A stretch of 64,000 nt of DNA, taken from assembly GCF_000473365.1 (NCBI RefSeq), contig NZ_KI421517.1, forward strand, positions 4,130,001 to 4,194,000. The letters run 5' to 3'. A program made the translations under genes and the position numbers. Source of the stretch: Adhaeribacter aquaticus DSM 16391. GTDB taxonomy: Bacteria; Bacteroidota; Bacteroidia; Cytophagales; Hymenobacteraceae. Below are positions 1-64,000 of this stretch, piece after piece (position 1 is the first letter of the stretch; every line of letters begins with the position of its first letter). Under the pieces are notes generated by a model that saw only the letters and a list, made by a program, of their open reading frames with translations, had not been told where the DNA came from and searched no databases.

Positions 1-599
1 TGGTCGCAGAACTGGCGAATTTGAGTCAAGAACTCATTGGTAGGGGTATAAACACCGCCAATTCCTTGAATACCTTCAATAATGACCGCACAAATTTCTT
101 CCGGATTCTCTACGTTTTGCAGGGCTTCTGCATCATTTAACGGCAGAAATATTACTTCATGCCCCTTGTTAATGGGTGCTTGAATAGATTTATCGTCGGT
201 AGCGGCTACACCAGCCGAAGTACGTCCGTGGAAAGATTTGTTAAACGAAATTACTTTTTTCCGACCGTTATAGAAAGAAGCAGCCTTTAAAGCGTTTTCG
301 TTGGCTTCGGCACCGGAGTTTATCAGGAATAAACTATAATCCGGGTAACCGCATAATTCAGCCATTTTATCGGCTAATTCCTGTTGTTGCGGAATTTGAA
401 CAGAATTAGAGTAAAAACCAATTTGATTTATCTGATCGGTTAATTTTTGCACATAGTGCGGGTGTGTATGGCCAATAGAAATAACCGCATGGCCACCGTA
501 TAAATCTAAATATTTTGTTCCTTTATCGTCCCAAACATAAGAACCCTGGGCTTTTACAGGGGTGATATCGAAGAGGGGATAAACATCGAATAATTTCAT
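1..599 (-). CDS. argD: Acetylornithine/succinylornithine aminotransferase, N-terminal part (cut by window edge)
   Basis: Reading the minus strand from the ATG at 599 gives about 199 residues beginning MKLFDVYPLFDITPVKAQGS and running off the window start. The segment holds class III aminotransferase landmarks: YLDLYGGHAVISIGHTHP, the NSGAEANENALKAA pyridoxal-phosphate region, SFHGRTSAG, and IIEGIQGIGG. ArgD transfers the amino group from glutamate to N-acyl-glutamate semialdehyde, giving N-acyl-ornithine in the cytoplasm. In several Bacteroidota the acyl group is succinyl rather than acetyl; the sequence here cannot tell which. It is the fourth gene of a minus-strand arginine cluster, 154 bp downstream of argC, with a long hairpin and a heptamer repeat in the gap. 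The catalytic lysine lies outside the window. Confidence 0.93.
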   Translation of the reverse strand, partial: MKLFDVYPLFDITPVKAQGSYVWDDKGTKYLDLYGGHAVISIGHTHPHYVQKLTDQINQIGFYSNSVQIPQQQELADKMAELCGYPDYSLFLINSGAEANENALKAASFYNGRKKVISFNKSFHGRTSAGVAATDDKSIQAPINKGHEVIFLPLNDAEALQNVENPEEICAVIIEGIQGIGGVYTPTNEFLTQIRQFCD

Positions 600-601
600 A
601 G

Positions 602-629
602 TACGTTGTACGTTAGACGTTTTACGTTA
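602..629. repeat. Four tandem 7-bp repeats just upstream of argD
   Basis: Four head-to-tail heptamers, TACGTTG, TACGTTA, GACGTTT and TACGTTA, sit directly before the argD start codon (599). They occupy the place where a ribosome binding site would be. Tract length could vary by slippage and alter argD translation, but this is inference. Confidence 0.7.
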
Positions 630-666
630 TAAGTTTAGAGAGGAGAAAGACTTACTAATTCACTAT

Positions 667-723
667 TGTCACTTAGGAGGGAACTTGTTCATTGATTGCA
701 AACAAGTTTCCTCCTAAATGACA
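667..723. other. Long intercistronic inverted repeat between argC and argD
   Basis: Arms of 23 bp (667-689 and 701-723) match with only two G-U type mismatches around an 11-base loop. The stem contains AGGAGG on one arm and CCTCCT on the other. No T-run follows on the minus strand, so it does not look like a classic terminator. A stability or processing hairpin, or a small mobile palindrome, fits better. Confidence 0.65.
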
Positions 724-753
724 TATATAGTTTAGTTGTCTTACTTTATTATC

Positions 754-1755
754 TTAGAAACCAGATGGTTTAATCCTTAAGCCAGTAGTTTCTTCCAGAC
801 CGAATAATAAATTCATGTTTTGTACCGCTTGTCCGGAGGCACCTTTCAATAAATTATCAATCATGCTGATGATAACTAATTGATCGTCTACTTTATCTAC
901 GTAAACAATGCCTTTATTTGTATTTACTACCTGCTTTAGGTGCGGATTAACTTTGGAAATATGTACGAAGGGATGATTGGCAAAAAACGCTTCGTAAATA
1001 TTCCTGGCTTCTTCCAGACTTAAATTAGTTTGTAAATAACAAGTTGTGATAATACCTCTGGTAAAATTGCCCCGGTAAGGTACAAAATGAATGGCCGGTA
1101 AGGTTTCTGATTGTAATAAACCTAAACTTTGCCTGATCTCCTGTAAGTGCTGGTGATTGAACAACTTATAAGTTGAAACATTGCTATCCCGCCAGCTAAA
1201 ATGGCTGGTTTCGGTTAAACTTTGTCCGGCCCCGGTAGAACCCGTTATTCCACTAATATGTACCGCTGATGTTAAACCATTCTTGCTCGCCAAAGGCAAT
1301 AAAGCCAATTGAATACAGGTAGCAAAACAACCTGGATTGGCAATATTATTGGCTTTGGTTATTTCGTCGCGCTGCAATTCTGGTAAGCCGTAAACAAAAT
1401 CACGACCTTCAAAATTAGCCGTATCGTTCAACCGGAAATCCTGACTAAGGTCAATAATTTTAACCGAAGCAGGAAAGTTTTGCTCGGTTAAAAATTTCTT
1501 AGCCGCTCCGTGACCTACGCACAAAAATAATACATCAATGTCGGTGGAGAATTCGGTGCTAAAGGTTAACTCCGTTTCGCCTAATAAATCGGTATGAACC
1601 TGGTATAAATATTTGCCACCGTTACTGGAGCTGTGAACAAAAGTTATTTCGGCGTTTGGGTGGTTCAGAAGCAAACGTACAAGCTCCCCGCCGGTATAAC
1701 CGGCACCACCGGCTATACCAACACGTATTTTAGACCCCGTATTAAGAATGGCCAT
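754..1755 (-). CDS. argC: N-acetyl-gamma-glutamyl-phosphate reductase
   Basis: A 333-residue cytoplasmic enzyme that reduces N-acyl-glutamyl phosphate to the semialdehyde with NADPH, the third step of arginine synthesis. The N-terminus has the nucleotide-binding GIAGGAGYTGGELVRLL motif at about residues 13-29. The active-site cysteine is in NPGCFATCIQ (Cys143), and the C-terminal half carries HFVPYRGNFTRGI. Its start overlaps the end of argG by 14 bp, which indicates translational coupling in a single operon. The length is normal for the type 1 family and no key residue is missing. Confidence 0.96.
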   Translation of the reverse strand: MAILNTGSKIRVGIAGGAGYTGGELVRLLLNHPNAEITFVHSSSNGGKYLYQVHTDLLGETELTFSTEFSTDIDVLFLCVGHGAAKKFLTEQNFPASVKIIDLSQDFRLNDTANFEGRDFVYGLPELQRDEITKANNIANPGCFATCIQLALLPLASKNGLTSAVHISGITGSTGAGQSLTETSHFSWRDSNVSTYKLFNHQHLQEIRQSLGLLQSETLPAIHFVPYRGNFTRGIITTCYLQTNLSLEEARNIYEAFFANHPFVHISKVNPHLKQVVNTNKGIVYVDKVDDQLVIISMIDNLLKGASGQAVQNMNLLFGLEETTGLRIKPSGF

Positions 1756-2932
1756 TAACTTTGTGGTAAATCATGGTCTGGTTACCAAATATTTTAGAGA
1801 AGCCTTTAACATCTTCACCAGTCCAACTGTTGTTCATTTCGCCGTAAGAACCAAACTTAGACGACATTAAATCGTGCTCTGATTCGATACCTACCACGTA
1901 GAAACGGTAAGGCGCTAAACCAACGGTAACCGTACCCGATACAGTTGTCTGTGTATCTTCCAAAAATTTTTCCACGTTGCGCATTACCGGATCCAGGAAC
2001 TGGCCTTCGTGCAATAAATTACCGTACCAAACTGCTAACTGGTCTTTCCAGTACAATTGCCATTTAGTAAGTGTGTGTTTCTCTAAAGCGTGGTGCGCTT
2101 TAATAATAATCATAGGGGCAGCAGCTTCGAAACCAACCCGACCTTTAATGCCAATAATGGTATCGCCTACGTGTATATCACGTCCCACTCCAAAAGGAGC
2201 AGCAACTTCATTTAATTTCTGAATGGCTTCAACCGGGTTATCGAAACGTTGTTCGTTTACACCTTTCAATTCGCCTTTTTCAAAAATCAATTTTACTTCT
2301 TCCGGATTTTGTTTGGTTACCTGAGTTGGCCAGGCTTCTTCCGGTAAATAACCAAAGGAGGTAAGGGTTTCTTTTCCACCAACAGAGGTGCCCCACAAGC
2401 CTTTGTTTATGGAATAAGCAGCTTTTTCAAAATTCATTTCCACACCCAGGTTCTTCAGGTAATCTATTTCTTCCTGGCGGGATAATTTCATGTCCCGGAT
2501 AGGTGTTAAAATTTCCACATCCGGACACATAATGTTAAAGATCATATCAAAACGCACCTGGTCGTTACCGGCTCCGGTACTACCGTGGGCTACATAATCT
2601 GCTCCAATTTCTTTTGCATAACGGGCAATAGCTAATGCCTGGTAAACCCGCTCGGCACTAACCGAAAGTGGATAAGTGTTATTTTTTAGAACGTTTCCAA
2701 AAATAAGGTATTTAATACAGCTGTTGTAATAATCGTCGGTTTCGTCGATAGTAAGGTGCTTCGCCACGCCCAGGTTATAGGCCCGTCTTTCTATTTCCTG
2801 TAATTCTTCGGCAGAAAAACCACCGGTATTTACAATGGCCGAATGAACTTCTAAATTCAACTCATTCGCTAAATATTTAACACAGTACGAGGTGTCGAGG
2901 CCGCCACTAAAGGCTAATACCACTTTTTTCAT
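1742..2932 (-). CDS. argG: Argininosuccinate synthase
   Basis: A 396-residue cytoplasmic ligase that joins citrulline and aspartate at the cost of ATP. The N-terminal P-loop-like motif LAFSGGLDTSYCVKYL (residues 6-21) is the PP-motif of the N-type ATP pyrophosphatase fold, and AHGSTGAGNDQVRF is the family signature. Length agrees with bacterial ArgG. It lies 90 bp downstream of the GNAT gene and overlaps argC by 14 bp. Placing argG ahead of argC and argD, rather than beside argH, is common in Bacteroidota arginine clusters. Confidence 0.97.
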   Translation of the reverse strand: MKKVVLAFSGGLDTSYCVKYLANELNLEVHSAIVNTGGFSAEELQEIERRAYNLGVAKHLTIDETDDYYNSCIKYLIFGNVLKNNTYPLSVSAERVYQALAIARYAKEIGADYVAHGSTGAGNDQVRFDMIFNIMCPDVEILTPIRDMKLSRQEEIDYLKNLGVEMNFEKAAYSINKGLWGTSVGGKETLTSFGYLPEEAWPTQVTKQNPEEVKLIFEKGELKGVNEQRFDNPVEAIQKLNEVAAPFGVGRDIHVGDTIIGIKGRVGFEAAAPMIIIKAHHALEKHTLTKWQLYWKDQLAVWYGNLLHEGQFLDPVMRNVEKFLEDTQTTVSGTVTVGLAPYRFYVVGIESEHDLMSSKFGSYGEMNNSWTGEDVKGFSKIFGNQTMIYHKVNGHS

Positions 2933-3022
2933 TTTCGGAAAGCTAAAATTTTATTGTTTTATTATTAAGAGCCAAAATTAAGCGGTAGATTTTAATATCC
3001 ACCACTTAATTTCAGATAATAG

Positions 3023-3799
3023 CTACAGTAAATTGGCCAGGAAAAATTTTAAGGAGAATTTGCTTGGGTTGCCGGTTAATACCTGTTTTTTAAACAACAT
3101 TAACTTTTCCAGTATGCCGCCACTTTTTACAAATTCAACCGAGCCTTCTTCCTTTACAAGGTTATCAGGAGATTCTTTTTGTTTTGGTTCTTCTTTTTTC
3201 TGTTTGTTTTCCTGTGCCGGATCGTAAAGCATGGCAGTACATAAGCAGTTTTTACGCTCCTTCATAGTTAAAATTTCGTAATTTATACAGCTTTTGCAGC
3301 CTGCCCAGAAAGCATCATCATCAGTTAGCTCCGAATAAGTTACCGGGCGGTATCCTAAATCAGAGTTAATTTTCATGACAGCCAGGCCAGTGGTTAACCC
3401 AAATATTTTAGCTTCCGGATATTTTTTCCGGGAAAGTTCAAATACTTTTTCTTTGATACGCTTTGCCAGTCCACTTTGGCGAAAATTAGGCGAAACAATT
3501 AGACCAGAATTAGCCACGTACTCACCGTGTCCCCAGGTTTCAATATAGCAGAAACCACCCCAAACGTTGTCGTGACTTAAAGCAATAACCGCTTTCCCTT
3601 CCGCCATTTTTTCTTTAATGTACTCAGGAGAACGCTTGGCTATACCGGTGCCACGTAATTTTGCCGAAGACTCCATTTCATCCACAATAATTTGGGCAAA
3701 CTGGAAGTGGTCGGCAGTAGCCACTTGTATGATAAAATCTGCATCAACTGTTGGCGGAACCAATGGTTGAGAGGTTACAGATTTATTTTTTTCAAACAT
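3023..3799 (-). CDS. GNAT-family N-acetyltransferase, candidate first enzyme of arginine synthesis
   Basis: 258 residues. Residues 21-180 form a GNAT fold; the acetyl-CoA loop is SPNFRQSGLAKRIKEKVF (about 103-120), matching the R/Q-x-x-G-x-G/A pattern. After the fold come four cysteines arranged CxxC (168, 171) and CxC (185, 187), which could hold a metal, then a Lys/Glu-rich linker (about 195-220) and a hydrophobic tail. It is the first gene of the operon GNAT-argG-argC-argD. Classical ArgA and ArgJ are not seen here, so it is a good candidate for N-acylglutamate synthase; that role is inferred from position. It could instead modify another amino acid or protein. Confidence 0.8.
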   Translation of the reverse strand: MFEKNKSVTSQPLVPPTVDADFIIQVATADHFQFAQIIVDEMESSAKLRGTGIAKRSPEYIKEKMAEGKAVIALSHDNVWGGFCYIETWGHGEYVANSGLIVSPNFRQSGLAKRIKEKVFELSRKKYPEAKIFGLTTGLAVMKINSDLGYRPVTYSELTDDDAFWAGCKSCINYEILTMKERKNCLCTAMLYDPAQENKQKKEEPKQKESPDNLVKEEGSVEFVKSGGILEKLMLFKKQVLTGNPSKFSLKFFLANLL

Positions 3800-3869
3800 T
3801 AGATTAAATAAATATTTAAAAATGAATAAAAATCCTGCTAAGGAATACTAAAAATTTAAAAAGAAGTTC

Positions 3870-4033
3870 GGGAAAAGACAGCGACTACGTAAGCCACCAA
3901 CAACAGATTATGCCCGCAAGGGGTACACCTGTCTATATGCAGGACTATATAATGGAGTCGCAACAGCCACTAACACACGCAGGGCAGCTAACATATTGCG
4001 ATATAGGATTTGGTTCTCCATTGAGGTTAAATT
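3870..4033 (-). ncRNA. Candidate structured leader or small RNA upstream of the arginine operon
   Basis: Between the promoter at 4039-4068 and the GNAT start at 3799 lies a segment visibly more GC-rich than its AT-rich flanks. On the minus strand, GCGACT (3956-3961) can pair with AGTCGC (3881-3886), enclosing ACAG/CTGT (3903-3906 with 3929-3932) and a CCC/GGG hairpin (3911-3925). An alternative 7-bp helix, AATGGAG (4016-4022) with CTCCATT (3951-3957), overlaps the closing stem by two bases, so the two folds compete. A 37-codon reading frame (4021 to 3908, minus) begins at that AATGGAG and has four Arg codons. I see no strong intrinsic terminator. It may be an arginine-operon leader or an independent RNA such as 6S; I cannot assign a family. 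Confidence 0.45.
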
Positions 4034-4038
4034 CGCGG

Positions 4039-4068
4039 CAAAAGTAATAAAATTTCTTATTTTCAAAA
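4039..4068 (-). promoter_or_regulatory. Promoter of the arginine operon leader
   Basis: Minus strand shows TTTTG (4064-4068), 17 bp, then TACTTTTG (4039-4046), matching the Bacteroidota sigma-A consensus TTTG-N17 to 23-TAnnTTTG. A transcript would begin near 4033, about 230 bases before the GNAT start codon. Confidence 0.65.
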
Positions 4069-4222
4069 CGCTTGTTTTTAAAAATTTGTTAAAATAAAAT
4101 TTTATTTAGTTTTACCCCTGATTGCCAACGAAAAATAGCTGGCTTTCAGACATCAAAACTATAAAAAAATATAGGTTATTTTAGTTCAAAATAATGGTTT
4201 AAAACCTTTAAAACGCATATTA

Positions 4223-4230
4223 TATTTTTG
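4223..4230 (+). promoter_or_regulatory. Probable tyrA promoter -7 box
   Basis: TATTTTTG matches TAnnTTTG 50 bp upstream of the preferred tyrA start at 4281. A clear -33 box is not visible, so the call rests on the -7 element and position. Confidence 0.4.
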
Positions 4231-4280
4231 TTATTTTATCAGGATTTGGAAATTAATCAAGAAGTGTGTCATTTAGCACC

Positions 4281-5138
4281 ATGAATATTTGTATTGTGGG
4301 CCTGGGCTTATTAGGTGGGTCTTTTGCCTTAGGTTTAAAAGAAAAGCGAAAAGATTTATTTTTTATTGGCGTAGATAATAACCCACAGCACGCTGCCAAG
4401 GCGCTTGAACTTGGCTTGGCTGATGAAATATTGCCTTTGGAAGAAGCGGTTGCAAAATCACAATTGATTGTACTGGCCATACCTGTAAATGCCATTATTG
4501 CTTTGTTACCTAAAGTTTTGGATTTACTTCCGGCCGATGCCACCCTTATAGATTTTGGTTCTACAAAAGAATTAATTTCTCAAACCGCGGAAAACCACCC
4601 TAAAAGAAACCAGTTTGTGCCGGTACACCCCATAGCTGGTACCGAAAACTCCGGACCGGAAGCGGCCTTTGCAGAGCTGCTCCACCAGAAGATTATGATT
4701 TTATGTGATCAGGAGAAATGCTTGCCTGGTTCTGTAGCATTGGTAGAAGCCTTATGTCGCGACCTGAATATGCGTCTGAGTTACATGGATTCTATTTCGC
4801 ATGATTTGCACCTGGCTTATGTGTCGCACCTGAGCCACATTAGTTCTTTTGCTTTGGGAGCTACTGTATTAGAAAAAGAGCGCGATGAGGAAAACATCTT
4901 TAATATGGCAGGGTCCGGTTTTTCTTCTACCGTTAGGTTAGCTAAAAGCTCGCCAGATATGTGGGCACCTATTTTTACACAAAATAGTCGTAATATCTCG
5001 GCAGCCCTCGATAGTTACATTAAAAAGTTACAGGAGTTTAAAGAATTTATTGATACCCAAAACGAAAGTGCTAGTTACGAACTAATGCAGAAAACAAATG
5101 AAATCCGAAGGATTTTAAATGGTATTGATAAAAAGTAA
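4281..5138 (+). CDS. tyrA: Prephenate dehydrogenase
   Basis: 285 residues from the ATG at 4281, which puts the Rossmann motif CIVGLGLLGGSFALGL at the N-terminus as in the family; a GTG at 4266 would add five residues. The enzyme oxidatively decarboxylates prephenate to 4-hydroxyphenylpyruvate for tyrosine synthesis. Other landmarks are VLAIPVNAI, DFGSTKELI, and the FVPVHPIAGTENSGPEAA substrate segment, followed by the helical dimerisation domain with DLHLAYVSHLSHISSFAL. There is no ACT domain or fused chorismate mutase. It stands alone, 32 kb from the pheA-aminotransferase-DAHP synthase operon, and converges on the H-NOX-like gene. Confidence 0.95.
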   Translation: MNICIVGLGLLGGSFALGLKEKRKDLFFIGVDNNPQHAAKALELGLADEILPLEEAVAKSQLIVLAIPVNAIIALLPKVLDLLPADATLIDFGSTKELISQTAENHPKRNQFVPVHPIAGTENSGPEAAFAELLHQKIMILCDQEKCLPGSVALVEALCRDLNMRLSYMDSISHDLHLAYVSHLSHISSFALGATVLEKERDEENIFNMAGSGFSSTVRLAKSSPDMWAPIFTQNSRNISAALDSYIKKLQEFKEFIDTQNESASYELMQKTNEIRRILNGIDKK

Positions 5139-5154
5139 TTTACTTTTTATCAAT
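5124..5154. terminator. Near-loopless palindrome over the tyrA stop codon
   Basis: Fifteen-base arms (5124-5138 and 5140-5154) are perfect reverse complements around a single T. The left arm includes the last tyrA codons and stop. Ends are A/T-rich, so it may stop transcription in either direction; a second hairpin follows at 5166. Confidence 0.6.
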
Positions 5155-5165
5155 AAAAATAAAGC

Positions 5166-5231
5166 TTTTCATCGCTAGGCAGTTTTACTGGTATTTGGAA
5201 ATAACCAGGTAAAACTGCCTAGCGATGAAAA
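5166..5231. terminator. 66-bp hairpin between convergent tyrA and H-NOX-like gene
   Basis: The core 23-bp arms TTTTCATCGCTAGGCAG... and their exact complement continue inward through two single-base bulges to a GG loop, giving about 31 paired bases. Flanking A and T runs on both sides fit a bidirectional terminator for converging genes. It is longer than most intrinsic terminators. Confidence 0.7.
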
Positions 5232-5246
5232 ATGGTTATGTACTAA

Positions 5247-5825
5247 TTATTCGAAATCAACCAGAATCTGGACCTTTTCGGCAGCGGGCTGAGAAAGACG
5301 AATTACAGTAACTTTATCGCTTTCTTGGTAATACCTGGCAATGCCCCTAATAATGCCTACCGCTACGCCCGACATGCGGCGTTTAGAAGTGTAATTAATT
5401 ATCAGTCGTTTTTCTCCTTGCTTGGTTACCAATAATTTGGGTGGCGAGGTCCTTTTATCCTGCGACTTTACAGCACCGTGCATTTTTTCTTCCGTGTAGA
5501 TTAACATCTCATAGGTGCACCAGGCAGGATCCAGGTAATCTTTATACATTTCAATCAAGTCTGGCACCATAAATTCGCCAAACTTTTCCATAAAGTCATA
5601 AACCGGAATCTCCATTTTTTCGGCTACCTCGTGCACAATAGCGAATAGTTCATCCGTTGGATACATGCCATGCATGGGATAAGAAGTTCTTTCAACTCCA
5701 ACTTTTTTAAGTAAATCCATCCATGTACTATAATCATAATTGCTCTCTACAAATTTCCGAAGCATTACAAAAATAGAACCATGCATTAAATTTTGTTTAT
5801 TCATCTTTTTACTAACAATCCCCAT
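5247..5825 (-). CDS. Stand-alone H-NOX/HNOB haem NO-binding domain protein
   Basis: 192 residues from the first ATG; ATGs at residues 8 and 14 are equally plausible, and MHGSIFVMLRKFVESNY (from residue 14) aligns with the usual family start. Counting from that Met, a histidine falls at 103 (EEKMHGAVK), where H-NOX proteins have the haem-ligating His. The haem-propionate motif Y-x-S-x-R is present as YTSKRRM. These support haem binding and NO or O2 sensing in the cytoplasm. No GGDEF, kinase or chemotaxis partner lies beside it. A 5' hairpin (5856-5875) lies in its upstream region. Fold assignment is fairly sure; ligand and output partner are unknown. Confidence 0.78.
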   Translation of the reverse strand: MGIVSKKMNKQNLMHGSIFVMLRKFVESNYDYSTWMDLLKKVGVERTSYPMHGMYPTDELFAIVHEVAEKMEIPVYDFMEKFGEFMVPDLIEMYKDYLDPAWCTYEMLIYTEEKMHGAVKSQDKRTSPPKLLVTKQGEKRLIINYTSKRRMSGVAVGIIRGIARYYQESDKVTVIRLSQPAAEKVQILVDFE

Positions 5826-6324
5826 AAAGCTCTGGGAATTTATTTAATGTATAACGCTGGTTGCCTTAACCCAGCAGCCTCAAGTAAATATACTTGATTA
5901 AAAATTTTATAAACCATGCTTAAACCGTTATAATAAACTTGAACGGTTTAAAAAGTTTAATAAGAGCGAAACAATTTAAATATTTGAGAATCTTATTTAA
6001 CTAAGTTTCATACCATCCATCTTTCAGGAGATACTACTTTCTTTTTGGTACAGAGAGGGGCAGGTATACCAATAATGGAAGAACAGAATGCCATTATAAA
6101 TTATTTTCACTTCAGCAAAGATAAACGGAAAGCAAAAACCAACAAATTTCACTTAAAATTAAGCAAATCATATACGCTTAAAATGTAAAGTAAGAAAGAA
6201 TTAACTAGCAACTACAGTAATAAAGTTTTATTACCTATTAATTTTTCTTTCGGATTAAGTAATATTGTAAAGTTTTACCTCTGGTGTAAAAGCAATTTTT
6301 ATATAATTACTTAATATTAAAGTG
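5826..6324. other. AT-rich intergenic region with an operator-like inverted repeat
   Basis: About 500 bp between divergent genes. It contains a perfect 9-bp inverted repeat TAAACCGTT...AACGGTTTA (5921-5950, 12-bp spacer), which looks like a protein-binding site. TAATATTG near 6263 is a weak -7-like box for the downstream reductase gene. No further reading frame looks coding. Confidence 0.4.
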
Positions 6325-7038
6325 ATGTTAAATACTGAAAAACCTTATGTTATTTGTCATATGCTGGGCTCAGTAGATGGGCGCATAAAGCAAAACATTT
6401 GGGGTTTTAAAGATCATCATAAGTATTTTGAGGAAACTGCCGAAAAAATAACTGCCGATGCCTGGCTGGTAGGGCGGGTTACCATGCAGGAGTTCTCCAG
6501 CAAGAATACATATTCTATTGAAGCAGACAGAACCCACATTCCTAAAATAGATTATGTGGCTGACCAGCCGGTTAAATCGTTTGCCGTAGTCATAGACCCG
6601 TCCGGTAAATGTTTCTGGGATACCAATATGGTATCGACTGAACATGTAATAGAAGTGCTGACAGAAAAAGTGCCAACTGGTTACCTGGAGCATTTAAGGA
6701 GCAAAAATGTATCCTATATATTTGGCGGAAAAGAAGAACTTGACCTGGATTTGGTATTAAAGAAACTATACCACCTTTTCCAGATTAAGACAGTTCGGAT
6801 AGATGGTGGTGGCCATGTAAATGGTTCGTTTTTGCAGGCAGGCTTAATAGATGAATTTAGCCTTGTACTAGCTCCGGTTGCAGATGGCGCTATAGGTTCG
6901 CCCACCGTATTTGAAGTGGCTGAAGGCTACGAAAACCGAAAAGCTACTCAATTTAAAATAAAATCTGTTGAGCAGATTTATGATGACTTTCTTTGGATTC
7001 GTTATCAGGTAATAAAAGAAACTGATACCAACCGTTAA
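6325..7038 (+). CDS. RibD C-terminal/dihydrofolate-reductase-like family protein
   Basis: 237 residues from the ATG at 6325 (a GTG three bases earlier is possible). The opening VICHMLGSVDGRI is the typical start of the RibD reductase domain; later come ADAWLVGRVTMQEFSS, IFGGKEELDLDLVLKKL, and VRIDGGGHVNGSFLQAGLIDEFSLVLAPVA with the GGG-x-x-N/G-x-x-L-x-x-x-L-I-DE signature. Such proteins bind NADPH; the family includes riboflavin pathway reductases and many uncharacterised members. No deaminase domain or rib genes are adjacent, so a pathway role in riboflavin synthesis is unlikely to be exclusive. It is monocistronic, followed by an inverted repeat. Confidence 0.88.
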   Translation: MLNTEKPYVICHMLGSVDGRIKQNIWGFKDHHKYFEETAEKITADAWLVGRVTMQEFSSKNTYSIEADRTHIPKIDYVADQPVKSFAVVIDPSGKCFWDTNMVSTEHVIEVLTEKVPTGYLEHLRSKNVSYIFGGKEELDLDLVLKKLYHLFQIKTVRIDGGGHVNGSFLQAGLIDEFSLVLAPVADGAIGSPTVFEVAEGYENRKATQFKIKSVEQIYDDFLWIRYQVIKETDTNR

Positions 7039-7078
7039 AATTTATAAGTATTTAAATAAAAAGATTAAAAAAGTAAAC

Positions 7079-7129
7079 TAAACTACTTATCTAAGGTATA
7101 ATTTATTGGTACTTTAAATAAGTAGTTTA
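7079..7129. terminator. Inverted repeat after the RibD-like gene
   Basis: Perfect 12-bp arms TAAACTACTTAT (7079-7090) and ATAAGTAGTTTA (7118-7129) with a 27-bp spacer. No strong GC core or T-run, so it is a weak terminator candidate or a regulator binding site ahead of the AraC gene. Confidence 0.35.
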
Positions 7130-7306
7130 ACAAAAGCTGTATCCTTTTAAGGAACAAGACGCTACGTGTTCTTTATCTTTTATTAAAGATAATAGAACTA
7201 AAGTCTTTAAAGGCTTATTCTCCTGCTTTACCTATCAAAGCATCCTGAAAAGGTTTGGTAAAGTTGTTCCTATAAGCGCTTGGTTATAATTCTTTCAGCC
7301 AGAAAA

Positions 7307-8152
7307 ATGATTATAACTTCTGAAGCAGCACCTTCTCCTGAATTAATACCTTATGTACGCTGCTATACCTACCGGGAATTTAATACCCATGGTTCCGACT
7401 TAAGAAAGCCTTGGTTTGCTGCTCACGAAATTACAATGGTTTTCTTTTTTAAAGATAAACCGGTGCATTTTATAAATCCGCAAACCGGACAGTTTTTGCA
7501 AGGTGGCTGCTTTGGTGGGGTAACAGGATTAGGCACTCAGTTTAACGGAGATATGGCTTTTAATGGCTGTTATTCCTTTTTTGAAATAGTATTCAACCCA
7601 ACTGGTTTTCATAAAATATTTAGGTTGCTCCCTCAGGAGTTTACGAATTACGTAATTAACTTGGATGATGTATTTGGCAGGGCAGTAAGAGAATTTTATG
7701 AAAAATTAGGTGAGGCATCCTCCCTTACCGAAATGGTAAACTTAACCAATACCTTTCTACAAGATTGCCTTCAAAAATCAAAACTACCCACTGCCCCGGA
7801 TAATATTACCAGGATTTCTACTATTATTCTTAAAAATGCAGGGCATGTTAATGTAGATCAACTCGCCAAGGAAGCCAACATGAGTAAAAGAAATTTTGAG
7901 CGGCATTTTTCTGAACAAGTAGGATTATCCCCTAAATTATTTTGCTGTGTTACCCGGTTTAATAAAGCTTTCAAGATAAAATTAGAAAACCCGAAAAAAA
8001 GCTGGACAGAAATAGCCAACCAATGTGGTTATTTTGACCAGATGCACCTGATAAAAGAGTTTAAAAAGTTTGCCGGTAGCAGTCCTTCCATGTGTTATAA
8101 TCTGTCACCATTGCGCGAAGAAATTTATACGGCCCGGGTGGGTACAGAATAA
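7307..8152 (+). CDS. AraC-family transcriptional regulator
   Basis: 281 residues from the ATG at 7307; a TTG at 7280 would add nine. The N-terminal 160 residues (PELIPYVRCYTYREF..., HEITMVFFFKDKPVHF) resemble the cupin-like ligand domain of Bacteroidota AraC proteins. The C-terminal part (about 175-270) has two helix-turn-helix units: VNVDQLAKEANMSKRNFERHF and WTEIANQCGYFDQMHLIKEFKK, ending FAGSSPSMCY, the conserved final helix. It probably binds DNA as an activator. The neighbouring RibD-like gene, transcribed in the same direction just upstream, is a possible target; the inducer is unknown. Confidence 0.92.
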   Translation: MIITSEAAPSPELIPYVRCYTYREFNTHGSDLRKPWFAAHEITMVFFFKDKPVHFINPQTGQFLQGGCFGGVTGLGTQFNGDMAFNGCYSFFEIVFNPTGFHKIFRLLPQEFTNYVINLDDVFGRAVREFYEKLGEASSLTEMVNLTNTFLQDCLQKSKLPTAPDNITRISTIILKNAGHVNVDQLAKEANMSKRNFERHFSEQVGLSPKLFCCVTRFNKAFKIKLENPKKSWTEIANQCGYFDQMHLIKEFKKFAGSSPSMCYNLSPLREEIYTARVGTE

Positions 8153-8837
8153 ATTGTCGTTTTTTTACTATTTTTCTAGCAGATAAAATAGGTAAATTTG
8201 AAACACTAAAGAAACTAAAAGTAGGTAACTCTAGACTGGTAAAGGAATAGGCCGATTTTAAAATATATCGAATTATTTAACCTACTTCCACCTCTCATTT
8301 GCTAATGTAACAACATTGGCTGCTCTCCTTTGCTACCTGGTATACAGGTTTATATAAATACACAATATTGACTAATTTATTTGCTTTCCTAAAGCTGCTT
8401 AGTAGTTCTGTTCAGAAGAGGGACTGTTGCTACTTGTGGGTTTATCACCGCCATTGCTAATGCTTCTTCTATACTTTTTGCTGATGTAAAAAAGCCGGAA
8501 GGGCTGGGATATTATTTAATAATATAAAACCTTATTAGCTACACTTTAAGAAGATGATAATAGGCCGAAAGAAAATCTTTACAACAAGCTTTACTAAAGG
8601 TTTCTATTGGAAATGTGAGCTGCTTCTGATTTCCTTACTCTCTTGATTTTCCTCTGATTTACCTGGTTTTTATTTAAACCGGGAGGAGGAAAAACGATGG
8701 TAAATACTATCTCGAGAAGGATAAAATCATAATCTATTCCACTAAGGTAAATGCCTAAACCTTATGTTTATTTTTGCTGCCATATAGTAGATTTTAATGT
8801 TGTTGAATCCGCTAGTTTTTATTTAAAACCCAAAACC
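8153..8837. other. Long intergenic region, no gene recognised
   Basis: About 685 bp with scattered stops in all frames. I see no convincing promoter box, repeat or RNA fold. The ATG at 8751 is in frame with the SH3 gene but would place 29 unlikely residues before the signal peptide. Confidence 0.4.
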
Positions 8838-9140
8838 ATGAAAAAAATTTTATTTACGTTTGTAGCTTTATTACTACAAGCCATAATTTGTTTTAATGCC
8901 TTTAGTGGCAATGAAATAATAGCCCAAGCCAGTTGCGAAGGGGTAAAAATGTATCGCCAACCCGGCACGTCTACTGAGGTACTCAGGAGCCTGAACAGTA
9001 CCGATAGAATGGTTGTTGTCCGCCGTTTCAATAACACCTGGACCATTGTTACTATAAACAACCAGGTAGGTTATGTTTTACATTCAGAATTAAGAAATCC
9101 TTCTGTACAAACACTAGCCCTGCATAAAAGCAAAAAATAA
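8838..9140 (+). CDS. Small secreted SH3-domain protein
   Basis: 100 residues from the ATG at 8838, chosen because MKKILFTFVALLLQAIICF gives a textbook signal peptide. The mature part (GVKMYRQPGTSTEVLRSLNSTDRMVVVRRFNNTWTIVTINNQVGYVLHSEL) is a bacterial SH3 fold, with the characteristic NxxxGYV segment. Such domains bind peptidoglycan or act as exported adaptors. It is monocistronic with a strong terminator directly after. The function is otherwise unknown. Confidence 0.82.
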   Translation: MKKILFTFVALLLQAIICFNAFSGNEIIAQASCEGVKMYRQPGTSTEVLRSLNSTDRMVVVRRFNNTWTIVTINNQVGYVLHSELRNPSVQTLALHKSKK

Positions 9141-9149
9141 TTAGTTTTC

Positions 9150-9189
9150 TTAAACAGAAAAGCATCTACCCAGATGCTTTTCTGTTTAA
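9150..9189 (+). terminator. Intrinsic terminator of the SH3 gene
   Basis: Perfect 18-bp arms (TTAAACAGAAAAGCATCT and complement) around a four-base ACCC loop. The downstream arm is T-rich (GCTTTTCTGTTTAATTT). The symmetry would also allow termination from the other side. Confidence 0.85.
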
Positions 9190-9395
9190 TTTACCTTTTG
9201 TGGTGGATGAAAAATTAGGTTAATGCAATTACCTAAAAAGGATAGATAAGATTAATTATCTAATTTTAACCAAACCAAAAACATAGAATTATAGTAGAAA
9301 AAAGTTGGAATATACTAAACTGGGAGTTTCTTCAATTATATCAGTAAGGTGCCAGTATTGGAAAGGTAATTTATTTATCCACTAATAATTATTCT

Positions 9396-11036
9396 ATGAG
9401 CAACCAACAAAATGGCCTATTTGGTTCTGGAAATGAAAAATCACAGATTATACCAGGCAATGAGCAAAACACTCCTACGCAAGGATCTGAAATTTTAACC
9501 ACCCGCCAAGGACATCCGGTTTACGACAACCAAAATGTGCGTACTGTAGGTAACCGAGGCCCGGTAACCCTTGAAAATTATCAGTTCCTGGAAAAAATGT
9601 CACACTTTGATCGGGAACGGGTGCCGGAAAGGGTAGTACATGCCAGAGGAGCTGGCGCTCATGGGTATTTTGAGGCTTATGGCACCCTCAATGGCCAATC
9701 GGTTTCTAAATACACTCGGGCTAAGGTTTTTCAGGAAGGCAAAAAAACGCCTTTATTTGTTCGGTTTTCTACCGTAATTCATGGTGGACACTCTCCGGAA
9801 ACTTTACGCGATCCCAGAGGTTTTGCGGTTAAAATGTATACTGAGGATGGAAATTGGGATTTGGTGGGTAATAACCTTAAAATATTTTTTATCCGGGATG
9901 CCATGAAATTTCCGGATTTGGTTCATGCCTTTAAACCAGATCCGGTAACTAATATTCAGGACGGGGAACGTATTTTTGATTTTATAAGCAATACCCCCGA
10001 AGCCATGCACATGATTACTTTTCTGTTTTCACCATGGGGTATTCCGGCTAATTACCGCCAAATGCAAGGTTCAGGTGTAAATACCTACAAATGGGTGAAT
10101 GAAGCCGGTGAAGCTGTGCTGGTTAAATACCACTGGGAGCCATTACAAGGAATCCGGAATTTAACCCAGACCCAAGCCGAAGAAATTCAAGCCAAAAATT
10201 TTAATCACGCCACCCAGGATTTATATGAAGCTATTGAAAAAGGTGAATATCCGCAGTGGGAGCTTAATGTGCAGATAATGGAAGACGGTGAACATCCGGA
10301 ACTGGATTTTGATCCGCTGGATGACACAAAGCTGTGGCCAAAAGAACAATTCCCGTGGTATCCGGTAGGTAAAATGACCCTGGACCGCAATCCGGTTAAT
10401 TATTTTGCGGAAGTAGAGCAATCAGCCTTTGGTACCGGCGTACTGGTAGATGGATTAGACTTCTCAGATGATAAGATGTTGCAGGGCCGAACTTTTTCTT
10501 ATTCAGACACCCAACGTTATCGGGTAGGAACTAATTATTTACAACTACCAATTAATGCCCCCAGAAAAGCAGTGGCAACAAACCAACGCGACGGCCAAAT
10601 GGCTTATCGTCAGGACATTGTAAAAGGATTAAACCCGCACGTTAATTATGAGCCGTCTACTTTAGGTGGATTAAAAGAAGCTCCACGGGCCGGGGCAGAG
10701 CATACTCCTATGTATCATGCCATGCTGGTTCGGGAAAAAATTAGCCGCCAGAACAATTTTAATCAGGCCGGCGAAACCTACCGAAACTTTGAAGATTGGG
10801 AACGGGATGACTTGATTAATAACCTCGTAAATACCTTGGCTCCGGTTCAGAAGCATATTCAGGAGAAAATGGTAGAACTGTTTACCCAATGCGACGAGGA
10901 CTATGGCCGGAGAGTGGCAGAAGGATTACAAAAAGCCGCATCCATGAATATTGATAAAGGCCCTATTGGATCTACTCAATCTCATCAAGCCGTAGAACAA
11001 GCCCAGAATGTTTCTACTGAATCTAAACCTTATTAA
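9396..11036 (+). CDS. katA: Monofunctional haem catalase
   Basis: 546 residues, cytoplasmic. Catalytic His82 lies in [15 protein letters not shown], Asn159 in [24 protein letters not shown], and the proximal haem ligand Tyr369 in [17 protein letters not shown]. The enzyme dismutates hydrogen peroxide. Size and motifs fit the clade 1/3 small-subunit type with a short C-terminal extension rich in Gln and Ser. An ankyrin-repeat gene follows on the same strand after a hairpin, a pairing also known for catalases in other bacteria, where the ankyrin partner supports catalase activity. No OxyR or Fur-like regulator is adjacent. Confidence 0.97.
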
Positions 11037-11047
11037 TTTCAAATAAC

Positions 11048-11091
11048 AAAATAAACCGTTTCCGGCTTAAGGTTGGAAGCGGTTTTATTTT
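11048..11091 (+). terminator. Hairpin between katA and the ankyrin gene
   Basis: AAAATAAACCGTTTCC pairs with GGAAGCGGTTTTATTTT through one wobble and one bulge, with an 11-base loop and a T-rich end. It probably ends most katA transcripts and lets partial read-through reach the ankyrin gene 30 bp later. Confidence 0.75.
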
Positions 11092-11120
11092 GTATAAACT
11101 CAGGTAAAAACCAATTACAA

Positions 11121-11591
11121 ATGGAAAACATTATTACAATACTTTTCAATGCTGCCCGGCAGGGAGATATTCCCACTCTTAAAAATGCTATAGCTCAAAT
11201 ATCCGATGTTAACATTCACGACGACAGGGGCTATACCCCTTTAATAATTGCCTGTTATAATGGACAGTTAGAAGCCGCTAAAGTATTAATTGAAGCTAAT
11301 GCCGATGTTAATGCCCAGGATTTTGGAGGCAACACGGCTTTGATGGGAGTTTGTTTTAAAGGATACCAGGATATTGCCGAACTACTTATTACCAATGGAG
11401 CAGACTTAAACTTGCAGCACGGTAATGGCGGAACAGCCTTGATGTTTGCCACTATGTTTGGCCGAAATAATTTAATTGAAACAGTTTTAAAATACGGCGC
11501 CGATAAAGAAATCAGAGAACAACGCGGACTCACCGCACTGGACTTAGCGGTTCAGCAAGGAAATGTAGAAGCGGTAGTGTTATTGCAATAA
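11121..11591 (+). CDS. Ankyrin-repeat protein downstream of catalase
   Basis: 156 residues from the ATG at 11121 (an earlier ATG at 11073 would start inside the terminator). It consists of about four ankyrin repeats, each with the pattern GxTPLxxA...GxxExxxxLIxxGADxNxQ: RGYTPLIIACYNGQLEAAKVLIEANADVN, GNTALMGVCFKGYQDIAELLITNGADLN, GTALMFATMFGRNNLIETVLKYGADKE and a final RGLTALDLAVQQGN. Ankyrin repeats mediate protein binding. No signal peptide, so it acts in the cytoplasm. Its place after katA suggests a catalase-accessory role, which is inference. Confidence 0.88.
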   Translation: MENIITILFNAARQGDIPTLKNAIAQISDVNIHDDRGYTPLIIACYNGQLEAAKVLIEANADVNAQDFGGNTALMGVCFKGYQDIAELLITNGADLNLQHGNGGTALMFATMFGRNNLIETVLKYGADKEIREQRGLTALDLAVQQGNVEAVVLLQ

Positions 11592-11612
11592 ACAACGAAT
11601 AAAAAAATTCAG

Positions 11613-11641
11613 AAGCTTTCCCTAATAGGAAAGCTTTTTTT
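11613..11641 (+). terminator. Intrinsic terminator after the ankyrin gene
   Basis: AAGCTTTCC, a short loop, GGAAAGCTT and a run of seven Ts, 22 bp after the stop codon. Confidence 0.85.
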
Positions 11642-11730
11642 ATGAAGGCAATCTTTACCTAAAGTAAATAACTTGTAGTTGCCTGACCGGATAATAAAAT
11701 TATACTATTAAACTTCCCGGAAATAAAGTT

Positions 11731-11738
11731 TACTTTTG
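11731..11738 (+). promoter_or_regulatory. Promoter -7 box for the ABC ATPase gene
   Basis: TACTTTTG exactly matches TAnnTTTG, 53 bp before the start codon at 11791. A -33 TTTG at the right spacing is not obvious. Confidence 0.45.
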
Positions 11739-11790
11739 TTTTCAAGAAGAATTGTTTGCATGAATATCATAAAGAAAACTTTCTGATTTG

Positions 11791-12774
11791 ATGGATTTAT
11801 TGGAAGTAGCCGGCTTATCTATTGAGGAAGAAGGAAAATTTGTTTTAAAAAATATAAACTTTACCCAACAGGCTTTTCAGAAAGTGGCCATTGCCGGGGA
11901 AACCGGTTCCGGAAAAAGCACTTTATTAAAAACCATTGCAGGTCTTATCCAGCCTGATGCGGGATTAATAAAATTCGCTGGAAAAAAAGTAAAAGGCCCG
12001 CAGGATCAGTTAATACCTGGCCATCCGGGCGTTGCTTATTTGTCGCAACAATTTGAACTGCCCAAGTTCTTAAGGGTTGAACAGGCATTGCGGTATGCAA
12101 ATACCCTACCCGGGGAGGAAGCTGAAATGCTTTATAGCGTTTGCCGCATAAATCATTTACTAAAACGCCGCACCGATCATTTATCAGGGGGAGAAACCCA
12201 ACGCATAGCTTTAGCCCGGTTGTTGCTTACTGCACCAAAGCTTTTAATGCTGGATGAGCCATTTTCTAATCTGGACATGACGCACAAGCAAATTTTAAAA
12301 TCAGTCATCCGTGATATAACCGAAGAACTAGAAATTTCCCTTATTTTAATTTCGCATGACCCGTTGGATTCGCTTTCTTGGGCCGACCAAATAATGGTAA
12401 TGCACGACGGGCAGATTATTCAAAAAGGAACACCTAAGGAAATTTATCAGCAACCAGCTACCACCTATATAGCCGGCCTGTTTGGTAATTACAACCTGCT
12501 TACCCCAGAGCAATCTAAAATAATAACCCAATTTCTGAATGTAGAGGAAAGCTATAAAAACATGGTGATCCGCCCCGAAGACTTGAAGTTTGCTACTGGA
12601 ACAGAACCAGGAATACCGGGAAAAGTAACCCAGGTAAACTACTATGGTAGCTTTTACGAAATTGAAATTACCCTAAATGGCACCTGTATCTTGGCCCGAA
12701 CCAATCAGAATTATTTTAAAGTGAATGATTCCGTTAATATAACACTCGCTAAAGAAGCCGTTTGGTATGTTTGA
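11791..12774 (+). CDS. Orphan ABC transporter ATP-binding protein with TOBE-like tail
   Basis: 327 residues from the ATG at 11791 (TTG at 11788 possible). Walker A is GETGSGKST (about 36-44), the signature LSGGETQRIALARLL (about 130-145), Walker B LLMLDEP, the D-loop SNLD and the switch His in LISHDPLD. After residue 240 a smaller domain (MVIRPEDLKF, GKVTQVNYYGSFYEIEI) resembles the TOBE domain of PotA/FbpC/CysA-type importers. No permease or binding-protein gene is beside it, so the transported substrate is unknown; the partner genes may lie elsewhere. It is followed closely by the HipA-like gene, which has no obvious link. Confidence 0.88.
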   Translation: MDLLEVAGLSIEEEGKFVLKNINFTQQAFQKVAIAGETGSGKSTLLKTIAGLIQPDAGLIKFAGKKVKGPQDQLIPGHPGVAYLSQQFELPKFLRVEQALRYANTLPGEEAEMLYSVCRINHLLKRRTDHLSGGETQRIALARLLLTAPKLLMLDEPFSNLDMTHKQILKSVIRDITEELEISLILISHDPLDSLSWADQIMVMHDGQIIQKGTPKEIYQQPATTYIAGLFGNYNLLTPEQSKIITQFLNVEESYKNMVIRPEDLKFATGTEPGIPGKVTQVNYYGSFYEIEITLNGTCILARTNQNYFKVNDSVNITLAKEAVWYV

Positions 12775-12847
12775 CGGTCAAAAAATTGCTTCCATAAATA
12801 TTTTAAACCTTTTTCGTATAGCTGTAAAAATTTAAAAGCAAAGGTCT

Positions 12848-13651
12848 ATGATTAATTATAACCCACCCGAACTCCGGACGGTGGAAGTAATCCGATACGT
12901 AACGCCATTGCGCGAAGGCGGTTCGCTACCGGCTATTGTGGAAGCCGACGACCATTTCTTGTATGTAATTAAATTTAGAGGTGCCGGACAAGGCGTAAAA
13001 GCACTTATTGCCGAACTAATTGCAGGAGAATTAGCTCGATTATTAGGTTTTAAGATGCCGGAGATTGTTTTTGCCGAACTAAATGAAGCCTTTGGCAGAA
13101 CAGAAGGGGATGAGGAAATTCAGGACTTATTGCGAGCCAGTGAAGGATTAAATTTAGGATTGCATTATCTTTCCGGGGCCATTACATATGATGCTCTTGT
13201 TAATTCTGTAGATGCTAAACTGGCTTCTAAAATTGTCTGGCTCGATTGCCTCATTACCAATGTAGATAGAACGGCCCGCAATACCAATATGCTCATGTGG
13301 CACAAGGAACTGTGGCTGATTGACCATGGAGCCGCATTTTATTTTCATCATAACTGGCAAAATTGGGAAGAACAGGCTAAACGGCCATTCCCGCAAATAA
13401 AAGATCACGTGTTATTACCCCGAGCCACCGAATTAGATATAATTAATACAAAATTTAAGGAAATCCTTACTCCCGACAAAATACAGGCTGTTGTAAGTTT
13501 AATTCCGGATGAATGGCTTTTAACCGCAGATTCGCCTTTTGCCACGGCAGAAGAATACCGGCAAGTGTATGCCCGGTTTTTAGAAATACGCATAGCTAAT
13601 GCTGAAACCTTTGTTAATGAAGCACAACATGCCAGAAAAGCAATTGTTTGA
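12848..13651 (+). CDS. HipA-like kinase-fold protein
   Basis: 267 residues. The sequence follows the HipA/PI3-4-kinase-like pattern: a nucleotide-contact lysine in FLYVIKFRGAGQGVKALIAELIAGELARLLG (residues about 37-67), the catalytic loop CLITNVDRTARNTNMLMW (Asp140, Asn145), and the metal-binding ELWLIDHGAAFYFHH (Asp159). It lacks the N-terminal HipA subdomain of E. coli HipA and is shorter (267 against 440). It overlaps the next gene by 23 bp. HipA-like plus DUF3037 pairs recur in bacterial genomes without a settled function; toxin-antitoxin or a regulatory kinase are possible. Kinase activity and substrate are inference. Confidence 0.82.
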   Translation: MINYNPPELRTVEVIRYVTPLREGGSLPAIVEADDHFLYVIKFRGAGQGVKALIAELIAGELARLLGFKMPEIVFAELNEAFGRTEGDEEIQDLLRASEGLNLGLHYLSGAITYDALVNSVDAKLASKIVWLDCLITNVDRTARNTNMLMWHKELWLIDHGAAFYFHHNWQNWEEQAKRPFPQIKDHVLLPRATELDIINTKFKEILTPDKIQAVVSLIPDEWLLTADSPFATAEEYRQVYARFLEIRIANAETFVNEAQHARKAIV

Positions 13652-14012
13652 GTATGCCGTAATCCGCGTGGTTCCGTGTGTAGAACGCGAGGAGTTTTTA
13701 AATGTGGGGGTAATACTTTACTGTGCCTCTCAGGGATTTTTGCAAACCGCTTGCCACCTGAATGAAGACCGGTTAAAGGCCTTCTCTTCTAAACTAGACA
13801 TGGAAGAACTACAGGAACGACTGCAAGCCTTTAATCGCATTTGTGCCGGACGACAGGAAGGAGGTGTGATAGGCCAATTACCCATAGCTTCACGGTTTAG
13901 GTGGTTAACCTCTGCCAGAAGCACAGTAGTGCAAACCTCTGCCGTGCACCCGGGTTTATGCAGTGATGCCAAAGCAACCTTAGACCGGTTGTTTAAGCAG
14001 TTAGTTTATTGA
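13629..14012 (+). CDS. DUF3037 family protein paired with the HipA-like kinase
   Basis: 127 residues from the ATG at 13629, chosen because the conserved block FEYAVIRVVPCVEREEFLNVGVILYC then begins a few residues in; an ATG at 13599 would lengthen the overlap. The family is small and uncharacterised. A second block, GGVIGQLPIASRFRWLTSARSTVVQTSAVHPG, contains the conserved Trp-Leu-Thr and Ser-x-x-His-x-Gly features. The start lies inside the end of the HipA-like gene, so the two are translationally coupled and probably work together. No signal peptide or membrane segment. Confidence 0.85.
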   Translation: MPEKQLFEYAVIRVVPCVEREEFLNVGVILYCASQGFLQTACHLNEDRLKAFSSKLDMEELQERLQAFNRICAGRQEGGVIGQLPIASRFRWLTSARSTVVQTSAVHPGLCSDAKATLDRLFKQLVY

Positions 14013-14153
14013 TACTTTTAAATGTTTTTACTATATAACCTAATAAACTACTCGCTTAGCAGGCCATAAATAACTTCAACTGCCAGTGGAATAATATACA
14101 GTTCATTTAGTCCAAAAGATAAGCTACATTTTACTGCTCGTAAAATAATTTAG

Positions 14154-14161
14154 TATGTTTG
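14154..14161 (+). promoter_or_regulatory. Promoter -7 box for the small lipoprotein gene
   Basis: TATGTTTG matches TAnnTTTG, 47 bp upstream of the ATG at 14208. An upstream box is not clear. Confidence 0.45.
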
Positions 14162-14207
14162 GGCGTTAAAAGAAATTTAACCAGTACTTTACTGTAAGAA
14201 TAAAAAA

Positions 14208-14462
14208 ATGGAGCCTTATAGGGGTATGTTAAAACACTATTTTCTTTTTTGCTTTCTGATAATAATAAGTTTCACATCCTGTAAACCAGCTTGCCCAATT
14301 TTTTCCTGCCATACCAGAAAGGTACATATTCACGGAGGAAAAGAATTCCGGGGTCAGCCAATCTGGAAAAAACAAAACCCACACATTGGTGAGAAAATGC
14401 CAAAAAAAATGCCTCAGGATAACCAGGCTACCCAGCAAAAAGAGCTCCGGAAGAAGAAATAA
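14208..14462 (+). CDS. Small lipoprotein of unknown function
   Basis: 84 residues. The start at 14208 is preceded by an A-run typical of Bacteroidota starts; ATG at 14226 also works. A hydrophobic stretch HYFLFCFLIIISFTSC ends in a lipobox with Cys25 as the lipidation site. The mature part has three further cysteines (CPIFSC) and a basic, His-rich segment HTRKVHIHGGKEFRGQPIWKKQNP, then a Lys/Gln-rich tail. I do not recognise a domain. It probably sits on the outer membrane's periplasmic face. It precedes gyrA by 78 bp. Confidence 0.7.
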   Translation: MEPYRGMLKHYFLFCFLIIISFTSCKPACPIFSCHTRKVHIHGGKEFRGQPIWKKQNPHIGEKMPKKMPQDNQATQQKELRKKK

Positions 14463-14540
14463 TACTAGGGGAAAAGGTGAAAATTGCGTAACTTGCGGCT
14501 TTATAGCGAATAAACAATATATAGTTTTTACAGACCAAGT

Positions 14541-17093
14541 ATGGCTGAAGGCGAAAAAATAATTCCCATAAATATTGAAGATGAAATGCGTGGCGCGTAC
14601 ATCGATTATTCGATGTCCGTTATCGTTTCGAGAGCTTTACCGGACGTACGTGACGGTTTAAAGCCTGTGCACCGCCGGGTACTTTATGGTATGTCGGAGT
14701 TGGGTGTTTCCTATAACAAAGCGTACAAGAAATCAGCAAGAATTGTAGGGGAGGTATTAGGGAAATATCACCCGCACGGTGATGCCTCTGTGTATGACAC
14801 CATGGTACGGATGGCTCAGGATTGGTCATTGCGTTATCCATTAGTAGACGGGCAGGGGAACTTTGGTTCAATTGATGGCGACTCCCCAGCTGCTATGCGT
14901 TATACCGAAGCCCGGTTAAAGCGTATTGCGGATGAACTACTTGCTGACTTAGAAAAAAACACCGTTAATTTTGTTCCTAACTTTGATGACTCTCTAAGCG
15001 AGCCAAGTGTATTACCAGCCAAAATACCTAATTTATTAGTAAATGGTACTTCGGGTATTGCAGTAGGTATGGCCACCAATATGGCTCCGCATAACTTAAC
15101 TGAAGTAATAAACGGCATTATTGCCTACATTGATAATAATGAAATTACCATAGCTGAATTAATGGAGTTTATTACTGCTCCGGATTTCCCGACTGGTGGT
15201 ACCATTTATGGATATGAGGGGGTAAGATCGGCTTACGAAACAGGCCGGGGTCGGGTAATTGTTCGGGCAAAAGCAACCTTTGAGGTTACCCCATCTGGTA
15301 AAGAACAAATTATTGTTACGGAGATTCCTTATATGGTAAACAAAGCAGCAATGATTGAAAAAACGGCTGCTTTAATTAATGAAAAGAAAATAGAAGGAAT
15401 TTCAGATTTGCGCGATGAATCGGACCGGGATGGTTTGCGCATTGTGTATGATCTGAAACGTGATGCCATGCCAAACGTGGTATTGAACAATCTTTATAAA
15501 TACACACAATTACAATCTTCTTTCGGGGTAAATAATGTGGCGCTGGTACATGGCCGGCCAGAAACACTTAACCTGAAGGATTTGATTATGCATTTCGTAA
15601 ATCACCGGCACGAAGTAATCGTTCGCCGTACTGAATACGAATTAGAAGAAGCTAAGAAAAGAGCTCATATATTAGAAGGATTATTAATTGCTTTAGATAA
15701 CCTGGACGAAGTTATCAACTTAATCCGTTCTTCCCGGGATCCGGAAATAGCCCGTGCCGGTTTAATTGAGCGCTTTAATTTATCTGATATTCAGGCGCGA
15801 GCAATTCTGGATATGCGTCTGCAGCGTTTAACAGGTCTGGAGCGGGATAAAATTATAAAAGAATACGAAGAAATTCAAGCGTTGATTTCCCGATTACAAG
15901 CCATATTAGCCAGCGAAGAACTTCGGATGCAAATTATTAAAGATGAGCTGAACGAGGTAAGAAGCCGCTATGGCGATGAGCGCCGTACTGACATAGAAAT
16001 GTCAGCCAGTGATTTCTCTATGGAAGATATGATTCCGGATGAGACCATGGTTATTACCATTTCGCACGAAGGGTACATAAAGCGGACAGCTTTAACGGAA
16101 TATCGCAGCCAAGGCAGGGGTGGAGTTGGCTCCCGTGGGGCTTCAGCAGGCAAACAGGAAGATTTTACCGAGCATTTATTTATTGCCAATACCCACAACT
16201 ACATGTTGTTCTTTACAGAACTGGGTCGGGTATTTTGGCTCAAGGTTTATGAAATTCCGGAAGGAGGCAAAACAGCCAAAGGAAGAGCTATCCAAAACCT
16301 GATTCAAATAGAAAAAGAAGATAAAGTTCGGGCGGTTATTAATGTCCAGGACCTGAAAAATCCGGATTATGTGCTGAACAATTACCTGATATTCTGTACT
16401 GAAAAAGGTATCATTAAGAAAACTCCTTTAGAAGCTTATTCACGTCCGCGTTTAAATGGTATTAATGCTATTACCATTAATGAAGGGGATCGTTTATTAG
16501 ATGTACAGTTAACCAATGGTTCTAACGATATTGTTTTAGCCTTGAAATCTGGCCGGGCGGTGCGGTTTAATGAAGAAAAAGTTCGGTCTATGGGACGGAA
16601 TGCAGCGGGTGTACGCGGCGTTACCCTGGCAGATGAAGAAGACAAGGTAGTGGGCATGGTTTGTCTGCATGATGAAAATATGAACCTGCTGGTGGTATCG
16701 GAAAAAGGATTTGGCAAGAAATCTGCTATAGAAGAATACCGTATAACTAACCGGGGTGGTAAAGGTGTTAAAACTTTAAATATCACGGAAAAAACCGGTC
16801 ATTTAGTTGCTATTCATGGAGTAGTAGATACCGATGATTTAATGATTATTAATAAATCTGGTATTACCATTCGCCTACGGGTAGCAGATTTAAGGGTAAT
16901 TGGTCGGGCAACGCAAGGTGTTCGGTTAATTAAACTAAACGATGGGGATGAAATTTCTTCGGTGGCAAAAATTGAAAATGAAGAAAAAGCCGATGAGATT
17001 GCGGAAGAAATAGTATTGGTTCAGTCAGAACTACCCGCTGATGAATCCCTTAATCCGGACTTAACCGATCCGGATTTGATAAATGAAAATTAA
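14541..17093 (+). CDS. gyrA: DNA gyrase subunit A
   Basis: 850 residues. The breakage-reunion domain starts [42 protein letters not shown]; catalytic Tyr121 is in [10 protein letters not shown]. The C-terminal beta-pinwheel follows from about residue 520, with the GyrA box [10 protein letters not shown] that distinguishes gyrase from topoisomerase IV. The tail is acidic. In the quinolone-resistance region, [10 protein letters not shown] has Ala82 where E. coli has Ser83, while the following acidic position (Asp86, E. coli Asp87) is kept. It is followed 45 bp later by a TPR gene on the same strand. Confidence 0.98.
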
Positions 17094-17138
17094 TTCTTTT
17101 TACTTTTAACTTAAAATCCAAACAAACAAAAACTGTTT

Positions 17139-18284
17139 ATGAAAAAGTTAATGTTAACAGCAGTTGCAGCTCTTGGCATGCAGTTGGCTTTTGCTCAAAA
17201 TTCAGCTGTAACCAATGCGGCCGTACATTTAAAAAACGGTACCCTGGACAAAGCTAAAACTGAAATTGATAAAGCTGTAGTACACGAAAAAACAGCTAAT
17301 AGTGCCAAAGCCTGGTCTGTAAGAGGTGATGTTTATGCTACCATGATTGATAATCCAATCTTTGGCAAATTATCTGACAATCCAATAAAAGAAGCAGTTG
17401 AGTCTTATAACAAAGCTATTTCTTTAGACAAGCCAGGTGGGCAGTTTGCTACACAGGCTACTGAGAAAAAACAAGCGCTTTATGGCAATGCTATAAACGC
17501 AGGTGCAAAAGCTTTTGAAGCCAAAAGCTTTGATGAAGCCATTACTGCGTTTTCTTTAGCACAGGAATTAGCGCCAACTGATACCACTGGTTATTTATAT
17601 GCGGCTTTCTCGGCAGAAGGAAAACAAGATTTTGCAACGGCAGCTACGCATTATAACAAGTTATTACAAGCCAATATTCCTGGTAACAAGCCAATGATTG
17701 CTTATCAGCGTTTATATCATTTTGCTAAAGAAGCAAAAGATAATGCCAAAGCACAAGAAATCTTATCTCAGGCCATTGCTGCATATCCAAACAACAAAGA
17801 GTTCATGTTAGAGGATTTAAACAATGCTGTGGCTTCTGGCAAAGGCCCTGAGGCAATTGCTAAATTAGAAAAAGCAATTGAAGCAGATCCAAATAATGTA
17901 AACCTTTACAATGTTTTAGGTTCTTTACACGATCAGGCTGGTAAAAGAGATTTAGCCAGACAATCTTATGAAAGAGCTTTGAAAGTAGAAGCAAATAATT
18001 TTGATGCTAATTTTAACTTAGGTGTTATTCATTACAACAGTGCAGCCGAATTAAGTCGTAAATTTAATGCCATGAGTTCTGCTGCTCAAAAATCTTCAGG
18101 TGCAAAAATGACAGCGGATATTAAAAAGCATTTCAATAATGCTTTACCTTACTTTGAAGCTGCTCACCGGGCTAACCCACAAGATGCTTCTACTATTGAA
18201 ACTTTAGCAAAGGTTTACATTCAGGTAGGTCGTACTAAAGACGCAGAAGCCATGAATAAAAAAGCGGATGCTTTAAACAAATAG
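17139..18284 (+). CDS. Exported tetratricopeptide-repeat protein
   Basis: 381 residues with a signal peptide MKKLMLTAVAALGMQLAFAQ. The mature protein contains several TPR units, for example GAKAFEAKSFDEAITAFSLAQELAPTD, PEAIAKLEKAIEADPNNVNLYNVLGSLHDQAGKRDLARQSYERALKVEANN and ALPYFEAAHRANPQDASTIETLAKVYIQVGRTKDAEAM. It should be periplasmic and act as a protein-protein scaffold. It begins 45 bp after gyrA, so the two may be co-transcribed, and it ends in a 57-bp palindromic terminator. Codon choice is plain and adenine-rich, suggesting high expression. The specific partner is unknown. Confidence 0.85.
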   Translation: MKKLMLTAVAALGMQLAFAQNSAVTNAAVHLKNGTLDKAKTEIDKAVVHEKTANSAKAWSVRGDVYATMIDNPIFGKLSDNPIKEAVESYNKAISLDKPGGQFATQATEKKQALYGNAINAGAKAFEAKSFDEAITAFSLAQELAPTDTTGYLYAAFSAEGKQDFATAATHYNKLLQANIPGNKPMIAYQRLYHFAKEAKDNAKAQEILSQAIAAYPNNKEFMLEDLNNAVASGKGPEAIAKLEKAIEADPNNVNLYNVLGSLHDQAGKRDLARQSYERALKVEANNFDANFNLGVIHYNSAAELSRKFNAMSSAAQKSSGAKMTADIKKHFNNALPYFEAAHRANPQDASTIETLAKVYIQVGRTKDAEAMNKKADALNK

Positions 18285-18291
18285 TTTTAAG

Positions 18292-18348
18292 TATTTTTAA
18301 AATAAAAAAAGGGAAGTAAATTACTTCCCTTTTTTTATTTTAAAAATA
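18292..18348. terminator. 57-bp perfect palindrome, bidirectional terminator
   Basis: Two 28-bp arms (18292-18319, 18321-18348) are exact reverse complements around one A. The core GGGAAGTAA/TTACTTCCC is flanked by A and T runs, giving a T-run in both directions. It lies at the convergent junction of the TPR gene and the minus-strand gene, whose stop codon it contains. Confidence 0.88.
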
Positions 18349-18883
18349 TAGTTTGTAACCCATTCCATAACAACTTTTTCTTGGTAATATCATTTTCAAT
18401 ATTTTCCAAGGGCTCAGCAACCAACAAAGGATACTGACCAATTGCTGCAGGTTTATATAAATTTACTTTAGAATCTGCAGACAGGTCTAGCAGCCCCGGC
18501 CCAAAAGCAATTAGGTGCTTAACGTTATTTTCTTTAGATAAATCATAAATGCTTAACCGCTGGCCGCGCGATATATTTACAAACCCTACATCTCCGGGGC
18601 CATGCTGAATAGCCCCTAAAACCTTAGATAAAAATACGTTATTAGGCAAGCTTCTAAAATCCTGTTCCGATAACGATACTACTATTATTAACCCTTTTTT
18701 ATTTTCACCTACTACCTGGTACTGCCTAGGCTTGGGCGTATCTCCGGTAATAACTTCGGTAAGGGGAGTAGGCTTTGGCACCGCCTCCAAAGGGGGAAGT
18801 GAGGCAGTAGTAGTTTGTTGTTCAGGTACCAGAAAAAGGGTTTCGGTAAAAAAATGCTGAAAAAAAGATAAATCTGGTTCCAC
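18335..18883 (-). CDS. Conserved hypothetical protein, possibly replication-linked
   Basis: 182 residues; I do not recognise a named domain. The N-terminus MEPDLSFFQHFFTETLFLVP is aromatic-rich, residues 22-55 are a Pro/Thr-rich linker, and the C-terminal part (about 60-180) looks like a compact alpha/beta domain with LIIVVSLSEQDFRSLPNNVFLSKVLGAI and HLIAFGPGLLDLS. A small adaptor with a peptide tail is one reading. No signal peptide. It starts five bases downstream of the thioesterase stop, so both belong to one operon. The last codons lie inside the palindromic terminator. Confidence 0.65.
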   Translation of the reverse strand: MEPDLSFFQHFFTETLFLVPEQQTTTASLPPLEAVPKPTPLTEVITGDTPKPRQYQVVGENKKGLIIVVSLSEQDFRSLPNNVFLSKVLGAIQHGPGDVGFVNISRGQRLSIYDLSKENNVKHLIAFGPGLLDLSADSKVNLYKPAAIGQYPLLVAEPLENIENDITKKKLLWNGLQTIFLK

Positions 18884-18888
18884 TTATA

Positions 18889-19407
18889 TTATTCTAAATT
18901 AAAAATAGATCTTAATTCATTTGCCTCGTGTGGCTTCATGCGTCCGGCTAAAACTAGTCGTAATTGTCGGCGGCGTAAGGCGCCGTCGTATAGTTTAATT
19001 TCTTCTTCGGTTTCCGGTATAGCCTCCGGCACATCTATTGGGTTGCCTGATTGATCTACTGCAACAAAAGTAAGGAATGCTTCATTAGACCTTATCCGGG
19101 TTCCGGAAGGGATATCCTCGGCCCAAACATTTACGTGTACTTCCAAAGAAGAATTAAAGGCTCTGGTTACCTGCGCCTCCAATGTAACTACACTACCTAA
19201 TTTTATACTTTGTTTAAAAGAAACATTATCTACGGAAGCAGTAACTACAATTCGGTTAGAGTGTTTCTGAGCCGCAATAGCCGATACAATATCCAACCAA
19301 TGCATCATGCGGCCACCCATCAAATTATTAAGCGTGTTGGTGTCATTCGGGAGTACTAGCTCCGTCATAATAGTGAAAGAATCCTTTACGTATTTCTGTT
19401 TTTTCAT
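18889..19407 (-). CDS. Acyl-CoA thioesterase (hotdog fold)
   Basis: 172 residues, a single hotdog domain of the YciA/ACOT type. Features are LPNDTNTLNNLMGGRMMHWLDIVSAIAAQKHSN, with the catalytic Asn-x-x-x-GG-x-x-x-x-x-D arrangement, and ASVDNVSFKQSIKLGSVVTLEAQVT. It hydrolyses acyl-CoA thioesters in the cytoplasm; chain-length preference cannot be read from sequence. The C-terminal tail is basic (RRRQLRLVLAGR). It is followed by the hypothetical gene at a five-base distance. Confidence 0.92.
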   Translation of the reverse strand: MKKQKYVKDSFTIMTELVLPNDTNTLNNLMGGRMMHWLDIVSAIAAQKHSNRIVVTASVDNVSFKQSIKLGSVVTLEAQVTRAFNSSLEVHVNVWAEDIPSGTRIRSNEAFLTFVAVDQSGNPIDVPEAIPETEEEIKLYDGALRRRQLRLVLAGRMKPHEANELRSIFNLE

Positions 19408-19478
19408 GAATAAATTATTCTTTAACGTAAAGTTAAAAGATTAAATCTATAAGTAAGAAAGGAAAGGTGAAATCGACT

Positions 19479-20129
19479 TTAGAGGTTCCAGCCAGATTTA
19501 CCTAAAAGAGGAACAAATTTAAAATTATTAAATTCTTCGCGGGTAAACTCTGTTTCGGTTTCCCTTACTATCCGTACCATTTTCTGTAAATTTTCGTCTC
19601 CCACCGGTATTACTAAAATACCGCCAATCTTTAGCTGCTCCAGTAAACTTTTAGGTACTACCGGTGCACCAGCTGTAACCAAAATTTTATCGTAAGGAGC
19701 AAAGGCCGGTAAACCCAATGAACCATCGCCTAAAAAAGTCTGAGGCTTTAGATTTAAGGCTTTAAACATCTGATTAGCCCGATTAAATAAGACTTTGTTG
19801 TATTCTATGGTAAAAACATGTGACGTAATAGTCAATAAAACCCAACATTGGTACCCGGAACCGGTTCCTATTTCTAATACTTTATCAGTAGGTTTTAAGT
19901 CTAATAATTCTGTTTGGTAGGCTACAGTATAGGGTTGGGAAATAGTTTGACCTTCACCAATGGGAAAAGCTTTATCCTGGTAAGCATGTTCTAAAAAGGC
20001 TTTATCGAAAAAGAAATGACGGGGAATTTCACCGATAGCTTTCAACACACGTTCATCGCGAATGCCTTTCTCACGGAGCAATTTTACAAGCCCCTTTCGC
20101 ATTCCTTTGTGTTTATAACTATCCTCCAT
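19479..20129 (-). CDS. pcm: Protein-L-isoaspartate O-methyltransferase
   Basis: 216 residues. The SAM-binding motif VLEIGTGSGYQCWVL (about 83-97) and the family motifs QDKAFPIGEGQTISQPYTVAYQTELL and YDKILVTAGAPVVPKSLLEQLKIGGILVIPVG are all present. The enzyme methylates isoaspartyl residues in damaged proteins to start their repair. Length is normal. It lies 71 bp upstream of the thioesterase on the same strand, so co-transcription is possible. The start at 20129 gives MEDSYKHKGMRKGLV, matching the usual N-terminal helix. Confidence 0.95.
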   Translation of the reverse strand: MEDSYKHKGMRKGLVKLLREKGIRDERVLKAIGEIPRHFFFDKAFLEHAYQDKAFPIGEGQTISQPYTVAYQTELLDLKPTDKVLEIGTGSGYQCWVLLTITSHVFTIEYNKVLFNRANQMFKALNLKPQTFLGDGSLGLPAFAPYDKILVTAGAPVVPKSLLEQLKIGGILVIPVGDENLQKMVRIVRETETEFTREEFNNFKFVPLLGKSGWNL

Positions 20130-20562
20130 TGTTGTACTTTTATTATTAAGCTTTAAGTCTTAAATTTCTTCCGCTTTACTTATTTTTAAAACTGTATTAG
20201 TTTTTATAGCAGCCTGATTTAACTTATCTGCTAAATTAGAAAGATAGGAGCAATTTTACCTGCTTGAAAAATAAATATTATTTTCTTTTATTCAGGTTTT
20301 ACTATTCTTTGCAAATTAGGTATAAGAAGTATTATATAATATCATTATAATAATACACCCGTGGTTATACTTCAGGTGTTTTTAACTATCATACTTTTAA
20401 AAGGGAAATTATAAACTTTAAATGCCCATCTGAATACTGTTCCTCCTAACCTATATTCAAGGCTAAATAATCCGTTACTTTTGGGTAAGTGATAAGAATA
20501 ATAAATTTAAAAAGATAGGTAGTACCTTTACATAAAAATAAGTACTAAGCAAAATCTACATT
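20130..20562. other. AT-rich divergent intergenic region between pcm and ribE
   Basis: About 430 bp without a coding signal. A TACTTTTG box at 20476-20483 could serve ribE, 80 bp away. I looked for an FMN riboswitch ahead of ribE and saw none of its conserved blocks. Confidence 0.4.
20476..20483 (+). promoter_or_regulatory. Possible ribE promoter -7 box
   Basis: TACTTTTG matches TAnnTTTG. The leader would be about 70 bases. No matching -33 box is seen. Confidence 0.35.
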
Positions 20563-21150
20563 ATGTTTACAGGTATAATTGAGGCTCAAGGCAAAGTGTT
20601 GGCAGTTCAGGAAGAAGGAACCAATAAACATTTCAAACTTTCCTGTCCATTTTTAGAGGAGCTTAAAATAGATCAAAGTTTAGCCCACAATGGGGTGTGT
20701 TTAACAGTTGTAGAAATAACAGGTGAAAGTTATACGGTAACAGCAATAAACGAAACATTAAAAAAGACCAATTTACATGCTTTAAAAGTTGGCGATATTG
20801 TTAACCTCGAAAGATGCATGTCGGCTAATGGCCGTTTTGACGGGCATGTCGTGCAAGGCCACGTAGACCAGACCGGACTTTGTGAAGAAGTATTAGATCA
20901 GAACGGGAGCTGGATTTTTACCTTCAGTTATGATGCCACTATAGGAAATATTACCGTTGAGAAAGGTTCTATTTCTGTAAATGGTATTAGTTTAACAGTG
21001 GTTAATTCTCAGGATAATAAATTTTCAGTAGCCATTATACCCTATACCTTTGAACACACAAACCTGAAAAATGTAAAACCTGGCGATCTGGTAAATCTGG
21101 AATTCGATATTTTTGGCAAATACGTAGCTCGGCTTTTAAATAAAAAATAA
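20563..21150 (+). CDS. ribE: Riboflavin synthase alpha subunit
   Basis: 195 residues built from two homologous lumazine-binding barrels: MFTGIIEAQGKVLAV...NGVCLTVVEI and HVVQGHVDQTGLC...NGISLTVVNS. The enzyme dismutates two molecules of 6,7-dimethyl-8-ribityllumazine into riboflavin. The N-terminal MFTGII start and the repeated NG(V/I)(C/S)LTVV segments are family hallmarks. No other riboflavin gene is adjacent and no FMN riboswitch is visible. It converges on the PAP2 gene 34 bp later. Confidence 0.97.
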   Translation: MFTGIIEAQGKVLAVQEEGTNKHFKLSCPFLEELKIDQSLAHNGVCLTVVEITGESYTVTAINETLKKTNLHALKVGDIVNLERCMSANGRFDGHVVQGHVDQTGLCEEVLDQNGSWIFTFSYDATIGNITVEKGSISVNGISLTVVNSQDNKFSVAIIPYTFEHTNLKNVKPGDLVNLEFDIFGKYVARLLNKK

Positions 21151-21184
21151 ACAAGGTAATGGGTTGATTTATTTTATTATGGAG

Positions 21185-21760
21185 CTAAAGGGCCGGTGTG
21201 TTTTTTCTGATGATTAATTTTTTAAATAGAGAAGCCCACAAATAGCCAACCATACTACCTAGTAAAGCCCCGCCTAAAATATCGCCGGGGTAATGAACAC
21301 CTAAATAAACACGGCTATAAGAAACCACCACCGCCCAGATTAATAAAAGTATTTTTAACCAAGTGTATTTGGGGTGCAGTACTAAAGCCAAAATCATGGC
21401 CAAAGCAAAGCTATTGGCGGCATGGGAAGAAACAAAACCATACTTGCCACCACATACATCCACCACATTAATTAAACCCTCCAAGGTAGCGTCTTTGCAA
21501 GGACGAAGCCGGCCCACATAAGGCTTTAAAAAAGCAGAAGAGAATAAATCAGCGGAAGCAATAGCCAAACCAATAATGGCCACCAGGCCGGCACTTTTTT
21601 TTCTGAATAAATAAACAAGAAAAGCTGCCAGCCCAATATAAAATGGAATCCAAAAAAATTTATTGGAAACCCAAACCATAACCACATCCCAGAAAGGGTG
21701 GTGCTGGCCATTTATTTGAAGAAATAAATCTTTATCCAGGTTTAATAAATACTGCAACAC
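21185..21760 (-). CDS. PAP2-family membrane phosphatase
   Basis: 191 residues with about five membrane segments. The three PAP2 phosphatase motifs are present: KPYVGRLRP, SSHAANSFA and SRVYLGVHYPGDILGG, which supply the Lys-Arg, Ser-His and Arg-His catalytic groups facing the periplasm. Likely substrates are phosphatidic acid, phosphatidylglycerol phosphate or undecaprenyl diphosphate. It follows hemF by four bases, in one operon, though no functional link is evident. Confidence 0.93.
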   Translation of the reverse strand: MLQYLLNLDKDLFLQINGQHHPFWDVVMVWVSNKFFWIPFYIGLAAFLVYLFRKKSAGLVAIIGLAIASADLFSSAFLKPYVGRLRPCKDATLEGLINVVDVCGGKYGFVSSHAANSFALAMILALVLHPKYTWLKILLLIWAVVVSYSRVYLGVHYPGDILGGALLGSMVGYLWASLFKKLIIRKNTPAL

Positions 21761-21764
21761 TATT

Positions 21765-22658
21765 TTATGCTTTAACCCAGTCTATTCCTTTTTTCAGGTA
21801 TTGCAATGTTGTTGCTTCTGGACTGTTTTCTTCTGTTTTAAAATTATAAATCCACGAGGCCTGAGGAGGCAAACTCATTAGAATAGATTCTGTTCTGCCA
21901 TTGGTTTCTAACCCAAATTTAGTTCCTCTATCATTCACCAGATTAAATTCAACATACCGGCCCCGTCTTAGGTATTGCCATTGTTTCTGGGCTTCATTAA
22001 AACTTAAGTCTCGGTTTTCGTTTATTATACGGGTATAAACAGGCGCGAAGGCGAGGGCTACATCCTTTACAAAGTTAAACCGGTCCCGAATAGATATCTC
22101 AGCTGTTTCCTGAAGGCGGTCGAAAAAAATACCACCTACGCCACGAGTTTCCTGCCGGTGGGGTATGTAAAAATAGTTATCCGCCCAATCTTTAAATTCC
22201 GGATAATAAGTAACGTTATGCTTATCGCATACGACCTTTAAAGCTTCGTGGAATGCTTTTGCCTGTGCTGTATCAACGTAAATTGGTGTTAAATCTATGC
22301 CACCCCCAAACCAGGCCATGCCATTACCGGCTTCAAAATACCGCACGTTCATGTGCGTAATGGGTACCATTGGGCTATGTGGATGCATCACAACGGACAC
22401 TCCAGTGGCAAAAAAATGATTATCCGGTAATAACAAAGCTGCAGCAGCTTTATCTGGCAAAGAGCCACTAACCGCCGAAAAATTTACGCCGCCTTTTTCC
22501 AGTACTTTACCATTTTCAATAATTCGGCTTCTCCCACCACCACTTTCCTGGTGTTGCCACACATCCTCTTTAAAGGTCGCGCCGCCATCACAAGTTTCCA
22601 GCGCATTACATAAATTATCCTGAAATGCTTTAAACCAGGCTTCTATTTCTGCTTTCAT
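21765..22658 (-). CDS. hemF: Oxygen-dependent coproporphyrinogen III oxidase
   Basis: 297 residues from the ATG at 22658; a TTG at 22679 would add seven. The enzyme decarboxylates two propionate side chains of coproporphyrinogen III, using O2, during haem synthesis. Signature blocks are WQHQESGGGRSRIIENG, FFATGVSVVMHPHSPMVPITHMNVRYFE, WFGGGIDLTPIYV and RRGRYVEFNLVNDRGTKFGLETNGRTESILMSLPP. All conserved histidines and the Asn/Arg residues are in place. Being O2-dependent it indicates an aerobic lifestyle, in line with the catalase and bd oxidase nearby. Confidence 0.97.
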   Translation of the reverse strand: MKAEIEAWFKAFQDNLCNALETCDGGATFKEDVWQHQESGGGRSRIIENGKVLEKGGVNFSAVSGSLPDKAAAALLLPDNHFFATGVSVVMHPHSPMVPITHMNVRYFEAGNGMAWFGGGIDLTPIYVDTAQAKAFHEALKVVCDKHNVTYYPEFKDWADNYFYIPHRQETRGVGGIFFDRLQETAEISIRDRFNFVKDVALAFAPVYTRIINENRDLSFNEAQKQWQYLRRGRYVEFNLVNDRGTKFGLETNGRTESILMSLPPQASWIYNFKTEENSPEATTLQYLKKGIDWVKA

Positions 22659-22746
22659 AGATTTATTTAATCCGGGCAAAATTATTCAATTTCAGAAGGA
22701 ATACCTTATTTAGGATAAAAAGATTTGCTATGAAAAGAATCTCTTT

Positions 22747-25197
22747 TTAGAAAGGATAGCCGATACCCAAATTTATGGTAGAATACCGGGTCGAAAATAT
22801 TTTACCAAATCCTTCTTTACCCAATACAAAATTACTGGTTTGTGGCTGGGTTAAATCAATAGCCGGGTCGTACACTTTGGTAGCAAAATCTACCCTTGCA
22901 ATCAGGAAAGTAAAGTCGAAGCGGAACCCAATACCTGTACCAACGGCAATTTGTTTATAAAATTGGTTCACCTCAAATTTAGCCCCGGGGCGAGCTTCAT
23001 TGGATGCTAGCGACCAGATATTACCGGCATCTAAAAATAAAGCTCCATTCATTAAAGAATAAATATTAAACCTATATTCTAAACTCCCCTCCATCAATAA
23101 ATCTCCTTGCTGTTCGGGGGTTAGGGTGCGATTGCTTCCTGCAACAATTGTACTGGGAGAACTGTAAGCTCCGGGACCTAACCTACGCGGCAAAAAAGCC
23201 CGAACACTGGTACCTCCACCAGCATAGAAATACTTATCGTAAGGCAACACATCATCGTTCCGCCAGGATTTGGCAATGCCAAAATTTACTCGCGAAACAA
23301 AGAAATTGGTGGAATTAAGTTTCAAATATCTTCTATAATCCAGGTTTACTCTTCCGTATTTGAAGAAAGTTAAATTAAATTTATCTTCAGCCAGGTTTCT
23401 TAGTAAAGGTTCTGTTAATGACCCCGCTTCTTCAACATGAACCCGCAGGTAACTGGCATCTAAGGTATGGTTATAATTATTGCTGTTATAAAGAATAGAG
23501 AAATCTATACTGGGTACAAAAGCTGGCCTTAAACTTCTTTCGTATAGCGTCTCCTGTTCTTTATTGGGATCTAACCTGGCCTGCCTTAAACTCTCCACAA
23601 ATAAAGGCGACCGGTTACGGGTATCGTTAATACTTATATCAATTGGTGTAAAAACAAATTGTAAGCGTGGCGATTTTTGCCAAATGTAATCATAAGTTGC
23701 TTCCAGGTTAGTTCGGTCAAATTCTTCCCGCCAGATTAAAGTATAAACAAAATTAAGACGGGTACGGGGATTATAATTGGCAAAATATTTATTAGCGTTA
23801 AATGGTACTAGAAACTGCGGAAAGATAATACCCATATTGCCACTTAACTGCCGGGCATAAATTCCTTTTAAGCGGTTGCTTCTTCTTTCCAGAGCGCTAA
23901 ATTGCCCTTCAATACCACCTCTTACTCCAAGTTCTAATATTTCGGCCCCTCTAAATAGATTTCGGGCAGTATACCTTAAGTTGACGAAGGGGCCAGGCAA
24001 ATTAGCACTGTAACTTAACCCTCCTTCTGTAGATTCCTGAAATCTTTTACTCGGCGAAGCATTGATATTAGCCGTTAGTAAACCGGCATTGGTGGTATCG
24101 TCAGCCAGGTAAGTTACGTTCAGGAACCGGAACATTTCTAAACCACCTAATTGGCGTTGGGTAGCCAGCGTTTTATTTAAACTATAAAGCTGTCCTGGGC
24201 GGATTTGGATTTTTTTATCCAGAATACGGGGTGAAATTTTATGAACGTAAGCCAGGTAATAAATTCTGTTAAATAAAATGGTATCGCGTTTTAAACCAAA
24301 CCGGGTAAAGTTGGCATCCCCGATAAAGTTTACTTTTTTTAGTCTGAACGCCTGGTGTGGTCGGTTGTCCGCGTTGTTCGCAATAATAATATTTAACCTG
24401 GTGCTGTTATGACCAAAACTGGTATCTACTTCTGCCGTAATGTACCGGCTATTAAATTCATAATAGCCTAAATTCTTAAGTAAGGATTCAATGCGTTCCC
24501 GTTCAGCCACCAGGTTTTCTTCATTGTAATTTTGGCCTAGTTTTACTACTGATTGGCTTCTGGTAGAGTCAATGATGGCCTTAATGGCGGTATCGGGTAC
24601 AGAGTAAGTAATCTGGGAATAAGTGTAAGGAGCATTCTCCACCACATTTATCCGCAGCTTTACCTTTTTATTATTGATTTCGGTTGTATGACCTACCTTA
24701 TTATTAAAATAACCTATGGTATTTAAATAAGTGGTTATTTGCTGCAACGTAGCTTTTGTTTTAACTGTATCATAAATAGCAGGAGGTTCGCCAAAACTCA
24801 TCAACACATTACCTTCTTCCAAATGGCGGTTCAGGCGGGCTAACTTACGCTCTCTTTTTAATAACAACCTGGCTGTTTTAACCGAATCCTCTCCAGCATG
24901 CTCTATTTTCTGATCATACTTTTGCCTTTTCTGCTCTATCCTGGCTTTTATTTTATCCGGGTTATAAAATCTCCGACCGAAATAATAAATGGATAGGTAA
25001 GGAGTACTCCTAAATATTTTACGATTAGGCCTTTGCTGATACAATGAGGTAATTTTACCAGCATCACTGGCCTCAACCCCTTCTAGTTGTATTTTATATA
25101 GAAGATTCTCATTTTCTGCCAGGTATCGGGTGGGAACACAGCTTCCAAAAAATATAATTGTTATTGAACTGACAAATATGTAAAATCGAAGTCTCAA
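22747..25197 (-). CDS. tamL: TamL: lipoprotein TamA/BamA-family outer-membrane assembly factor
   Basis: 816 residues. The signal peptide ends in FFGSC with lipid-modified Cys20, the feature that separates Bacteroidota TamL from proteobacterial TamA. Residues about 30-340 contain POTRA-like repeats (for example GYFNNKVGHTTEINNKKVKLRINVVENAPYTYSQITY and NLGYYEFNSRYITAEVD). The last 450 residues form an Omp85 beta-barrel with the YFYAGGGTSVRAFLPRRLGPG segment and a terminal aromatic strand, LGIGYPF. It should insert or fold outer-membrane proteins with TamB. Its start codon is only 5 bp from that of the divergent methyltransferase. Confidence 0.92.
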   Translation of the reverse strand: MRLRFYIFVSSITIIFFGSCVPTRYLAENENLLYKIQLEGVEASDAGKITSLYQQRPNRKIFRSTPYLSIYYFGRRFYNPDKIKARIEQKRQKYDQKIEHAGEDSVKTARLLLKRERKLARLNRHLEEGNVLMSFGEPPAIYDTVKTKATLQQITTYLNTIGYFNNKVGHTTEINNKKVKLRINVVENAPYTYSQITYSVPDTAIKAIIDSTRSQSVVKLGQNYNEENLVAERERIESLLKNLGYYEFNSRYITAEVDTSFGHNSTRLNIIIANNADNRPHQAFRLKKVNFIGDANFTRFGLKRDTILFNRIYYLAYVHKISPRILDKKIQIRPGQLYSLNKTLATQRQLGGLEMFRFLNVTYLADDTTNAGLLTANINASPSKRFQESTEGGLSYSANLPGPFVNLRYTARNLFRGAEILELGVRGGIEGQFSALERRSNRLKGIYARQLSGNMGIIFPQFLVPFNANKYFANYNPRTRLNFVYTLIWREEFDRTNLEATYDYIWQKSPRLQFVFTPIDISINDTRNRSPLFVESLRQARLDPNKEQETLYERSLRPAFVPSIDFSILYNSNNYNHTLDASYLRVHVEEAGSLTEPLLRNLAEDKFNLTFFKYGRVNLDYRRYLKLNSTNFFVSRVNFGIAKSWRNDDVLPYDKYFYAGGGTSVRAFLPRRLGPGAYSSPSTIVAGSNRTLTPEQQGDLLMEGSLEYRFNIYSLMNGALFLDAGNIWSLASNEARPGAKFEVNQFYKQIAVGTGIGFRFDFTFLIARVDFATKVYDPAIDLTQPQTSNFVLGKEGFGKIFSTRYSTINLGIGYPF

Positions 25198-25202
25198 ATG
25201 AA

Positions 25203-25958
25203 ATGGCGCAAATGTTATCTAAAGCTATATTAAAATATATAAACTCCCTGCAAATAAAAAAATATCGTACTATTCACCAAGCCTTTTTGGTAGAAGGCGC
25301 TAAAAGCGTACGAGAATTATTACAATCTGATTATAAAATTGAAAGACTTTTTATCACAGAAGATTTTTACCAACATAATCCCTCCATTTCTAAGGCGGGT
25401 TATCCGTACGAAATAACAACGGAAAAAGAGCTGGAGAAAGCTGGTACCTTTGCATCCAATAATGCTGCCCTGGCCATTGCAAGAATTAAACCTGCCGCTG
25501 CATTTGATCCATCTGCAACTCCTTTTACCATTGCCCTGGATGAGGTAAGAGATCCAGGAAATTTAGGTACCATTATCCGAATTGCCGATTGGTACGGGAT
25601 CAATCATATAGTGTGTTCTCAATCCTGTGCTGATTTTTATAATCCTAAAGTGATCTCTGCCACTATGGGTTCTTTTAGCCGTATTACGGTTTCTTATGTA
25701 AACCTGGTTCAATTTTTAAACGAAAGAAAGCATACATCCGATATTTATGGTGCGGCCCTGGAAGGAGAAAATTTGCATAAACTTAATTTAGAACCTAAAG
25801 GGGTTCTGGTAATGGGCAGCGAATCGCATGGTTTAACTCCGGAAGTTAGGCAGTTGGTAAATAAATTAATTAAGATTCCCGGTTTTGGTAAAGCCGAATC
25901 TTTAAATGTGGCAGCTGCTACGGGCATTATAACCGATAATTTTTTCCGGAATTTATAA
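25203..25958 (+). CDS. SpoU/TrmH-family RNA 2'-O-methyltransferase
   Basis: 251 residues. The N-terminal part (KYRTIHQAFLVEGAKSVRELLQSD) is the SpoU substrate-binding domain; the C-terminal SPOUT knot carries motif 1 LDEVRDPGNLGTIIRIADWYGI, motif 2 VLVMGSESHGLTPEV and motif 3 IPGFGKAESLNVAAATGIITDNFF. These bind SAM and the ribose target in rRNA or tRNA. Which nucleotide is modified cannot be deduced; RlmB-like or TrmH-like are both possible. Start codon 25203 faces the tamL start across five bases; ATG at 25212 is an alternative. Confidence 0.93.
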   Translation: MAQMLSKAILKYINSLQIKKYRTIHQAFLVEGAKSVRELLQSDYKIERLFITEDFYQHNPSISKAGYPYEITTEKELEKAGTFASNNAALAIARIKPAAAFDPSATPFTIALDEVRDPGNLGTIIRIADWYGINHIVCSQSCADFYNPKVISATMGSFSRITVSYVNLVQFLNERKHTSDIYGAALEGENLHKLNLEPKGVLVMGSESHGLTPEVRQLVNKLIKIPGFGKAESLNVAAATGIITDNFFRNL

Positions 25959-25964
25959 AATAAT

Positions 25965-25989
25965 AAAGGAGCCTAAAGCTCCTTTTTTT
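25965..25989 (+). terminator. Intrinsic terminator after the methyltransferase
   Basis: AAAGGAGC, CTAAA loop, GCTCCTTT followed by Ts, seven bases after the stop codon. Confidence 0.87.
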
Positions 25990-26004
25990 ACCGCTGATTA
26001 TTTG

Positions 26005-27108
26005 TTACAAACGAAAGCCAAAACTTAATACATTAAAATTTGGGCCCCGGTTTTCTTTAAATAAATCCGATAAATTGTATTTAGCAAATAACTCCAGATC
26101 CCGGTAACCAATAGAGAAGCTTAAGCCATATTGAAAATCATCTACGTTATAGCTATTGCGCTCTTTATCTTTATATGTTTTTCCTTCGCGATCATATTTT
26201 AATTTAGAGTGGGTACCTAACCGGTATCCGGCAAAACCACCAAAGCCTAATTTAAATCCTTCTTTACCATTCCGGTCATGAAATTTAAGTAAGCCCATAA
26301 CAGGTATATTTAAAAAGGAAGTAGCTAATTTACTTTTCTCAAATGAGCGGTTGGTTTCTTTTACAATTTCCGTTACGCCGTTATTATCTACTATATAATG
26401 ATTTCTATCGAACATAAAGTTATTAAAAGCTATTTCTACCCCAGGACGGAAGTAAAAAGGGCTTTTTTCGCCTCCCACACGCGTTTGCAGATATTGAGTA
26501 AAACTAAAATACCGCGATCCCATTGGTTTTAAATCATAAAGACCTGGATTATCTGGATTCACATCCCCATTAGCGCCCTGATCTTTTATAAAAGTATTAA
26601 AGCCTAAATCTAAAGTGGATTCAAATTTTGTTCTTTTTAATTTATTTTTTTGTTGCTTAGTAACCCTGATGGAGTCTTTCATTATTTTTTCGTCATACTC
26701 CACCATCACTTTTACCCTGTTATTGCCCTGGCTATTGGTTACTTGTTCGCTCCTGGATACCACCATTATTTTAACCTTTTCCGGCCCATCGCCTTTTTTT
26801 ATTTCTTTAGTAGTATTTACCACCATGGTCTTAGATGTAGGTTGCTGACCGGTAGAGGCTCTTTCGGCTTGTTCAGCATATTTACTCATCAACTCCATTA
26901 AAGAATCAAATTTATACTCCCGCAAAGATTTTAATTGCTCGGTATCTTTTACATAAAGCGTCATGGTAACTCCATTCGGCAACTTAATCAGTATAGTATC
27001 CTGAGTAGGAGTAGGAGCAGGTGTGGTGGTAGAATTAGCTTTAACATGCAGAGAAAAGCTAAAGCCTATAAATAAAAATAGTATAGGAATAAGTACTGAG
27101 CGTTTCAT
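26005..27108 (-). CDS. Outer-membrane beta-barrel protein of a sigma-factor cassette
   Basis: 367 residues with a signal peptide (MKRSVLIPILFLFIGFSFSLHVKA). Residues 30-155 are a hydrophilic, charged periplasmic part. From about residue 160 alternating strands (KFESTLDLGFNTFIK, YLQTRVGGEKSPFYFRPGVEIAFNNFMF, LGFGGFAGYRLGTHSKLKYD, LSFSIGYRDLELFAKYNLSDLF) and a C-terminal aromatic strand, NVLSFGFRL, predict a small porin-like or PorT-like barrel. It is the last gene of the ECF sigma-membrane protein-barrel operon, starting 10 bp after the preceding stop. It could sense envelope state or be the regulated product. Confidence 0.8.
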   Translation of the reverse strand: MKRSVLIPILFLFIGFSFSLHVKANSTTTPAPTPTQDTILIKLPNGVTMTLYVKDTEQLKSLREYKFDSLMELMSKYAEQAERASTGQQPTSKTMVVNTTKEIKKGDGPEKVKIMVVSRSEQVTNSQGNNRVKVMVEYDEKIMKDSIRVTKQQKNKLKRTKFESTLDLGFNTFIKDQGANGDVNPDNPGLYDLKPMGSRYFSFTQYLQTRVGGEKSPFYFRPGVEIAFNNFMFDRNHYIVDNNGVTEIVKETNRSFEKSKLATSFLNIPVMGLLKFHDRNGKEGFKLGFGGFAGYRLGTHSKLKYDREGKTYKDKERNSYNVDDFQYGLSFSIGYRDLELFAKYNLSDLFKENRGPNFNVLSFGFRL

Positions 27109-27118
27109 GTATTTACTA

Positions 27119-27889
27119 TTATAAAGAGATTACTTTTGATATTTTTTCTTTGATGTTTTTGCCTTCCGCATTCATCTTTTCTGTATTTACTCCCAATGCT
27201 GCTAATTCCACCCGTTCCCCGTTTTTCAAATTCCTAGCTTGCTTATAAATTGCCTTTAGCAGACTTTTCTTAGAATTGGGCTGTAGCTCTTCGGCTGAAT
27301 TTCCGTATTCATTCTCTGATGAGCCGTCGCGTTTTATTATTACTTCTATAATATTTACAGCCGACTCTTCAGCTGCTATAGTTGCCACTGCTTCTGAAAT
27401 AGGAGAGCTTTGGTTTAAGTTTACTAGCTCATTTGCCTTATTATCAGACCCATAATATTTAGCCTTATTTTTGTCAGGTACCAATCTCTTTTGTGTGGCC
27501 GCTACAACTGTAGATTCAGGGTTATCTATATCGTGGGCTAAAGCTGCCATAGGAGCAGCATCCTCTTCATTTACCTGGTCTTGTAATATATTGTTTTGAG
27601 CTATAACTGCAGGTTGTTCTATAATCTCCGGGGAAGCAGTACTGACTTGTTCGGGTGGGTTGTTACGGGCAACTAAAGTTGTTTCGGGTTTCACCAGCTT
27701 GTTAAAATACAGGAGCCCCATGATTAATAATACCGAAACACTGGCCGCCACATACAACAACCAAGTATTTTCTCTTTTCTTAGGCGGCTCCATTTTTTGT
27801 TGCAACCGTGCCCAGGCATCAGCCGAGGGGGCGGCGGGCAGCCTCTCCAATTTTTCTTTAAATAATTTATCTATGTCTTCTGGATTCAT
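27119..27889 (-). CDS. Single-pass membrane protein, probable anti-sigma factor
   Basis: 256 residues. The N-terminus MNPEDIDKLFKEKLERLPAAPSADAWARLQQKM is the short cytoplasmic helical segment typical of Bacteroidota proteins encoded after ECF sigma genes. One transmembrane helix follows (NTWLLYVAASVSVLLIMGLLYF, about 42-63), then a long Ala/Glu/Asn-rich periplasmic region with low conservation. The topology and the position four bases after the sigma gene indicate an anti-sigma or sensor role. No zinc-binding anti-sigma motif (HxxxCxxC) is seen. Confidence 0.75.
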   Translation of the reverse strand: MNPEDIDKLFKEKLERLPAAPSADAWARLQQKMEPPKKRENTWLLYVAASVSVLLIMGLLYFNKLVKPETTLVARNNPPEQVSTASPEIIEQPAVIAQNNILQDQVNEEDAAPMAALAHDIDNPESTVVAATQKRLVPDKNKAKYYGSDNKANELVNLNQSSPISEAVATIAAEESAVNIIEVIIKRDGSSENEYGNSAEELQPNSKKSLLKAIYKQARNLKNGERVELAALGVNTEKMNAEGKNIKEKISKVISL

Positions 27890-27892
27890 CTT

Positions 27893-28426
27893 TTAATAAA
27901 CGGTTGTTTCGTTGTCTACTAATCTTTTCTGCAACATAGCCCGGGCTTTACTTAGCTGTGATTTGGAAGTACCCTCAGTTATATCCAGCATTTCAGCTAT
28001 TTCTTTATGCGAATAACCTTCAATGGCATATAAGTTAAATACGGTCCGGTATCCGGCCGGCAAATCGTATAACAGCTTTAGTAAATCTTCTGCGGCCAGG
28101 GCGCTTTCCACGGTAGCATCATTAGGTAACTGAATATGTTCTTTTTCAATAGCCAGGTGCAATGGCTCTTTTTTTCTTAAAAATCCCAAGGCTTCATTAA
28201 TAACTATTCGTTTCATCCAACCTTCAAAACTTCCTTTTTCTTCAAACTGATGAATATTCTGAAAAATCCGCACAAAACCATTCAGCATGATTTCTTCGGC
28301 ATCCATCTCATTTTTTAGGTAGCGGATACAAATACCCAGCATAATACCTGCATAATGCTCATAGAGGTATTTTTGTGCTTTGCCTTCGCCTTTCCGTAAA
28401 GCTTTTAATAATTCGGGTTCGCTCAC
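27893..28426 (-). CDS. ECF-type RNA polymerase sigma factor
   Basis: 177 residues. Region 2 comprises AQKYLYEHYAGIMLGICIRYLKNEMDAEEIMLNGFVRIFQNIHQFEEKGSFEGWMKRIVINEALGFLRKK. Region 4 comprises LLYDLPAGYRTVFNLYAIEGYSHKEIAEMLDITEGTSKSQLSKARAMLQKRL, a helix-turn-helix for the -35 element. There is no region 1 or 3. It directs polymerase to a dedicated promoter set and is probably held by the membrane protein encoded three bases downstream. The target genes probably include its own operon; no matching upstream motif could be identified by eye. Confidence 0.95.
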   Translation of the reverse strand: MSEPELLKALRKGEGKAQKYLYEHYAGIMLGICIRYLKNEMDAEEIMLNGFVRIFQNIHQFEEKGSFEGWMKRIVINEALGFLRKKEPLHLAIEKEHIQLPNDATVESALAAEDLLKLLYDLPAGYRTVFNLYAIEGYSHKEIAEMLDITEGTSKSQLSKARAMLQKRLVDNETTVY

Positions 28427-28678
28427 GCTATTGTAAAAATTTCTATCCGGTACTTTATTCTGCTTTTATTAACTAGATGCAATCATTAGTAGTCAGGTTG
28501 CCTGGAGTAAAAAAATAATTTAAAATAATGATAATTTTAAAGCATTCGGGAAGCTGCAAAGGAATAAGTAAATCTAAAAATTATAGACTTTTGTACTGAA
28601 TAAATAAAAAAATAGAAATAATAGGCCTCATTACAAAAGGTGAGCCAGGCAGGAAAAAGAAAAAAATGGAAATAAAAA

Positions 28679-28698
28679 GGGGAGTATTAATACTCCCC
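28679..28698 (-). terminator. 20-bp perfect palindromic terminator
   Basis: GGGGAGTATTAATACTCCCC is fully self-complementary and, on the minus strand, is followed by TTTTTATTT. It contains the stop codon of the CoA-binding protein gene at its centre. Confidence 0.85.
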
Positions 28699-29049
28699 TG
28701 ATGATAGCATGACTAATGTACAGCCATATACGGGTTCTATACTGGCTTGCCGGGCCAATTCCTCCAATTCACTATTTTCAGTTCCCGGGTTGAAAATTAT
28801 TCGTTTAGGTTTTAAGCTAAGAATATAATCGTACCAGTTTGGTAAGTTACGGGTGCCAACATATAAGGTAACCGTATCCACGTTTTCTATAGGCTTCTGC
28901 CGGTCGGTAATAATTTTCTCACCGGCAACTTCACCTTCCCGGATACCAACCGGAACTACTTCATGGCCAAATCTTTTTAATTTATTTGCTGCTAAATAAG
29001 CAAATCGCGAAGGATTATCGGTAGCACCTAATACAACTGTTTTTTTCAT
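28687..29049 (-). CDS. CoA-binding domain protein (YccU type)
   Basis: 120 residues, a single Rossmann-like CoA-binding domain. MKKTVVLGATDNPSRFAYLAANKLKRFGHEVVPVG provides the nucleotide loop, and VTLYVGTRNLPNWYDYILSLKPKRIIFNPGTEN the second half of the fold. The family resembles the N-terminal part of succinyl-CoA synthetase alpha but has no catalytic domain, so it may be a regulatory or carrier protein. It lies 77 bp from the flavoprotein gene in the same direction. A perfect palindrome covers its stop codon. Confidence 0.88.
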   Translation of the reverse strand: MKKTVVLGATDNPSRFAYLAANKLKRFGHEVVPVGIREGEVAGEKIITDRQKPIENVDTVTLYVGTRNLPNWYDYILSLKPKRIIFNPGTENSELEELARQASIEPVYGCTLVMLSSGEY

Positions 29050-29126
29050 CTTCCATTAACTTTAACTGTTAGAGGTTGCTACTAAAACCTAATTCAGCAT
29101 CAACCTAAACAACTTTGTTTTTAAAC

Positions 29127-30695
29127 TTATTTACGAACCTGGGCAAAAATCATTTCAGCACAACGTTCGCCATCCATAGCGGCAGAAACAATTCCGCCGG
29201 CATAACCAGCTCCTTCGCCACACGGATAAAGTTTTTTAATTTGTACGTGTTCCAGCGATTCTTTATCGCGTGGAATTCTTACGGGAGAAGAAGTTCGGCT
29301 TTCCACGCCAATAATTTGAGCATCGTTGGTCAGGTAGCCTTTCATTTTAGTACCAAATTGCTTAAACCCTTCCTGCAACCGATAACCAATATGTTTTGGC
29401 AGTAATTGATGCATATCAACAGAAGTCAAGCCCGGCTGATAGGAAGTATCTAAAAGACTGGAAGATGTTTTTTGTTGGGTAAAATCTAGTAAACGCTGCG
29501 CCGGAGCAGCTTGGGTGCCACCGCCCATCTGGAAAGCTTTTTGTTCTAAAGCCTGTTGCATTTTGAGCCCGGCTAATGGCCCGTATTTCTGAACGTCTAA
29601 ATCTTCTAAATCAATGGCTACTACAATACCTGAATTAGCAAATTTAGAATCTCGCCGGCTTGGAGACATACCGTTTACCACTATTTCGCCAGGAGCGGTG
29701 GCCGAAGGTACAATAAAGCCGCCCGGGCACATACAGAACGAAAATATACCCCGTTGCTTTTTATCCAGTACTACCTGATGTACTAACGCATAGGAAGAAG
29801 CTGGCAGGTAAGGCCCCCGATTATCACATTTATACTGTACCTGATCAATCAGTGATTGCTGGTGCTCTACCCGAACGCCCATAGCAAAAGGCTTGGCTTC
29901 TATGGTAATATTTTTAGCGAACAACAATTCATAAATATCCCGGGCCGAATGTCCAGTAGCTAAAATAACTGCTTCCCCTTCAATTTTATCACCGTGTTGG
30001 GTAATAATACCCTTCATGGTTTCACCTTGTAACATAAAATCTGTTACCCGGGTATCAAAATGGATTTCTCCGCCGGCGTTAAGAATTGTCTCCCGCATGT
30101 TGGCAATAATAACCGGTAATTTATTGGTACCTATGTGGGGGTGCGCATCAAATAAAATATCAGGGGTGGCTCCGTGTTGCACCAAGATTTGCAGCACCCG
30201 GTTTATATCGCCTCTTTTTTTGGAACGGGTATAAAGCTTACCATCTGAATAAGTACCGGCTCCACCTTCGCCAAAACAATAGTTGGAATCAGGATTAACT
30301 ACGTGATCTTTATTGATAGCAGCCAAATCCCGCCGGCGGGTTCTAACATCTTTACCCCGCTCCAGTACTATGGGTTTTAACCCTAATTCAATACACCTTA
30401 AGGCGGCAAAAAGGCCAGCCGGACCAGCACCTACAATAACTACTGGTTTGCTAGATTTTACATCCGGGTACTGAAACTTCTGCTGGATTATATCAGTAGG
30501 AGGGGTTGCTGTATAAACATCAGCTTTAATGCGCAGAAGAACTTGTTTCCCCCTGGCATCAATCGAGCGCTTTTGTTTATGAATATACTTTACGGATTCA
30601 GCAGGAATACTAGAGGCACGGATAATTTCTTCTTGAAGTAGTTCTGAGTTATAGGCTACTTCTGGTGTTACCACCAGTTCTATTTCTTTTTTCAT
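29127..30695 (-). CDS. COG2509-type FAD-dependent oxidoreductase of unknown substrate
   Basis: 522 residues. The N-terminal 80 residues are a family-specific alpha/beta module (LLQEEIIRASSIPAESVKYIHKQKRSIDARG). The FAD motif PVVIVGAGPAGLFAALRCIELGLKPIVLERG follows (about 84-114), then NYCFGEGGAGTYSDGKLYTR, the signature of this uncharacterised dehydrogenase group. Later segments are VILATGHSARDIYELL, GVRVEHQQ, FCMCPGGFIVPSA and the C-terminal LYPCGEGAGYAGGIVSAAMDGERCAE. It is cytoplasmic. Reaction and physiological role are unknown; related proteins were annotated loosely as dehydrogenases. Confidence 0.9.
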   Translation of the reverse strand: MKKEIELVVTPEVAYNSELLQEEIIRASSIPAESVKYIHKQKRSIDARGKQVLLRIKADVYTATPPTDIIQQKFQYPDVKSSKPVVIVGAGPAGLFAALRCIELGLKPIVLERGKDVRTRRRDLAAINKDHVVNPDSNYCFGEGGAGTYSDGKLYTRSKKRGDINRVLQILVQHGATPDILFDAHPHIGTNKLPVIIANMRETILNAGGEIHFDTRVTDFMLQGETMKGIITQHGDKIEGEAVILATGHSARDIYELLFAKNITIEAKPFAMGVRVEHQQSLIDQVQYKCDNRGPYLPASSYALVHQVVLDKKQRGIFSFCMCPGGFIVPSATAPGEIVVNGMSPSRRDSKFANSGIVVAIDLEDLDVQKYGPLAGLKMQQALEQKAFQMGGGTQAAPAQRLLDFTQQKTSSSLLDTSYQPGLTSVDMHQLLPKHIGYRLQEGFKQFGTKMKGYLTNDAQIIGVESRTSSPVRIPRDKESLEHVQIKKLYPCGEGAGYAGGIVSAAMDGERCAEMIFAQVRK

Positions 30696-30936
30696 TTCGT
30701 TCGGTAAGGGAGTTAGCCTTAAATCGATTGTTTCAGATAAATTTCAAACTCCTCGTGGAAGGATATTTTTCATAAAACAAATAAGATTTTACTAAAATTC
30801 ATAATCAAGCCTTGCCAATAAAAGAAAATTGTAACAGGAGGAAGCCTAACAAATGAAACCTGCCGAGTAATAGCAGAGCTCAGGTATAATAATATTAAAT
30901 AAATGGTATATTAGAGAAGCTTAAAAAGCAGCTTGT

Positions 30937-32550
30937 ATGAAAACGGAAAGCAATAAATACCTTTGGTGGCAGCAAGGCATTATTTACCAGATTTACCCCC
31001 GATCTTACCAGGATAGTAATGCTGATGGAGTTGGCGATTTAAAAGGTATTATATCCAGGTTAGATTATATAAAAGAATTAGGCATCAAGGCTATCTGGGT
31101 TTCCCCTGTTTTTCCTTCCCCAATGGCCGATTTTGGTTATGATATTTCAGATTATAAAAATATTCATCCTTTGTTTGGCAACCTGAATGATTTTGACCAG
31201 TTGCTACAAGAAGTACATGCCCGGGATATGAAATTAATTCTGGATTTTGTTCCCAATCATTCCTCCGATCAGCACCCTTGGTTTATAGAAAGCCGTTCTT
31301 CCCGAAATAACCCAAAGCGGGATTGGTATATCTGGAAAGATCCAAAACCAGATGGCTCTGAACCTAATAACTGGCAGTCTATGTTTGGCGGAAGTGCCTG
31401 GCAATGGGATGGAAATACAAGCCAATATTACTACCATTCCTTTTTGAAGGAGCAACCCGACTTAAATTGGCGGAACCCGGATGTACAATATGCCATGCTG
31501 GATGTGATGCGCTTTTGGTTTAATAAAGGAATTGATGGGTTTCGGATAGATGTTTTATGGCATTTAATGAAAGATCCTGAATTTCGGGATAATCCTGTGA
31601 ATCCTGATTATCGACCGGGCCAACCCTCCTTTAACAAATACATCCAGGTGAACAACAGTGATGGTCCAGATGTGTTAGAGGTTGTCAGGCGGATGCGCAT
31701 GCTCACTAACGTGCATAAAGATCGTGTTTTGATAGGGGAGATTTATTTACCCTTAGACAAACTCATGAAATATTATGGGCAGCATAACAAAGGCGTGCAC
31801 CTACCTTTTAATTTCCTACTGTTATCCCTGCCATGGGAGGCAGATAAAATTGCCGCCAGTATAACACAATATGAAGCCGCCCTACCACCTAATGGCTGGC
31901 CCAATTGGGTACTTGGCAACCATGACCAGGTACGGATTGCCAGCCGAGTAGGACTGGCCCAGGCCCGAATAGCCGCCATGCTTCTGCTAACCTTACGCGG
32001 CACGCCCACTATTTATTATGGCGATGAAATAGGTATGCACGATGTTCCTATTCCGGAAGAAGAAGTACAAGATCCACAGGGTCTTAATATGCCGGAGCTG
32101 AACGTAAGCCGGGACCCAGCCCGAACACCCATGCAATGGAGCGAATACCGGTATGCTGGCTTTTCCCCTCATAAACCCTGGCTTCGCCTACCAGATAACT
32201 ACAAAAGGTTAAATGTAAGTGTGCAGGAGGGAAGGCGCTTGTCTATGTTAAACTTGTACAAGAGGCTTATATCCTTCCGGCAAAAAGAACCAGCCCTTAT
32301 GGTAGGCTCCTACACCCAGGTCTATGCCGATAAGCAACAATTAGCTTTTTTACGAACGTATGGCAAAACCCAATTCCTAGTAGTATTAAATTTAACTCAC
32401 CGGCCATGCTACTTTAAACCGAAAGACTTTCGGTTTAGCGGCAAAATAGAATTGGCCACTTACCCTGAGCCTGAAGGCAAAATGGTTAAAAATGTAATAA
32501 ACTTAAGTGGCGATGAAGGAGTAATTGTCCGGTTACATGACGCAAGATAG
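30937..32550 (+). CDS. GH13 alpha-glucosidase (oligo-1,6-glucosidase-like)
   Basis: 537 residues, a GH13 family barrel starting WWQQGIIYQIYPRSYQDSNADGVGDLKGII. Catalytic residues are Asp205 (GIDGFRIDVLWH), Glu268 (VLIGEIYLP) and Asp330 (LGNHDQVRI). The motif ILDFVPNHSS and the ISDY region fit GH13 enzymes acting on short alpha-glucans or on sucrose-like substrates. No signal peptide, so it works in the cytoplasm on imported sugars. No transporter or polysaccharide-utilisation genes adjoin it. Exact linkage specificity (alpha-1,4 or 1,6, or trehalose) cannot be fixed from sequence. Confidence 0.93.
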   Translation: MKTESNKYLWWQQGIIYQIYPRSYQDSNADGVGDLKGIISRLDYIKELGIKAIWVSPVFPSPMADFGYDISDYKNIHPLFGNLNDFDQLLQEVHARDMKLILDFVPNHSSDQHPWFIESRSSRNNPKRDWYIWKDPKPDGSEPNNWQSMFGGSAWQWDGNTSQYYYHSFLKEQPDLNWRNPDVQYAMLDVMRFWFNKGIDGFRIDVLWHLMKDPEFRDNPVNPDYRPGQPSFNKYIQVNNSDGPDVLEVVRRMRMLTNVHKDRVLIGEIYLPLDKLMKYYGQHNKGVHLPFNFLLLSLPWEADKIAASITQYEAALPPNGWPNWVLGNHDQVRIASRVGLAQARIAAMLLLTLRGTPTIYYGDEIGMHDVPIPEEEVQDPQGLNMPELNVSRDPARTPMQWSEYRYAGFSPHKPWLRLPDNYKRLNVSVQEGRRLSMLNLYKRLISFRQKEPALMVGSYTQVYADKQQLAFLRTYGKTQFLVVLNLTHRPCYFKPKDFRFSGKIELATYPEPEGKMVKNVINLSGDEGVIVRLHDAR

Positions 32551-32591
32551 CTAGGAATTAAATTTCGGAATATATAAAGCCAGATTTTTAC

Positions 32592-35500
32592 CTACTGAAT
32601 GGCTAATTTTAAAGTAAAAGTTTGGCTGGCATTATGGCCGGTAAGTAAATAAATACCAGGTAAAACACCAGCTGGTAATTGAATAGCAAGGTTATTGGTG
32701 CCAGGCTTCAGCAACTTCTGATCCTGGAAAACTACTTTCCCAGCGACATCTTTCAATTCCAGGTTTATCTTTCCTTCCGATTTATCGGCAGCTACCGTTA
32801 CCATAAAGGATCCTTTATTAGGGTTTGGATAAACAGAAGCCGGTGCAAATTGTTCCGAAAAGCGAACCACTTTTGGTCCGTAATACTGAGAAGTGCCATC
32901 TAAATCCATTTGTTTTAATCGGTAGTAGCGGGTCCCCGATTTTCCTTTTTCCTGATCTATAAACCGGTAACTCTTAACACCCATGGTTTTGGAAACTTTA
33001 GGCGCTACAAAGCCAAGCTTTTTGTATACTTCTCCATTTTGTGAAACCTCAACCTCTATTCCTGCATTATTTATTTCGGCAGCTGTTTCCCAGGTAAGCC
33101 AGGTCTCTTGCCCTTTTTTAAATGCCTGGAATGATAATAAGGTTATTGGCAAGGGAGTATATTCTTTAGGAGCGGCAGCCGTCCACCTGGAAAAACCTTC
33201 AATACCGCTTTGCTTTACCTGGTATACCTCCTCGCTCTGGTCGGCCGTAGAATTAGTCTGCAAGGTCCAGGTATTGCCCTTATCGGTTGATCTATATAAG
33301 TAAAGCGAATTCTTTACCTGCCCGTTTAATTCATGAGGAAGATATTGAAAAGTCATAGTAGCATTTAAACCCGTATTTTGCCCAGATACAACCTGAATAT
33401 CAAAATATCGGTTGATAGAAGCTATCGTACTGGTTCCGTTTACTCCGGTTGTCCTGGTAACTTCTACCAAGCCAGGAGCAGTTGGAAGGGTAAGCGTTAA
33501 GCCAATATTTTGAAAGGAATGATTTAAAGCCCCATTTGTAAAATCATGAGAAGCTTTAACTTGACCATTTATATAAGCAGTACTACTTTCGGCCAGGGAA
33601 GCATGGGCACCTAATGTAACTGAAAAATTTCCTGTATGTAAGATTCCATTGGTAAGGGTGAGAGCTCCGTTTACCTGAATAGGGTCTTTTAAAGTAATCC
33701 CGCTCTTATTCTGTAGTTGTAAATCCTGAAATATACCTTTCCTAATTTCCTGCGTGGCATTTCCAGTTAGGGTTATGGATCCTCCTTGGGAGAGCAGGCT
33801 TACCTCCAGGTTTCCTCCTATCTTTAGTGTACCCGCCGTTTGCACAAAGGATCCGTTACCTGTAATTTTGCCGGATATAATTAAATTACCACCTGTCTGG
33901 TTTATTTGGCCGTGAAGAGTTATTTGCCCTACCGAAATATTTTGCACATGAAGTATTTCTGGATAGTGCGATAATCCTGCTGGAATAGTAATGGCCGTAT
34001 TTTCGTCAGGTACAATACCTGAGGTCCAGTTTTGCGGGTCCTGCCAATTGGTAGATAATCCTGCCCAGCTATTTATGATCCCTGAAGCAATCAGCGAAAA
34101 ATCCTGGGCATTGTTCCTTAATTCCTTTTTATGTTTTATAGTAATGGTATAGGCCTCTCCGGGTACCGGATCAGTAATTAAAATCTGTTCTACATTGTCC
34201 CGGATATTATCTCCTCTGGTTGCAGGATTAGCCGGAGCATCCGGATTTAAAATCCAGGGCATATGGGTTTCACTTCCATGGATTACCCGGACATCTAAAT
34301 CATTTACTAAACTGGGTGTCCGGTTATTTAAGGTGGTAGGCACCAATGGTAAAACAGGTCCGGCTGGATCGGTCCAGCTAATAGTGATGCGCAGAGGTTC
34401 TGTACCAGCAGCTACTACAGTTTTAGTAAATGTCTGCCCTTGGGTTAGGGTAGTTTCGGTAAGTACATGTTTTTGCCCTGAATTGGCTATTACCTTGGCA
34501 GCCTTCCCTGTATCCATTACTCCCCAGCCATATATATAATCAGGTCCTGGGGCCGAACCGCTTTCATTGGCAGTATGTATAGCTACTCCTTTCAAGGTAG
34601 CAGCCCGCATAAACTTACCATCATTTAAATTCCCGAAATGCTCTTGCAATAGAAACAAAGAGCCAGCAATATTTGGGGCTGCCATGGAAGTTCCTGAACC
34701 ACTATAATACGTTTCATCCGAGCCCGCTCCACTGGAGGTAACCCGAATACCATTGCCTACCAAATCTGGTTTAATCCGGCCATCATCAGTAGGGCCCCAA
34801 CTACTAAAATATGCTCCCTTTACATCGGTGGGACTAGTATAACCATTAGCTATTTCAGCTATAGCTCCTACAGTTAGAATATTTTTAGCTACACTATGAT
34901 CCGGAATTACATCGTAACCCGAATATCTCCGCATATCAGCCGTACGACCAGTTTCTATTAATTCCCAGGTTCCAAGAGTCGGGTTATATCGATAATAAGG
35001 AGTTCCCACAGCTGGTTCTGCCATATTATTACTGTTCCCAGCGGCTTTTACCATTAAATAATAAGGCGCTTTGAAAGCAATATCATCCCAAATCTGAGCA
35101 TAATAGTCGTAGTACCCAAAGTAAACGTCCTCTGTTTGGCTTACCTCAACATCACCCAGCCAATACCAGTTTCCCCCCATGTATTGCCAACCGGCTATAT
35201 ACCCGTAAGAATGGTTGGACACTAACAGTTCTTTAGCCGCCGCCGCAATTTCAGAAAGGTCGTTATCAAAATACCAGGACTGTAAGTTTGGGGCTGCAAA
35301 AGACATACCTTTGGCTAAAGGATATATTCCCTGGTTGATCATTGTTCCCGCAACGTGGGTGGCATGGTCACTGTTATTTAAATAATTATCCCGGTTTACA
35401 ATCCGGCCAACCATTTCCTGATGCGAAGGACGGACAGCGCCACCATCCCAGATTCCTAATTTACCGGATAGAAATGAACTAGCGCCACTTAAAGAGAATC

Positions 35501-35840
35501 CGGATGCTCCGCCAGCCCATACATTCGAGGTATTGGTAGTTACTGCAGATAATAAATTTTGGTGAGTGGCATAATACACCGGACGGCCAGTTGAGGTAAG
35601 GCCCTGCAAGGAAATGGAAGCACCAGTAGGAGTGGTTTCATTAATGATCCATTTATACTTTTTAGCTTTCTCTAATGCTTTAGTACGGGTGGCTTTATAT
35701 TTTGCTTCCTGCTCTTTAGCTATGTTTTCTAAAGCCTGTTTATTTGTAACAGCAATCCGTCCTTGTTGGCCTAAGGCATCTTGCTTTAAGAAAAAACAGA
35801 AAATGAAAAATGGAAGAATTAAAGGTAAAAATTTATGCAT
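32592..35840 (-). CDS. Secreted subtilisin-like (S8) serine protease with T9SS sorting domain
   Basis: 1082 residues. The signal peptide covers about residues 1-25 (MHKFLPLILPFFIFCFFLKQ). The S8 catalytic triad is Asp132 (LGIWDGG), His159 (DHATHVAGTM) and Ser385 (GSGTSMAAPNIAG). A P/proprotein-like beta domain (about 450-590) and repeat-rich beta segments (about 600-760) follow. The end, SVYPNPNKGSFMVTV to the C-terminus, is a type A C-terminal sorting domain, which directs export through the type IX secretion system and removal of the domain at the surface. It should degrade extracellular protein. The gene is monocistronic. Confidence 0.93.
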   Translation of the reverse strand: MHKFLPLILPFFIFCFFLKQDALGQQGRIAVTNKQALENIAKEQEAKYKATRTKALEKAKKYKWIINETTPTGASISLQGLTSTGRPVYYATHQNLLSAVTTNTSNVWAGGASGFSLSGASSFLSGKLGIWDGGAVRPSHQEMVGRIVNRDNYLNNSDHATHVAGTMINQGIYPLAKGMSFAAPNLQSWYFDNDLSEIAAAAKELLVSNHSYGYIAGWQYMGGNWYWLGDVEVSQTEDVYFGYYDYYAQIWDDIAFKAPYYLMVKAAGNSNNMAEPAVGTPYYRYNPTLGTWELIETGRTADMRRYSGYDVIPDHSVAKNILTVGAIAEIANGYTSPTDVKGAYFSSWGPTDDGRIKPDLVGNGIRVTSSGAGSDETYYSGSGTSMAAPNIAGSLFLLQEHFGNLNDGKFMRAATLKGVAIHTANESGSAPGPDYIYGWGVMDTGKAAKVIANSGQKHVLTETTLTQGQTFTKTVVAAGTEPLRITISWTDPAGPVLPLVPTTLNNRTPSLVNDLDVRVIHGSETHMPWILNPDAPANPATRGDNIRDNVEQILITDPVPGEAYTITIKHKKELRNNAQDFSLIASGIINSWAGLSTNWQDPQNWTSGIVPDENTAITIPAGLSHYPEILHVQNISVGQITLHGQINQTGGNLIISGKITGNGSFVQTAGTLKIGGNLEVSLLSQGGSITLTGNATQEIRKGIFQDLQLQNKSGITLKDPIQVNGALTLTNGILHTGNFSVTLGAHASLAESSTAYINGQVKASHDFTNGALNHSFQNIGLTLTLPTAPGLVEVTRTTGVNGTSTIASINRYFDIQVVSGQNTGLNATMTFQYLPHELNGQVKNSLYLYRSTDKGNTWTLQTNSTADQSEEVYQVKQSGIEGFSRWTAAAPKEYTPLPITLLSFQAFKKGQETWLTWETAAEINNAGIEVEVSQNGEVYKKLGFVAPKVSKTMGVKSYRFIDQEKGKSGTRYYRLKQMDLDGTSQYYGPKVVRFSEQFAPASVYPNPNKGSFMVTVAADKSEGKINLELKDVAGKVVFQDQKLLKPGTNNLAIQLPAGVLPGIYLLTGHNASQTFTLKLAIQ

Positions 35841-36190
35841 TTAAAATATTTAAATCCTGGTTATTGTCTTAGTAATTTTATTTTAGTCATATTAGTTTCC
35901 TAATACTAAAATTTTTTAATTTTTCTAAGAAACAAAAACAGGTGATAAATAATTAAACAGACACTACCGGCTTTAAATACTGTGATTAAACTTATTTAAA
36001 GCAATTTATTTTTAAAACAGGTCTGATGCAGCTACTAAAAGGAATAATTTGTTTTGCACTAAACAAATAATAATTTAGCTCAGCTTATATTAGAGAGTTC
36101 CTTTATAATATAATATTAATAAAAAAACCCTTCCTGCTTTCTCAAATATATGAGTGGGCAGGAAGGGTTTAATTTAAAGCTAAAAAGGAA
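35841..36190. other. Intergenic region between the protease and the aromatic operon
   Basis: 350 AT-rich bases. The only clear element is the terminator at 36125-36170 for the minus-strand aromatic operon. No promoter box for the protease could be picked out. Confidence 0.4.
36125..36170 (-). terminator. Terminator of the aromatic amino acid operon
   Basis: AAACCCTTCCTGC and GCAGGAAGGGTTT form 13-bp arms, with an inner CTCA/TGAG pair, and on the minus strand a run of Ts follows. It sits 20 bp after the end of the last operon gene. Confidence 0.88.
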
Positions 36191-37294
36191 TTATGCTTCC
36201 ACTTTACCGTTTACAATCTCTGTTTGAATATTGATAGAGTTTGTATGGATAGTCTGGAAAATAGCACGAACAAATTTTTCGTCCAGACCTTCATTTATGC
36301 CTTTGTTTAAAATATCTTCTAACATTTGGTCCCAACGTTTAACCTGTAAAATGGTCATGTTGTGATCTTTTTTGTACTGACCAATTGTACGGGATAAACG
36401 TGTACGACGAGCAAGCACCTCAATTAATTCTTTATCTACCTGGTCAATGTTCCGACGCATATCTTCCAACAGGTGGTGATCTTCACCGTCTGCATCTTCT
36501 TTGGTGAAACGGATGCTTGATAATAATTTATGTAAATCAGCAGGTGTTACTTGTTGTGATGCATCACTTAAAGCTACTGATGGATCAATGTGTGTTTCGA
36601 TCATTAAACCGTCCATAGCTAAATCCATTGCTTTCTGTGCAATTGGCTGCAATAAATCACGTCTACCAGCAATGTGGCTTGGATCGCAGATTAATGGCAA
36701 CTCTGGCACTAAACGTTTGAACTCAATAGCGCTATTCCATTTTGGTTGGTTCCGGTAAGGCGCATTATCAAAAGTAGAAAAACCTCTGTGAATTCCACCT
36801 AACTGGCGTATACCAGCCTGGTTTAAACGCTCAATAGCACCTAACCATAATTGTAAATCCGGGTTAACCGGGTTTTTAACTAAAACCGGAATATCAACAC
36901 CGCGTAAAGCATCAGCAATTTCCTGTACAGTAAATGGGTTTACTGTAGTACGGGCACCTATCCAAAGAATATCGATACCAGCCTTTAATGACTCATAAAC
37001 GTGTTGGGTATTAGCAACTTCAACCGCTACTTTTAAACCAGTCTCTTGTTTTACACGCTTTAACCATTTTAGAGCAGGAATACCAACACCTTCAAAGCTA
37101 TTTGGACGCGTACGTGGTTTCCAAACACCAGCCCGGTAAACGGTTACGCCTGGCACGTTGTTCTTGATTAAATGAGCAGTCTGTAAAACTTGCTCTTCCG
37201 ATTCGGCGCTGCAAGGGCCGGCAATTAAAAGCGGTGACCCATCTTCATTAATTAAAGCCGAAGTTGGCAACAGGTCGATACTTGGTTTACTCAT
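36191..37294 (-). CDS. Bifunctional DAHP synthase/chorismate mutase
   Basis: 367 residues. Residues 1-265 are a type I beta/alpha DAHP synthase of the Bacteroidota form (SPLLIAGPCSAESEEQVLQTA, YRAGVWKPRTRPNSFEGVG, HRGFSTFDNAPYRNQPKW, LICDPSHIAGRRDLLQPIAQKAMDLAMDGLMIETH). Residues about 280-360 are an AroQ chorismate mutase helix bundle (MRRNIDQVDKELIEVLARRTRLSRTIGQYKKDHN). It joins the first shikimate step to the branch-point step chorismate to prephenate. It is the last gene of pheA-aminotransferase-DAHP/CM, 79 bp after the aminotransferase. Feedback control may come through the fused mutase domain, as in related fusions. Confidence 0.95.
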   Translation of the reverse strand: MSKPSIDLLPTSALINEDGSPLLIAGPCSAESEEQVLQTAHLIKNNVPGVTVYRAGVWKPRTRPNSFEGVGIPALKWLKRVKQETGLKVAVEVANTQHVYESLKAGIDILWIGARTTVNPFTVQEIADALRGVDIPVLVKNPVNPDLQLWLGAIERLNQAGIRQLGGIHRGFSTFDNAPYRNQPKWNSAIEFKRLVPELPLICDPSHIAGRRDLLQPIAQKAMDLAMDGLMIETHIDPSVALSDASQQVTPADLHKLLSSIRFTKEDADGEDHHLLEDMRRNIDQVDKELIEVLARRTRLSRTIGQYKKDHNMTILQVKRWDQMLEDILNKGINEGLDEKFVRAIFQTIHTNSINIQTEIVNGKVEA

Positions 37295-37373
37295 GACAAA
37301 TAATATGATTAAAGTTCAAAGTTACTTATTATAAATTATATATTGTTTTTATTATCTTCTATTAATTAAAAAA

Positions 37374-38546
37374 TTAAGCATTAATTAATAAAGCTTTAAC
37401 ATTTTTAATTGCTTTCCGGATATTCTCTTCAGTTGCACAAACCGAAATCCGCACGTACCGTTCCCCGTTGGAACCAAATATTTTACCGGGCGTTAAAAAT
37501 ACATTTGCCTGGTAAAGAATACGATCTAAAAATGCTTCTACATCTTCCACATCATCCGGAACCCGGCCCCAAACAAACATTCCGGTAGCTTCTTTCGAAT
37601 ATTTACAATGCAAAACATCCAGTAACTCATAAACTAATTCCCGGCGTTTCCGGTAAACCGCATTGCGCTCCTGGTGCCAGTTATCAGAATTACTTAAAGC
37701 CTGTACCGCTGCATGCTGAACAGGAAGAAACATGCCGGAATCCAGGTTACTTTTCACGGCAATAATGGCATCAATATATTCCTTCTGTCCGGCTACCATA
37801 CCAATACGCCAACCAGCCATGTTAAAGGATTTACTCATAGAGTTTAACTCTACACAACAATCCATAGCACCTGCTGCATGTAAAATGCTAATTGGAGCTT
37901 TTTCGTTCAAAACCAGGCTATAAGGATTATCATGAACGATTAAAATTTCACGTTCCCGGGCAAATTCAATTATCTTTTCAAAATCTGCCTCAGAAGCCAA
38001 TGCGCCGGTAGGCATGTTCGGGTAGTTCAGGAACATTAATTTAACCCGGCTTGTATCCAAAGCTCTTAAAGCAGCCAAATCTGGTAACCAGTTGGTATCC
38101 TCAGTCAGGTCAAAGAACACAGGTTCGGCATTCACTAACTTGGCTACGGCAGCATAAGCCGGATACCCCGGATTAGGTACCAAAACCTGATCTCCCGGAT
38201 TTAAAAAAGCCATAGCAATATGAAAAATACCTTCTTTTGATCCCAGCAAAGGCAATACCTCTGTTTCCGGGTTTAAGGTAACATTGTATGTGCTGCTATA
38301 CCAGTTTGCAAAAGCCTGGCGCAAAGCCAGAATAGACCTGTATGGTTGGTAACCATGGTTTTTTGGGTTTTGTGCTGATTGGGTTAATGCGGTTACAGTT
38401 TCATCCGAAGCCGGTAAATCCGGGTCACCAATACCTAAATTTACCACATCATGCCCCTGAGCCATCAGGTTACGTACTTCAGCTAATTTACGGGCGAAGT
38501 AATATTCCTGCACATGGTCTAAACGATTTGCCTTTGGGATAATCAT
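37374..38546 (-). CDS. Pyridoxal-phosphate aminotransferase, aromatic/aspartate type
   Basis: 390 residues, class I/II aminotransferase. Signature blocks are VVNLGIGDPDLPASD, PLLGSKEGIFHIAMAF, PNPGYPAY, MFLNYPNMPTGALA and the PLP lysine in ELNSMSKSFNMAGWRIG. Position between pheA and DAHP synthase/chorismate mutase strongly implies a role in phenylpyruvate and 4-hydroxyphenylpyruvate transamination. It overlaps nothing but sits one base downstream of pheA, so it is tightly coupled. Substrate range (aspartate, aromatic or LL-DAP type) is inferred from context. Confidence 0.92.
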   Translation of the reverse strand: MIIPKANRLDHVQEYYFARKLAEVRNLMAQGHDVVNLGIGDPDLPASDETVTALTQSAQNPKNHGYQPYRSILALRQAFANWYSSTYNVTLNPETEVLPLLGSKEGIFHIAMAFLNPGDQVLVPNPGYPAYAAVAKLVNAEPVFFDLTEDTNWLPDLAALRALDTSRVKLMFLNYPNMPTGALASEADFEKIIEFAREREILIVHDNPYSLVLNEKAPISILHAAGAMDCCVELNSMSKSFNMAGWRIGMVAGQKEYIDAIIAVKSNLDSGMFLPVQHAAVQALSNSDNWHQERNAVYRKRRELVYELLDVLHCKYSKEATGMFVWGRVPDDVEDVEAFLDRILYQANVFLTPGKIFGSNGERYVRISVCATEENIRKAIKNVKALLINA

Positions 38547-38547
38547 A

Positions 38548-39381
38548 TTATTTAACTCCTCTTTTATAGATACCCAGTATTTTAATTTCTACTACCATAG
38601 GCCTGATTTTTTCAATAGCCGCAGTAAACTCATTATAATCTTCCCACTCCAGATCCAGTAAAATAGTAAACTCATTAGGATCACTTATTATAGGAATAGA
38701 TTGTATCAGGGATAAGTTTATGTGTAATTCCCGGAACACATCCAGGATATTAGCCAACTCGCCTGCCCGGTGGTGCAACTGAAAATTTACGGAAGCTTTA
38801 TTGGCCCCCGATACATCTTTTAAGGGCTTGCCTGAGATAACCATAAAGCGGGTGTAATTCTCTTTATAGTTCTCTATGCATTCCTCTACTATATCCAATC
38901 CATATAATGCCGCTGCCGCTCTGCTGGCTATGGCTGCCACACCAGATAAATTATTTTCTCTGATTTCACGGGCACTTTCAGCAGTATCCGCCGATTCAAT
39001 GGCTTGCATATACGAATGCTCTTCCAGAAAATTAGTGCATTGCAGCAAAGCCATCGGATGGGAGCGTACAATGCGGATATCTTCCAAAGTTTGTCCGGGC
39101 AAAGCCAGCAAATTTTGTTCAATAGGCAAATAAGCTTCTCCAACAATAGAAACCGGGTAGTCGTGCAGCAAAGTATAATTACCCAGTATACTACCAGCTA
39201 AATAATTTTCAATAGCAATTACGCCAAAATCTGCTTCACCATTTTTTACCAAAGCAAAAACCCGTTGAAAGGTCATGCAGGGAATAATGTCAATGGTTTG
39301 GGGAGCAAAATATTGCTGGGCCACTACATCATGGAAAGAAGCAGGACCACCCTGAATAGCTATTTTTAAGTTTGGATTCAT
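38548..39381 (-). CDS. pheA: Prephenate dehydratase
   Basis: 277 residues. The dehydratase domain starts KIAIQGGPASFHDVVAQQYF; it contains DFGVIAIENYLAGSILGNYTLL and the catalytic TRF motif in ENYKENYTRFMVI. The last 80 residues are an ACT domain (VNFQLHHRAGELANILDVFRELHINLSLIQSIPI), which binds phenylalanine for feedback inhibition. It converts prephenate to phenylpyruvate. No chorismate mutase is fused; that activity is in the operon's third gene. Expression is probably controlled by the Phe/Tyr leader and terminator immediately upstream. Confidence 0.96.
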   Translation of the reverse strand: MNPNLKIAIQGGPASFHDVVAQQYFAPQTIDIIPCMTFQRVFALVKNGEADFGVIAIENYLAGSILGNYTLLHDYPVSIVGEAYLPIEQNLLALPGQTLEDIRIVRSHPMALLQCTNFLEEHSYMQAIESADTAESAREIRENNLSGVAAIASRAAAALYGLDIVEECIENYKENYTRFMVISGKPLKDVSGANKASVNFQLHHRAGELANILDVFRELHINLSLIQSIPIISDPNEFTILLDLEWEDYNEFTAAIEKIRPMVVEIKILGIYKRGVK

Positions 39382-39385
39382 AGTA

Positions 39386-39414
39386 ATAAAAAAAGCCCCG
39401 AATTTTCGGGGCTT
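39386..39414 (-). terminator. Attenuator terminator directly before pheA
   Basis: On the minus strand, AAGCCCCGAA pairs perfectly with TTCGGGGCTT around two As, followed by a run of seven to eight Ts. The T-run ends about five bases before the pheA ATG (39381). A terminator in this place makes sense only as a conditional one. A GGGG in the leader (around 39458-39462) can pair with the CCCC of the 5' arm as an antiterminator. Confidence 0.9.
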
Positions 39415-39452
39415 CTGGATTTATATTTTGTTTCTAAACGCAATACTATTCC

Positions 39453-39518
39453 TTAACACCCCAGGGAGGTACTAAAATAGAAGTAGTAGTAAAAGTTTAC
39501 GTTCGGAATTGTTCTCAC
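39453..39518 (-). CDS. Phe/Tyr leader peptide of the pheA operon
   Basis: Minus strand, GTG at 39518 to TAA at 39453, 21 residues: MRTIPNVN then FYYYFYF then STSLGC. Seven consecutive aromatic codons (TTT TAC TAC TAC TTC TAT TTT) are far beyond chance and match the pathway's end products. Starved ribosomes would stall there, leaving the downstream GGGG free to pair with the terminator's 5' arm. With ample charged tRNA the ribosome would reach the stop codon, cover GGGG and allow termination. The GTG start has no Shine-Dalgarno, which is normal for the phylum. The mechanism is inferred. Confidence 0.82.
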   Translation of the reverse strand: MRTIPNVNFYYYFYFSTSLGC

Positions 39519-39539
39519 TTTATTTGTTTTTTGATGCGG

Positions 39540-39547
39540 CAATTTTA
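39540..39547 (-). promoter_or_regulatory. Probable promoter -7 box of the pheA leader
   Basis: Minus-strand TAAAATTG differs from TAnnTTTG at one base and would start transcripts near 39532, just before the leader peptide. No clear -33 box. Confidence 0.4.
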
Positions 39548-39799
39548 AGAAAGTTTATTTTAATATCATAATGTTTGAGAAGAAAAATTATGATAGCGGA
39601 AGAAATATTTTTTTTAAGGTAAATTTAAATAGATAATAGAAACTATGGCTTTCTTTTTCATGACTAGGATAAAAACAAGAACTTACTCAGTCAGGAAACT
39701 TTTTATATTATATTATGATTCTCACCTAAATTGTGTAATTCGCCTTTTAAAAAGGCTTATTTGCAAAAAGAACAATTCACCTTAAAAAAAAATAAATAA

Positions 39800-40387
39800 T
39801 TGGATTTACTTTACACAACAAGGCCTGCTTTCTTAGGGTTAAGAATATTTTACATCTGTTTGCTTTCTTCCCTAATCCTGATTAGTTGTTCTAACAAAAT
39901 TTATATAAAGAAAAAACCTGATACTTTTTATGAAACCGTTGAACAATTTTCCGGTAAAAAGTACCCAGGCAATATTGTATTTCCTGCCGGGGAGGAGGCT
40001 CCGTTTCGGGGAGAACCTCTTTGGGTAGAAGTCAATAAAACTTCCCGCAACAGACTTGAAATTCCGGTACATGTTGGAAATAACATTTACCGGACGCTTA
40101 TTTTTGGGAAGGATAAAAATGGTTATTGGCTACAGCACGAAAATAAAAGACCGGATGGAGCCCAAGCTGAAATTTCGATGTATGGTGGCCGAAACGAGGA
40201 GGAAACTAATAACTATGTGATGGTTTTTCCGGCCGATGGTTACACTAAACAGTTATTAGGTGCAGCGCGCAATAGTACCTGGTCTTTGGGTTTAAGCAGC
40301 GACAAACATACGTTAAGCTATATTGCCGAAGATGATGGCCGATTGGTGCTGCAAATTGACATTGATTTAGCGGAAGCCTTGCAGTAA
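39800..40387 (+). CDS. Lipoprotein of unknown function
   Basis: 195 residues read from a TTG at 39800, the only start that includes the full signal peptide (LGLRIFYICLLSSLILISC). The lipobox places the lipidated Cys near residue 30. The mature part has a beta-rich core with EAPFRGEPLWVEVNKTSRNRLEIPVHVGNNIYRTLIFGK, DGAQAEISMYGGRNEEETNNYVMVFPADGYTKQLLGAARNSTWSLGLSSDKHTLSY. I do not recognise a named family. It points away from the pheA leader and converges on modC with a two-base gap. Confidence 0.75.
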   Translation: MDLLYTTRPAFLGLRIFYICLLSSLILISCSNKIYIKKKPDTFYETVEQFSGKKYPGNIVFPAGEEAPFRGEPLWVEVNKTSRNRLEIPVHVGNNIYRTLIFGKDKNGYWLQHENKRPDGAQAEISMYGGRNEEETNNYVMVFPADGYTKQLLGAARNSTWSLGLSSDKHTLSYIAEDDGRLVLQIDIDLAEALQ

Positions 40388-40389
40388 AA

Positions 40390-41262
40390 TTATCTTTTTT
40401 TAATTATAGGATTAAAAGCTTTGGTAAAAACAGTAACAGTATCGCCAGGTTGCAAATTAGTTACCTCATCCTCTGTTGCCACTGTTTTAATAATATTATT
40501 CCCAATCAATACATCCAGAATATAAATTACATCACTTTTTTTAATAGCCAGCACCTCGCCAACTAATTGAATTTTACTACTTAGGCGCTCTTTTCCAAAA
40601 ATTTCGGCGGGTGGGCCTTGGGCTATAACCTTTCCCTTATCCAGAGAAATAATCTGGTCTGATAACCGGTAAATTTCTGACAACTGGTGGCTAACCAATA
40701 AAGTAGTTGTTCCGAAAGATTTATGTAACTGATAAATCTGATCTTGCAACAATTGCCGCATTTCCAGGTCTAAAGCAGAAAGGGGCTCATCCAATAAGAG
40801 TATCGGTGGCTTCCGGACCAATGCCCGCACCAAAGCAACTCGCTGTTGCTGCCCTCCCGATAATGTTAATGGTTTCCGATCTGCTAACGAAAGCAAGGAG
40901 GCACGCTGAAGCAAATCATCTATGGCACTTAAGTCTTCTTTGCTTTGTGCGGCATAGACCAAGTTTTCCCGGACAGTCATGTTAGGAAACAAGGCATAAT
41001 CCTGAAAAACAAAACCTATATTTCTTTTCTGAGGTGCAAGGTTAATGTTTTTAGCGGTATCCAGCCAGACCTGGTCATTTACCTGAATGAATCCTGCATC
41101 AGGCTGAACAAGTCCAGCCAATATTTTAAGAATAGTAGTTTTTCCGGCACCTGATTTGCCGTAAAGGGTACAAAAACTACCCATTTCCAAGCGAAAATCC
41201 ACGTCCAAGTTCAGCTTACCTTCTGCCATTAGCAATGATTTTTGGATTTGAATCTGAATCAT
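40390..41262 (-). CDS. modC: Molybdate ABC transporter ATP-binding protein
   Basis: 290 residues. Walker A YGKSGAGKTT (34-43), signature LSGGQQQRVALVRALVRKPP, Walker B LLLDEP, then DLEMRQLL and the switch His in LVSHQLSEIYRLSDQI. The C-terminal 70 residues (LVGEVLAIKKSDVIYILDVLIGN... DTVTVFTKAFNPII) form a TOBE domain that binds oxyanion. It powers import of molybdate with ModB. Its start lies one base downstream of the modB stop. The lipoprotein gene converges on it, with only two bases between stops. Confidence 0.95.
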   Translation of the reverse strand: MIQIQIQKSLLMAEGKLNLDVDFRLEMGSFCTLYGKSGAGKTTILKILAGLVQPDAGFIQVNDQVWLDTAKNINLAPQKRNIGFVFQDYALFPNMTVRENLVYAAQSKEDLSAIDDLLQRASLLSLADRKPLTLSGGQQQRVALVRALVRKPPILLLDEPLSALDLEMRQLLQDQIYQLHKSFGTTTLLVSHQLSEIYRLSDQIISLDKGKVIAQGPPAEIFGKERLSSKIQLVGEVLAIKKSDVIYILDVLIGNNIIKTVATEDEVTNLQPGDTVTVFTKAFNPIIKKR

Positions 41263-41263
41263 A

Positions 41264-41935
41264 TTAAAAGGCTTTAACCAGTCGCTTATTCAGCAGATAA
41301 ACTGATAATAATATAGAAAAGGCCAGTATCAGCAAAATGAAAGAGTAGATATGGGCCGAAGCATAATCTAATGTTTCAACTTCGTGATAGATGGCAATGG
41401 AAACCACGCGGGTTTGATCTGGAATATTCCCTCCAATCATTAACACTAAACCAAACTCTCCAATGGTATGAGCAAAAGAAAGAACCATCCCGGTTAACAA
41501 AGAGGGTTTTATATTAGGCAATATTACTTTTAGCAAAGTTTCCAGTTTAGATTTTCCTAAGGTATAAGAAGCTTCTTTTAAAGAAGAAGGAATTGCTTCT
41601 AAACCTGCCTGCACCGGTTGTACCATAAATGGCAAACTATATATAATAGAACCAACCACCAGACCGGCAAATGAAAAAACTAGTTGCAAATCAAAATTTT
41701 CGCTTAAAAATTTCCCTAAGGCCCTACTAGGACTAAAGGCTAATAATAAATAAAAACCGAGAACAGAAGGCGGTAATACAAGTGGTAAACTAATAATAGC
41801 CTCTACAACAGGTTTAAAACGGGAAGTAGCATTAGCCAACCACAAGGCCACGGGTATGCCTATAATTAGGAGCAAAGCAGTTGTAACGGTAGCCAGCTGC
41901 AACGTAAGCCATATAGGTTGCCAATCCAATGCCAT
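41264..41935 (-). CDS. modB: Molybdate ABC transporter permease
   Basis: 223 residues with about five membrane helices. The EAA-type loop contains the coupling motif EASYTLGKSKLETLLKVILPNIKPSLLTGMVLSFAHTIGEFGLVLMIGGNIP, characteristic of ModB and CysW-like permeases. Its ATG overlaps the stop of the upstream Mop gene by one base (TGATG), so translation is coupled. It should pair as a homodimer with two ModC. Confidence 0.95.
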   Translation of the reverse strand: MALDWQPIWLTLQLATVTTALLLIIGIPVALWLANATSRFKPVVEAIISLPLVLPPSVLGFYLLLAFSPSRALGKFLSENFDLQLVFSFAGLVVGSIIYSLPFMVQPVQAGLEAIPSSLKEASYTLGKSKLETLLKVILPNIKPSLLTGMVLSFAHTIGEFGLVLMIGGNIPDQTRVVSIAIYHEVETLDYASAHIYSFILLILAFSILLSVYLLNKRLVKAF

Positions 41936-42342
41936 CAGTAAGTTTTTTGCATTATGGACACCTCATTTGTTTTTACCAGACCTATAACATGATCCCCAAT
42001 GAGTAAATTCAGTGCTTTTACCGATTGGGTGGTTATTATAGCGCAAAGAATCTGTCCTTTATAATCCAGGTAAACACTGGATAAGATTTTACCACTTATT
42101 ATTTTAGTAATGCTGCCAGGAAAACAATTTCGCGAACTAAGCCCACCAGACAAATTTTTCCCAATAGCCATTTCTGTTTCCTTAAAAACCATAATTACTT
42201 CCTGGCCAATTTTGAGATAAGGAGCTGTATCGGGAGTATCAATAACGAGTGAATAAAATTGTTCTTCCCAAGCGGCAATGGTTATTAACGAAATATCCTC
42301 GCCCGATTCTATTTGCGAAATAATACCTAAAACCTGATTCAT
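41935..42342 (-). CDS. Di-Mop molybdate-binding TOBE protein
   Basis: 135 residues made of two TOBE/Mop-like halves: residues 1-65 (VLGIISQIESGEDISLITIAAWEEQFYSLVI...GQEVIMVFKETEMAIGK) and 70-133 (FPGSITKIISGKILSSVYLDYKGQILCAIITTQSVKALNLLIGDHVIGLVKTNEVSIM). Such domains bind molybdate or tungstate in storage or regulatory proteins. It lies between modA and modB, an unusual insertion in the common modABC order, and there is a separate TOBE domain already on ModC. It may buffer the anion in the cytoplasm. No DNA-binding ModE part is present. Confidence 0.82.
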   Translation of the reverse strand: MNQVLGIISQIESGEDISLITIAAWEEQFYSLVIDTPDTAPYLKIGQEVIMVFKETEMAIGKNLSGGLSSRNCFPGSITKIISGKILSSVYLDYKGQILCAIITTQSVKALNLLIGDHVIGLVKTNEVSIMQKTY

Positions 42343-42356
42343 TACCTGAGAACTAT

Positions 42357-43109
42357 TTACTTTACACTATATCCGTATTTTGTAAATATAGCTTTAGCTT
42401 TGGTACTATACAGAAAATTATAAAAAAGCCGGGCATTCTTCCAGTTTCTTTTTTTAGCCCCATTTAATAAAACAGCACTTTGGGCAATAGGGGAGTACGC
42501 TTTTTTGCTGATTTCTACCCAGTTGCCTTTTACTTTCATAGCAGGCTCCAGTACCACCGATTTGGCCGTAAAACCTAAATCAACTGCCCCTGACAAAACA
42601 TACTGATTCACTTGGGCAACACTTTCTCCATTTACTATTTTAGGTTTAACCGCTGCATTTACATTAAAATAACTCAAGACTTGCAGGGCTGCTGCCCCAT
42701 AGGGTGCCGTTTGAGCATTTGCCACCGCTATTTTTTTAATAGCAGGAGATAACACAACTGGTACCCCTTTAGTTAAATCTATATTCTTAGTAGTCCAAAG
42801 TACTAAGGCGCCATAAGCATATATTTTAGGTTTGCTTGCGGCTAAACCAGCTTTCTCCAAAGCTGCCGGATAATGAGTATCTGCCGATAAAAGAATATCA
42901 AAAGGAGCGCCTTGCTGTATTTGGGTAGTCAGCTTGCCAGAAGAGCCAATAATCAGTTCCAGTTCTGCACCCGTTTCTTTTTCAAATGCCTGTTTCAGTA
43001 ACTCCGCCACAAATTGCGCATTGGCTGCCACTGCCACCCGGACTTTTTGCGCCTGGCCACAAGTATTAATGCCCAAAAATAAGGCAAGAATCAAAAAGTA
43101 TCGGTACAT
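42357..43109 (-). CDS. modA: Molybdate-binding periplasmic protein
   Basis: 250 residues with a signal peptide MYRYFLILALFLGINTCGQAQ. The fold is a type II periplasmic binding protein: RVAVAANAQFVAELLKQAFEKETGAELELIIGSSGKLTTQIQQGAPFDILLSADTHYPAAL, then ANAQTAPYGAAALQVL and GESVAQVNQYVLSGAVDLGFTAKSVV. These residues form the oxyanion pocket of ModA. The Cys17 in NTCGQ may make it a lipoprotein. It is the first gene of modA-mop-modB-modC. No ModE binding site could be identified upstream. Confidence 0.94.
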   Translation of the reverse strand: MYRYFLILALFLGINTCGQAQKVRVAVAANAQFVAELLKQAFEKETGAELELIIGSSGKLTTQIQQGAPFDILLSADTHYPAALEKAGLAASKPKIYAYGALVLWTTKNIDLTKGVPVVLSPAIKKIAVANAQTAPYGAAALQVLSYFNVNAAVKPKIVNGESVAQVNQYVLSGAVDLGFTAKSVVLEPAMKVKGNWVEISKKAYSPIAQSAVLLNGAKKRNWKNARLFYNFLYSTKAKAIFTKYGYSVK

Positions 43110-43217
43110 CTGAATTTAAATTAATAAAGAACTGAAAATAGATAAATAATTACAAAAAGCTATCAGGCATTTAACTTTAAAAGGCAGACATATTTTTCAT
43201 TATTTACATATTAGTAT

Positions 43218-44450
43218 TTAAGGAAGCAACAAAGAAGAATCGCCGTAACTTAAAAACCGATAATTATTTTGCAAGGCATGGTCATACATTTGCCGCCAGT
43301 TCTCGCCTATTAATGCCGAAACCAGCAACAATAAAGTACTTTCAGGTTGGTGAAAATTCGTTATCAGGCCCGTTGTCAGTTTAAATTGGTACCCTGGAGC
43401 AATCAATAATTGCGTAGTAGCCCGAATATGATCCTGTTGCGTTTTATCCAGGTAAAGTAAAAGTGTTTCCAAGGCTTCTTGGGCTGATATTTCAGTTTTA
43501 TCCTGATAAGGAAGCCATTGATCTACATGCAAAGGTTCTAAACCGGAAGTGAAGTTTTCAGAAGTTTTCAATTTCATCCCTAACCAGTACAAGCTTTCCA
43601 AGGTTCGCAAGGAAGTAGTACCAACCGGAATAATACTTTCTCCTAATTGTTCTAATAATGCTTTTATTGCCCCAACTGAAACATAAATTTCTTCTCCATG
43701 CATAGTATGCTCGGCCATAGCTTCAGCCTTAACGGGCCTAAATGTTCCAGCCCCCACATGCAGCGTAACCTCAACTGTTTTGGTTCCAGTTTGCCTTAGT
43801 TGCTCTATTATAGCTCCCGTAAAATGCAACCCTGCCGTTGGAGCAGCTACTGCACCCTCTTTTTGGGCATAAACAGTCTGATATGTTTGCTTATCGGTAT
43901 CTGTGGCATCACGATTTAAATAAGGTGGAAGAGGAAGGTTACCTGCTTTTTCTAGTATTTCAGCAAAAGTCAAAGCCTGGGGCTCCCAACTAAACTTTAT
44001 CAGGTAACTATCAGACAATTTCTCCACCTTTTCTGCCCTTAGTTTCGCAATACCAGTTTCGGTCTCGAATCCTAATTCCAGTAAATCTTCTTTCCAGCGT
44101 TTTGCGTTTCCTACCAAGCACTTCCAAGTGCAGCCTCCGGTTTGTTGCATGGCCTGCTGCATTTCGACGGAAGGGGAAACCGGCTCCAAACAAAACACCT
44201 CTATAGTACTACCGGTTGGGCGCTGAAAATACAACCGCGCCTGAACTACCTTGGTGTTATTAAATATAAGTAAGGTTTTTGAGGGCAATAACTCAGGTAT
44301 TTCCCAGAATGCGTGATCTGCTATAACACCTTTTTTATATAACAGTAATTTAGAGGCGGCCCGATCAGTAAGCGGATATTTAGCAATCTGGTCATCAGGC
44401 AAAAAATAAGCAAAATCTTTAATTTTTAGCTGCTTCGGGTTTACAGGCAT
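43218..44450 (-). CDS. queA: S-adenosylmethionine:tRNA ribosyltransferase-isomerase
   Basis: 410 residues from the ATG at 44450; an ATG at 44483 would add 11 poorly conserved residues. Blocks include LKIKDFAYFLPDDQIAKYPLTDRAASKLLLY, LLIFNNTKVVQARLYF, AAPTAGLHFT, VTLHVGAGTFRPVK, HGEEIYV and TTSLRTLES. The enzyme transfers ribose from SAM to 7-aminomethyl-7-deazaguanine in tRNA, a late step to queuosine. It is longer than E. coli QueA (356) owing to inserts in the middle, as is common in this phylum. No other queuosine genes lie nearby. Confidence 0.93.
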   Translation of the reverse strand: MPVNPKQLKIKDFAYFLPDDQIAKYPLTDRAASKLLLYKKGVIADHAFWEIPELLPSKTLLIFNNTKVVQARLYFQRPTGSTIEVFCLEPVSPSVEMQQAMQQTGGCTWKCLVGNAKRWKEDLLELGFETETGIAKLRAEKVEKLSDSYLIKFSWEPQALTFAEILEKAGNLPLPPYLNRDATDTDKQTYQTVYAQKEGAVAAPTAGLHFTGAIIEQLRQTGTKTVEVTLHVGAGTFRPVKAEAMAEHTMHGEEIYVSVGAIKALLEQLGESIIPVGTTSLRTLESLYWLGMKLKTSENFTSGLEPLHVDQWLPYQDKTEISAQEALETLLLYLDKTQQDHIRATTQLLIAPGYQFKLTTGLITNFHQPESTLLLLVSALIGENWRQMYDHALQNNYRFLSYGDSSLLLP

Positions 44451-44525
44451 AGAGAAAAATATTTTGGCAAAAATAGAAGACAATCTCCCAGTTTCCTATA
44501 AATCTCCCCTTAGGAAATTTTAAAC

Positions 44526-45872
44526 TTAAGAACGAACCAGCCAACCCACCGTACCATCTGCTAATTTTATTAGTTGGTAACTTTCATAAAACCCTAATAC
44601 AGTTACCTCTTCATTTTTTTTAACTTTAGCAATAGGAACAGCCAGGGTTTCGGGTTTTTCCATCAATTCTGCCTCGTTTTTCAGGCTTTGTGTTTTAATA
44701 GGTTTTGCCAGGCTTTCTACTAAATTACCTTGTAAGAAACCCGGTTTGCCATTAGGTAATTGTACCCGATACCATTCCGATGTTCCACCTAAAATCTCAA
44801 TGGGTGTATCTTTGGGCAAAGTAGCAAGGGCGGTAGCTTTATTGCTTGGCCCATTCCTTAAAACTGTTTTATTCTTTGAAGTCCTACCCAGTTGACCTAT
44901 CTGAGCGTCATTCACACGCAGGGGAGCCGGTTTGGTATTTTTATCCTGAATAAACGGGTAAGGATCTACGGCACCCCGATTAAAGGAGTAAATACCAAAA
45001 TGTAAATGGGGAACAGTAAAACGGGCGTTCCCGGTATTGCCTACCAATCCTAGCGTATCACCTGCTTTTACCCGCTGGCCCGCACTTACTAACTGCTTGT
45101 CCAGGTGCGCATAATATAAACTTTGACTTAACTTTATATCTGATAACCAAACTACTTTGCCACCTAAGCCAGATTCTCCAACCCGGGAAACAATTCCATC
45201 CGTACTTGCTAAAACTGGCGTCCCTTTCGCAGCAAAAATATCTACGCCCTCGTGTTTCCGTTTCCCGCCATCGCGGTCTTGCCCCCAAAAGCTTTGTACA
45301 GCCCGGCTGTCTTTTCCTTTTACCGGAAAAGCTAAGGAGGGTTTGGCTACAATGGTAATAGTAAAACTACCACTTTTTAATAATTCCGGCTGCAACCGAA
45401 CCAAATGCGATTGGTTGCCATCCACCCGGTATTCTAATTGCAAAGAAGTGGTATCGGCAGCGGCAACATGCTTAGCCTGTCTTACCTGATTGTTGCCCAA
45501 TTCAAATAAATCCAGAAAGAGTTTTATATCTTGTTTCGCTTTGGTAGTTACCCGTACGTCAATCACTTCGCCTTGCCTGGCCATAAATACATAGCTGGCA
45601 GCCACAGGTTTCTCGGCTTTAAAATAGCCGGTTTCCTGAAAAGGCAAAGTAACCAGTAATGAATCGCGTAAAGCTTGCTGACCAGCCGCCACCCAAGCTT
45701 GCCCTAAGGCTGTTTTATGCAATTTTGCCTCCCGCAGGCCATGTTCATAGGCTTCATAAGGCGTCCGCTTCTGGAAAATGGTATTAAGGCCTTGCTTACC
45801 AACGCAACTACTTATAAAAATTAAGAGCAGGAGGTAGCTAACCTGTTTTATAAATAAATAAGAGATTTTCAT
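44526..45872 (-). CDS. Lipoprotein M23 metallopeptidase with SH3 domains
   Basis: 448 residues. The signal peptide MKISYLFIKQVSYLLLLIFISSC ends at a lipobox with Cys23. The LytM/M23 domain (about 195-325) has zinc and catalytic residues in KRKHEGVDIFAAKGTPVLAS (HxxxD) and VPHLHFGIYSF (HxH), plus YYAHLD. Two bacterial SH3 repeats follow, about 345-400 and 405-448 (for example NKTVLRNGPSNKATALATLPKDT and TLAVPIAKVKKNEEVTVLGFY), suited to holding the cell wall. It should cleave peptide cross-links in peptidoglycan from the outer-membrane side. Unlike some LytM proteins it keeps all catalytic residues. Confidence 0.92.
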   Translation of the reverse strand: MKISYLFIKQVSYLLLLIFISSCVGKQGLNTIFQKRTPYEAYEHGLREAKLHKTALGQAWVAAGQQALRDSLLVTLPFQETGYFKAEKPVAASYVFMARQGEVIDVRVTTKAKQDIKLFLDLFELGNNQVRQAKHVAAADTTSLQLEYRVDGNQSHLVRLQPELLKSGSFTITIVAKPSLAFPVKGKDSRAVQSFWGQDRDGGKRKHEGVDIFAAKGTPVLASTDGIVSRVGESGLGGKVVWLSDIKLSQSLYYAHLDKQLVSAGQRVKAGDTLGLVGNTGNARFTVPHLHFGIYSFNRGAVDPYPFIQDKNTKPAPLRVNDAQIGQLGRTSKNKTVLRNGPSNKATALATLPKDTPIEILGGTSEWYRVQLPNGKPGFLQGNLVESLAKPIKTQSLKNEAELMEKPETLAVPIAKVKKNEEVTVLGFYESYQLIKLADGTVGWLVRS

Positions 45873-46191
45873 ATTTTTAAATAATTGTTAGATTACAGTA
45901 TAGGCTTCCATGTTCTTTTGCTTTTGATACCCTTGCCCGAACCCAGATAAAATCAATTTCGTTTTATAGATTAAGCTTCTCTAAACAAAAATTTCGCCAA
46001 TACTGTTTTATATGCTTATTATCAGGGTATTTTAAATCCCCGAACCTATAGTTATAAGGACAACATATTTGCCCAAGTTTTGGTTTACGTCGCTTAATTG
46101 GTTTGACTTAAAAACAATTGTATTTTTAGTTTTTCAAGTAGAAAAGCCGTAGCTCCCGATTGCGGTATATTTTCAGATTTAATCTTTTTAC
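45873..46191. other. Divergent intergenic region
   Basis: About 320 AT-rich bases between the M23 lipoprotein and the M28 peptidase. I see no promoter matching the consensus, repeat or RNA. Confidence 0.35.
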
Positions 46192-47901
46192 ATGCATTTA
46201 TTTTTAAATTCTTCCAGATCAGTTTTAGGCTTTAAAAGTTTAAAGAAGATTACTTATAGTTTTACTATGGGTGCCCTGCTTTGGAGTACAGCAGCCCAAG
46301 CCCAATACCAGTCGTTATTAGATTCCCCCAATCTTAAAAATAGCTTAGAACAGGTTGACCCGGAAGCCATAAAGAGCAATATGGCTTTTTTATCAGATGA
46401 CTTATTTGAAGGTAGAAAAATAGGGGAGCGGGGCTTTGATTTGGCTGCTAAATATATGGCGAGTCGTTTTCAGGAAATTGGGTTAACACCAGGCGTGAAC
46501 AAAACTTCTTATTTCCAGGAAATACTTTTCCGGAAAGGCGAAGTAATGGAGCAAAATAGTTCGCTGGAAATCACGAATAAAGGACAAAATATTCCTTTAA
46601 CGTATGGCACCGATTATTTTTTAATGCCCAATTTTGGCAAAACCCAGAGTCAGGCCAATGCTCAGGTTGTCTTTGTAGGCTACGGCGTTACAGCTCCAGA
46701 ACTTAAGTACGATGATTACGACGGGGTTAATGTTAAAGGCAAAATAGTTATGTATTTAACCGGTGCGCCAGCCAGCTTCCCAAACGATGAACGAGCTTAT
46801 TATGCTTCAGAAATGGCCAAGCACCAGGCCGCTGTTGCAAAAGGTGCGGTTGGGGTGCTTACTATAGTAGCCGCCAATGCCAATAATACACTTTGGGATG
46901 CTTATTTGCACCGCTACCGCTCAGGTTCCTATAAGTGGATGGGACCAGACGGAACTCCCGGAAATTATTTTCCGGCATTACAAACTTATGGCTATATTTT
47001 TCAGCCAAGTGCTGAAAAATTATTTGAAGGCAGCAAAATCACCATGGCTCAGGCCTTATCTAATTTAAAAGCCGGCAAAACAGCTTCTAAAACACTTACA
47101 GCCAAAGCTCAGATAAATGTATCCAGTAAACATTCCAGTATTGCCAGCCAAAATATTGTAGGCATCGTGCCCGGTAGCGATCCTGAACTTAAAAATGAGT
47201 ATGTAGTTTATGCCTCCCACCTGGATCATTTAGGTATTACCACGCCTGTAAATGGCGATTCTATCAATAATGGTGCGCACGACAATGCTTCAGGTTCGGC
47301 TATACTGCTGGAAATGGCCAAGACCTATAAACGACTAGACCAGGCACCCAAGCGCTCTATAATTTTTCTTTCTTGTACCGGCGAAGAACTAGGTTTACTG
47401 GGCTCTGATTACTTTGCTTCTAATCCGGTAGTACCTGGCAATAGTATAGTAGCAAACCTGGCTTTAGATATGCCATTTTTCTTATATCCGTTAAAAGATA
47501 TAATTCCCCATGGTATCCAACATTCCAGCCTCAAGAAACAAGTAGAAGCTACTACTCAGTTTTTTGGGTTACAGATTACTCCGGATCCGGCACCGGAAGA
47601 AGTCGTATTTACCCGTTCAGACCACTATAGCTTTATCAAAAAAGGTGTTCCAGCATTATTTATAAAAGGCGGCATTATTACCGATGATCCTAAAAAGGAT
47701 GGAGCCAAAATTATTGCGGATTGGCGGAAAAACATTTACCACAAGATAGATGACGAAATGGATCAGCCTTTTGATTTTACCGGGGCAGCCATGCATGCTA
47801 AAGTTAACTTTCTGATTGGTTACTTAGTGGCGCAAGATCAGGAAAGACCAACCTGGAATAAAGGCGACTTTTTCGGAAATAAATTTAATAAACAAAAATA
47901 A
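46192..47901 (+). CDS. Secreted M28 metallopeptidase with PA domain
   Basis: 569 residues. The N-terminus has a long signal (LKKITYSFTMGALLWSTAAQAQ). A PA-like insert (about 150-330; NAQVVFVGYGVTAPELKYDDYDGVNVKGKIVMY) precedes the M28 domain. Zinc ligands and catalytic residues appear in YVVYASHLDHLGITTPVNGDSINNGAHDNASGSAILLEMAKTY, FLSCTGEELGLLGSDYF and a final His in SDHYSFIKKGVPALF. It probably acts as an aminopeptidase in the periplasm or outside the cell. It ends with a perfect palindromic terminator 60 bp later. Confidence 0.93.
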   Translation: MHLFLNSSRSVLGFKSLKKITYSFTMGALLWSTAAQAQYQSLLDSPNLKNSLEQVDPEAIKSNMAFLSDDLFEGRKIGERGFDLAAKYMASRFQEIGLTPGVNKTSYFQEILFRKGEVMEQNSSLEITNKGQNIPLTYGTDYFLMPNFGKTQSQANAQVVFVGYGVTAPELKYDDYDGVNVKGKIVMYLTGAPASFPNDERAYYASEMAKHQAAVAKGAVGVLTIVAANANNTLWDAYLHRYRSGSYKWMGPDGTPGNYFPALQTYGYIFQPSAEKLFEGSKITMAQALSNLKAGKTASKTLTAKAQINVSSKHSSIASQNIVGIVPGSDPELKNEYVVYASHLDHLGITTPVNGDSINNGAHDNASGSAILLEMAKTYKRLDQAPKRSIIFLSCTGEELGLLGSDYFASNPVVPGNSIVANLALDMPFFLYPLKDIIPHGIQHSSLKKQVEATTQFFGLQITPDPAPEEVVFTRSDHYSFIKKGVPALFIKGGIITDDPKKDGAKIIADWRKNIYHKIDDEMDQPFDFTGAAMHAKVNFLIGYLVAQDQERPTWNKGDFFGNKFNKQK

Positions 47902-48400
47902 ATTTTAAGTCAAAAAGAGGTCATTGGTTTTAATTGAAAACTACTTGTTTTTAATTTTCATAAAAGGGGCAATTGCCCCTTTTTATTTTTAGAAGCATTT
48001 GCATTGAACTATTAATTTTATAGCTTTCTATATAATTTAAACAATTTTTATTTTGCATCAATAAAATATTTGTTAATATTAAATATTATTTATTGTATTA
48101 TTCTAACTATAACACAATCATTATTACCACTTATATTTTACAGCAATATTTTCAACTTGTATGATTAACCACGGTTAAACCCTTATTAAGCCGTTTTAAA
48201 GAGATAGTATTAAATATAATGGTATTTTTAAATTGATTTTATTAGCATTTATCAAAATTTTAAAATTAAATTTTCTAATAATCATCACAAATGCAATTTA
48301 CTTGATTAACTTTATCAAAATTTAAATATTCTTATTTATCACATTTAATTACAGGTTATACCTAAAGGATAATTCCTTTAAGAATCTGATTCGCTAAAGA
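47902..48400. other. AT-rich intergenic region before the histidine kinase
   Basis: Beyond the terminator at 47962-47983, about 400 bases are extremely AT-rich (runs such as AATATTAAATATTATTTATT). No coding frame, promoter consensus or repeat stands out. Confidence 0.4.
47962..47983 (+). terminator. 22-bp perfect palindromic terminator
   Basis: AAAAGGGGCAA/TTGCCCCTTTT is a complete palindrome, followed by TATTTTT. It ends the M28 gene. Confidence 0.85.
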
Positions 48401-50950
48401 ATGGAGAGTGGGTTAATTATAAATGCTTGGGAGAAGCTGGAACAAGTATCCCCTGATTTATTTTGTTCCTTTGATCGGGAGGGCAATTTTATTTATGTCA
48501 GCAATACCAGCCAACAAATAATGGGTTATTTGCCAATCGAGTTAGTCGGTAAGCATTATTCGGAGTTTCTACATCCGGAATACTCTGAAATTTCTTATAA
48601 TGCTGGGCAGGAAATCTTGCATAAAACCAAAGCTAATAATTTCGAAAACTGCTTTATTAATAAAAATGGTCAATTAGTTTACTTTCTGTGGTCTTCTGTT
48701 TGGTGCGAACAAAATCAAGCCTTTTTCTCAGTTGGCCGTGACATATCGGAGCTAAGAAGAAACCAGGAACAGTTAAAGGAAAGTGAAGAGCGCTATAAGG
48801 TTCTTTTTAAAAATAATCCGGATGTAATTTTTATAGAAAATCCGGCAGGCCTGGTAACGGAGGTAAATAATAGTTTTTATCAAACATTAGGATTTAATCC
48901 TGGCGAAATCATTAATCTCCCTGCATCTGCATTTTTGCCTTCCGATATGGTTTCTCTTTCGGAATTAGCGCTACGGGAGGCGCTCAAGGGTAACCCGGTC
49001 CGGATAGAAATGACCCTTTTTTCTAATAGTAGGGAGGCCAGGACTTTTGATGTTTCTAAATACCCGATTACTATAAATAACAAGGTAATTGGCGTACAAA
49101 CAATTGCCAAAGATATAACGCACCTGGTGCAATCTTTTACAACTATCAAAAGCCAGGCTAATAAACTTAACACAATTTTTGAAAGCATTACGGATGCTTT
49201 TTATACTATTGACAGCACCGGGCGTTTAACTTACCTGAATAAAGAGGCCGAAAAACTTTTACATATAAATCGGGAAAAACATTTGGGGAAACACATTCTG
49301 AATATTTTTCCGGATGAAGCAGGAGGAGAATTTCACTTGCAGTACTTAAAAGCTTTCCGGTCCGGCCAATCAGTTCAATTCACCTCCTTCCTTCGTAAAT
49401 TAAATTTATGGCTGCAGGTAAAAGTTTTTCCTTCTAAAGATGGCCTTTCGGTATATTTTGAAGATGTAACCGAGCAGGTAAAAATTAAAGAAGAACTGGA
49501 AAAGCTCTCCTTAGTAGCCAGTAAAACCACCAATGGCGTTGTCATTACCAATAAAGAAGATAGAGTAGAGTGGGTAAACGAAAGTTTTACCAAACTTACG
49601 GGCTATACATTAGATGAAATCAGAGGTAAAAAACCAGCTGATTTTCTCAGGGGTAGCAATACCAATCTAGACACAAAAACCCTAAATGAATTATTTGAAT
49701 ACTTGCTGATGGGCCAACCCGTAAGCTTTGAAATTCAAAATTTTAAGAAGAACGGCGAGGTCATTTGGTTTTCGGTTCAGGTAAGTCCAATCATTGACCA
49801 TACCGGTGATATTACCAGGTTTGTGGCTATTCACACAGATATTTCGGAAAGGAAAAAAGAACAAGAGGAACTGGAAAAGTTATCTCTTGTGGCTAACAAA
49901 ACCACCCATGGGGTAATCATAACCGATGCAACCGGTAAAATAGAATGGATAAACGAAGGGTATACCAAAATGACCGGTTATTCTCTGCTGGAAACCAGTG
50001 GCGCTTACCTATTTGATTTGTTAGACAGCCCGGAAACTACCAGTGAGGACTTAATAAAGTTAAAGGAGAATCTGGAAAAAAAGAATTCCTTTAACGCCAC
50101 TTTGAAAACCTTAACTAAAAAAGGTGAAGGGCTATGGCTCTCAATGGACTTTAGCCCGGTATGGGATCAAACCGGTAACCTTCAAAAATATATTGCCTTA
50201 CAAAAAAATATTACCTACCGAAAAGAAGCAGAAACAAACCTTTTAAAATTAAGCCAGGACCTTTATAAGCAAAACAGGGACCTGGAGCAATTTACCTATA
50301 TAGTATCGCATAATTTACGCTTGCCAGTAGCAAATGCTCTGGGTATAGTGGAAATATTGACTTCCTTAAATAAGGATTCAACCCAATACGATATGTTTTT
50401 ATCAAATTTAAAACAAAGTGTAATGAACCTGGACCTTGTTTTAAAAGATATGAATACTATTTTAAAACTAAGGGATAATAAAAATAGCCTGGCAAACGAA
50501 GAAGTGCCACTCAAATCAGTACTATCACAGGCACAAAATTCTTTAAGCGAATTACTTTACAGCTGTGGCGGCTCAATAATTACTAATTTTACCGAAGACC
50601 TTCTGCTTAAGGTAAATAAGGCTTTTTTATATAGCGTCTTCTTTAACCTATTATCCAATGCTATTAAATATAGATCAGATTATCGGGCCTTAACCATTAA
50701 AATAAATTGCCATAGCCATACAGATAAAGGTGTTTTACTATCTTTTTCAGATAATGGCTCCGGATTTGAATTAGAAAAAGCCAAACCAAATCTTTTTAAA
50801 TTGTATAAAAGATTTCATTCCGAAAAAAAGGGTAGGGGAATAGGTTTGTTTTTAACTAAAGCGCACATAGAGGCCATGGGAGGCCATATAGAAGTAACAA
50901 GTAAAGTAAACTTCGGAACCAGCTTCTTAATTTTTTTACCTAAAGTCTGA
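48401..50950 (+). CDS. Cytoplasmic multi-PAS sensor histidine kinase
   Basis: 849 residues, no membrane segment. Five PAS units: about 10-120, 128-245, 255-360, 370-490 and 495-612. The last two begin with near-identical linkers, EELEKLSLVASKTTNGVVITN and EELEKLSLVANKTTHGVIITD. The kinase core has the H box YIVSHNLRLPVANALG (phospho-acceptor His637), N box SVFFNLLSNAIKYRS, G1 LSFSDNGSGFELEKAKP and G2 GRGIGLFLTKAHIEAMGGHI. No receiver domain is fused and no response regulator is adjacent. A GAF gene follows 12 bp later. The signal is unknown; stacked PAS domains suggest several inputs or long dimer coils. Confidence 0.95.
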   Translation: MESGLIINAWEKLEQVSPDLFCSFDREGNFIYVSNTSQQIMGYLPIELVGKHYSEFLHPEYSEISYNAGQEILHKTKANNFENCFINKNGQLVYFLWSSVWCEQNQAFFSVGRDISELRRNQEQLKESEERYKVLFKNNPDVIFIENPAGLVTEVNNSFYQTLGFNPGEIINLPASAFLPSDMVSLSELALREALKGNPVRIEMTLFSNSREARTFDVSKYPITINNKVIGVQTIAKDITHLVQSFTTIKSQANKLNTIFESITDAFYTIDSTGRLTYLNKEAEKLLHINREKHLGKHILNIFPDEAGGEFHLQYLKAFRSGQSVQFTSFLRKLNLWLQVKVFPSKDGLSVYFEDVTEQVKIKEELEKLSLVASKTTNGVVITNKEDRVEWVNESFTKLTGYTLDEIRGKKPADFLRGSNTNLDTKTLNELFEYLLMGQPVSFEIQNFKKNGEVIWFSVQVSPIIDHTGDITRFVAIHTDISERKKEQEELEKLSLVANKTTHGVIITDATGKIEWINEGYTKMTGYSLLETSGAYLFDLLDSPETTSEDLIKLKENLEKKNSFNATLKTLTKKGEGLWLSMDFSPVWDQTGNLQKYIALQKNITYRKEAETNLLKLSQDLYKQNRDLEQFTYIVSHNLRLPVANALGIVEILTSLNKDSTQYDMFLSNLKQSVMNLDLVLKDMNTILKLRDNKNSLANEEVPLKSVLSQAQNSLSELLYSCGGSIITNFTEDLLLKVNKAFLYSVFFNLLSNAIKYRSDYRALTIKINCHSHTDKGVLLSFSDNGSGFELEKAKPNLFKLYKRFHSEKKGRGIGLFLTKAHIEAMGGHIEVTSKVNFGTSFLIFLPKV

Positions 50951-50962
50951 ACCATAAACCTA

Positions 50963-51469
50963 ATGAATGGAGAAAATTTTACTACCAGTGAGAATACTAG
51001 ATTAGCCAAACTTTTAAATTATAACATTGAAAACACTTATGAAAAATCTGGCACCTTCCAACATGTTGCCAGTTTAGCTGCTCATATATACAATGTGCCA
51101 ATGGCTTTAGTAAATTTTGTGTTACATGAAACAGTTTTAACGGAGTCAGGCATAGGTATAGATGCTGGAACGCATACAGATAGAGAATTTAGCTTGTGTT
51201 CCAAAGCTATTCTTAAAGAAGAGGTTACCGTTTTTAAGGATATAAAACAAGAGCCGTGTTTGAAAGATAATCCAATAGTTAATGGTGTATATAAACTCCA
51301 ATTTTATGCCGCAGCACCTATAAAAACACCAGACGGACATAGAATTGGAGTAGTAGCCATAGCAGATAAAAAGCCAAGGGAGTTTTCTGTAGCGGACGAG
51401 CAATTACTTAAAGGTTTGGCAGAAGTAGTGATACAGGAATTAGAAGAAAAGCTAATTTTAAATAGTTAA
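50963..51469 (+). CDS. Small GAF-domain protein after the histidine kinase
   Basis: 168 residues, essentially one GAF domain: FQHVASLAAHIYNVPMALVNFVLHETVLTESGIGID, DREFSLCSKAILKEEVTVFKDIKQEPCLKDNPIV, LQFYAAAPIKTPDGHRIGVVAIADKKPREFSVADEQLLKGLAEVVIQELEE. This is the standard pattern of cytoplasmic GAF sensors. A Cys (about 77) lies where some GAF proteins bind chromophores, but no bilin-binding context is seen. It starts 12 bp after the kinase stop, so both are probably co-transcribed and co-operate. It may supply a further signal input for the kinase. Confidence 0.87.
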   Translation: MNGENFTTSENTRLAKLLNYNIENTYEKSGTFQHVASLAAHIYNVPMALVNFVLHETVLTESGIGIDAGTHTDREFSLCSKAILKEEVTVFKDIKQEPCLKDNPIVNGVYKLQFYAAAPIKTPDGHRIGVVAIADKKPREFSVADEQLLKGLAEVVIQELEEKLILNS

Positions 51470-52106
51470 GAACTAAGTAATTTTAATTTATATTAATACT
51501 GAATAGATAATTTTTAAAATTTCTAAGGCTAATTATTTTTATTAATTATAGGTAAAGTATCTTCTATTTAACATAAGCACCAGCCTATTTAACATAAAGT
51601 AAGTTATAGGAGAAAAAAATATCCTTAAAAAAGGAGTAAAGGAGGTAAAAACGAGGTTAAATTAAATTCGATTTTTAATAAATTGTATATTAATTACAGG
51701 TATTTTAAAGCAGCTTAAAAAAGTAGATCAATTAAAAATTTAAAATCAATTTCAATATTATTAGACAATCGAAAATCAGCAGACAATCGAAATAAGAAAT
51801 CAGATTATTTTGATTAAATAAAAGGTTGTAAAAAGTATGTGAGTTTAAAATATCAAATCGATTTAGGAACTCTTATTAAATACCACCAAAATCTATCAAG
51901 TGCTCTTTTTAAAAATACTTGCCGATTTTAAAAGTAAACACACCTTTGGCAACGGTTTCTTTTGGTTTCTTTTTGTTCAACTACTTTATATAGCCTATTT
52001 TTACCCCCCTCTGCAATACAATATTTAAGTCTTATAATATATATTATGTTAAGTAGTATTTGAAAGTCTCTTATTTTGAAAATAATTCTTTCAACATTAC
52101 TTCCTT
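51470..52106. other. AT-rich convergent intergenic region with a 12-bp direct repeat
   Basis: About 640 bp, very AT-rich, between convergent GAF and cydB genes. It contains AGACAATCGAAA twice (51763-51774, 51781-51792), spaced 18 bp start to start, close to two helical turns apart. No coding frame or classic terminator is visible. Confidence 0.4.
51763..51792. repeat. Direct repeat AGACAATCGAAA x2
   Basis: Two exact 12-bp copies 18 bp apart, in a region without genes. Could be a protein-binding site or chance in AT-rich DNA. Confidence 0.5.
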
Positions 52107-53120
52107 TTAATGCTCGTTAATCTGATGCTTCTGAAAGGAATAAATTAAATAAATAAGTGCTGGTAAAATAAAAATACTTCCGATAACTAATGCCCAACCC
52201 AAAGCATTAATGGTGCTGGCAGTTGCCTGAGAACTCCAGAGTGAAATATTGGTGCCGTTTTTAATAATTATAAAATCAGGGAAATTTGAAAAGCTGATTG
52301 CTAATAAGATCATGGAAACCTGAAAACCCGCCAAAAACCGTAAAATTTTGGATTTGCCTTTTCTGAGCAAATACCATAACAACCCTAATGATACGGTTGC
52401 AGCCATTAAAGCAATAAAGCTGACAGCATTCCCAAATAACCAGTTTAACAGTGGAATTTCTTGCTTATAAGCCGCTAAAAAGACCAGGGCTCCACAAATA
52501 ACAGCTGCGATATTAAAATGGCGGGCTTTTCTAATAAACCGTTGTTTATCGTAAACATCGGTTGCTTCACCGATAAGAAAAACAGCGGCCAGAAAACCAC
52601 ATAAGGTAACAGTAAAAAGCCCAACCGCTACTGAAAACCAGTGAAGCCAGCTCCACACATAGGCCTCCATAAACTTATCGGCTTCCGGATTTATATTACC
52701 AGATATGGCACTACCGGCAATGATTCCTAGGAACAAGGGTGTTATAATACTGGAGTATTCAAAAATGCTGTTATACAAAACCTGCATGTTATCTTTAACC
52801 GCATCGTAATGCCGGAACACAAATGCGGTACCCCGGGCAATGATGCCAACCAACATAATCATAAGCGGAATATGCAGGTAGATTGACATAACCGTATAAA
52901 TTTTTGGAAAGCCAACAAACAAAATCACGATAGCAATAATCAGCCACATATGGTTCGCTTCCCAGATGGGACCAATAGCATGATACATAGTAGTTCTGAT
53001 TCGGGAGCGGTTTTTACGGGAAGTAAATAATTCCACTATTCCGGCACCAAAATCAGCCCCTCCTAATAAAAAATACAAGAGCAGGCCCAGGCATAAATAA
53101 GTGGTAACAATAAATAACAT
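52107..53120 (-). CDS. cydB: Cytochrome bd-type quinol oxidase subunit II
   Basis: 337 residues with eight or nine membrane helices. Signature N-terminus LLYFLLGGADFGAGIVELF, then YHAIGPIWEANHMWLIIAIVILFVGFPKIY and ARGTAFVFRHYD. CydB pairs with CydA to form the bd oxidase that reduces O2 using quinol. Its start follows the cydA stop by four bases. It keeps the conserved Trp and Gly residues of helix 1-2. Length is a little short of E. coli CydB (379). Confidence 0.95.
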   Translation of the reverse strand: MLFIVTTYLCLGLLLYFLLGGADFGAGIVELFTSRKNRSRIRTTMYHAIGPIWEANHMWLIIAIVILFVGFPKIYTVMSIYLHIPLMIMLVGIIARGTAFVFRHYDAVKDNMQVLYNSIFEYSSIITPLFLGIIAGSAISGNINPEADKFMEAYVWSWLHWFSVAVGLFTVTLCGFLAAVFLIGEATDVYDKQRFIRKARHFNIAAVICGALVFLAAYKQEIPLLNWLFGNAVSFIALMAATVSLGLLWYLLRKGKSKILRFLAGFQVSMILLAISFSNFPDFIIIKNGTNISLWSSQATASTINALGWALVIGSIFILPALIYLIYSFQKHQINEH

Positions 53121-53124
53121 GCCC

Positions 53125-54459
53125 TTAAATAGTTTTATTTGTTATGTTTTCAGGTTTATCGTAAAGCTGTGGTACCATTTTTATCTGACGGTATAAAAGA
53201 TAAATAACCACCACACTTAAGGATAAGTAAATTGCTGCAAAAAATCCAAATGATATGGCAATACCAGGCATGGGTGTAACGGCATCGGCGGTGCTCATAA
53301 TACCATATATGATCCAGGGCTGCCGGCCAACTTCCGTTACCGTCCACCCAGCTTCTATGGCTATAAAACCTAAGGGAGTAGCTAATACAAATAAAGTTAA
53401 AAGCCACCTACTGAACAGCATTTCTCTTTTTTTCCATAAAACCAGGAAATATATTACAGAAATAAGCATCATAAAGGTGCCCAAACCTACCATAATTTGA
53501 AAAGCAAAATGTGTTATCAGTACTGGTGGATGGTTTTGTACCGGAATATCATTTAAACCTTTTACTTCGTCTTTAAAATTACCGTGCACTAAAAAACTTA
53601 ACAGGCCCGGAATTTTAATGGCGTAATCTACTTTTCTATTTTTTTCGTCGGGCAACCCTCCTATTACCAAAGATGCGGCCTCTTCTGTTTCAAAGTGGGC
53701 TTCCATGGCCGCCAGTTTGGCCGGTTGCCGTCGGGCTACATCTTTCGCAGAAATATCGCCACTTAATGGTTGAACCAAAGCAGCTAAGGTGCCAAAAATA
53801 GCCGCTATGGTAAAAGCTTTCTGATGAAAAACAATGTTCCTGCGTCTTAAAATCATAAGAGCGTGCACGCCTGCCACGGCAAAACCGGTAGCCGCAAATG
53901 CCGCTATTGTCATATGTAATGCCTGCGTAAACCAAGCATCATTAAACATAGCTTTTACCGGATCTATATCCAAATACTGCCCGTTCCGGAAAGTAAACCC
54001 TGACGGACTATTCATCCAGGAATTAGCTGCAACTACCAAAATACCCGAAGCCAGACCACTTATTCCTACTACTACGCCGGTAAACCAGTGAAACCACCGG
54101 TTAAAAATATCCCAACCATATAAAAAGAAGCCCAAAGCAATGGCCTCAATAAAAAATGCTGTTCCTTCCAGGGAAAATGGCATTCCAAAAATAGGTCCGG
54201 CATGTTCCATAAATCTTGGCCATAACAAACCTAATTCAAACGATAACATAGTACCGGATACGGCACCTGTGGCAAAAAAAATAGCCACTCCCTTACTCCA
54301 GGCTTTAGTTAAATTTTTATAAATTCCATTATTTGTTTTAAGCCAGGCATAGTGCGATACAGCCATAAAGAAAGGCATTACCATACCAATGCAGGCATAA
54401 ATAATATGAAAGCCTAAAGAAAGAGCCATCTGGGAACGGGCGGCAAGTAAATCGTTCAT
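53125..54459 (-). CDS. cydA: Cytochrome bd-type quinol oxidase subunit I (short Q-loop type)
   Basis: 444 residues against about 520 in E. coli, so the quinol-binding Q-loop is short, as in the cyanide-insensitive CIO type. Axial haem ligand His18 lies in LSLGFHIIYACIGM; the GRQPWIIYGIMSTADAV segment (about 370) includes the conserved quinol/haem area, with Met near residue 320 as second b558 ligand by family comparison. It contains nine membrane helices. A putative promoter is at 54485-54516. It forms an operon with cydB, adding high-affinity aerobic respiration. Confidence 0.95.
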   Translation of the reverse strand: MNDLLAARSQMALSLGFHIIYACIGMVMPFFMAVSHYAWLKTNNGIYKNLTKAWSKGVAIFFATGAVSGTMLSFELGLLWPRFMEHAGPIFGMPFSLEGTAFFIEAIALGFFLYGWDIFNRWFHWFTGVVVGISGLASGILVVAANSWMNSPSGFTFRNGQYLDIDPVKAMFNDAWFTQALHMTIAAFAATGFAVAGVHALMILRRRNIVFHQKAFTIAAIFGTLAALVQPLSGDISAKDVARRQPAKLAAMEAHFETEEAASLVIGGLPDEKNRKVDYAIKIPGLLSFLVHGNFKDEVKGLNDIPVQNHPPVLITHFAFQIMVGLGTFMMLISVIYFLVLWKKREMLFSRWLLTLFVLATPLGFIAIEAGWTVTEVGRQPWIIYGIMSTADAVTPMPGIAISFGFFAAIYLSLSVVVIYLLYRQIKMVPQLYDKPENITNKTI

Positions 54460-54773
54460 AGATTCTTAAAAATTGTGGACCCTGCAAGTATAAAGAACAA
54501 AAGATAAGAAACACAATTTTTTCTGGTGGTATAATTATCCCTGATTTAGGAGCATTTTTAGTTGGTAATAAAACCTTCTTCCTAACTCCTGCTCCTGTTA
54601 TGATAATATTACTTTTAATGGTTTTTTATTTAAATATAAAATTTTTATTTACCTCTCTCCCACCAGTAACCCTTTAATAATCTTTAAAATCATCCTTAAA
54701 ACTAATTAAGTTTTCGAAAAAATTACCTACAACTGGTACTTGCCGTTTAAAGGGGGAAATCACTGATTTACTG
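54460..54773. other. Divergent intergenic region between cydA and a lipoprotein gene
   Basis: 314 AT-rich bases. It contains the cydA promoter candidate and no other recognisable element. Confidence 0.4.
54485..54516 (-). promoter_or_regulatory. Probable cydAB promoter
   Basis: Minus strand: TTG (54514-54516), 21 bp, TATACTTG (54485-54492), one base off TAnnTTTG. Transcription would start about 20 bp before the cydA ATG. Confidence 0.4.
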
Positions 54774-55190
54774 ATGAGAAATAAATGGTATGCACAAATT
54801 CTGACGGTTAGTATTTTCCTGTTATTAATAGGAAATACAGCTTGCAAAACACCTTCAGCAACATCTGGTACAGCTGATCCAGGAACAGCAGCTAATAGAA
54901 ATTTGCCGCCCGACCGGGTTGATATCAGGGGTAGTATTATCATGAGGCAGTATAACCAAGGTCAAGTGGTTATTGAAGTAGAGAGTTTTGCTCCGCAGAA
55001 CACCCGCTATAACCGGGCCTTTGTACTTGTTTTGCCTACCACTCAAATTATAGGTACAGATGGCAGGTCGATCAGTTTAAGTGAATTACATCAAGGACAA
55101 CAGGTGGCGGTATTGTTAAGAGGCGGAGGAAAAGGTCATTTTGTAGGCATGGGAACTGCCCGAAAAATGTGGTTAGAAAATATTTTTTAA
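54774..55190 (+). CDS. Small lipoprotein of unknown function
   Basis: 138 residues. The signal MRNKWYAQILTVSIFLLLIGNTAC ends in a lipobox with Cys24; a Thr/Ala/Pro-rich linker follows. The mature domain (DRVDIRGSIIMRQYNQGQVVIEVESFAPQNTRYNRAFVLVLPTTQIIG...GQQVAVLLRGGGKGHFVGMGTARKMWLENIF) looks like a compact beta-barrel (OB-like) and is not assigned to a family by me. It probably sits on an outer-membrane leaflet. It stands alone, 232 bp before the PQQ dehydrogenase gene. Confidence 0.72.
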   Translation: MRNKWYAQILTVSIFLLLIGNTACKTPSATSGTADPGTAANRNLPPDRVDIRGSIIMRQYNQGQVVIEVESFAPQNTRYNRAFVLVLPTTQIIGTDGRSISLSELHQGQQVAVLLRGGGKGHFVGMGTARKMWLENIF

Positions 55191-55422
55191 TTGTCCGGAC
55201 AGATAAAGCAATTTTAAATTTTGGTTAATCTTACCTTATTATAAATCTTTAATCAATTTTAGTAAAATCTCACCTTTATAAGAGGTGCTATTTTTTAGCT
55301 TTATTTAACAAAGCTTCGAATAAAATCAAATTTCTTAAACCTGATCGATTAATTAAGTATAATTTTCTAATTTACATAATAAGAATATTGGTAAAATTCT
55401 ACCTTAAGCTATAATTTTACCA

Positions 55423-55430
55423 TACCTTTG
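55423..55430 (+). promoter_or_regulatory. Promoter -7 box for the PQQ dehydrogenase gene
   Basis: TACCTTTG matches TAnnTTTG, 21 bp upstream of the ATG at 55452. The leader would be short. Confidence 0.5.
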
Positions 55431-55451
55431 TTCTAGATAATTTAAAGCAAA

Positions 55452-56603
55452 ATGAAGAAATCTTTGTTATTAATCCCTGCTTTAGCTTTAGCCGGTTTCA
55501 CGTTTATGAAAGGGCAACCAGCTAAAGTTACTGATTCTATAGTAGAAAAACGTATTGTGGCAGATTCTACTCATGTAACAGTAGAAAAATTATATGAAGG
55601 ATTGAAAAATCCCTGGGGTATGGTTTGGTTACCAGATGGTCGGATGCTGGTTACCGAAAGATCAGGTGATATTCTGATTTTTAAGAATAATAAAAATACC
55701 GGGCTAAAAATAACCGGAGTTCCTAAGGTATTTGCCGAAGGACAAGGTGGTTTGCTGGATATAAAACTACACCCGGATTATGCTAAGAATAAATGGATTT
55801 ATATTTCTTATTCTAAACCGGTTGAAGGTGGTGCCACTACGGCTATTGCCCGTTTTAAATTAAATGGCAACCAGGTAGTAGAGTTTAAAGATTTGTTCCA
55901 GGCAAAGCCATTCCTGAAAGCTAACTTCCACTTTGGTAGCCGGATTATTTTTGATAAAGACAATTATTTATTCTTTAGCTCTGGTGAAAGAGGAACCCAG
56001 CCTAAAGTTTGGGAACTGGATAACGATCATGGTAAAATTCACCGCTTGCACGATGATGGCCGGGTGCCGCAGGACAATCCATATATAGGACAAACCGGTG
56101 CTAATCCTACTATCTGGTCTATTGGTCACCGTAATCCGCAAGGTTTGGTGTATGATGCAGCCAATAATCTGATCTGGGGTATTGAGCACGGACCAAAAGG
56201 TGGCGACGAGTTAAACCTGATTCAGAAGGGTAAAAACTATGGTTGGCCTAAAACTTCTTACGGTACCAACTACGATGGCTCTATTTTAACTGAGAATAAA
56301 ACTATGAACGGGGTAGAAAACCCAGTTCGTTTTTGGGTGCCGTCTATTGCCCCTTGTGGAGCAGCCATTGTGACCAGCAACAAATACCCTGACTGGAAAG
56401 GCAACATATTAATAGGCGCTTTATCTTTCCGTTACATTGCCCGCGTAAAAATGGATGGCAATAAAGCGGTAGGCGAAACAAAATTAGCGCAGGACATAGG
56501 ACGCGTAAGAAACGTAGCCCAAGGACCAGATGGCTATATTTATGCCGTTACGGAAGGTCCGGGTTTATTAGTAAGATTAATGCCTAAAAAACAAGGAGCT
56601 TAA
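55452..56603 (+). CDS. Soluble PQQ-dependent sugar dehydrogenase-like protein
   Basis: 383 residues with a signal peptide (MKKSLLLIPALALAGFTFMKGQ). The beta-propeller starts GLKNPWGMVWLPDGRMLVTERSGDILIF. Key residues are the catalytic-site NFHFGSRIIF (His base), GERGTQPKVWELDNDHGKIHRLHDDG, IGHRNPQGLVYD and WGIEHGPKGGDELNLI, all typical of the aldose sugar dehydrogenase family that binds PQQ and Ca2+. It oxidises sugars in the periplasm and passes electrons onward. No PQQ synthesis genes are in the window. The next gene encodes a cytochrome c-bearing relative, a sensible electron acceptor. Confidence 0.92.
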   Translation: MKKSLLLIPALALAGFTFMKGQPAKVTDSIVEKRIVADSTHVTVEKLYEGLKNPWGMVWLPDGRMLVTERSGDILIFKNNKNTGLKITGVPKVFAEGQGGLLDIKLHPDYAKNKWIYISYSKPVEGGATTAIARFKLNGNQVVEFKDLFQAKPFLKANFHFGSRIIFDKDNYLFFSSGERGTQPKVWELDNDHGKIHRLHDDGRVPQDNPYIGQTGANPTIWSIGHRNPQGLVYDAANNLIWGIEHGPKGGDELNLIQKGKNYGWPKTSYGTNYDGSILTENKTMNGVENPVRFWVPSIAPCGAAIVTSNKYPDWKGNILIGALSFRYIARVKMDGNKAVGETKLAQDIGRVRNVAQGPDGYIYAVTEGPGLLVRLMPKKQGA

Positions 56604-56626
56604 CATACTCCCTTTACTTCATTGAG

Positions 56627-56654
56627 AAAGACACCTGAAAATTCAGGTGTCTTT
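56627..56654 (+). terminator. Intrinsic terminator of the PQQ dehydrogenase gene
   Basis: AAAGACACCTGAA and TTCAGGTGTCTTT pair perfectly around AA, followed by TTATTTCT. Confidence 0.85.
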
Positions 56655-57167
56655 TTATTTCTGCCTATTTTTAATGAATATTTATGCTGGTACAAACCTG
56701 GCTTAGTAATGGTAGCCTTACATATTATAAAAAATGCCTGCACTTCATTTTTGAGCAACCTCATTCCTAACTACCTAATTATTCAGTCTTTATTTTTCAT
56801 TTTTATCTTCTATCTATACTGAAGGTGTCCGGATGTTTTCGAAGCTCCCCTAACTATCCTTATTTGTGCCCATCATAGCTGGAAGAATAAAATATTTGAG
56901 TTTAGGCTTCGAAATGTTCCTGCTTTTTGTAATATTTACATAAAGCAATTTATTCCATAAAAATCCATTTAAAGTTTAACCTAGGCTTAGTAATGATATT
57001 TAGTTTTCGCTGGGTTATTGATTCGAATCCAATTATAGGTAAGATCCAGTTTATTTTAGATCAACTAAATAGCAGAATTAGTAACTAACCTGTTTCTTGG
57101 ATATATTGCTTTACATTTTAGGATTATCCTGAAATATTAATTCACCACCACTTGAATTAAATTACTT
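56655..57167. other. Intergenic region before the haem-binding dehydrogenase
   Basis: About 510 bp. It contains a distant inverted repeat TTTCGAAGC (56837-56845) and GCTTCGAAA (56906-56914). The string GATTCGAATCC near 57020 resembles a tRNA T-loop but no cloverleaf surrounds it. No gene found. Confidence 0.4.
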
Positions 57168-59564
57168 ATGACCATTAAAAAGCAATTGCTTTGCTCCCTG
57201 GCCTTGTCCGGGTTGCTGTTTTATTGCTCCCCTCCGCAAACCTCTACGCCGGAAGCAACCATTAAATTACCAGCTTTTAACCCTTCGCCTAGCCCCGCTT
57301 TTTTATCGCCGGAAGAAAGTTTGAAATCTTTATACGTGCCAGAAGGCTATAAACTGGAGCTAGTGGCCAGTGAGCCAATGATAAAAGAACCGGTTGCCAT
57401 TACCTGGGACGGCAATGGTCGCATGTACGTAGCCGAAATGATTACTTACATGCAAGATGCGGATGCCTCCGGCGAGCGGGAACCCCGCAGCCGTATTTCG
57501 TTACTGGAAGACACCAATAACGATGGCAAAATGGATAAAAGCACTGTATTTATAAACAACCTGCTTTTACCCCGGATGATGCAATGTGTAAACAATGAGC
57601 TGCTGGTAAATGAAACCAATACTATTAGCATGCATGCTTATAAGGATACGGATGGCGATGGCAAGGCCGATAGTAAAAGATTGGTTTACGAGAACGCCAA
57701 ATACAATGTAAACGATGCCAACATGGAGCACCAGCGCAGCGGCCTGGACTGGAACCTGGACAACTGGATGTATATTACTTACGATCCGGTGCGCTTCCGG
57801 TACACCAATGGCACCATGCAGGTAGATACCTTAGCCAGTGGTTCGGGCGGACAATGGGGTGTAACCCACGACGATTACGGTCGCTTATTTTATTCCCGCG
57901 CGGGTGGCGAAATTCCAGCTACTGGTTTTCAGATTAATCCGAAGTATGGTACCCTGGAGTTTCCGGATCAGTACAATGCCGAGTTTCAGGTTGTGTACCC
58001 AATTATTGCTACCCCCGATGTGCAAGGCGGCAAGTACCGCTTAAGCCCTAAAAATACCCTGAACCATTTTACAGCGGCAGCCGGTCAGTCCATTTACCGC
58101 GGCGACCGTTTACCAGACGATTTATACGGTGATTATTTAGTACCAGAGCCGGTGGCGCGGATTATCCGCCGGGCTAAAGTGGTAAATGAAAACGGTAAAA
58201 CTGTTTTAAAAAACGTTTATAATCAACAGGAATTTATCTCTTCTTCCGATATGAATTTCCGGCCTGTAAATACCGCCACCGGACCTGACGGCAATTTATA
58301 TATAGTAGATATGCACCGCGGCATTATTCAGCAGGCAAACTGGACCAATAAAGGCTCTTTCTTAAGGAATAAAATTGATAGCTTAGGTTTAGCAAAAAAT
58401 GTGGGACATGGCCGAATTTATCGGTTAGTGCATGAGAAATATGCCCGGACCAAACCTGCCAAACCACACATGCTGAATCAAACCAGTGCGCAACTGGTGC
58501 AATACTTAGATCACAAGAATGGCTGGTGGCGCGATAATGCACAAAAAGAAATTATAATACGTCAGGATAAATCGGTAGTACCTATTTTAAAACAAATTGC
58601 AACTGGGCAGGCAACTCCAAGCATTAAAAAGCCGAGCCACTTAGGACAAATCCATGCCCTCTGGACTTTAGAAGGTTTAGATGCCATAGATCAGGAAATT
58701 ATTGCCTTAGCTTTAAAAGATATTAATCCGCAAGTTAGGAAAACGGCTGTTTGGCTTAGCGAGCCTTACCTGAAAAAGAATGATGCAGCTATGCTAGCTA
58801 AGCTGGATGCTTTAAAAAATGATGCCAATCATGAAGTGAAAACCCAGTTAATTTTATCCTTGTTCTACAGCAAATCAGAACAGGCGAAAGAGTTAACCAA
58901 TTATTTATTGGCTCAAAATACTGATAATGAAATGCTGGCCGCCGCTCATAAAGCAGTAAAAACAAATGAAGATGTGCGCACTTATGGCAAGCGTTTAGGC
59001 AATTTAGTAGCCGCTGATCGTACCCTTATTTTAAATGGAGCCGCTACTTTTAAATCATTGTGTGCTTCTTGTCACGGACCAGATGGAAAGGGTTTATCAG
59101 TAAGTGGCAGCAGCATGGCCGCCCCCCCATTAGTTAAATCCAAACGATTAGATTTTGTTGAAAAGAATGCCATTGTCCGGATTGTGCTACACGGTCTTAC
59201 TGGCCCGGTAGATGGCAAAACCTATTCCAGTGTTATGCCCTCGATGGCGGCTAACAATGATGAATGGATTGCCGGAGTGGTAAGTTACATCCGCTATGAA
59301 TTTGGAGGCCAACCACCCCGCAGTTTTTTCCCGGCAGTACAGCCAGGTACGGCCCCGCCATCGGCTAATAAAAACCAAGGCTTTACAGTACGCCCTACAT
59401 TTTCGCCGGTAGTAACCGCCGAAGAAGTTAAAAGAATCCGGGCGATGCACGCGAACCGCAGCCAATCCTGGACCTTAGCCGAACTTCAAGCTTTAAGTCA
59501 GGAAGAATTACCAGGCATTGAGAAAGCCGCACAAGCACAGGCACAGGCTCAAACCAGGCAGTAA
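57168..59564 (+). CDS. Lipoprotein PVC-type haem-binding dehydrogenase with HEAT repeats and cytochrome c
   Basis: 798 residues. The signal peptide ends in LLFYCSPPQ, a lipobox with Cys20. Residues about 50-400 form a beta-propeller of the PVC/membrane-bound dehydrogenase type with YVPEGYKLELVASEPMIKEPVAITWDGNGRMYVAEM, and two Ca2+-binding-like loops (DTNNDGKMDKS, DTDGDGKADSK). HEAT-like helices (about 470-600) follow; then a cytochrome c domain with the haem motif CASCH (Cys632-His636) and a Met ligand candidate in SSVMPSMAAN. It probably oxidises a sugar-derived substrate at the periplasmic side of a membrane and carries electrons. Its C-terminus is an Ala/Gln repeat. Confidence 0.9.
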   Translation: MTIKKQLLCSLALSGLLFYCSPPQTSTPEATIKLPAFNPSPSPAFLSPEESLKSLYVPEGYKLELVASEPMIKEPVAITWDGNGRMYVAEMITYMQDADASGEREPRSRISLLEDTNNDGKMDKSTVFINNLLLPRMMQCVNNELLVNETNTISMHAYKDTDGDGKADSKRLVYENAKYNVNDANMEHQRSGLDWNLDNWMYITYDPVRFRYTNGTMQVDTLASGSGGQWGVTHDDYGRLFYSRAGGEIPATGFQINPKYGTLEFPDQYNAEFQVVYPIIATPDVQGGKYRLSPKNTLNHFTAAAGQSIYRGDRLPDDLYGDYLVPEPVARIIRRAKVVNENGKTVLKNVYNQQEFISSSDMNFRPVNTATGPDGNLYIVDMHRGIIQQANWTNKGSFLRNKIDSLGLAKNVGHGRIYRLVHEKYARTKPAKPHMLNQTSAQLVQYLDHKNGWWRDNAQKEIIIRQDKSVVPILKQIATGQATPSIKKPSHLGQIHALWTLEGLDAIDQEIIALALKDINPQVRKTAVWLSEPYLKKNDAAMLAKLDALKNDANHEVKTQLILSLFYSKSEQAKELTNYLLAQNTDNEMLAAAHKAVKTNEDVRTYGKRLGNLVAADRTLILNGAATFKSLCASCHGPDGKGLSVSGSSMAAPPLVKSKRLDFVEKNAIVRIVLHGLTGPVDGKTYSSVMPSMAANNDEWIAGVVSYIRYEFGGQPPRSFFPAVQPGTAPPSANKNQGFTVRPTFSPVVTAEEVKRIRAMHANRSQSWTLAELQALSQEELPGIEKAAQAQAQAQTRQ

Positions 59565-59602
59565 CTGTTGGTATAAGAAAGTAGGTTAAAAAATTATTTT
59601 GA

Positions 59603-59666
59603 TAGCTTACATACAAAATCCCGGCCCATTATCCAGGATAACGGCCGGGGTTTTGTATGTAAGCTA
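59603..59666 (+). terminator. 64-bp hairpin terminator
   Basis: Arms of 24 bp (TAGCTTACATACAAAATCCC... and complement) match with one G-U wobble, and the interior TTATCC A GGATAA extends the pairing to a one-base loop. It ends the haem-binding dehydrogenase gene. Confidence 0.85.
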
Positions 59667-59779
59667 CTAACCGTATAAAGCGGTAGAAGATTTAGCTAAA
59701 AGCAAAACAATTTGTTGTTATTAATATAAGTGGCTTTTTTCATATAGCTTTAACTTTTATTAAATAAACACATTTAAAA

Positions 59780-60147
59780 ATGAATTTTGAATTTGCCATA
59801 GGGGGATATGATGCGACAAATTATTTAGTAAAGTACACGCAGGGTATTTTAAAGTGCTATACTTCAGATTATCCTTCCCCTCCTTTTCCAGATGATTTTC
59901 TGGTGGTAAAGGGTTTGAATGAAAATGCTTTTGTAAAGGTATCAGCTTTTTACACCATTGCAACTGGGAAAAAGTGTATTCAAATGATACCTGCGACGGC
60001 ATTCAATGGGAGTTAAAAATAGAACATTCAGGCAAAGCCCGTAAATTTTATGGATCAAATTCTTATCCTGAAGATTTCAATACCTGGATTCATTTATTAA
60101 ACGAGTTAATAATTACTACCGGGATTGAAATTCCAGCTTATGAATAA
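59780..60147 (+). pseudogene. Frameshifted small gene of unknown function
   Basis: The first frame (59780) encodes MNFEFAIGGYDATNYLVKYTQG..., ending at a stop at 60014-60016. The frame one base behind continues the protein as NWEKVYSNDTCDGIQWELKIEHSGKARKFYGSNSYPEDFNTWIHLLNELIITTGIEIPAYE to a stop at 60145-60147, a pattern (CDGxQWxLxI, YGSNxYPxxF) that I recognise as a conserved small hypothetical family of Bacteroidota. Loss of one T from a run of Ts at 59947-59951 explains the break. Whether the event is real, a sequencing error or programmed slippage is open. Confidence 0.72.
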
Positions 60148-60699
60148 TTGGCAGTTTTAAGTTAACTAAATAGAAATAAACCATATATACTGAATCCTTA
60201 AGACATATAGCTTTTTTGGCTGGTGTATTCAACAAGCTTCCGACAACACCTGCAGTGCATTTTCACCAATAAGTAATTATTTTAAGACTTGTACTACTTG
60301 GATATTATCTAATCATATGCAAAAGAACCTCGTCCTATCAACATTTCCAGGTTCTCCCTGCTCATCATACAGCACAACTACAACCGGCTTATAAATAGAT
60401 TAGTGTAGCTTAAGTAATTGGAAAAAAGTTTTAGGCTAATTCCTTCTATGGGAAGAAAGTTTATTGTTTAAGTTTCTTGTTCCTAACAAATCCCCTTATA
60501 AATAAAATTCGATCAATATATTTCATTACCTTAGCATACTTTCCTTTCAACAAGCTGGCAAGAAGAATAGCTTCTGCGCTGCTGGTTTGATTTTAAGCTG
60601 ACTGCCCTGAATTTTTGATATTCAGGTTGTGCAATTCATCCTACATGCTATATGTGCAGGTTGGCTTGATTTTATCTAAAATAACTAAATACCAGCATT
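60148..60699. other. Gene-poor stretch with possible coding remnant
   Basis: About 550 bp with no intact gene. The minus strand at 60317-60394 reads YKPVVVVLYDEQGEPGNVDR, then RTRFFC, before a stop; this has coding-like character but stops on both sides and no start. It may be a decayed gene fragment next to the frameshifted one. Confidence 0.4.
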
Positions 60700-60951
60700 A
60701 TGAAATTACCAGAAAATTACGAATCCCTGACTTGTGTTTTGCTTTCTCATATAGAAAAAGAGCCAGCACCTCATACAAATGTAATGCTGCGAGATAAACT
60801 AACTGATAAAATAAAAAGCGAAGAAATAGGCGATCTGATTGCTTATGCGCTAAAACAAAATTTTATTTATGTTAACTTTTCAGAAGGAATTTTAGCTTAT
60901 GAGTTAACCAGCAGAGCACACCTGTATCTTAGAAAAAATAGCGGCAACTAA
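60700..60951 (+). CDS. Small hypothetical protein, possibly winged-helix
   Basis: 83 residues: MKLPENYESLTCVLLSHIEKEPAPHTNVMLRDKLTDKIKSEEIGDLIAYALKQNFIYVNFSEGILAYELTSRAHLYLRKNSGN. The arrangement of three helices followed by a beta hairpin with a terminal helix (IGDLIAYALKQNFIYV...AYELTSRAHLYLRK) resembles a winged helix and the gene at 63147. No Shine-Dalgarno is seen; the ATG at 60700 follows an A-rich stretch. Identity is unknown, and a DNA-binding role is inference. Confidence 0.6.
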   Translation: MKLPENYESLTCVLLSHIEKEPAPHTNVMLRDKLTDKIKSEEIGDLIAYALKQNFIYVNFSEGILAYELTSRAHLYLRKNSGN

Positions 60952-61031
60952 TAAAATTTTAAAACAACCCTATCTTTCTGTCATTCTAATAAACCTTAAC
61001 CCGGATGGCCTCGTACCTAGAAGGTCTGTTT

Positions 61032-61081
61032 AAATCTTTTCTTTAGAATAAAGGATATCCATTATTCTAAAGAAAAGATTT
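61032..61081. terminator. 50-bp loopless palindrome downstream of the small gene
   Basis: Twenty-base arms (61032-61051, 61062-61081) are exact complements; the interior GGAT/ATCC also pairs, with a single A-A mismatch on the way. T-rich sequence follows on both strands. It lies 81 bp after the small gene, the likely client. The next gene starts 260 bp later. Confidence 0.65.
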
Positions 61082-61340
61082 TTCTTAAAAAACCCGGATT
61101 GAATTATAAGTGTCCGCAGTTGGTTATATTATAGTAATTAAATAAGTTTACCTAAACTAGAATTAAATTAAGGTGACTTGCTGAAATTACACAAATCAAT
61201 CAATAAGGCAGTTATAGTTTAACTACTTATATTAAGATGTATTTTTAGCCTAAGGTTTACTTAAAACCGGGCATGCCACTACTCTCACCCATTAGTTGCA
61301 GTAATATTGTTCTTACTATATATTACTAATTAATGTATTT

Positions 61341-62453
61341 ATGTCCTCAAAATTAAAATTTACTAATTCTAATAAATCAGAATTTTTTGCCACCGCCCGT
61401 TTAAGGGTTGAAAAACATTTCCAAGATAATAACATCCCCAAACATGCTAATAAAGCCATGTGGGGTAAAATAGCTTTTTACCTGACGGGTTTTACCACTT
61501 TGTACCTCCTGGTCATGTCAAACCATTTTAGTTTAAGCACCATGTTTATCATGGCGTTGCTTATAGGGGTATTTAGCGCTTTTATTGGTTTTAACGTCTG
61601 CCATGATGCCATACATGGATCCCTCTCACCAAATTCAAGGGTTAATAAAATATTTAGTTTTATTTTTAATTTAATTGGAGCTAGCCCTTATGTGTGGAAC
61701 ATATCGCATAATGTGGTGCACCATACCTATACAAATATTCCGGGACACGATGAAGACATAGAAGTGGCTCCGGGTTTAATCCGCCTTACAGAAGATGAAA
61801 AAGTAAATAAATTACACCGGTTCCAGCACCTTTATGCTTTTGGTTTGTATAGTCTGGCTTCCCTTTCCTGGGTTTTAAGAAAAGATTTTGTGAAATTTTT
61901 TCAGAAAAAAATTGGGCAGCACCCTACTCCCAAGCATCCTAAGCGGGAATATTTTAACTTATTTTTTTACAAAGCTATTTATTACTTTTTATTTATTGCC
62001 TTGCCCCTCCTGGTGTTAGATATAACCTGGTGGCAATTTTTAATTGGCTTTATTGGCCTGCATTTAGCCGAAGGGTTAGTTATGGGATTAGTTTTCCAAT
62101 TAGCTCACGTGGTAGAAGGCACCGACTTTCCTATGCCTAATACATCAGGTAACATGGAAGAAGCCTGGGCAGACCATCAAATGCGAACAACTGCGAACTT
62201 TGCTTCTGATAGCAAGATAGCCGGTTTTCTTTTAGGAGGCCTCAACCGCCAGATAGAACATCATCTTTTCCCCAAAGTTTGCCATATTCATTATCCGGCA
62301 ATTTCTCATATTGTAAAACAAACGGCACAAGAATTTGATTTGCCTTACATTGAGAGCCCTACTTTTACTGCTGCTTTAAAATCGCATTACCGAATGTTAA
62401 AAAAATTCGGTCAGGTAGCTTATAAGCAACAAAAATTACAGGTGGCCAATTAA
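61341..62453 (+). CDS. Membrane fatty-acid desaturase
   Basis: 370 residues with four or so membrane helices. The three histidine boxes that bind the di-iron centre are HDAIH (88-92), HNVVHH (123-128) and QIEHHLFPK (304-312). The QIEHH box, with glutamine first, is the form used by front-end and acyl-CoA-type desaturases. It introduces a double bond into membrane fatty acids, using electrons from a reductase, not seen here. There is no fused cytochrome b5. It is preceded by a 400-bp region with no other gene. Confidence 0.93.
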   Translation: MSSKLKFTNSNKSEFFATARLRVEKHFQDNNIPKHANKAMWGKIAFYLTGFTTLYLLVMSNHFSLSTMFIMALLIGVFSAFIGFNVCHDAIHGSLSPNSRVNKIFSFIFNLIGASPYVWNISHNVVHHTYTNIPGHDEDIEVAPGLIRLTEDEKVNKLHRFQHLYAFGLYSLASLSWVLRKDFVKFFQKKIGQHPTPKHPKREYFNLFFYKAIYYFLFIALPLLVLDITWWQFLIGFIGLHLAEGLVMGLVFQLAHVVEGTDFPMPNTSGNMEEAWADHQMRTTANFASDSKIAGFLLGGLNRQIEHHLFPKVCHIHYPAISHIVKQTAQEFDLPYIESPTFTAALKSHYRMLKKFGQVAYKQQKLQVAN

Positions 62454-62623
62454 ACTACTAACGCTCTCATTCGAGCGGCCCTTGAAAATCTTACTTCCTG
62501 AAAATAAAAGTTTTTTGCCGGTAGCTTCTTCCTATTTTTAAGCTATTCTGAATCTACTTTAAAATAAATCTAATAAACCTGTTTATTAATAAATATAAAA
62601 CGTACTATATAAAAACGCTAATT

Positions 62624-62764
62624 ATGGGCATATTAAATTTATTTTCTTTACTGATTTTAGCCGGGATGGCATTAAATCTTTTTTCCTTTAAAAAAGCGAT
62701 TCATGCGTTGTTAACGCCTAAACCACTTTTTCAACTGGCACTAGTAAAAAATAATAATATTTAA
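62624..62764 (+). CDS. Small membrane protein candidate, 46 residues
   Basis: ATG at 62624 to TAA at 62764. MGILNLFSLLILAGMALNLF then SFKKAIHALLTPK: a hydrophobic helix followed by a basic segment and a second short hydrophobic run (PLFQLALV). The ATG is preceded by an A-rich leader. Coding potential is moderate, and there is no homologue I can name. Confidence 0.4.
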   Translation: MGILNLFSLLILAGMALNLFSFKKAIHALLTPKPLFQLALVKNNNI

Positions 62765-62926
62765 TTTTAGCGGAATTGGTTGTCCTGAAATGTTAGCAGT
62801 AATTCAGGCATAGCATTATTGCCACGGTGCCTGATAATCGATTCCCTTTTTTTAAATGACTGCCTAATATTATATACCTGGTGAGGAAAGCCTACTTAAG
62901 CTTTCCTCAACCAATTTAGTTAAGTC

Positions 62927-63136
62927 ATGATTAATACATTTAAAATCGGAGACATGGTTACTACCAAAACCGGAACCCAAACAATGACAGTTGATTTTTT
63001 AACCAAAAATGGTGAATACAACTGTAAATGGCACGAAGAAGGCGTATTAAGGGAAGGAGAATTTAAACCTGATGTGCTGGAGCTAAAAATAAATAAATAC
63101 CGCAATAGCCAAGGAAAAGATTTTAATCAACATTAA
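62927..63136 (+). CDS. YodC-family (DUF2158) small protein
   Basis: 69 residues: FKIGDMVTTKTGTQTMTVDFLTKNGEYNCKWHEEGVLREGEFKPDVLEL. The sequence follows the DUF2158 pattern, a short beta-barrel beginning F-x-x-G-D-x-V-x-x-K-S/T-G and including C-x-W. The function of the family is unknown. It is followed 10 bp later by the winged-helix-like gene, which suggests an operon. Confidence 0.72.
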   Translation: MINTFKIGDMVTTKTGTQTMTVDFLTKNGEYNCKWHEEGVLREGEFKPDVLELKINKYRNSQGKDFNQH

Positions 63137-63146
63137 ACCATCTTAT

Positions 63147-63392
63147 ATGAATGTTTCTACCCTGGAGGATGTAAAAAAAGAAATTTTAGAATTTTGTAAG
63201 GAGCCTCAGAGCAAATCTGATATTTTAGGACATATACAAGTAGAAATCAACCAGAATAATTACCATAAATTTGTTGTTTCTTTATTAGATCAACGGTTTA
63301 TTTCAAATGGTTTATTTCGCAGACGCAGCTCCATTAAACAACAATTTGTGATTACTCAAAAAGGTTTAAACTATTTAAAAGCCATCTCTTAA
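63147..63392 (+). CDS. Small hypothetical winged-helix-like protein
   Basis: 81 residues. DVKKEILEFCKEPQSKSDILGHIQVEINQNNYHKFVVSLLDQRFI gives three helices, then RRRSSIKQQFVITQKGLNYLKAIS a strand pair and a final helix, a plan like small winged-helix DNA-binding proteins and like the gene at 60700. It sits 10 bp after the YodC-like gene. No family name can be given from sequence alone. Confidence 0.62.
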   Translation: MNVSTLEDVKKEILEFCKEPQSKSDILGHIQVEINQNNYHKFVVSLLDQRFISNGLFRRRSSIKQQFVITQKGLNYLKAIS

Positions 63393-63504
63393 AGTTTCAA
63401 TTAAATAAAACTTAAGAAGTAGTAAAAGCAAAATTTTAAATAATCTTTATAGACTTCTAAACCAGTAAATGGTGCAGGCACCCAAAGATGCCTGCAGTTA
63501 TTCC

Positions 63505-64000
63505 TTAAGGTATAATAATAATTTTACCGGTAGTATGGTGGGTCTCTATTTGTGCCAAAGCTTGGGCCGCGTTGTCCAAACTAAATTGATGGCCTATTGG
63601 AACCTGTAATTTACCTGAATCCGCTAACTGGGCTAATTCTTCTAATTGCCTGGAATTAGGCTCCACATAAACATACTTAAAGTTGATACCGGGATCCAAA
63701 TCGTTTCCTTGATTAAGGATAGATACCAACGTACCTTCCGGTTTTAAAGCGGTTAGACTTTTAGTTAAACTTTCGCCGCTGGCACAATCAAAAATTAGAT
63801 CCACGCCATCTGGTAAATTTTTTTTAGTTTCATCACCAATAGCCTCTTTGTAATCAATGGTGTAATCGGCGCCCAAATCTTTCATAAAAGCATGGTTTTT
63901 CTGACTAGCTACCCCAATTACCACCGCCCCTTTATTTTTAGCTAATTGTATTCCTAAGCTACCCACACCGCCCGAGGCACCTATAATTAAAACTAATTGA
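63505..64000 (-). CDS. NADP-dependent zinc-type oxidoreductase, C-terminal part (cut by window edge)
   Basis: The frame continues past the window end: reading from 64000 gives QLVLIIGASGGVGSLGIQLAKNKGAVVIGV, so the apparent GTG start at 63966 is inside a longer gene. The Rossmann loop GASGGVGSLG and GADYTIDYKEAIGDETKKNLPDGVDLIFDCASG identify a quinone oxidoreductase-like member of the MDR (zinc-type alcohol dehydrogenase) superfamily, and the conserved end reads TGKIIIIP. Catalytic zinc residues, if any, lie outside the window. Most such relatives reduce quinones or enones with NADPH. No operon partner is visible here. Confidence 0.9.
   Translation of the reverse strand, partial: QLVLIIGASGGVGSLGIQLAKNKGAVVIGVASQKNHAFMKDLGADYTIDYKEAIGDETKKNLPDGVDLIFDCASGESLTKSLTALKPEGTLVSILNQGNDLDPGINFKYVYVEPNSRQLEELAQLADSGKLQVPIGHQFSLDNAAQALAQIETHHTTGKIIIIP

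Follow-up and report, generated by a model that had tools for sequence, protein, structure and literature searches.

The locus upstream of pheA in Adhaeribacter aquaticus DSM 16391 raises the question of whether a short open reading frame rich in aromatic codons, followed by a hairpin and a T-run, forms an attenuator that responds to phenylalanine and tyrosine. The whole stretch of DNA analysed, 64,000 nucleotides long, is referred to here as the window. Judged from sequence and folding models, the reading we favour, at a probability of roughly nine in ten, is that leader and hairpin form a transcription attenuator, mediated by the ribosome and responsive to the charging of Phe and Tyr tRNAs, for the operon pheA - aminotransferase - DAHP synthase/chorismate mutase. 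The features concerned are listed below.

39540..39547, minus strand: promoter -7-like element, TAAAATTG, one mismatch to the Bacteroidota consensus (motif).
39453..39518, minus strand: leader open reading frame of 21 codons, MRTIPNVNFYYYFYFSTSLGC, GTG start at 39518, TAA at 39455-39453 (direct reading).
39497..39504, minus strand: region 1, GAACGTAA, 5' arm of the outer protector stem (fold and comparison of swaps in the genus).
39474..39494, minus strand: control codons F-Y-Y-Y-F-Y-F (direct reading).
39458..39463, minus strand: region 2, UGGGGU, in the final part of the leader, putative 5' half of the antiterminator (pairing, covariation and ribosome model).
39436..39443, minus strand: 3' arm of the outer protector stem, TTGCGTTT, 3' of the leader stop (fold and swap comparison).
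39407..39412, minus strand: region 3, GCCCCG, common to antiterminator and terminator (fold, pairing and covariation).
39388..39416, minus strand: intrinsic terminator (regions 3:4) with T-run (sequence and fold).
38548..39381, minus strand: pheA, prephenate dehydratase (domain match, PF00800).
37374..38546, minus strand: class I/II aminotransferase (domain match, PF00155).
36191..37294, minus strand: DAHP synthase fused to chorismate mutase type II (domain matches, PF00793 and PF01817).
36121..36169, minus strand: hairpin and T-run directly 3' of the third gene (read by eye), the probable end of the operon.

The sequence-only reading had described a leader of 21 residues, running from the GTG at 39518 to the TAA at 39453 and holding seven consecutive aromatic codons, and both were present on direct reading. 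The GTG start is backed by three relatives from the genus (G001, G005 and G006), in which an ATG stands eight codons 5' of the run as the start codon does in the window, while in the remaining four the leader starts further upstream than the position of this GTG. Promoters of Bacteroidota have a -7 element of consensus TAnnTTTG, and the start of the leader RNA was provisionally placed from the element resembling it. The pattern TWY repeated seven times, which corresponds exactly to Phe and Tyr codons, has one occurrence in the window where 0.04 would be expected, and 3 of 100 shuffles contain it at least once. Genome-wide there are 32 matches, many of them overlapping. Inspection covered 19 of the 30 matches with loci, most of the others overlapping these, with C1:4518375 and C1:4556073 left out; the pheA leader was alone among the 19 inspected loci in combining a short open reading frame with a fitting terminator, and none of the 18 others fits as a further attenuator. 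At one site of the same genome (G000:C1:4380677-4380727), TAC repeats amount to 17 Tyr codons in that frame, which is open for 44 codons.

The terminator hairpin (39416-39391) consists of 11 pairs, six of them G-C, with T's reaching 39388, and its fold has a z of -4.6. A hairpin with a T-run in front of pheA had thus been noted correctly, the spacing to the ATG at 39381 being six bases and not about five as first given. The complementarity that had been pointed out between GGGG (39462-39459) and CCCC (39411-39408) is likewise correct and lies within the helix UGGGGU:GCCCCG. Furthermore, in the fold of the window the protector stem pairs as GAACGUAA:UUGCGUUU.

The functions of the operon genes match the amino acids presumably sensed, which counts for the attenuator reading. 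In a Niabella MAG (L009), an open reading frame that we take from its sequence to be tyrA-like lies between the aminotransferase and DAHP/CM genes, so that one operon there plainly serves both Phe and Tyr. The only PF02153 (tyrA-like) match of the A. aquaticus genome lies in the window on the plus strand, in an open reading frame from about 4281. The pheA operon is 35 kb away, and inspection by eye showed no leader at the tyrA-like gene. In g3 loci, e.g. L039, L042 and L045, the DAHP/CM gene lies 5' of the leader, the attenuator being placed between DAHP/CM and pheA. In the window, the nearest long open reading frame upstream of the leader is divergent, leaving no obvious upstream transcript for the terminator to end. 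The window also holds a putative molybdate ABC transporter (40390-43109, minus strand), whose genes we take to be modC, modB and modA; the ATPase, the only one of these scanned, matches ABC_tran, with TOBE below the cut-off.

The mechanism proposed from these parts would operate as follows. Transcription would begin at the -7-like promoter and the leader would be translated as it emerges. If Phe or Tyr were short, the ribosome would stall in FYYYFYF, leaving region 2 free to pair with region 3; the terminator would then be blocked and read-through would allow the operon to be transcribed. When both amino acids are plentiful, a ribosome reaching the stop codon would cover region 2, the 3:4 terminator would form and transcription would stop just 5' of pheA. 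The spacing of the parts is consistent with this scheme, region 2 starting 38 nt past the start of the run (10-90% range 31-43) and 10 nt past its end (7-15). In the simple folding model applied to all units, a ribosome in the run gives a mean of 7.9 antiterminator pairs, a value that is partly by construction because region 2 was picked as the best complement, and a ribosome at the stop gives 0.14; in 196 of 209 units the model yields at least three pairs with the ribosome in the run and fewer than one at the stop. For the window, the model gives 5.6 pairs for a ribosome at each of the first six codons, 5.0 for the seventh, 0 for the stop codon, and 1.96 if no ribosome is present. Without a ribosome the modelled mean over units is 5.8 pairs, with fewer than three in 50 of 209; since the antiterminator forms in this state in most relatives, an untranslated leader may not be off everywhere. 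The position of the stop codon, covering region 2 and sparing the terminator, is found with the leader's own frame in 157 of 209 units, against 65 and 62 with the other two frames.

It was further asked how widely the arrangement is distributed. PheA was matched in 118 of 150 genomes of the family, 107 of 148 of the order and 172 of 198 of the phylum. A unit was defined as a short open reading frame that starts with ATG or GTG, in which F, Y or W make up at least five of ten residues, with a terminator after it, the whole at most 330 nt before the PheA match. It was looked for in 246 genomes, comprising the full 118 from the family, 49 out of 97 additional genomes at the level of the order and 79 out of 162 at that of the phylum, a selection that includes neither c25 genome of the class. 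Leader and terminator stand before pheA in 163 of the 246 real sequences, compared with 1 of 738 dinucleotide shuffles; the expectation that aromatic codons and terminator would be conserved at this site in related genomes was thereby borne out. Within the family the unit is present in 117 of 118 genomes, and in all 118 if up to 700 nt are allowed. The closest named relative of the window is an Adhaeribacter MAG (82% PheA identity, Hymenobacteraceae in NCBI), which is identical with G006 of g1, the genus to which the window belongs. Judged by kinship and size, g5 may be Hymenobacter-like and g3 Pontibacter-like. The class families c23, c24, c26 and c27 have the unit in 33 of 33 genomes. Other families of the order have it in 9 of 49 (f15 3/9, f19 4/8, f2 1/1, f20 1/9, the rest 0/22), the single f20 case being judged spurious, and elsewhere in the phylum it was found in 4 of 46; these more distant genomes pooled give 13 of 95, one of them the case judged spurious. 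Families f15, f16, f20 and f9 are mostly without the element, as are 42 of 46 genomes outside the class. Among named contigs, the unit precedes pheA in seven of nine from Bacteroidota and in none of 19 from other phyla.

The pairing of the leader end with the 5' arm of the terminator was evaluated by a swap test, in which each unit's own pairing was set against that with arms swapped in from other groups. The count rests on 209 of 214 units, five having been left out by judgement (the two G235 ORFs of f20, a single ORF from each of G282 and G208 of f18, and a GTG ORF of G293 beside the real leader). The antiterminator averages -14.2 kcal/mol for own against -9.85 kcal/mol for swapped arms (-14.03 against -9.79 kcal/mol with all 214 units). 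Own pairing exceeds the mean swap in 198 of 209 units and 95% of the swaps in 100 of 209, counts that are non-independent because the genomes are related; with duplicates within groups removed, the figures are 119 and 62 of 125. The terminator/antiterminator pairing is therefore kept in relatives and covaries between groups, as the sequence-only reading would have it. Examples of covarying helices are GCCGGGACU:AGUCCCGGC in G382 of c23 and, in c26, GUCAGGAUUG:CAAUCCUGAU (G311), CGAGGCUUU:AAAGCCUCG (G390) and CGGGACU:AGUCCCG (G412). Among the genomes of the window's own genus there is little variation in the antiterminator, and the effect is small (own -11.3, swapped -10.5 kcal/mol).

The protector stem behaves differently from group to group. 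Pairing of region 1 with region 2 proper is better than the mean swap in 123 of 209 units and does not pass the swap test as a general rule. In some groups, bases just 5' of the run or at its start pair with bases just 3' of region 2, as in the g3 pairings AACGCA:UGCGUU or AACACA:UGUGUU, and in g6 the pairing is in another register. Own against swapped energies of this outer stem are -14.2 and -7.6 kcal/mol in g1 (eight units), -12.8 and -7.5 in g3 singles, -16.2 and -10.3 in g6, -13.4 and -8.2 in f19, and -10.2 and -7.0 in c26. The difference is clear in these groups and weak or reversed in others, with f15, the g3 second copies and the g5 first copies no better than swaps. The outer stem is better than the mean swap in 148 of 209 units, and in 158 of 209 together with 1:2. 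A protector stem does not appear to be a general part of the attenuator.

These data bear on one alternative, an ordinary terminator accompanied by a chance open reading frame in AT-rich DNA. Runs of seven TWY codons do occur elsewhere in the genome, as such an origin would predict, but chance is hard to reconcile with the single hit in 738 shuffles, the conservation across families and the covariation, and with a divergent upstream ORF there is no obvious transcript that an ordinary terminator would be needed to end. The probability of this alternative is negligible.

The composition of the run was compared among related leaders. In the leaders of the genus (n = 8), each of the seven positions that precede the serine is occupied by F or Y alone; variation is seen at four of these positions, at one of the four in a single genome. 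In g3 and g6, 39 of 58 units fit one pattern, with columns of F/Y except for a fixed S/G column and a single L. Trp occurs within the run in some genomes (c23 2/5, c26 6/18, c27 1, f19 3/4). This exchange of F and Y, and occasionally Trp, suits a sensing of tRNA charging pooled over the aromatic amino acids, and it speaks against the nascent leader being an arrest peptide of the TnaC type that itself detects free Phe or Tyr. Leader peptides are indeed recognisably similar within genera, as an arrest peptide would be; the flanking residues, in contrast, differ between families, and the conserved tail of the peptide coincides with the part that encodes the antiterminator RNA. Arrest by the peptide is accordingly considered very improbable. 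The sensing of both Phe and Tyr by an attenuator, proposed at the outset from the window, is supported by the F/Y exchange at four of seven genus columns and by the operon feeding both products.

A further alternative is that the hairpin acts on translation, masking the start of pheA rather than ending transcription. The end of the T-run only six bases from pheA in the window, and the genus median of 13.5 nt between the hairpin end and the start of the PheA match, are in its favour. However, the distance from hairpin to pheA is not fixed, the medians of the groups spanning 9 nt (g6) to about 60 nt (c27), yet hairpin and T-run are kept, and in the groups with tandem units the median is above 100 nt with both copies pooled. 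A masking role is also at odds with the Algoriphagus-type genomes, in which the element precedes a different gene. Translational masking appears unlikely, and termination of transcription is retained as the preferred reading.

In two of these genomes (L002 and L006, both Algoriphagus), other genes precede pheA, and it is DAHP/CM that has the attenuator in front of it; with pheA turned forward the attenuator is positioned from about 378 in L002, where MLITAAIYFTFFYFYFRSQNRIGAVYVLAKN and a terminator precede DAHP/CM, and from about 367 in L006. When upstream DNA was taken for 20 order-level genomes without the element at pheA, the element was found directly before a DAHP/CM gene in four of four from f19, L006 included, with L321 having a second DAHP/CM gene further upstream. 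As G182 and L006 are one genome, f19 contains Algoriphagus. There are five Algoriphagus-type genomes in all with the attenuator before DAHP/CM. The loci recorded with this arrangement, pheA lying behind other genes, are L002, L006, L310, L311, L321 and L322, one of the last four being from the L006 genome again. For the other 16 genomes (f15 6, f16 2, f20 7, f9 1), no credible element was seen in 1.5 to 9 kb upstream; a weak match in L307, some 5 kb 5' of pheA, was not accepted. To judge from these sequences, the attenuator appears to stay with the aromatic operon when gene order changes.

Two complete units precede pheA in 46 of the 163 genomes bearing a unit (g5 32, g3 9, g4 4, c27 1). In 15 further g5 genomes both leaders are present, the script having assigned one of them without a terminator, and 10 g5 genomes have one leader listed. 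Example loci from g5, g4 and some of g3 are L049, L050, L057 and L143. In 96 of 163 genomes a motif resembling the TAnnTTTG consensus is located 20-45 nt upstream of the leader, or of the first leader where there are two, against 33 of 163 after shuffling of letters; the second tandem leader is preceded by one in 2 of 46, against 6 of 46 shuffled. The scarcity of promoter-like motifs before the second leader suggests that both units share one transcript. A division of labour, in which one copy would serve Phe and its partner Tyr, was not seen in the codon counts, F and Y being mixed in both. Tandem units may provide a sharper or deeper response.

Taken together, it seems likely that the window holds one member of a widespread family of aromatic attenuators in Bacteroidota that lies outside Rfam, brings Phe and Tyr codons together in one leader, joined by Trp in some lineages, stays at the start of the aromatic operon despite changes in gene order, and is doubled in several lineages, where the polymerase would pass two like stops. 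Bacteroidota would thereby gain a well-supported and widespread amino-acid attenuator, whose alignments could found a new RNA family, and the tandem copies pose the question of why two like checkpoints stand in series. Leader-peptide attenuation requires a ribosome close behind RNA polymerase, which would make this family a natural reporter of transcription-translation coupling in Bacteroidota. If the reading is true, its wide conservation implies such coupling in a phylum whose ribosomes, according to the available part of a report, leave Shine-Dalgarno sequences unrecognised (PMC9976891).

Among known systems, the enterobacterial Phe leader (RF01859) has a leader with Phe codons, a terminator before pheA and an antiterminator. 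The element described here shares all three with it, but Tyr codons are about as frequent as Phe codons, the phylum is another one, and an aminotransferase and DAHP/CM follow pheA. At the gathering cut-off the window has no match in Rfam, with Phe_leader RF01859, Bacteroid-trp RF01692 and T-box included in the search; its best match below threshold is Phe_leader, at 35.6 against 55 bits (E 0.024). When matches with an E of 1 or less were allowed, there were 12 across 12 loci, none of which reached its cut-off; Phe_leader matches fall on the leaders of L029, L037, L143 and L131, a single match each to Trp_leader and Thr_leader likewise lies over a leader, and the other six look like chance. The abstract of a 2004 study by Vitreschak reportedly mentions Bacteroidetes/Chlorobi.

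The papers compared in the following are taken from the parts of each that were available. A survey of 2010 stated that, ermC aside, leader-peptide systems had been known from Proteobacteria and Actinobacteria only, until it reported its own case from Firmicutes (PMC2965389). Bacteroid-trp is a candidate cis-element of Bacteroidetes tied by name to Trp (PMC2864571); it resembles the present element in being a cis-element from this group and differs in that the window has no match to it at the cut-off. Candidate uORFs with F and Y occur near shikimate genes (PMC6429828), and uORFC-13-1 precedes aroF in Acholeplasma (PMC8632094); both cases, as far as these excerpts go, place a uORF for Phe (and Tyr) before genes of the aromatic pathway, the second in Acholeplasma. 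For tandem control, the leader of Salmonella mgtCBR has two short ORFs and two attenuators, which answer ATP and proline and which its authors, in the text available, term a singular example (PMC3641672). There the signals are two different ones, whereas here both copies have Phe and Tyr codons and the operon is biosynthetic.

Neither a described Phe/Tyr attenuator in Bacteroidota nor a tandem attenuator of an amino-acid biosynthetic operon was found among the matches listed from the open-licence PubMed Central literature, and the same holds, within that scope, for the leader, the mechanism, the spread, the movement with the operon and the tandem copies reported here. The initial view that a Phe/Tyr attenuator before pheA is not known to be described holds to this extent for leader and mechanism and has to be given up for the site, which had been flagged in Flavobacteriaceae (PMC9723704). 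According to the sections available of that paper, Flavobacterium psychrophilum has a structured 5' element before pheA, common to other genera of Flavobacteriaceae and without Rfam hits, and the regions 5' of amino-acid operons give strong indications of attenuation by leader peptides (PMC9723704). Gene, phylum and the lack of an Rfam hit are the same as here, and those sections give no pheA leader sequence or mechanism. The kind of control is already known and its pheA site is flagged in one family of the phylum; compared by description only, the F. psychrophilum element probably belongs to the same family as the attenuator of A. aquaticus.
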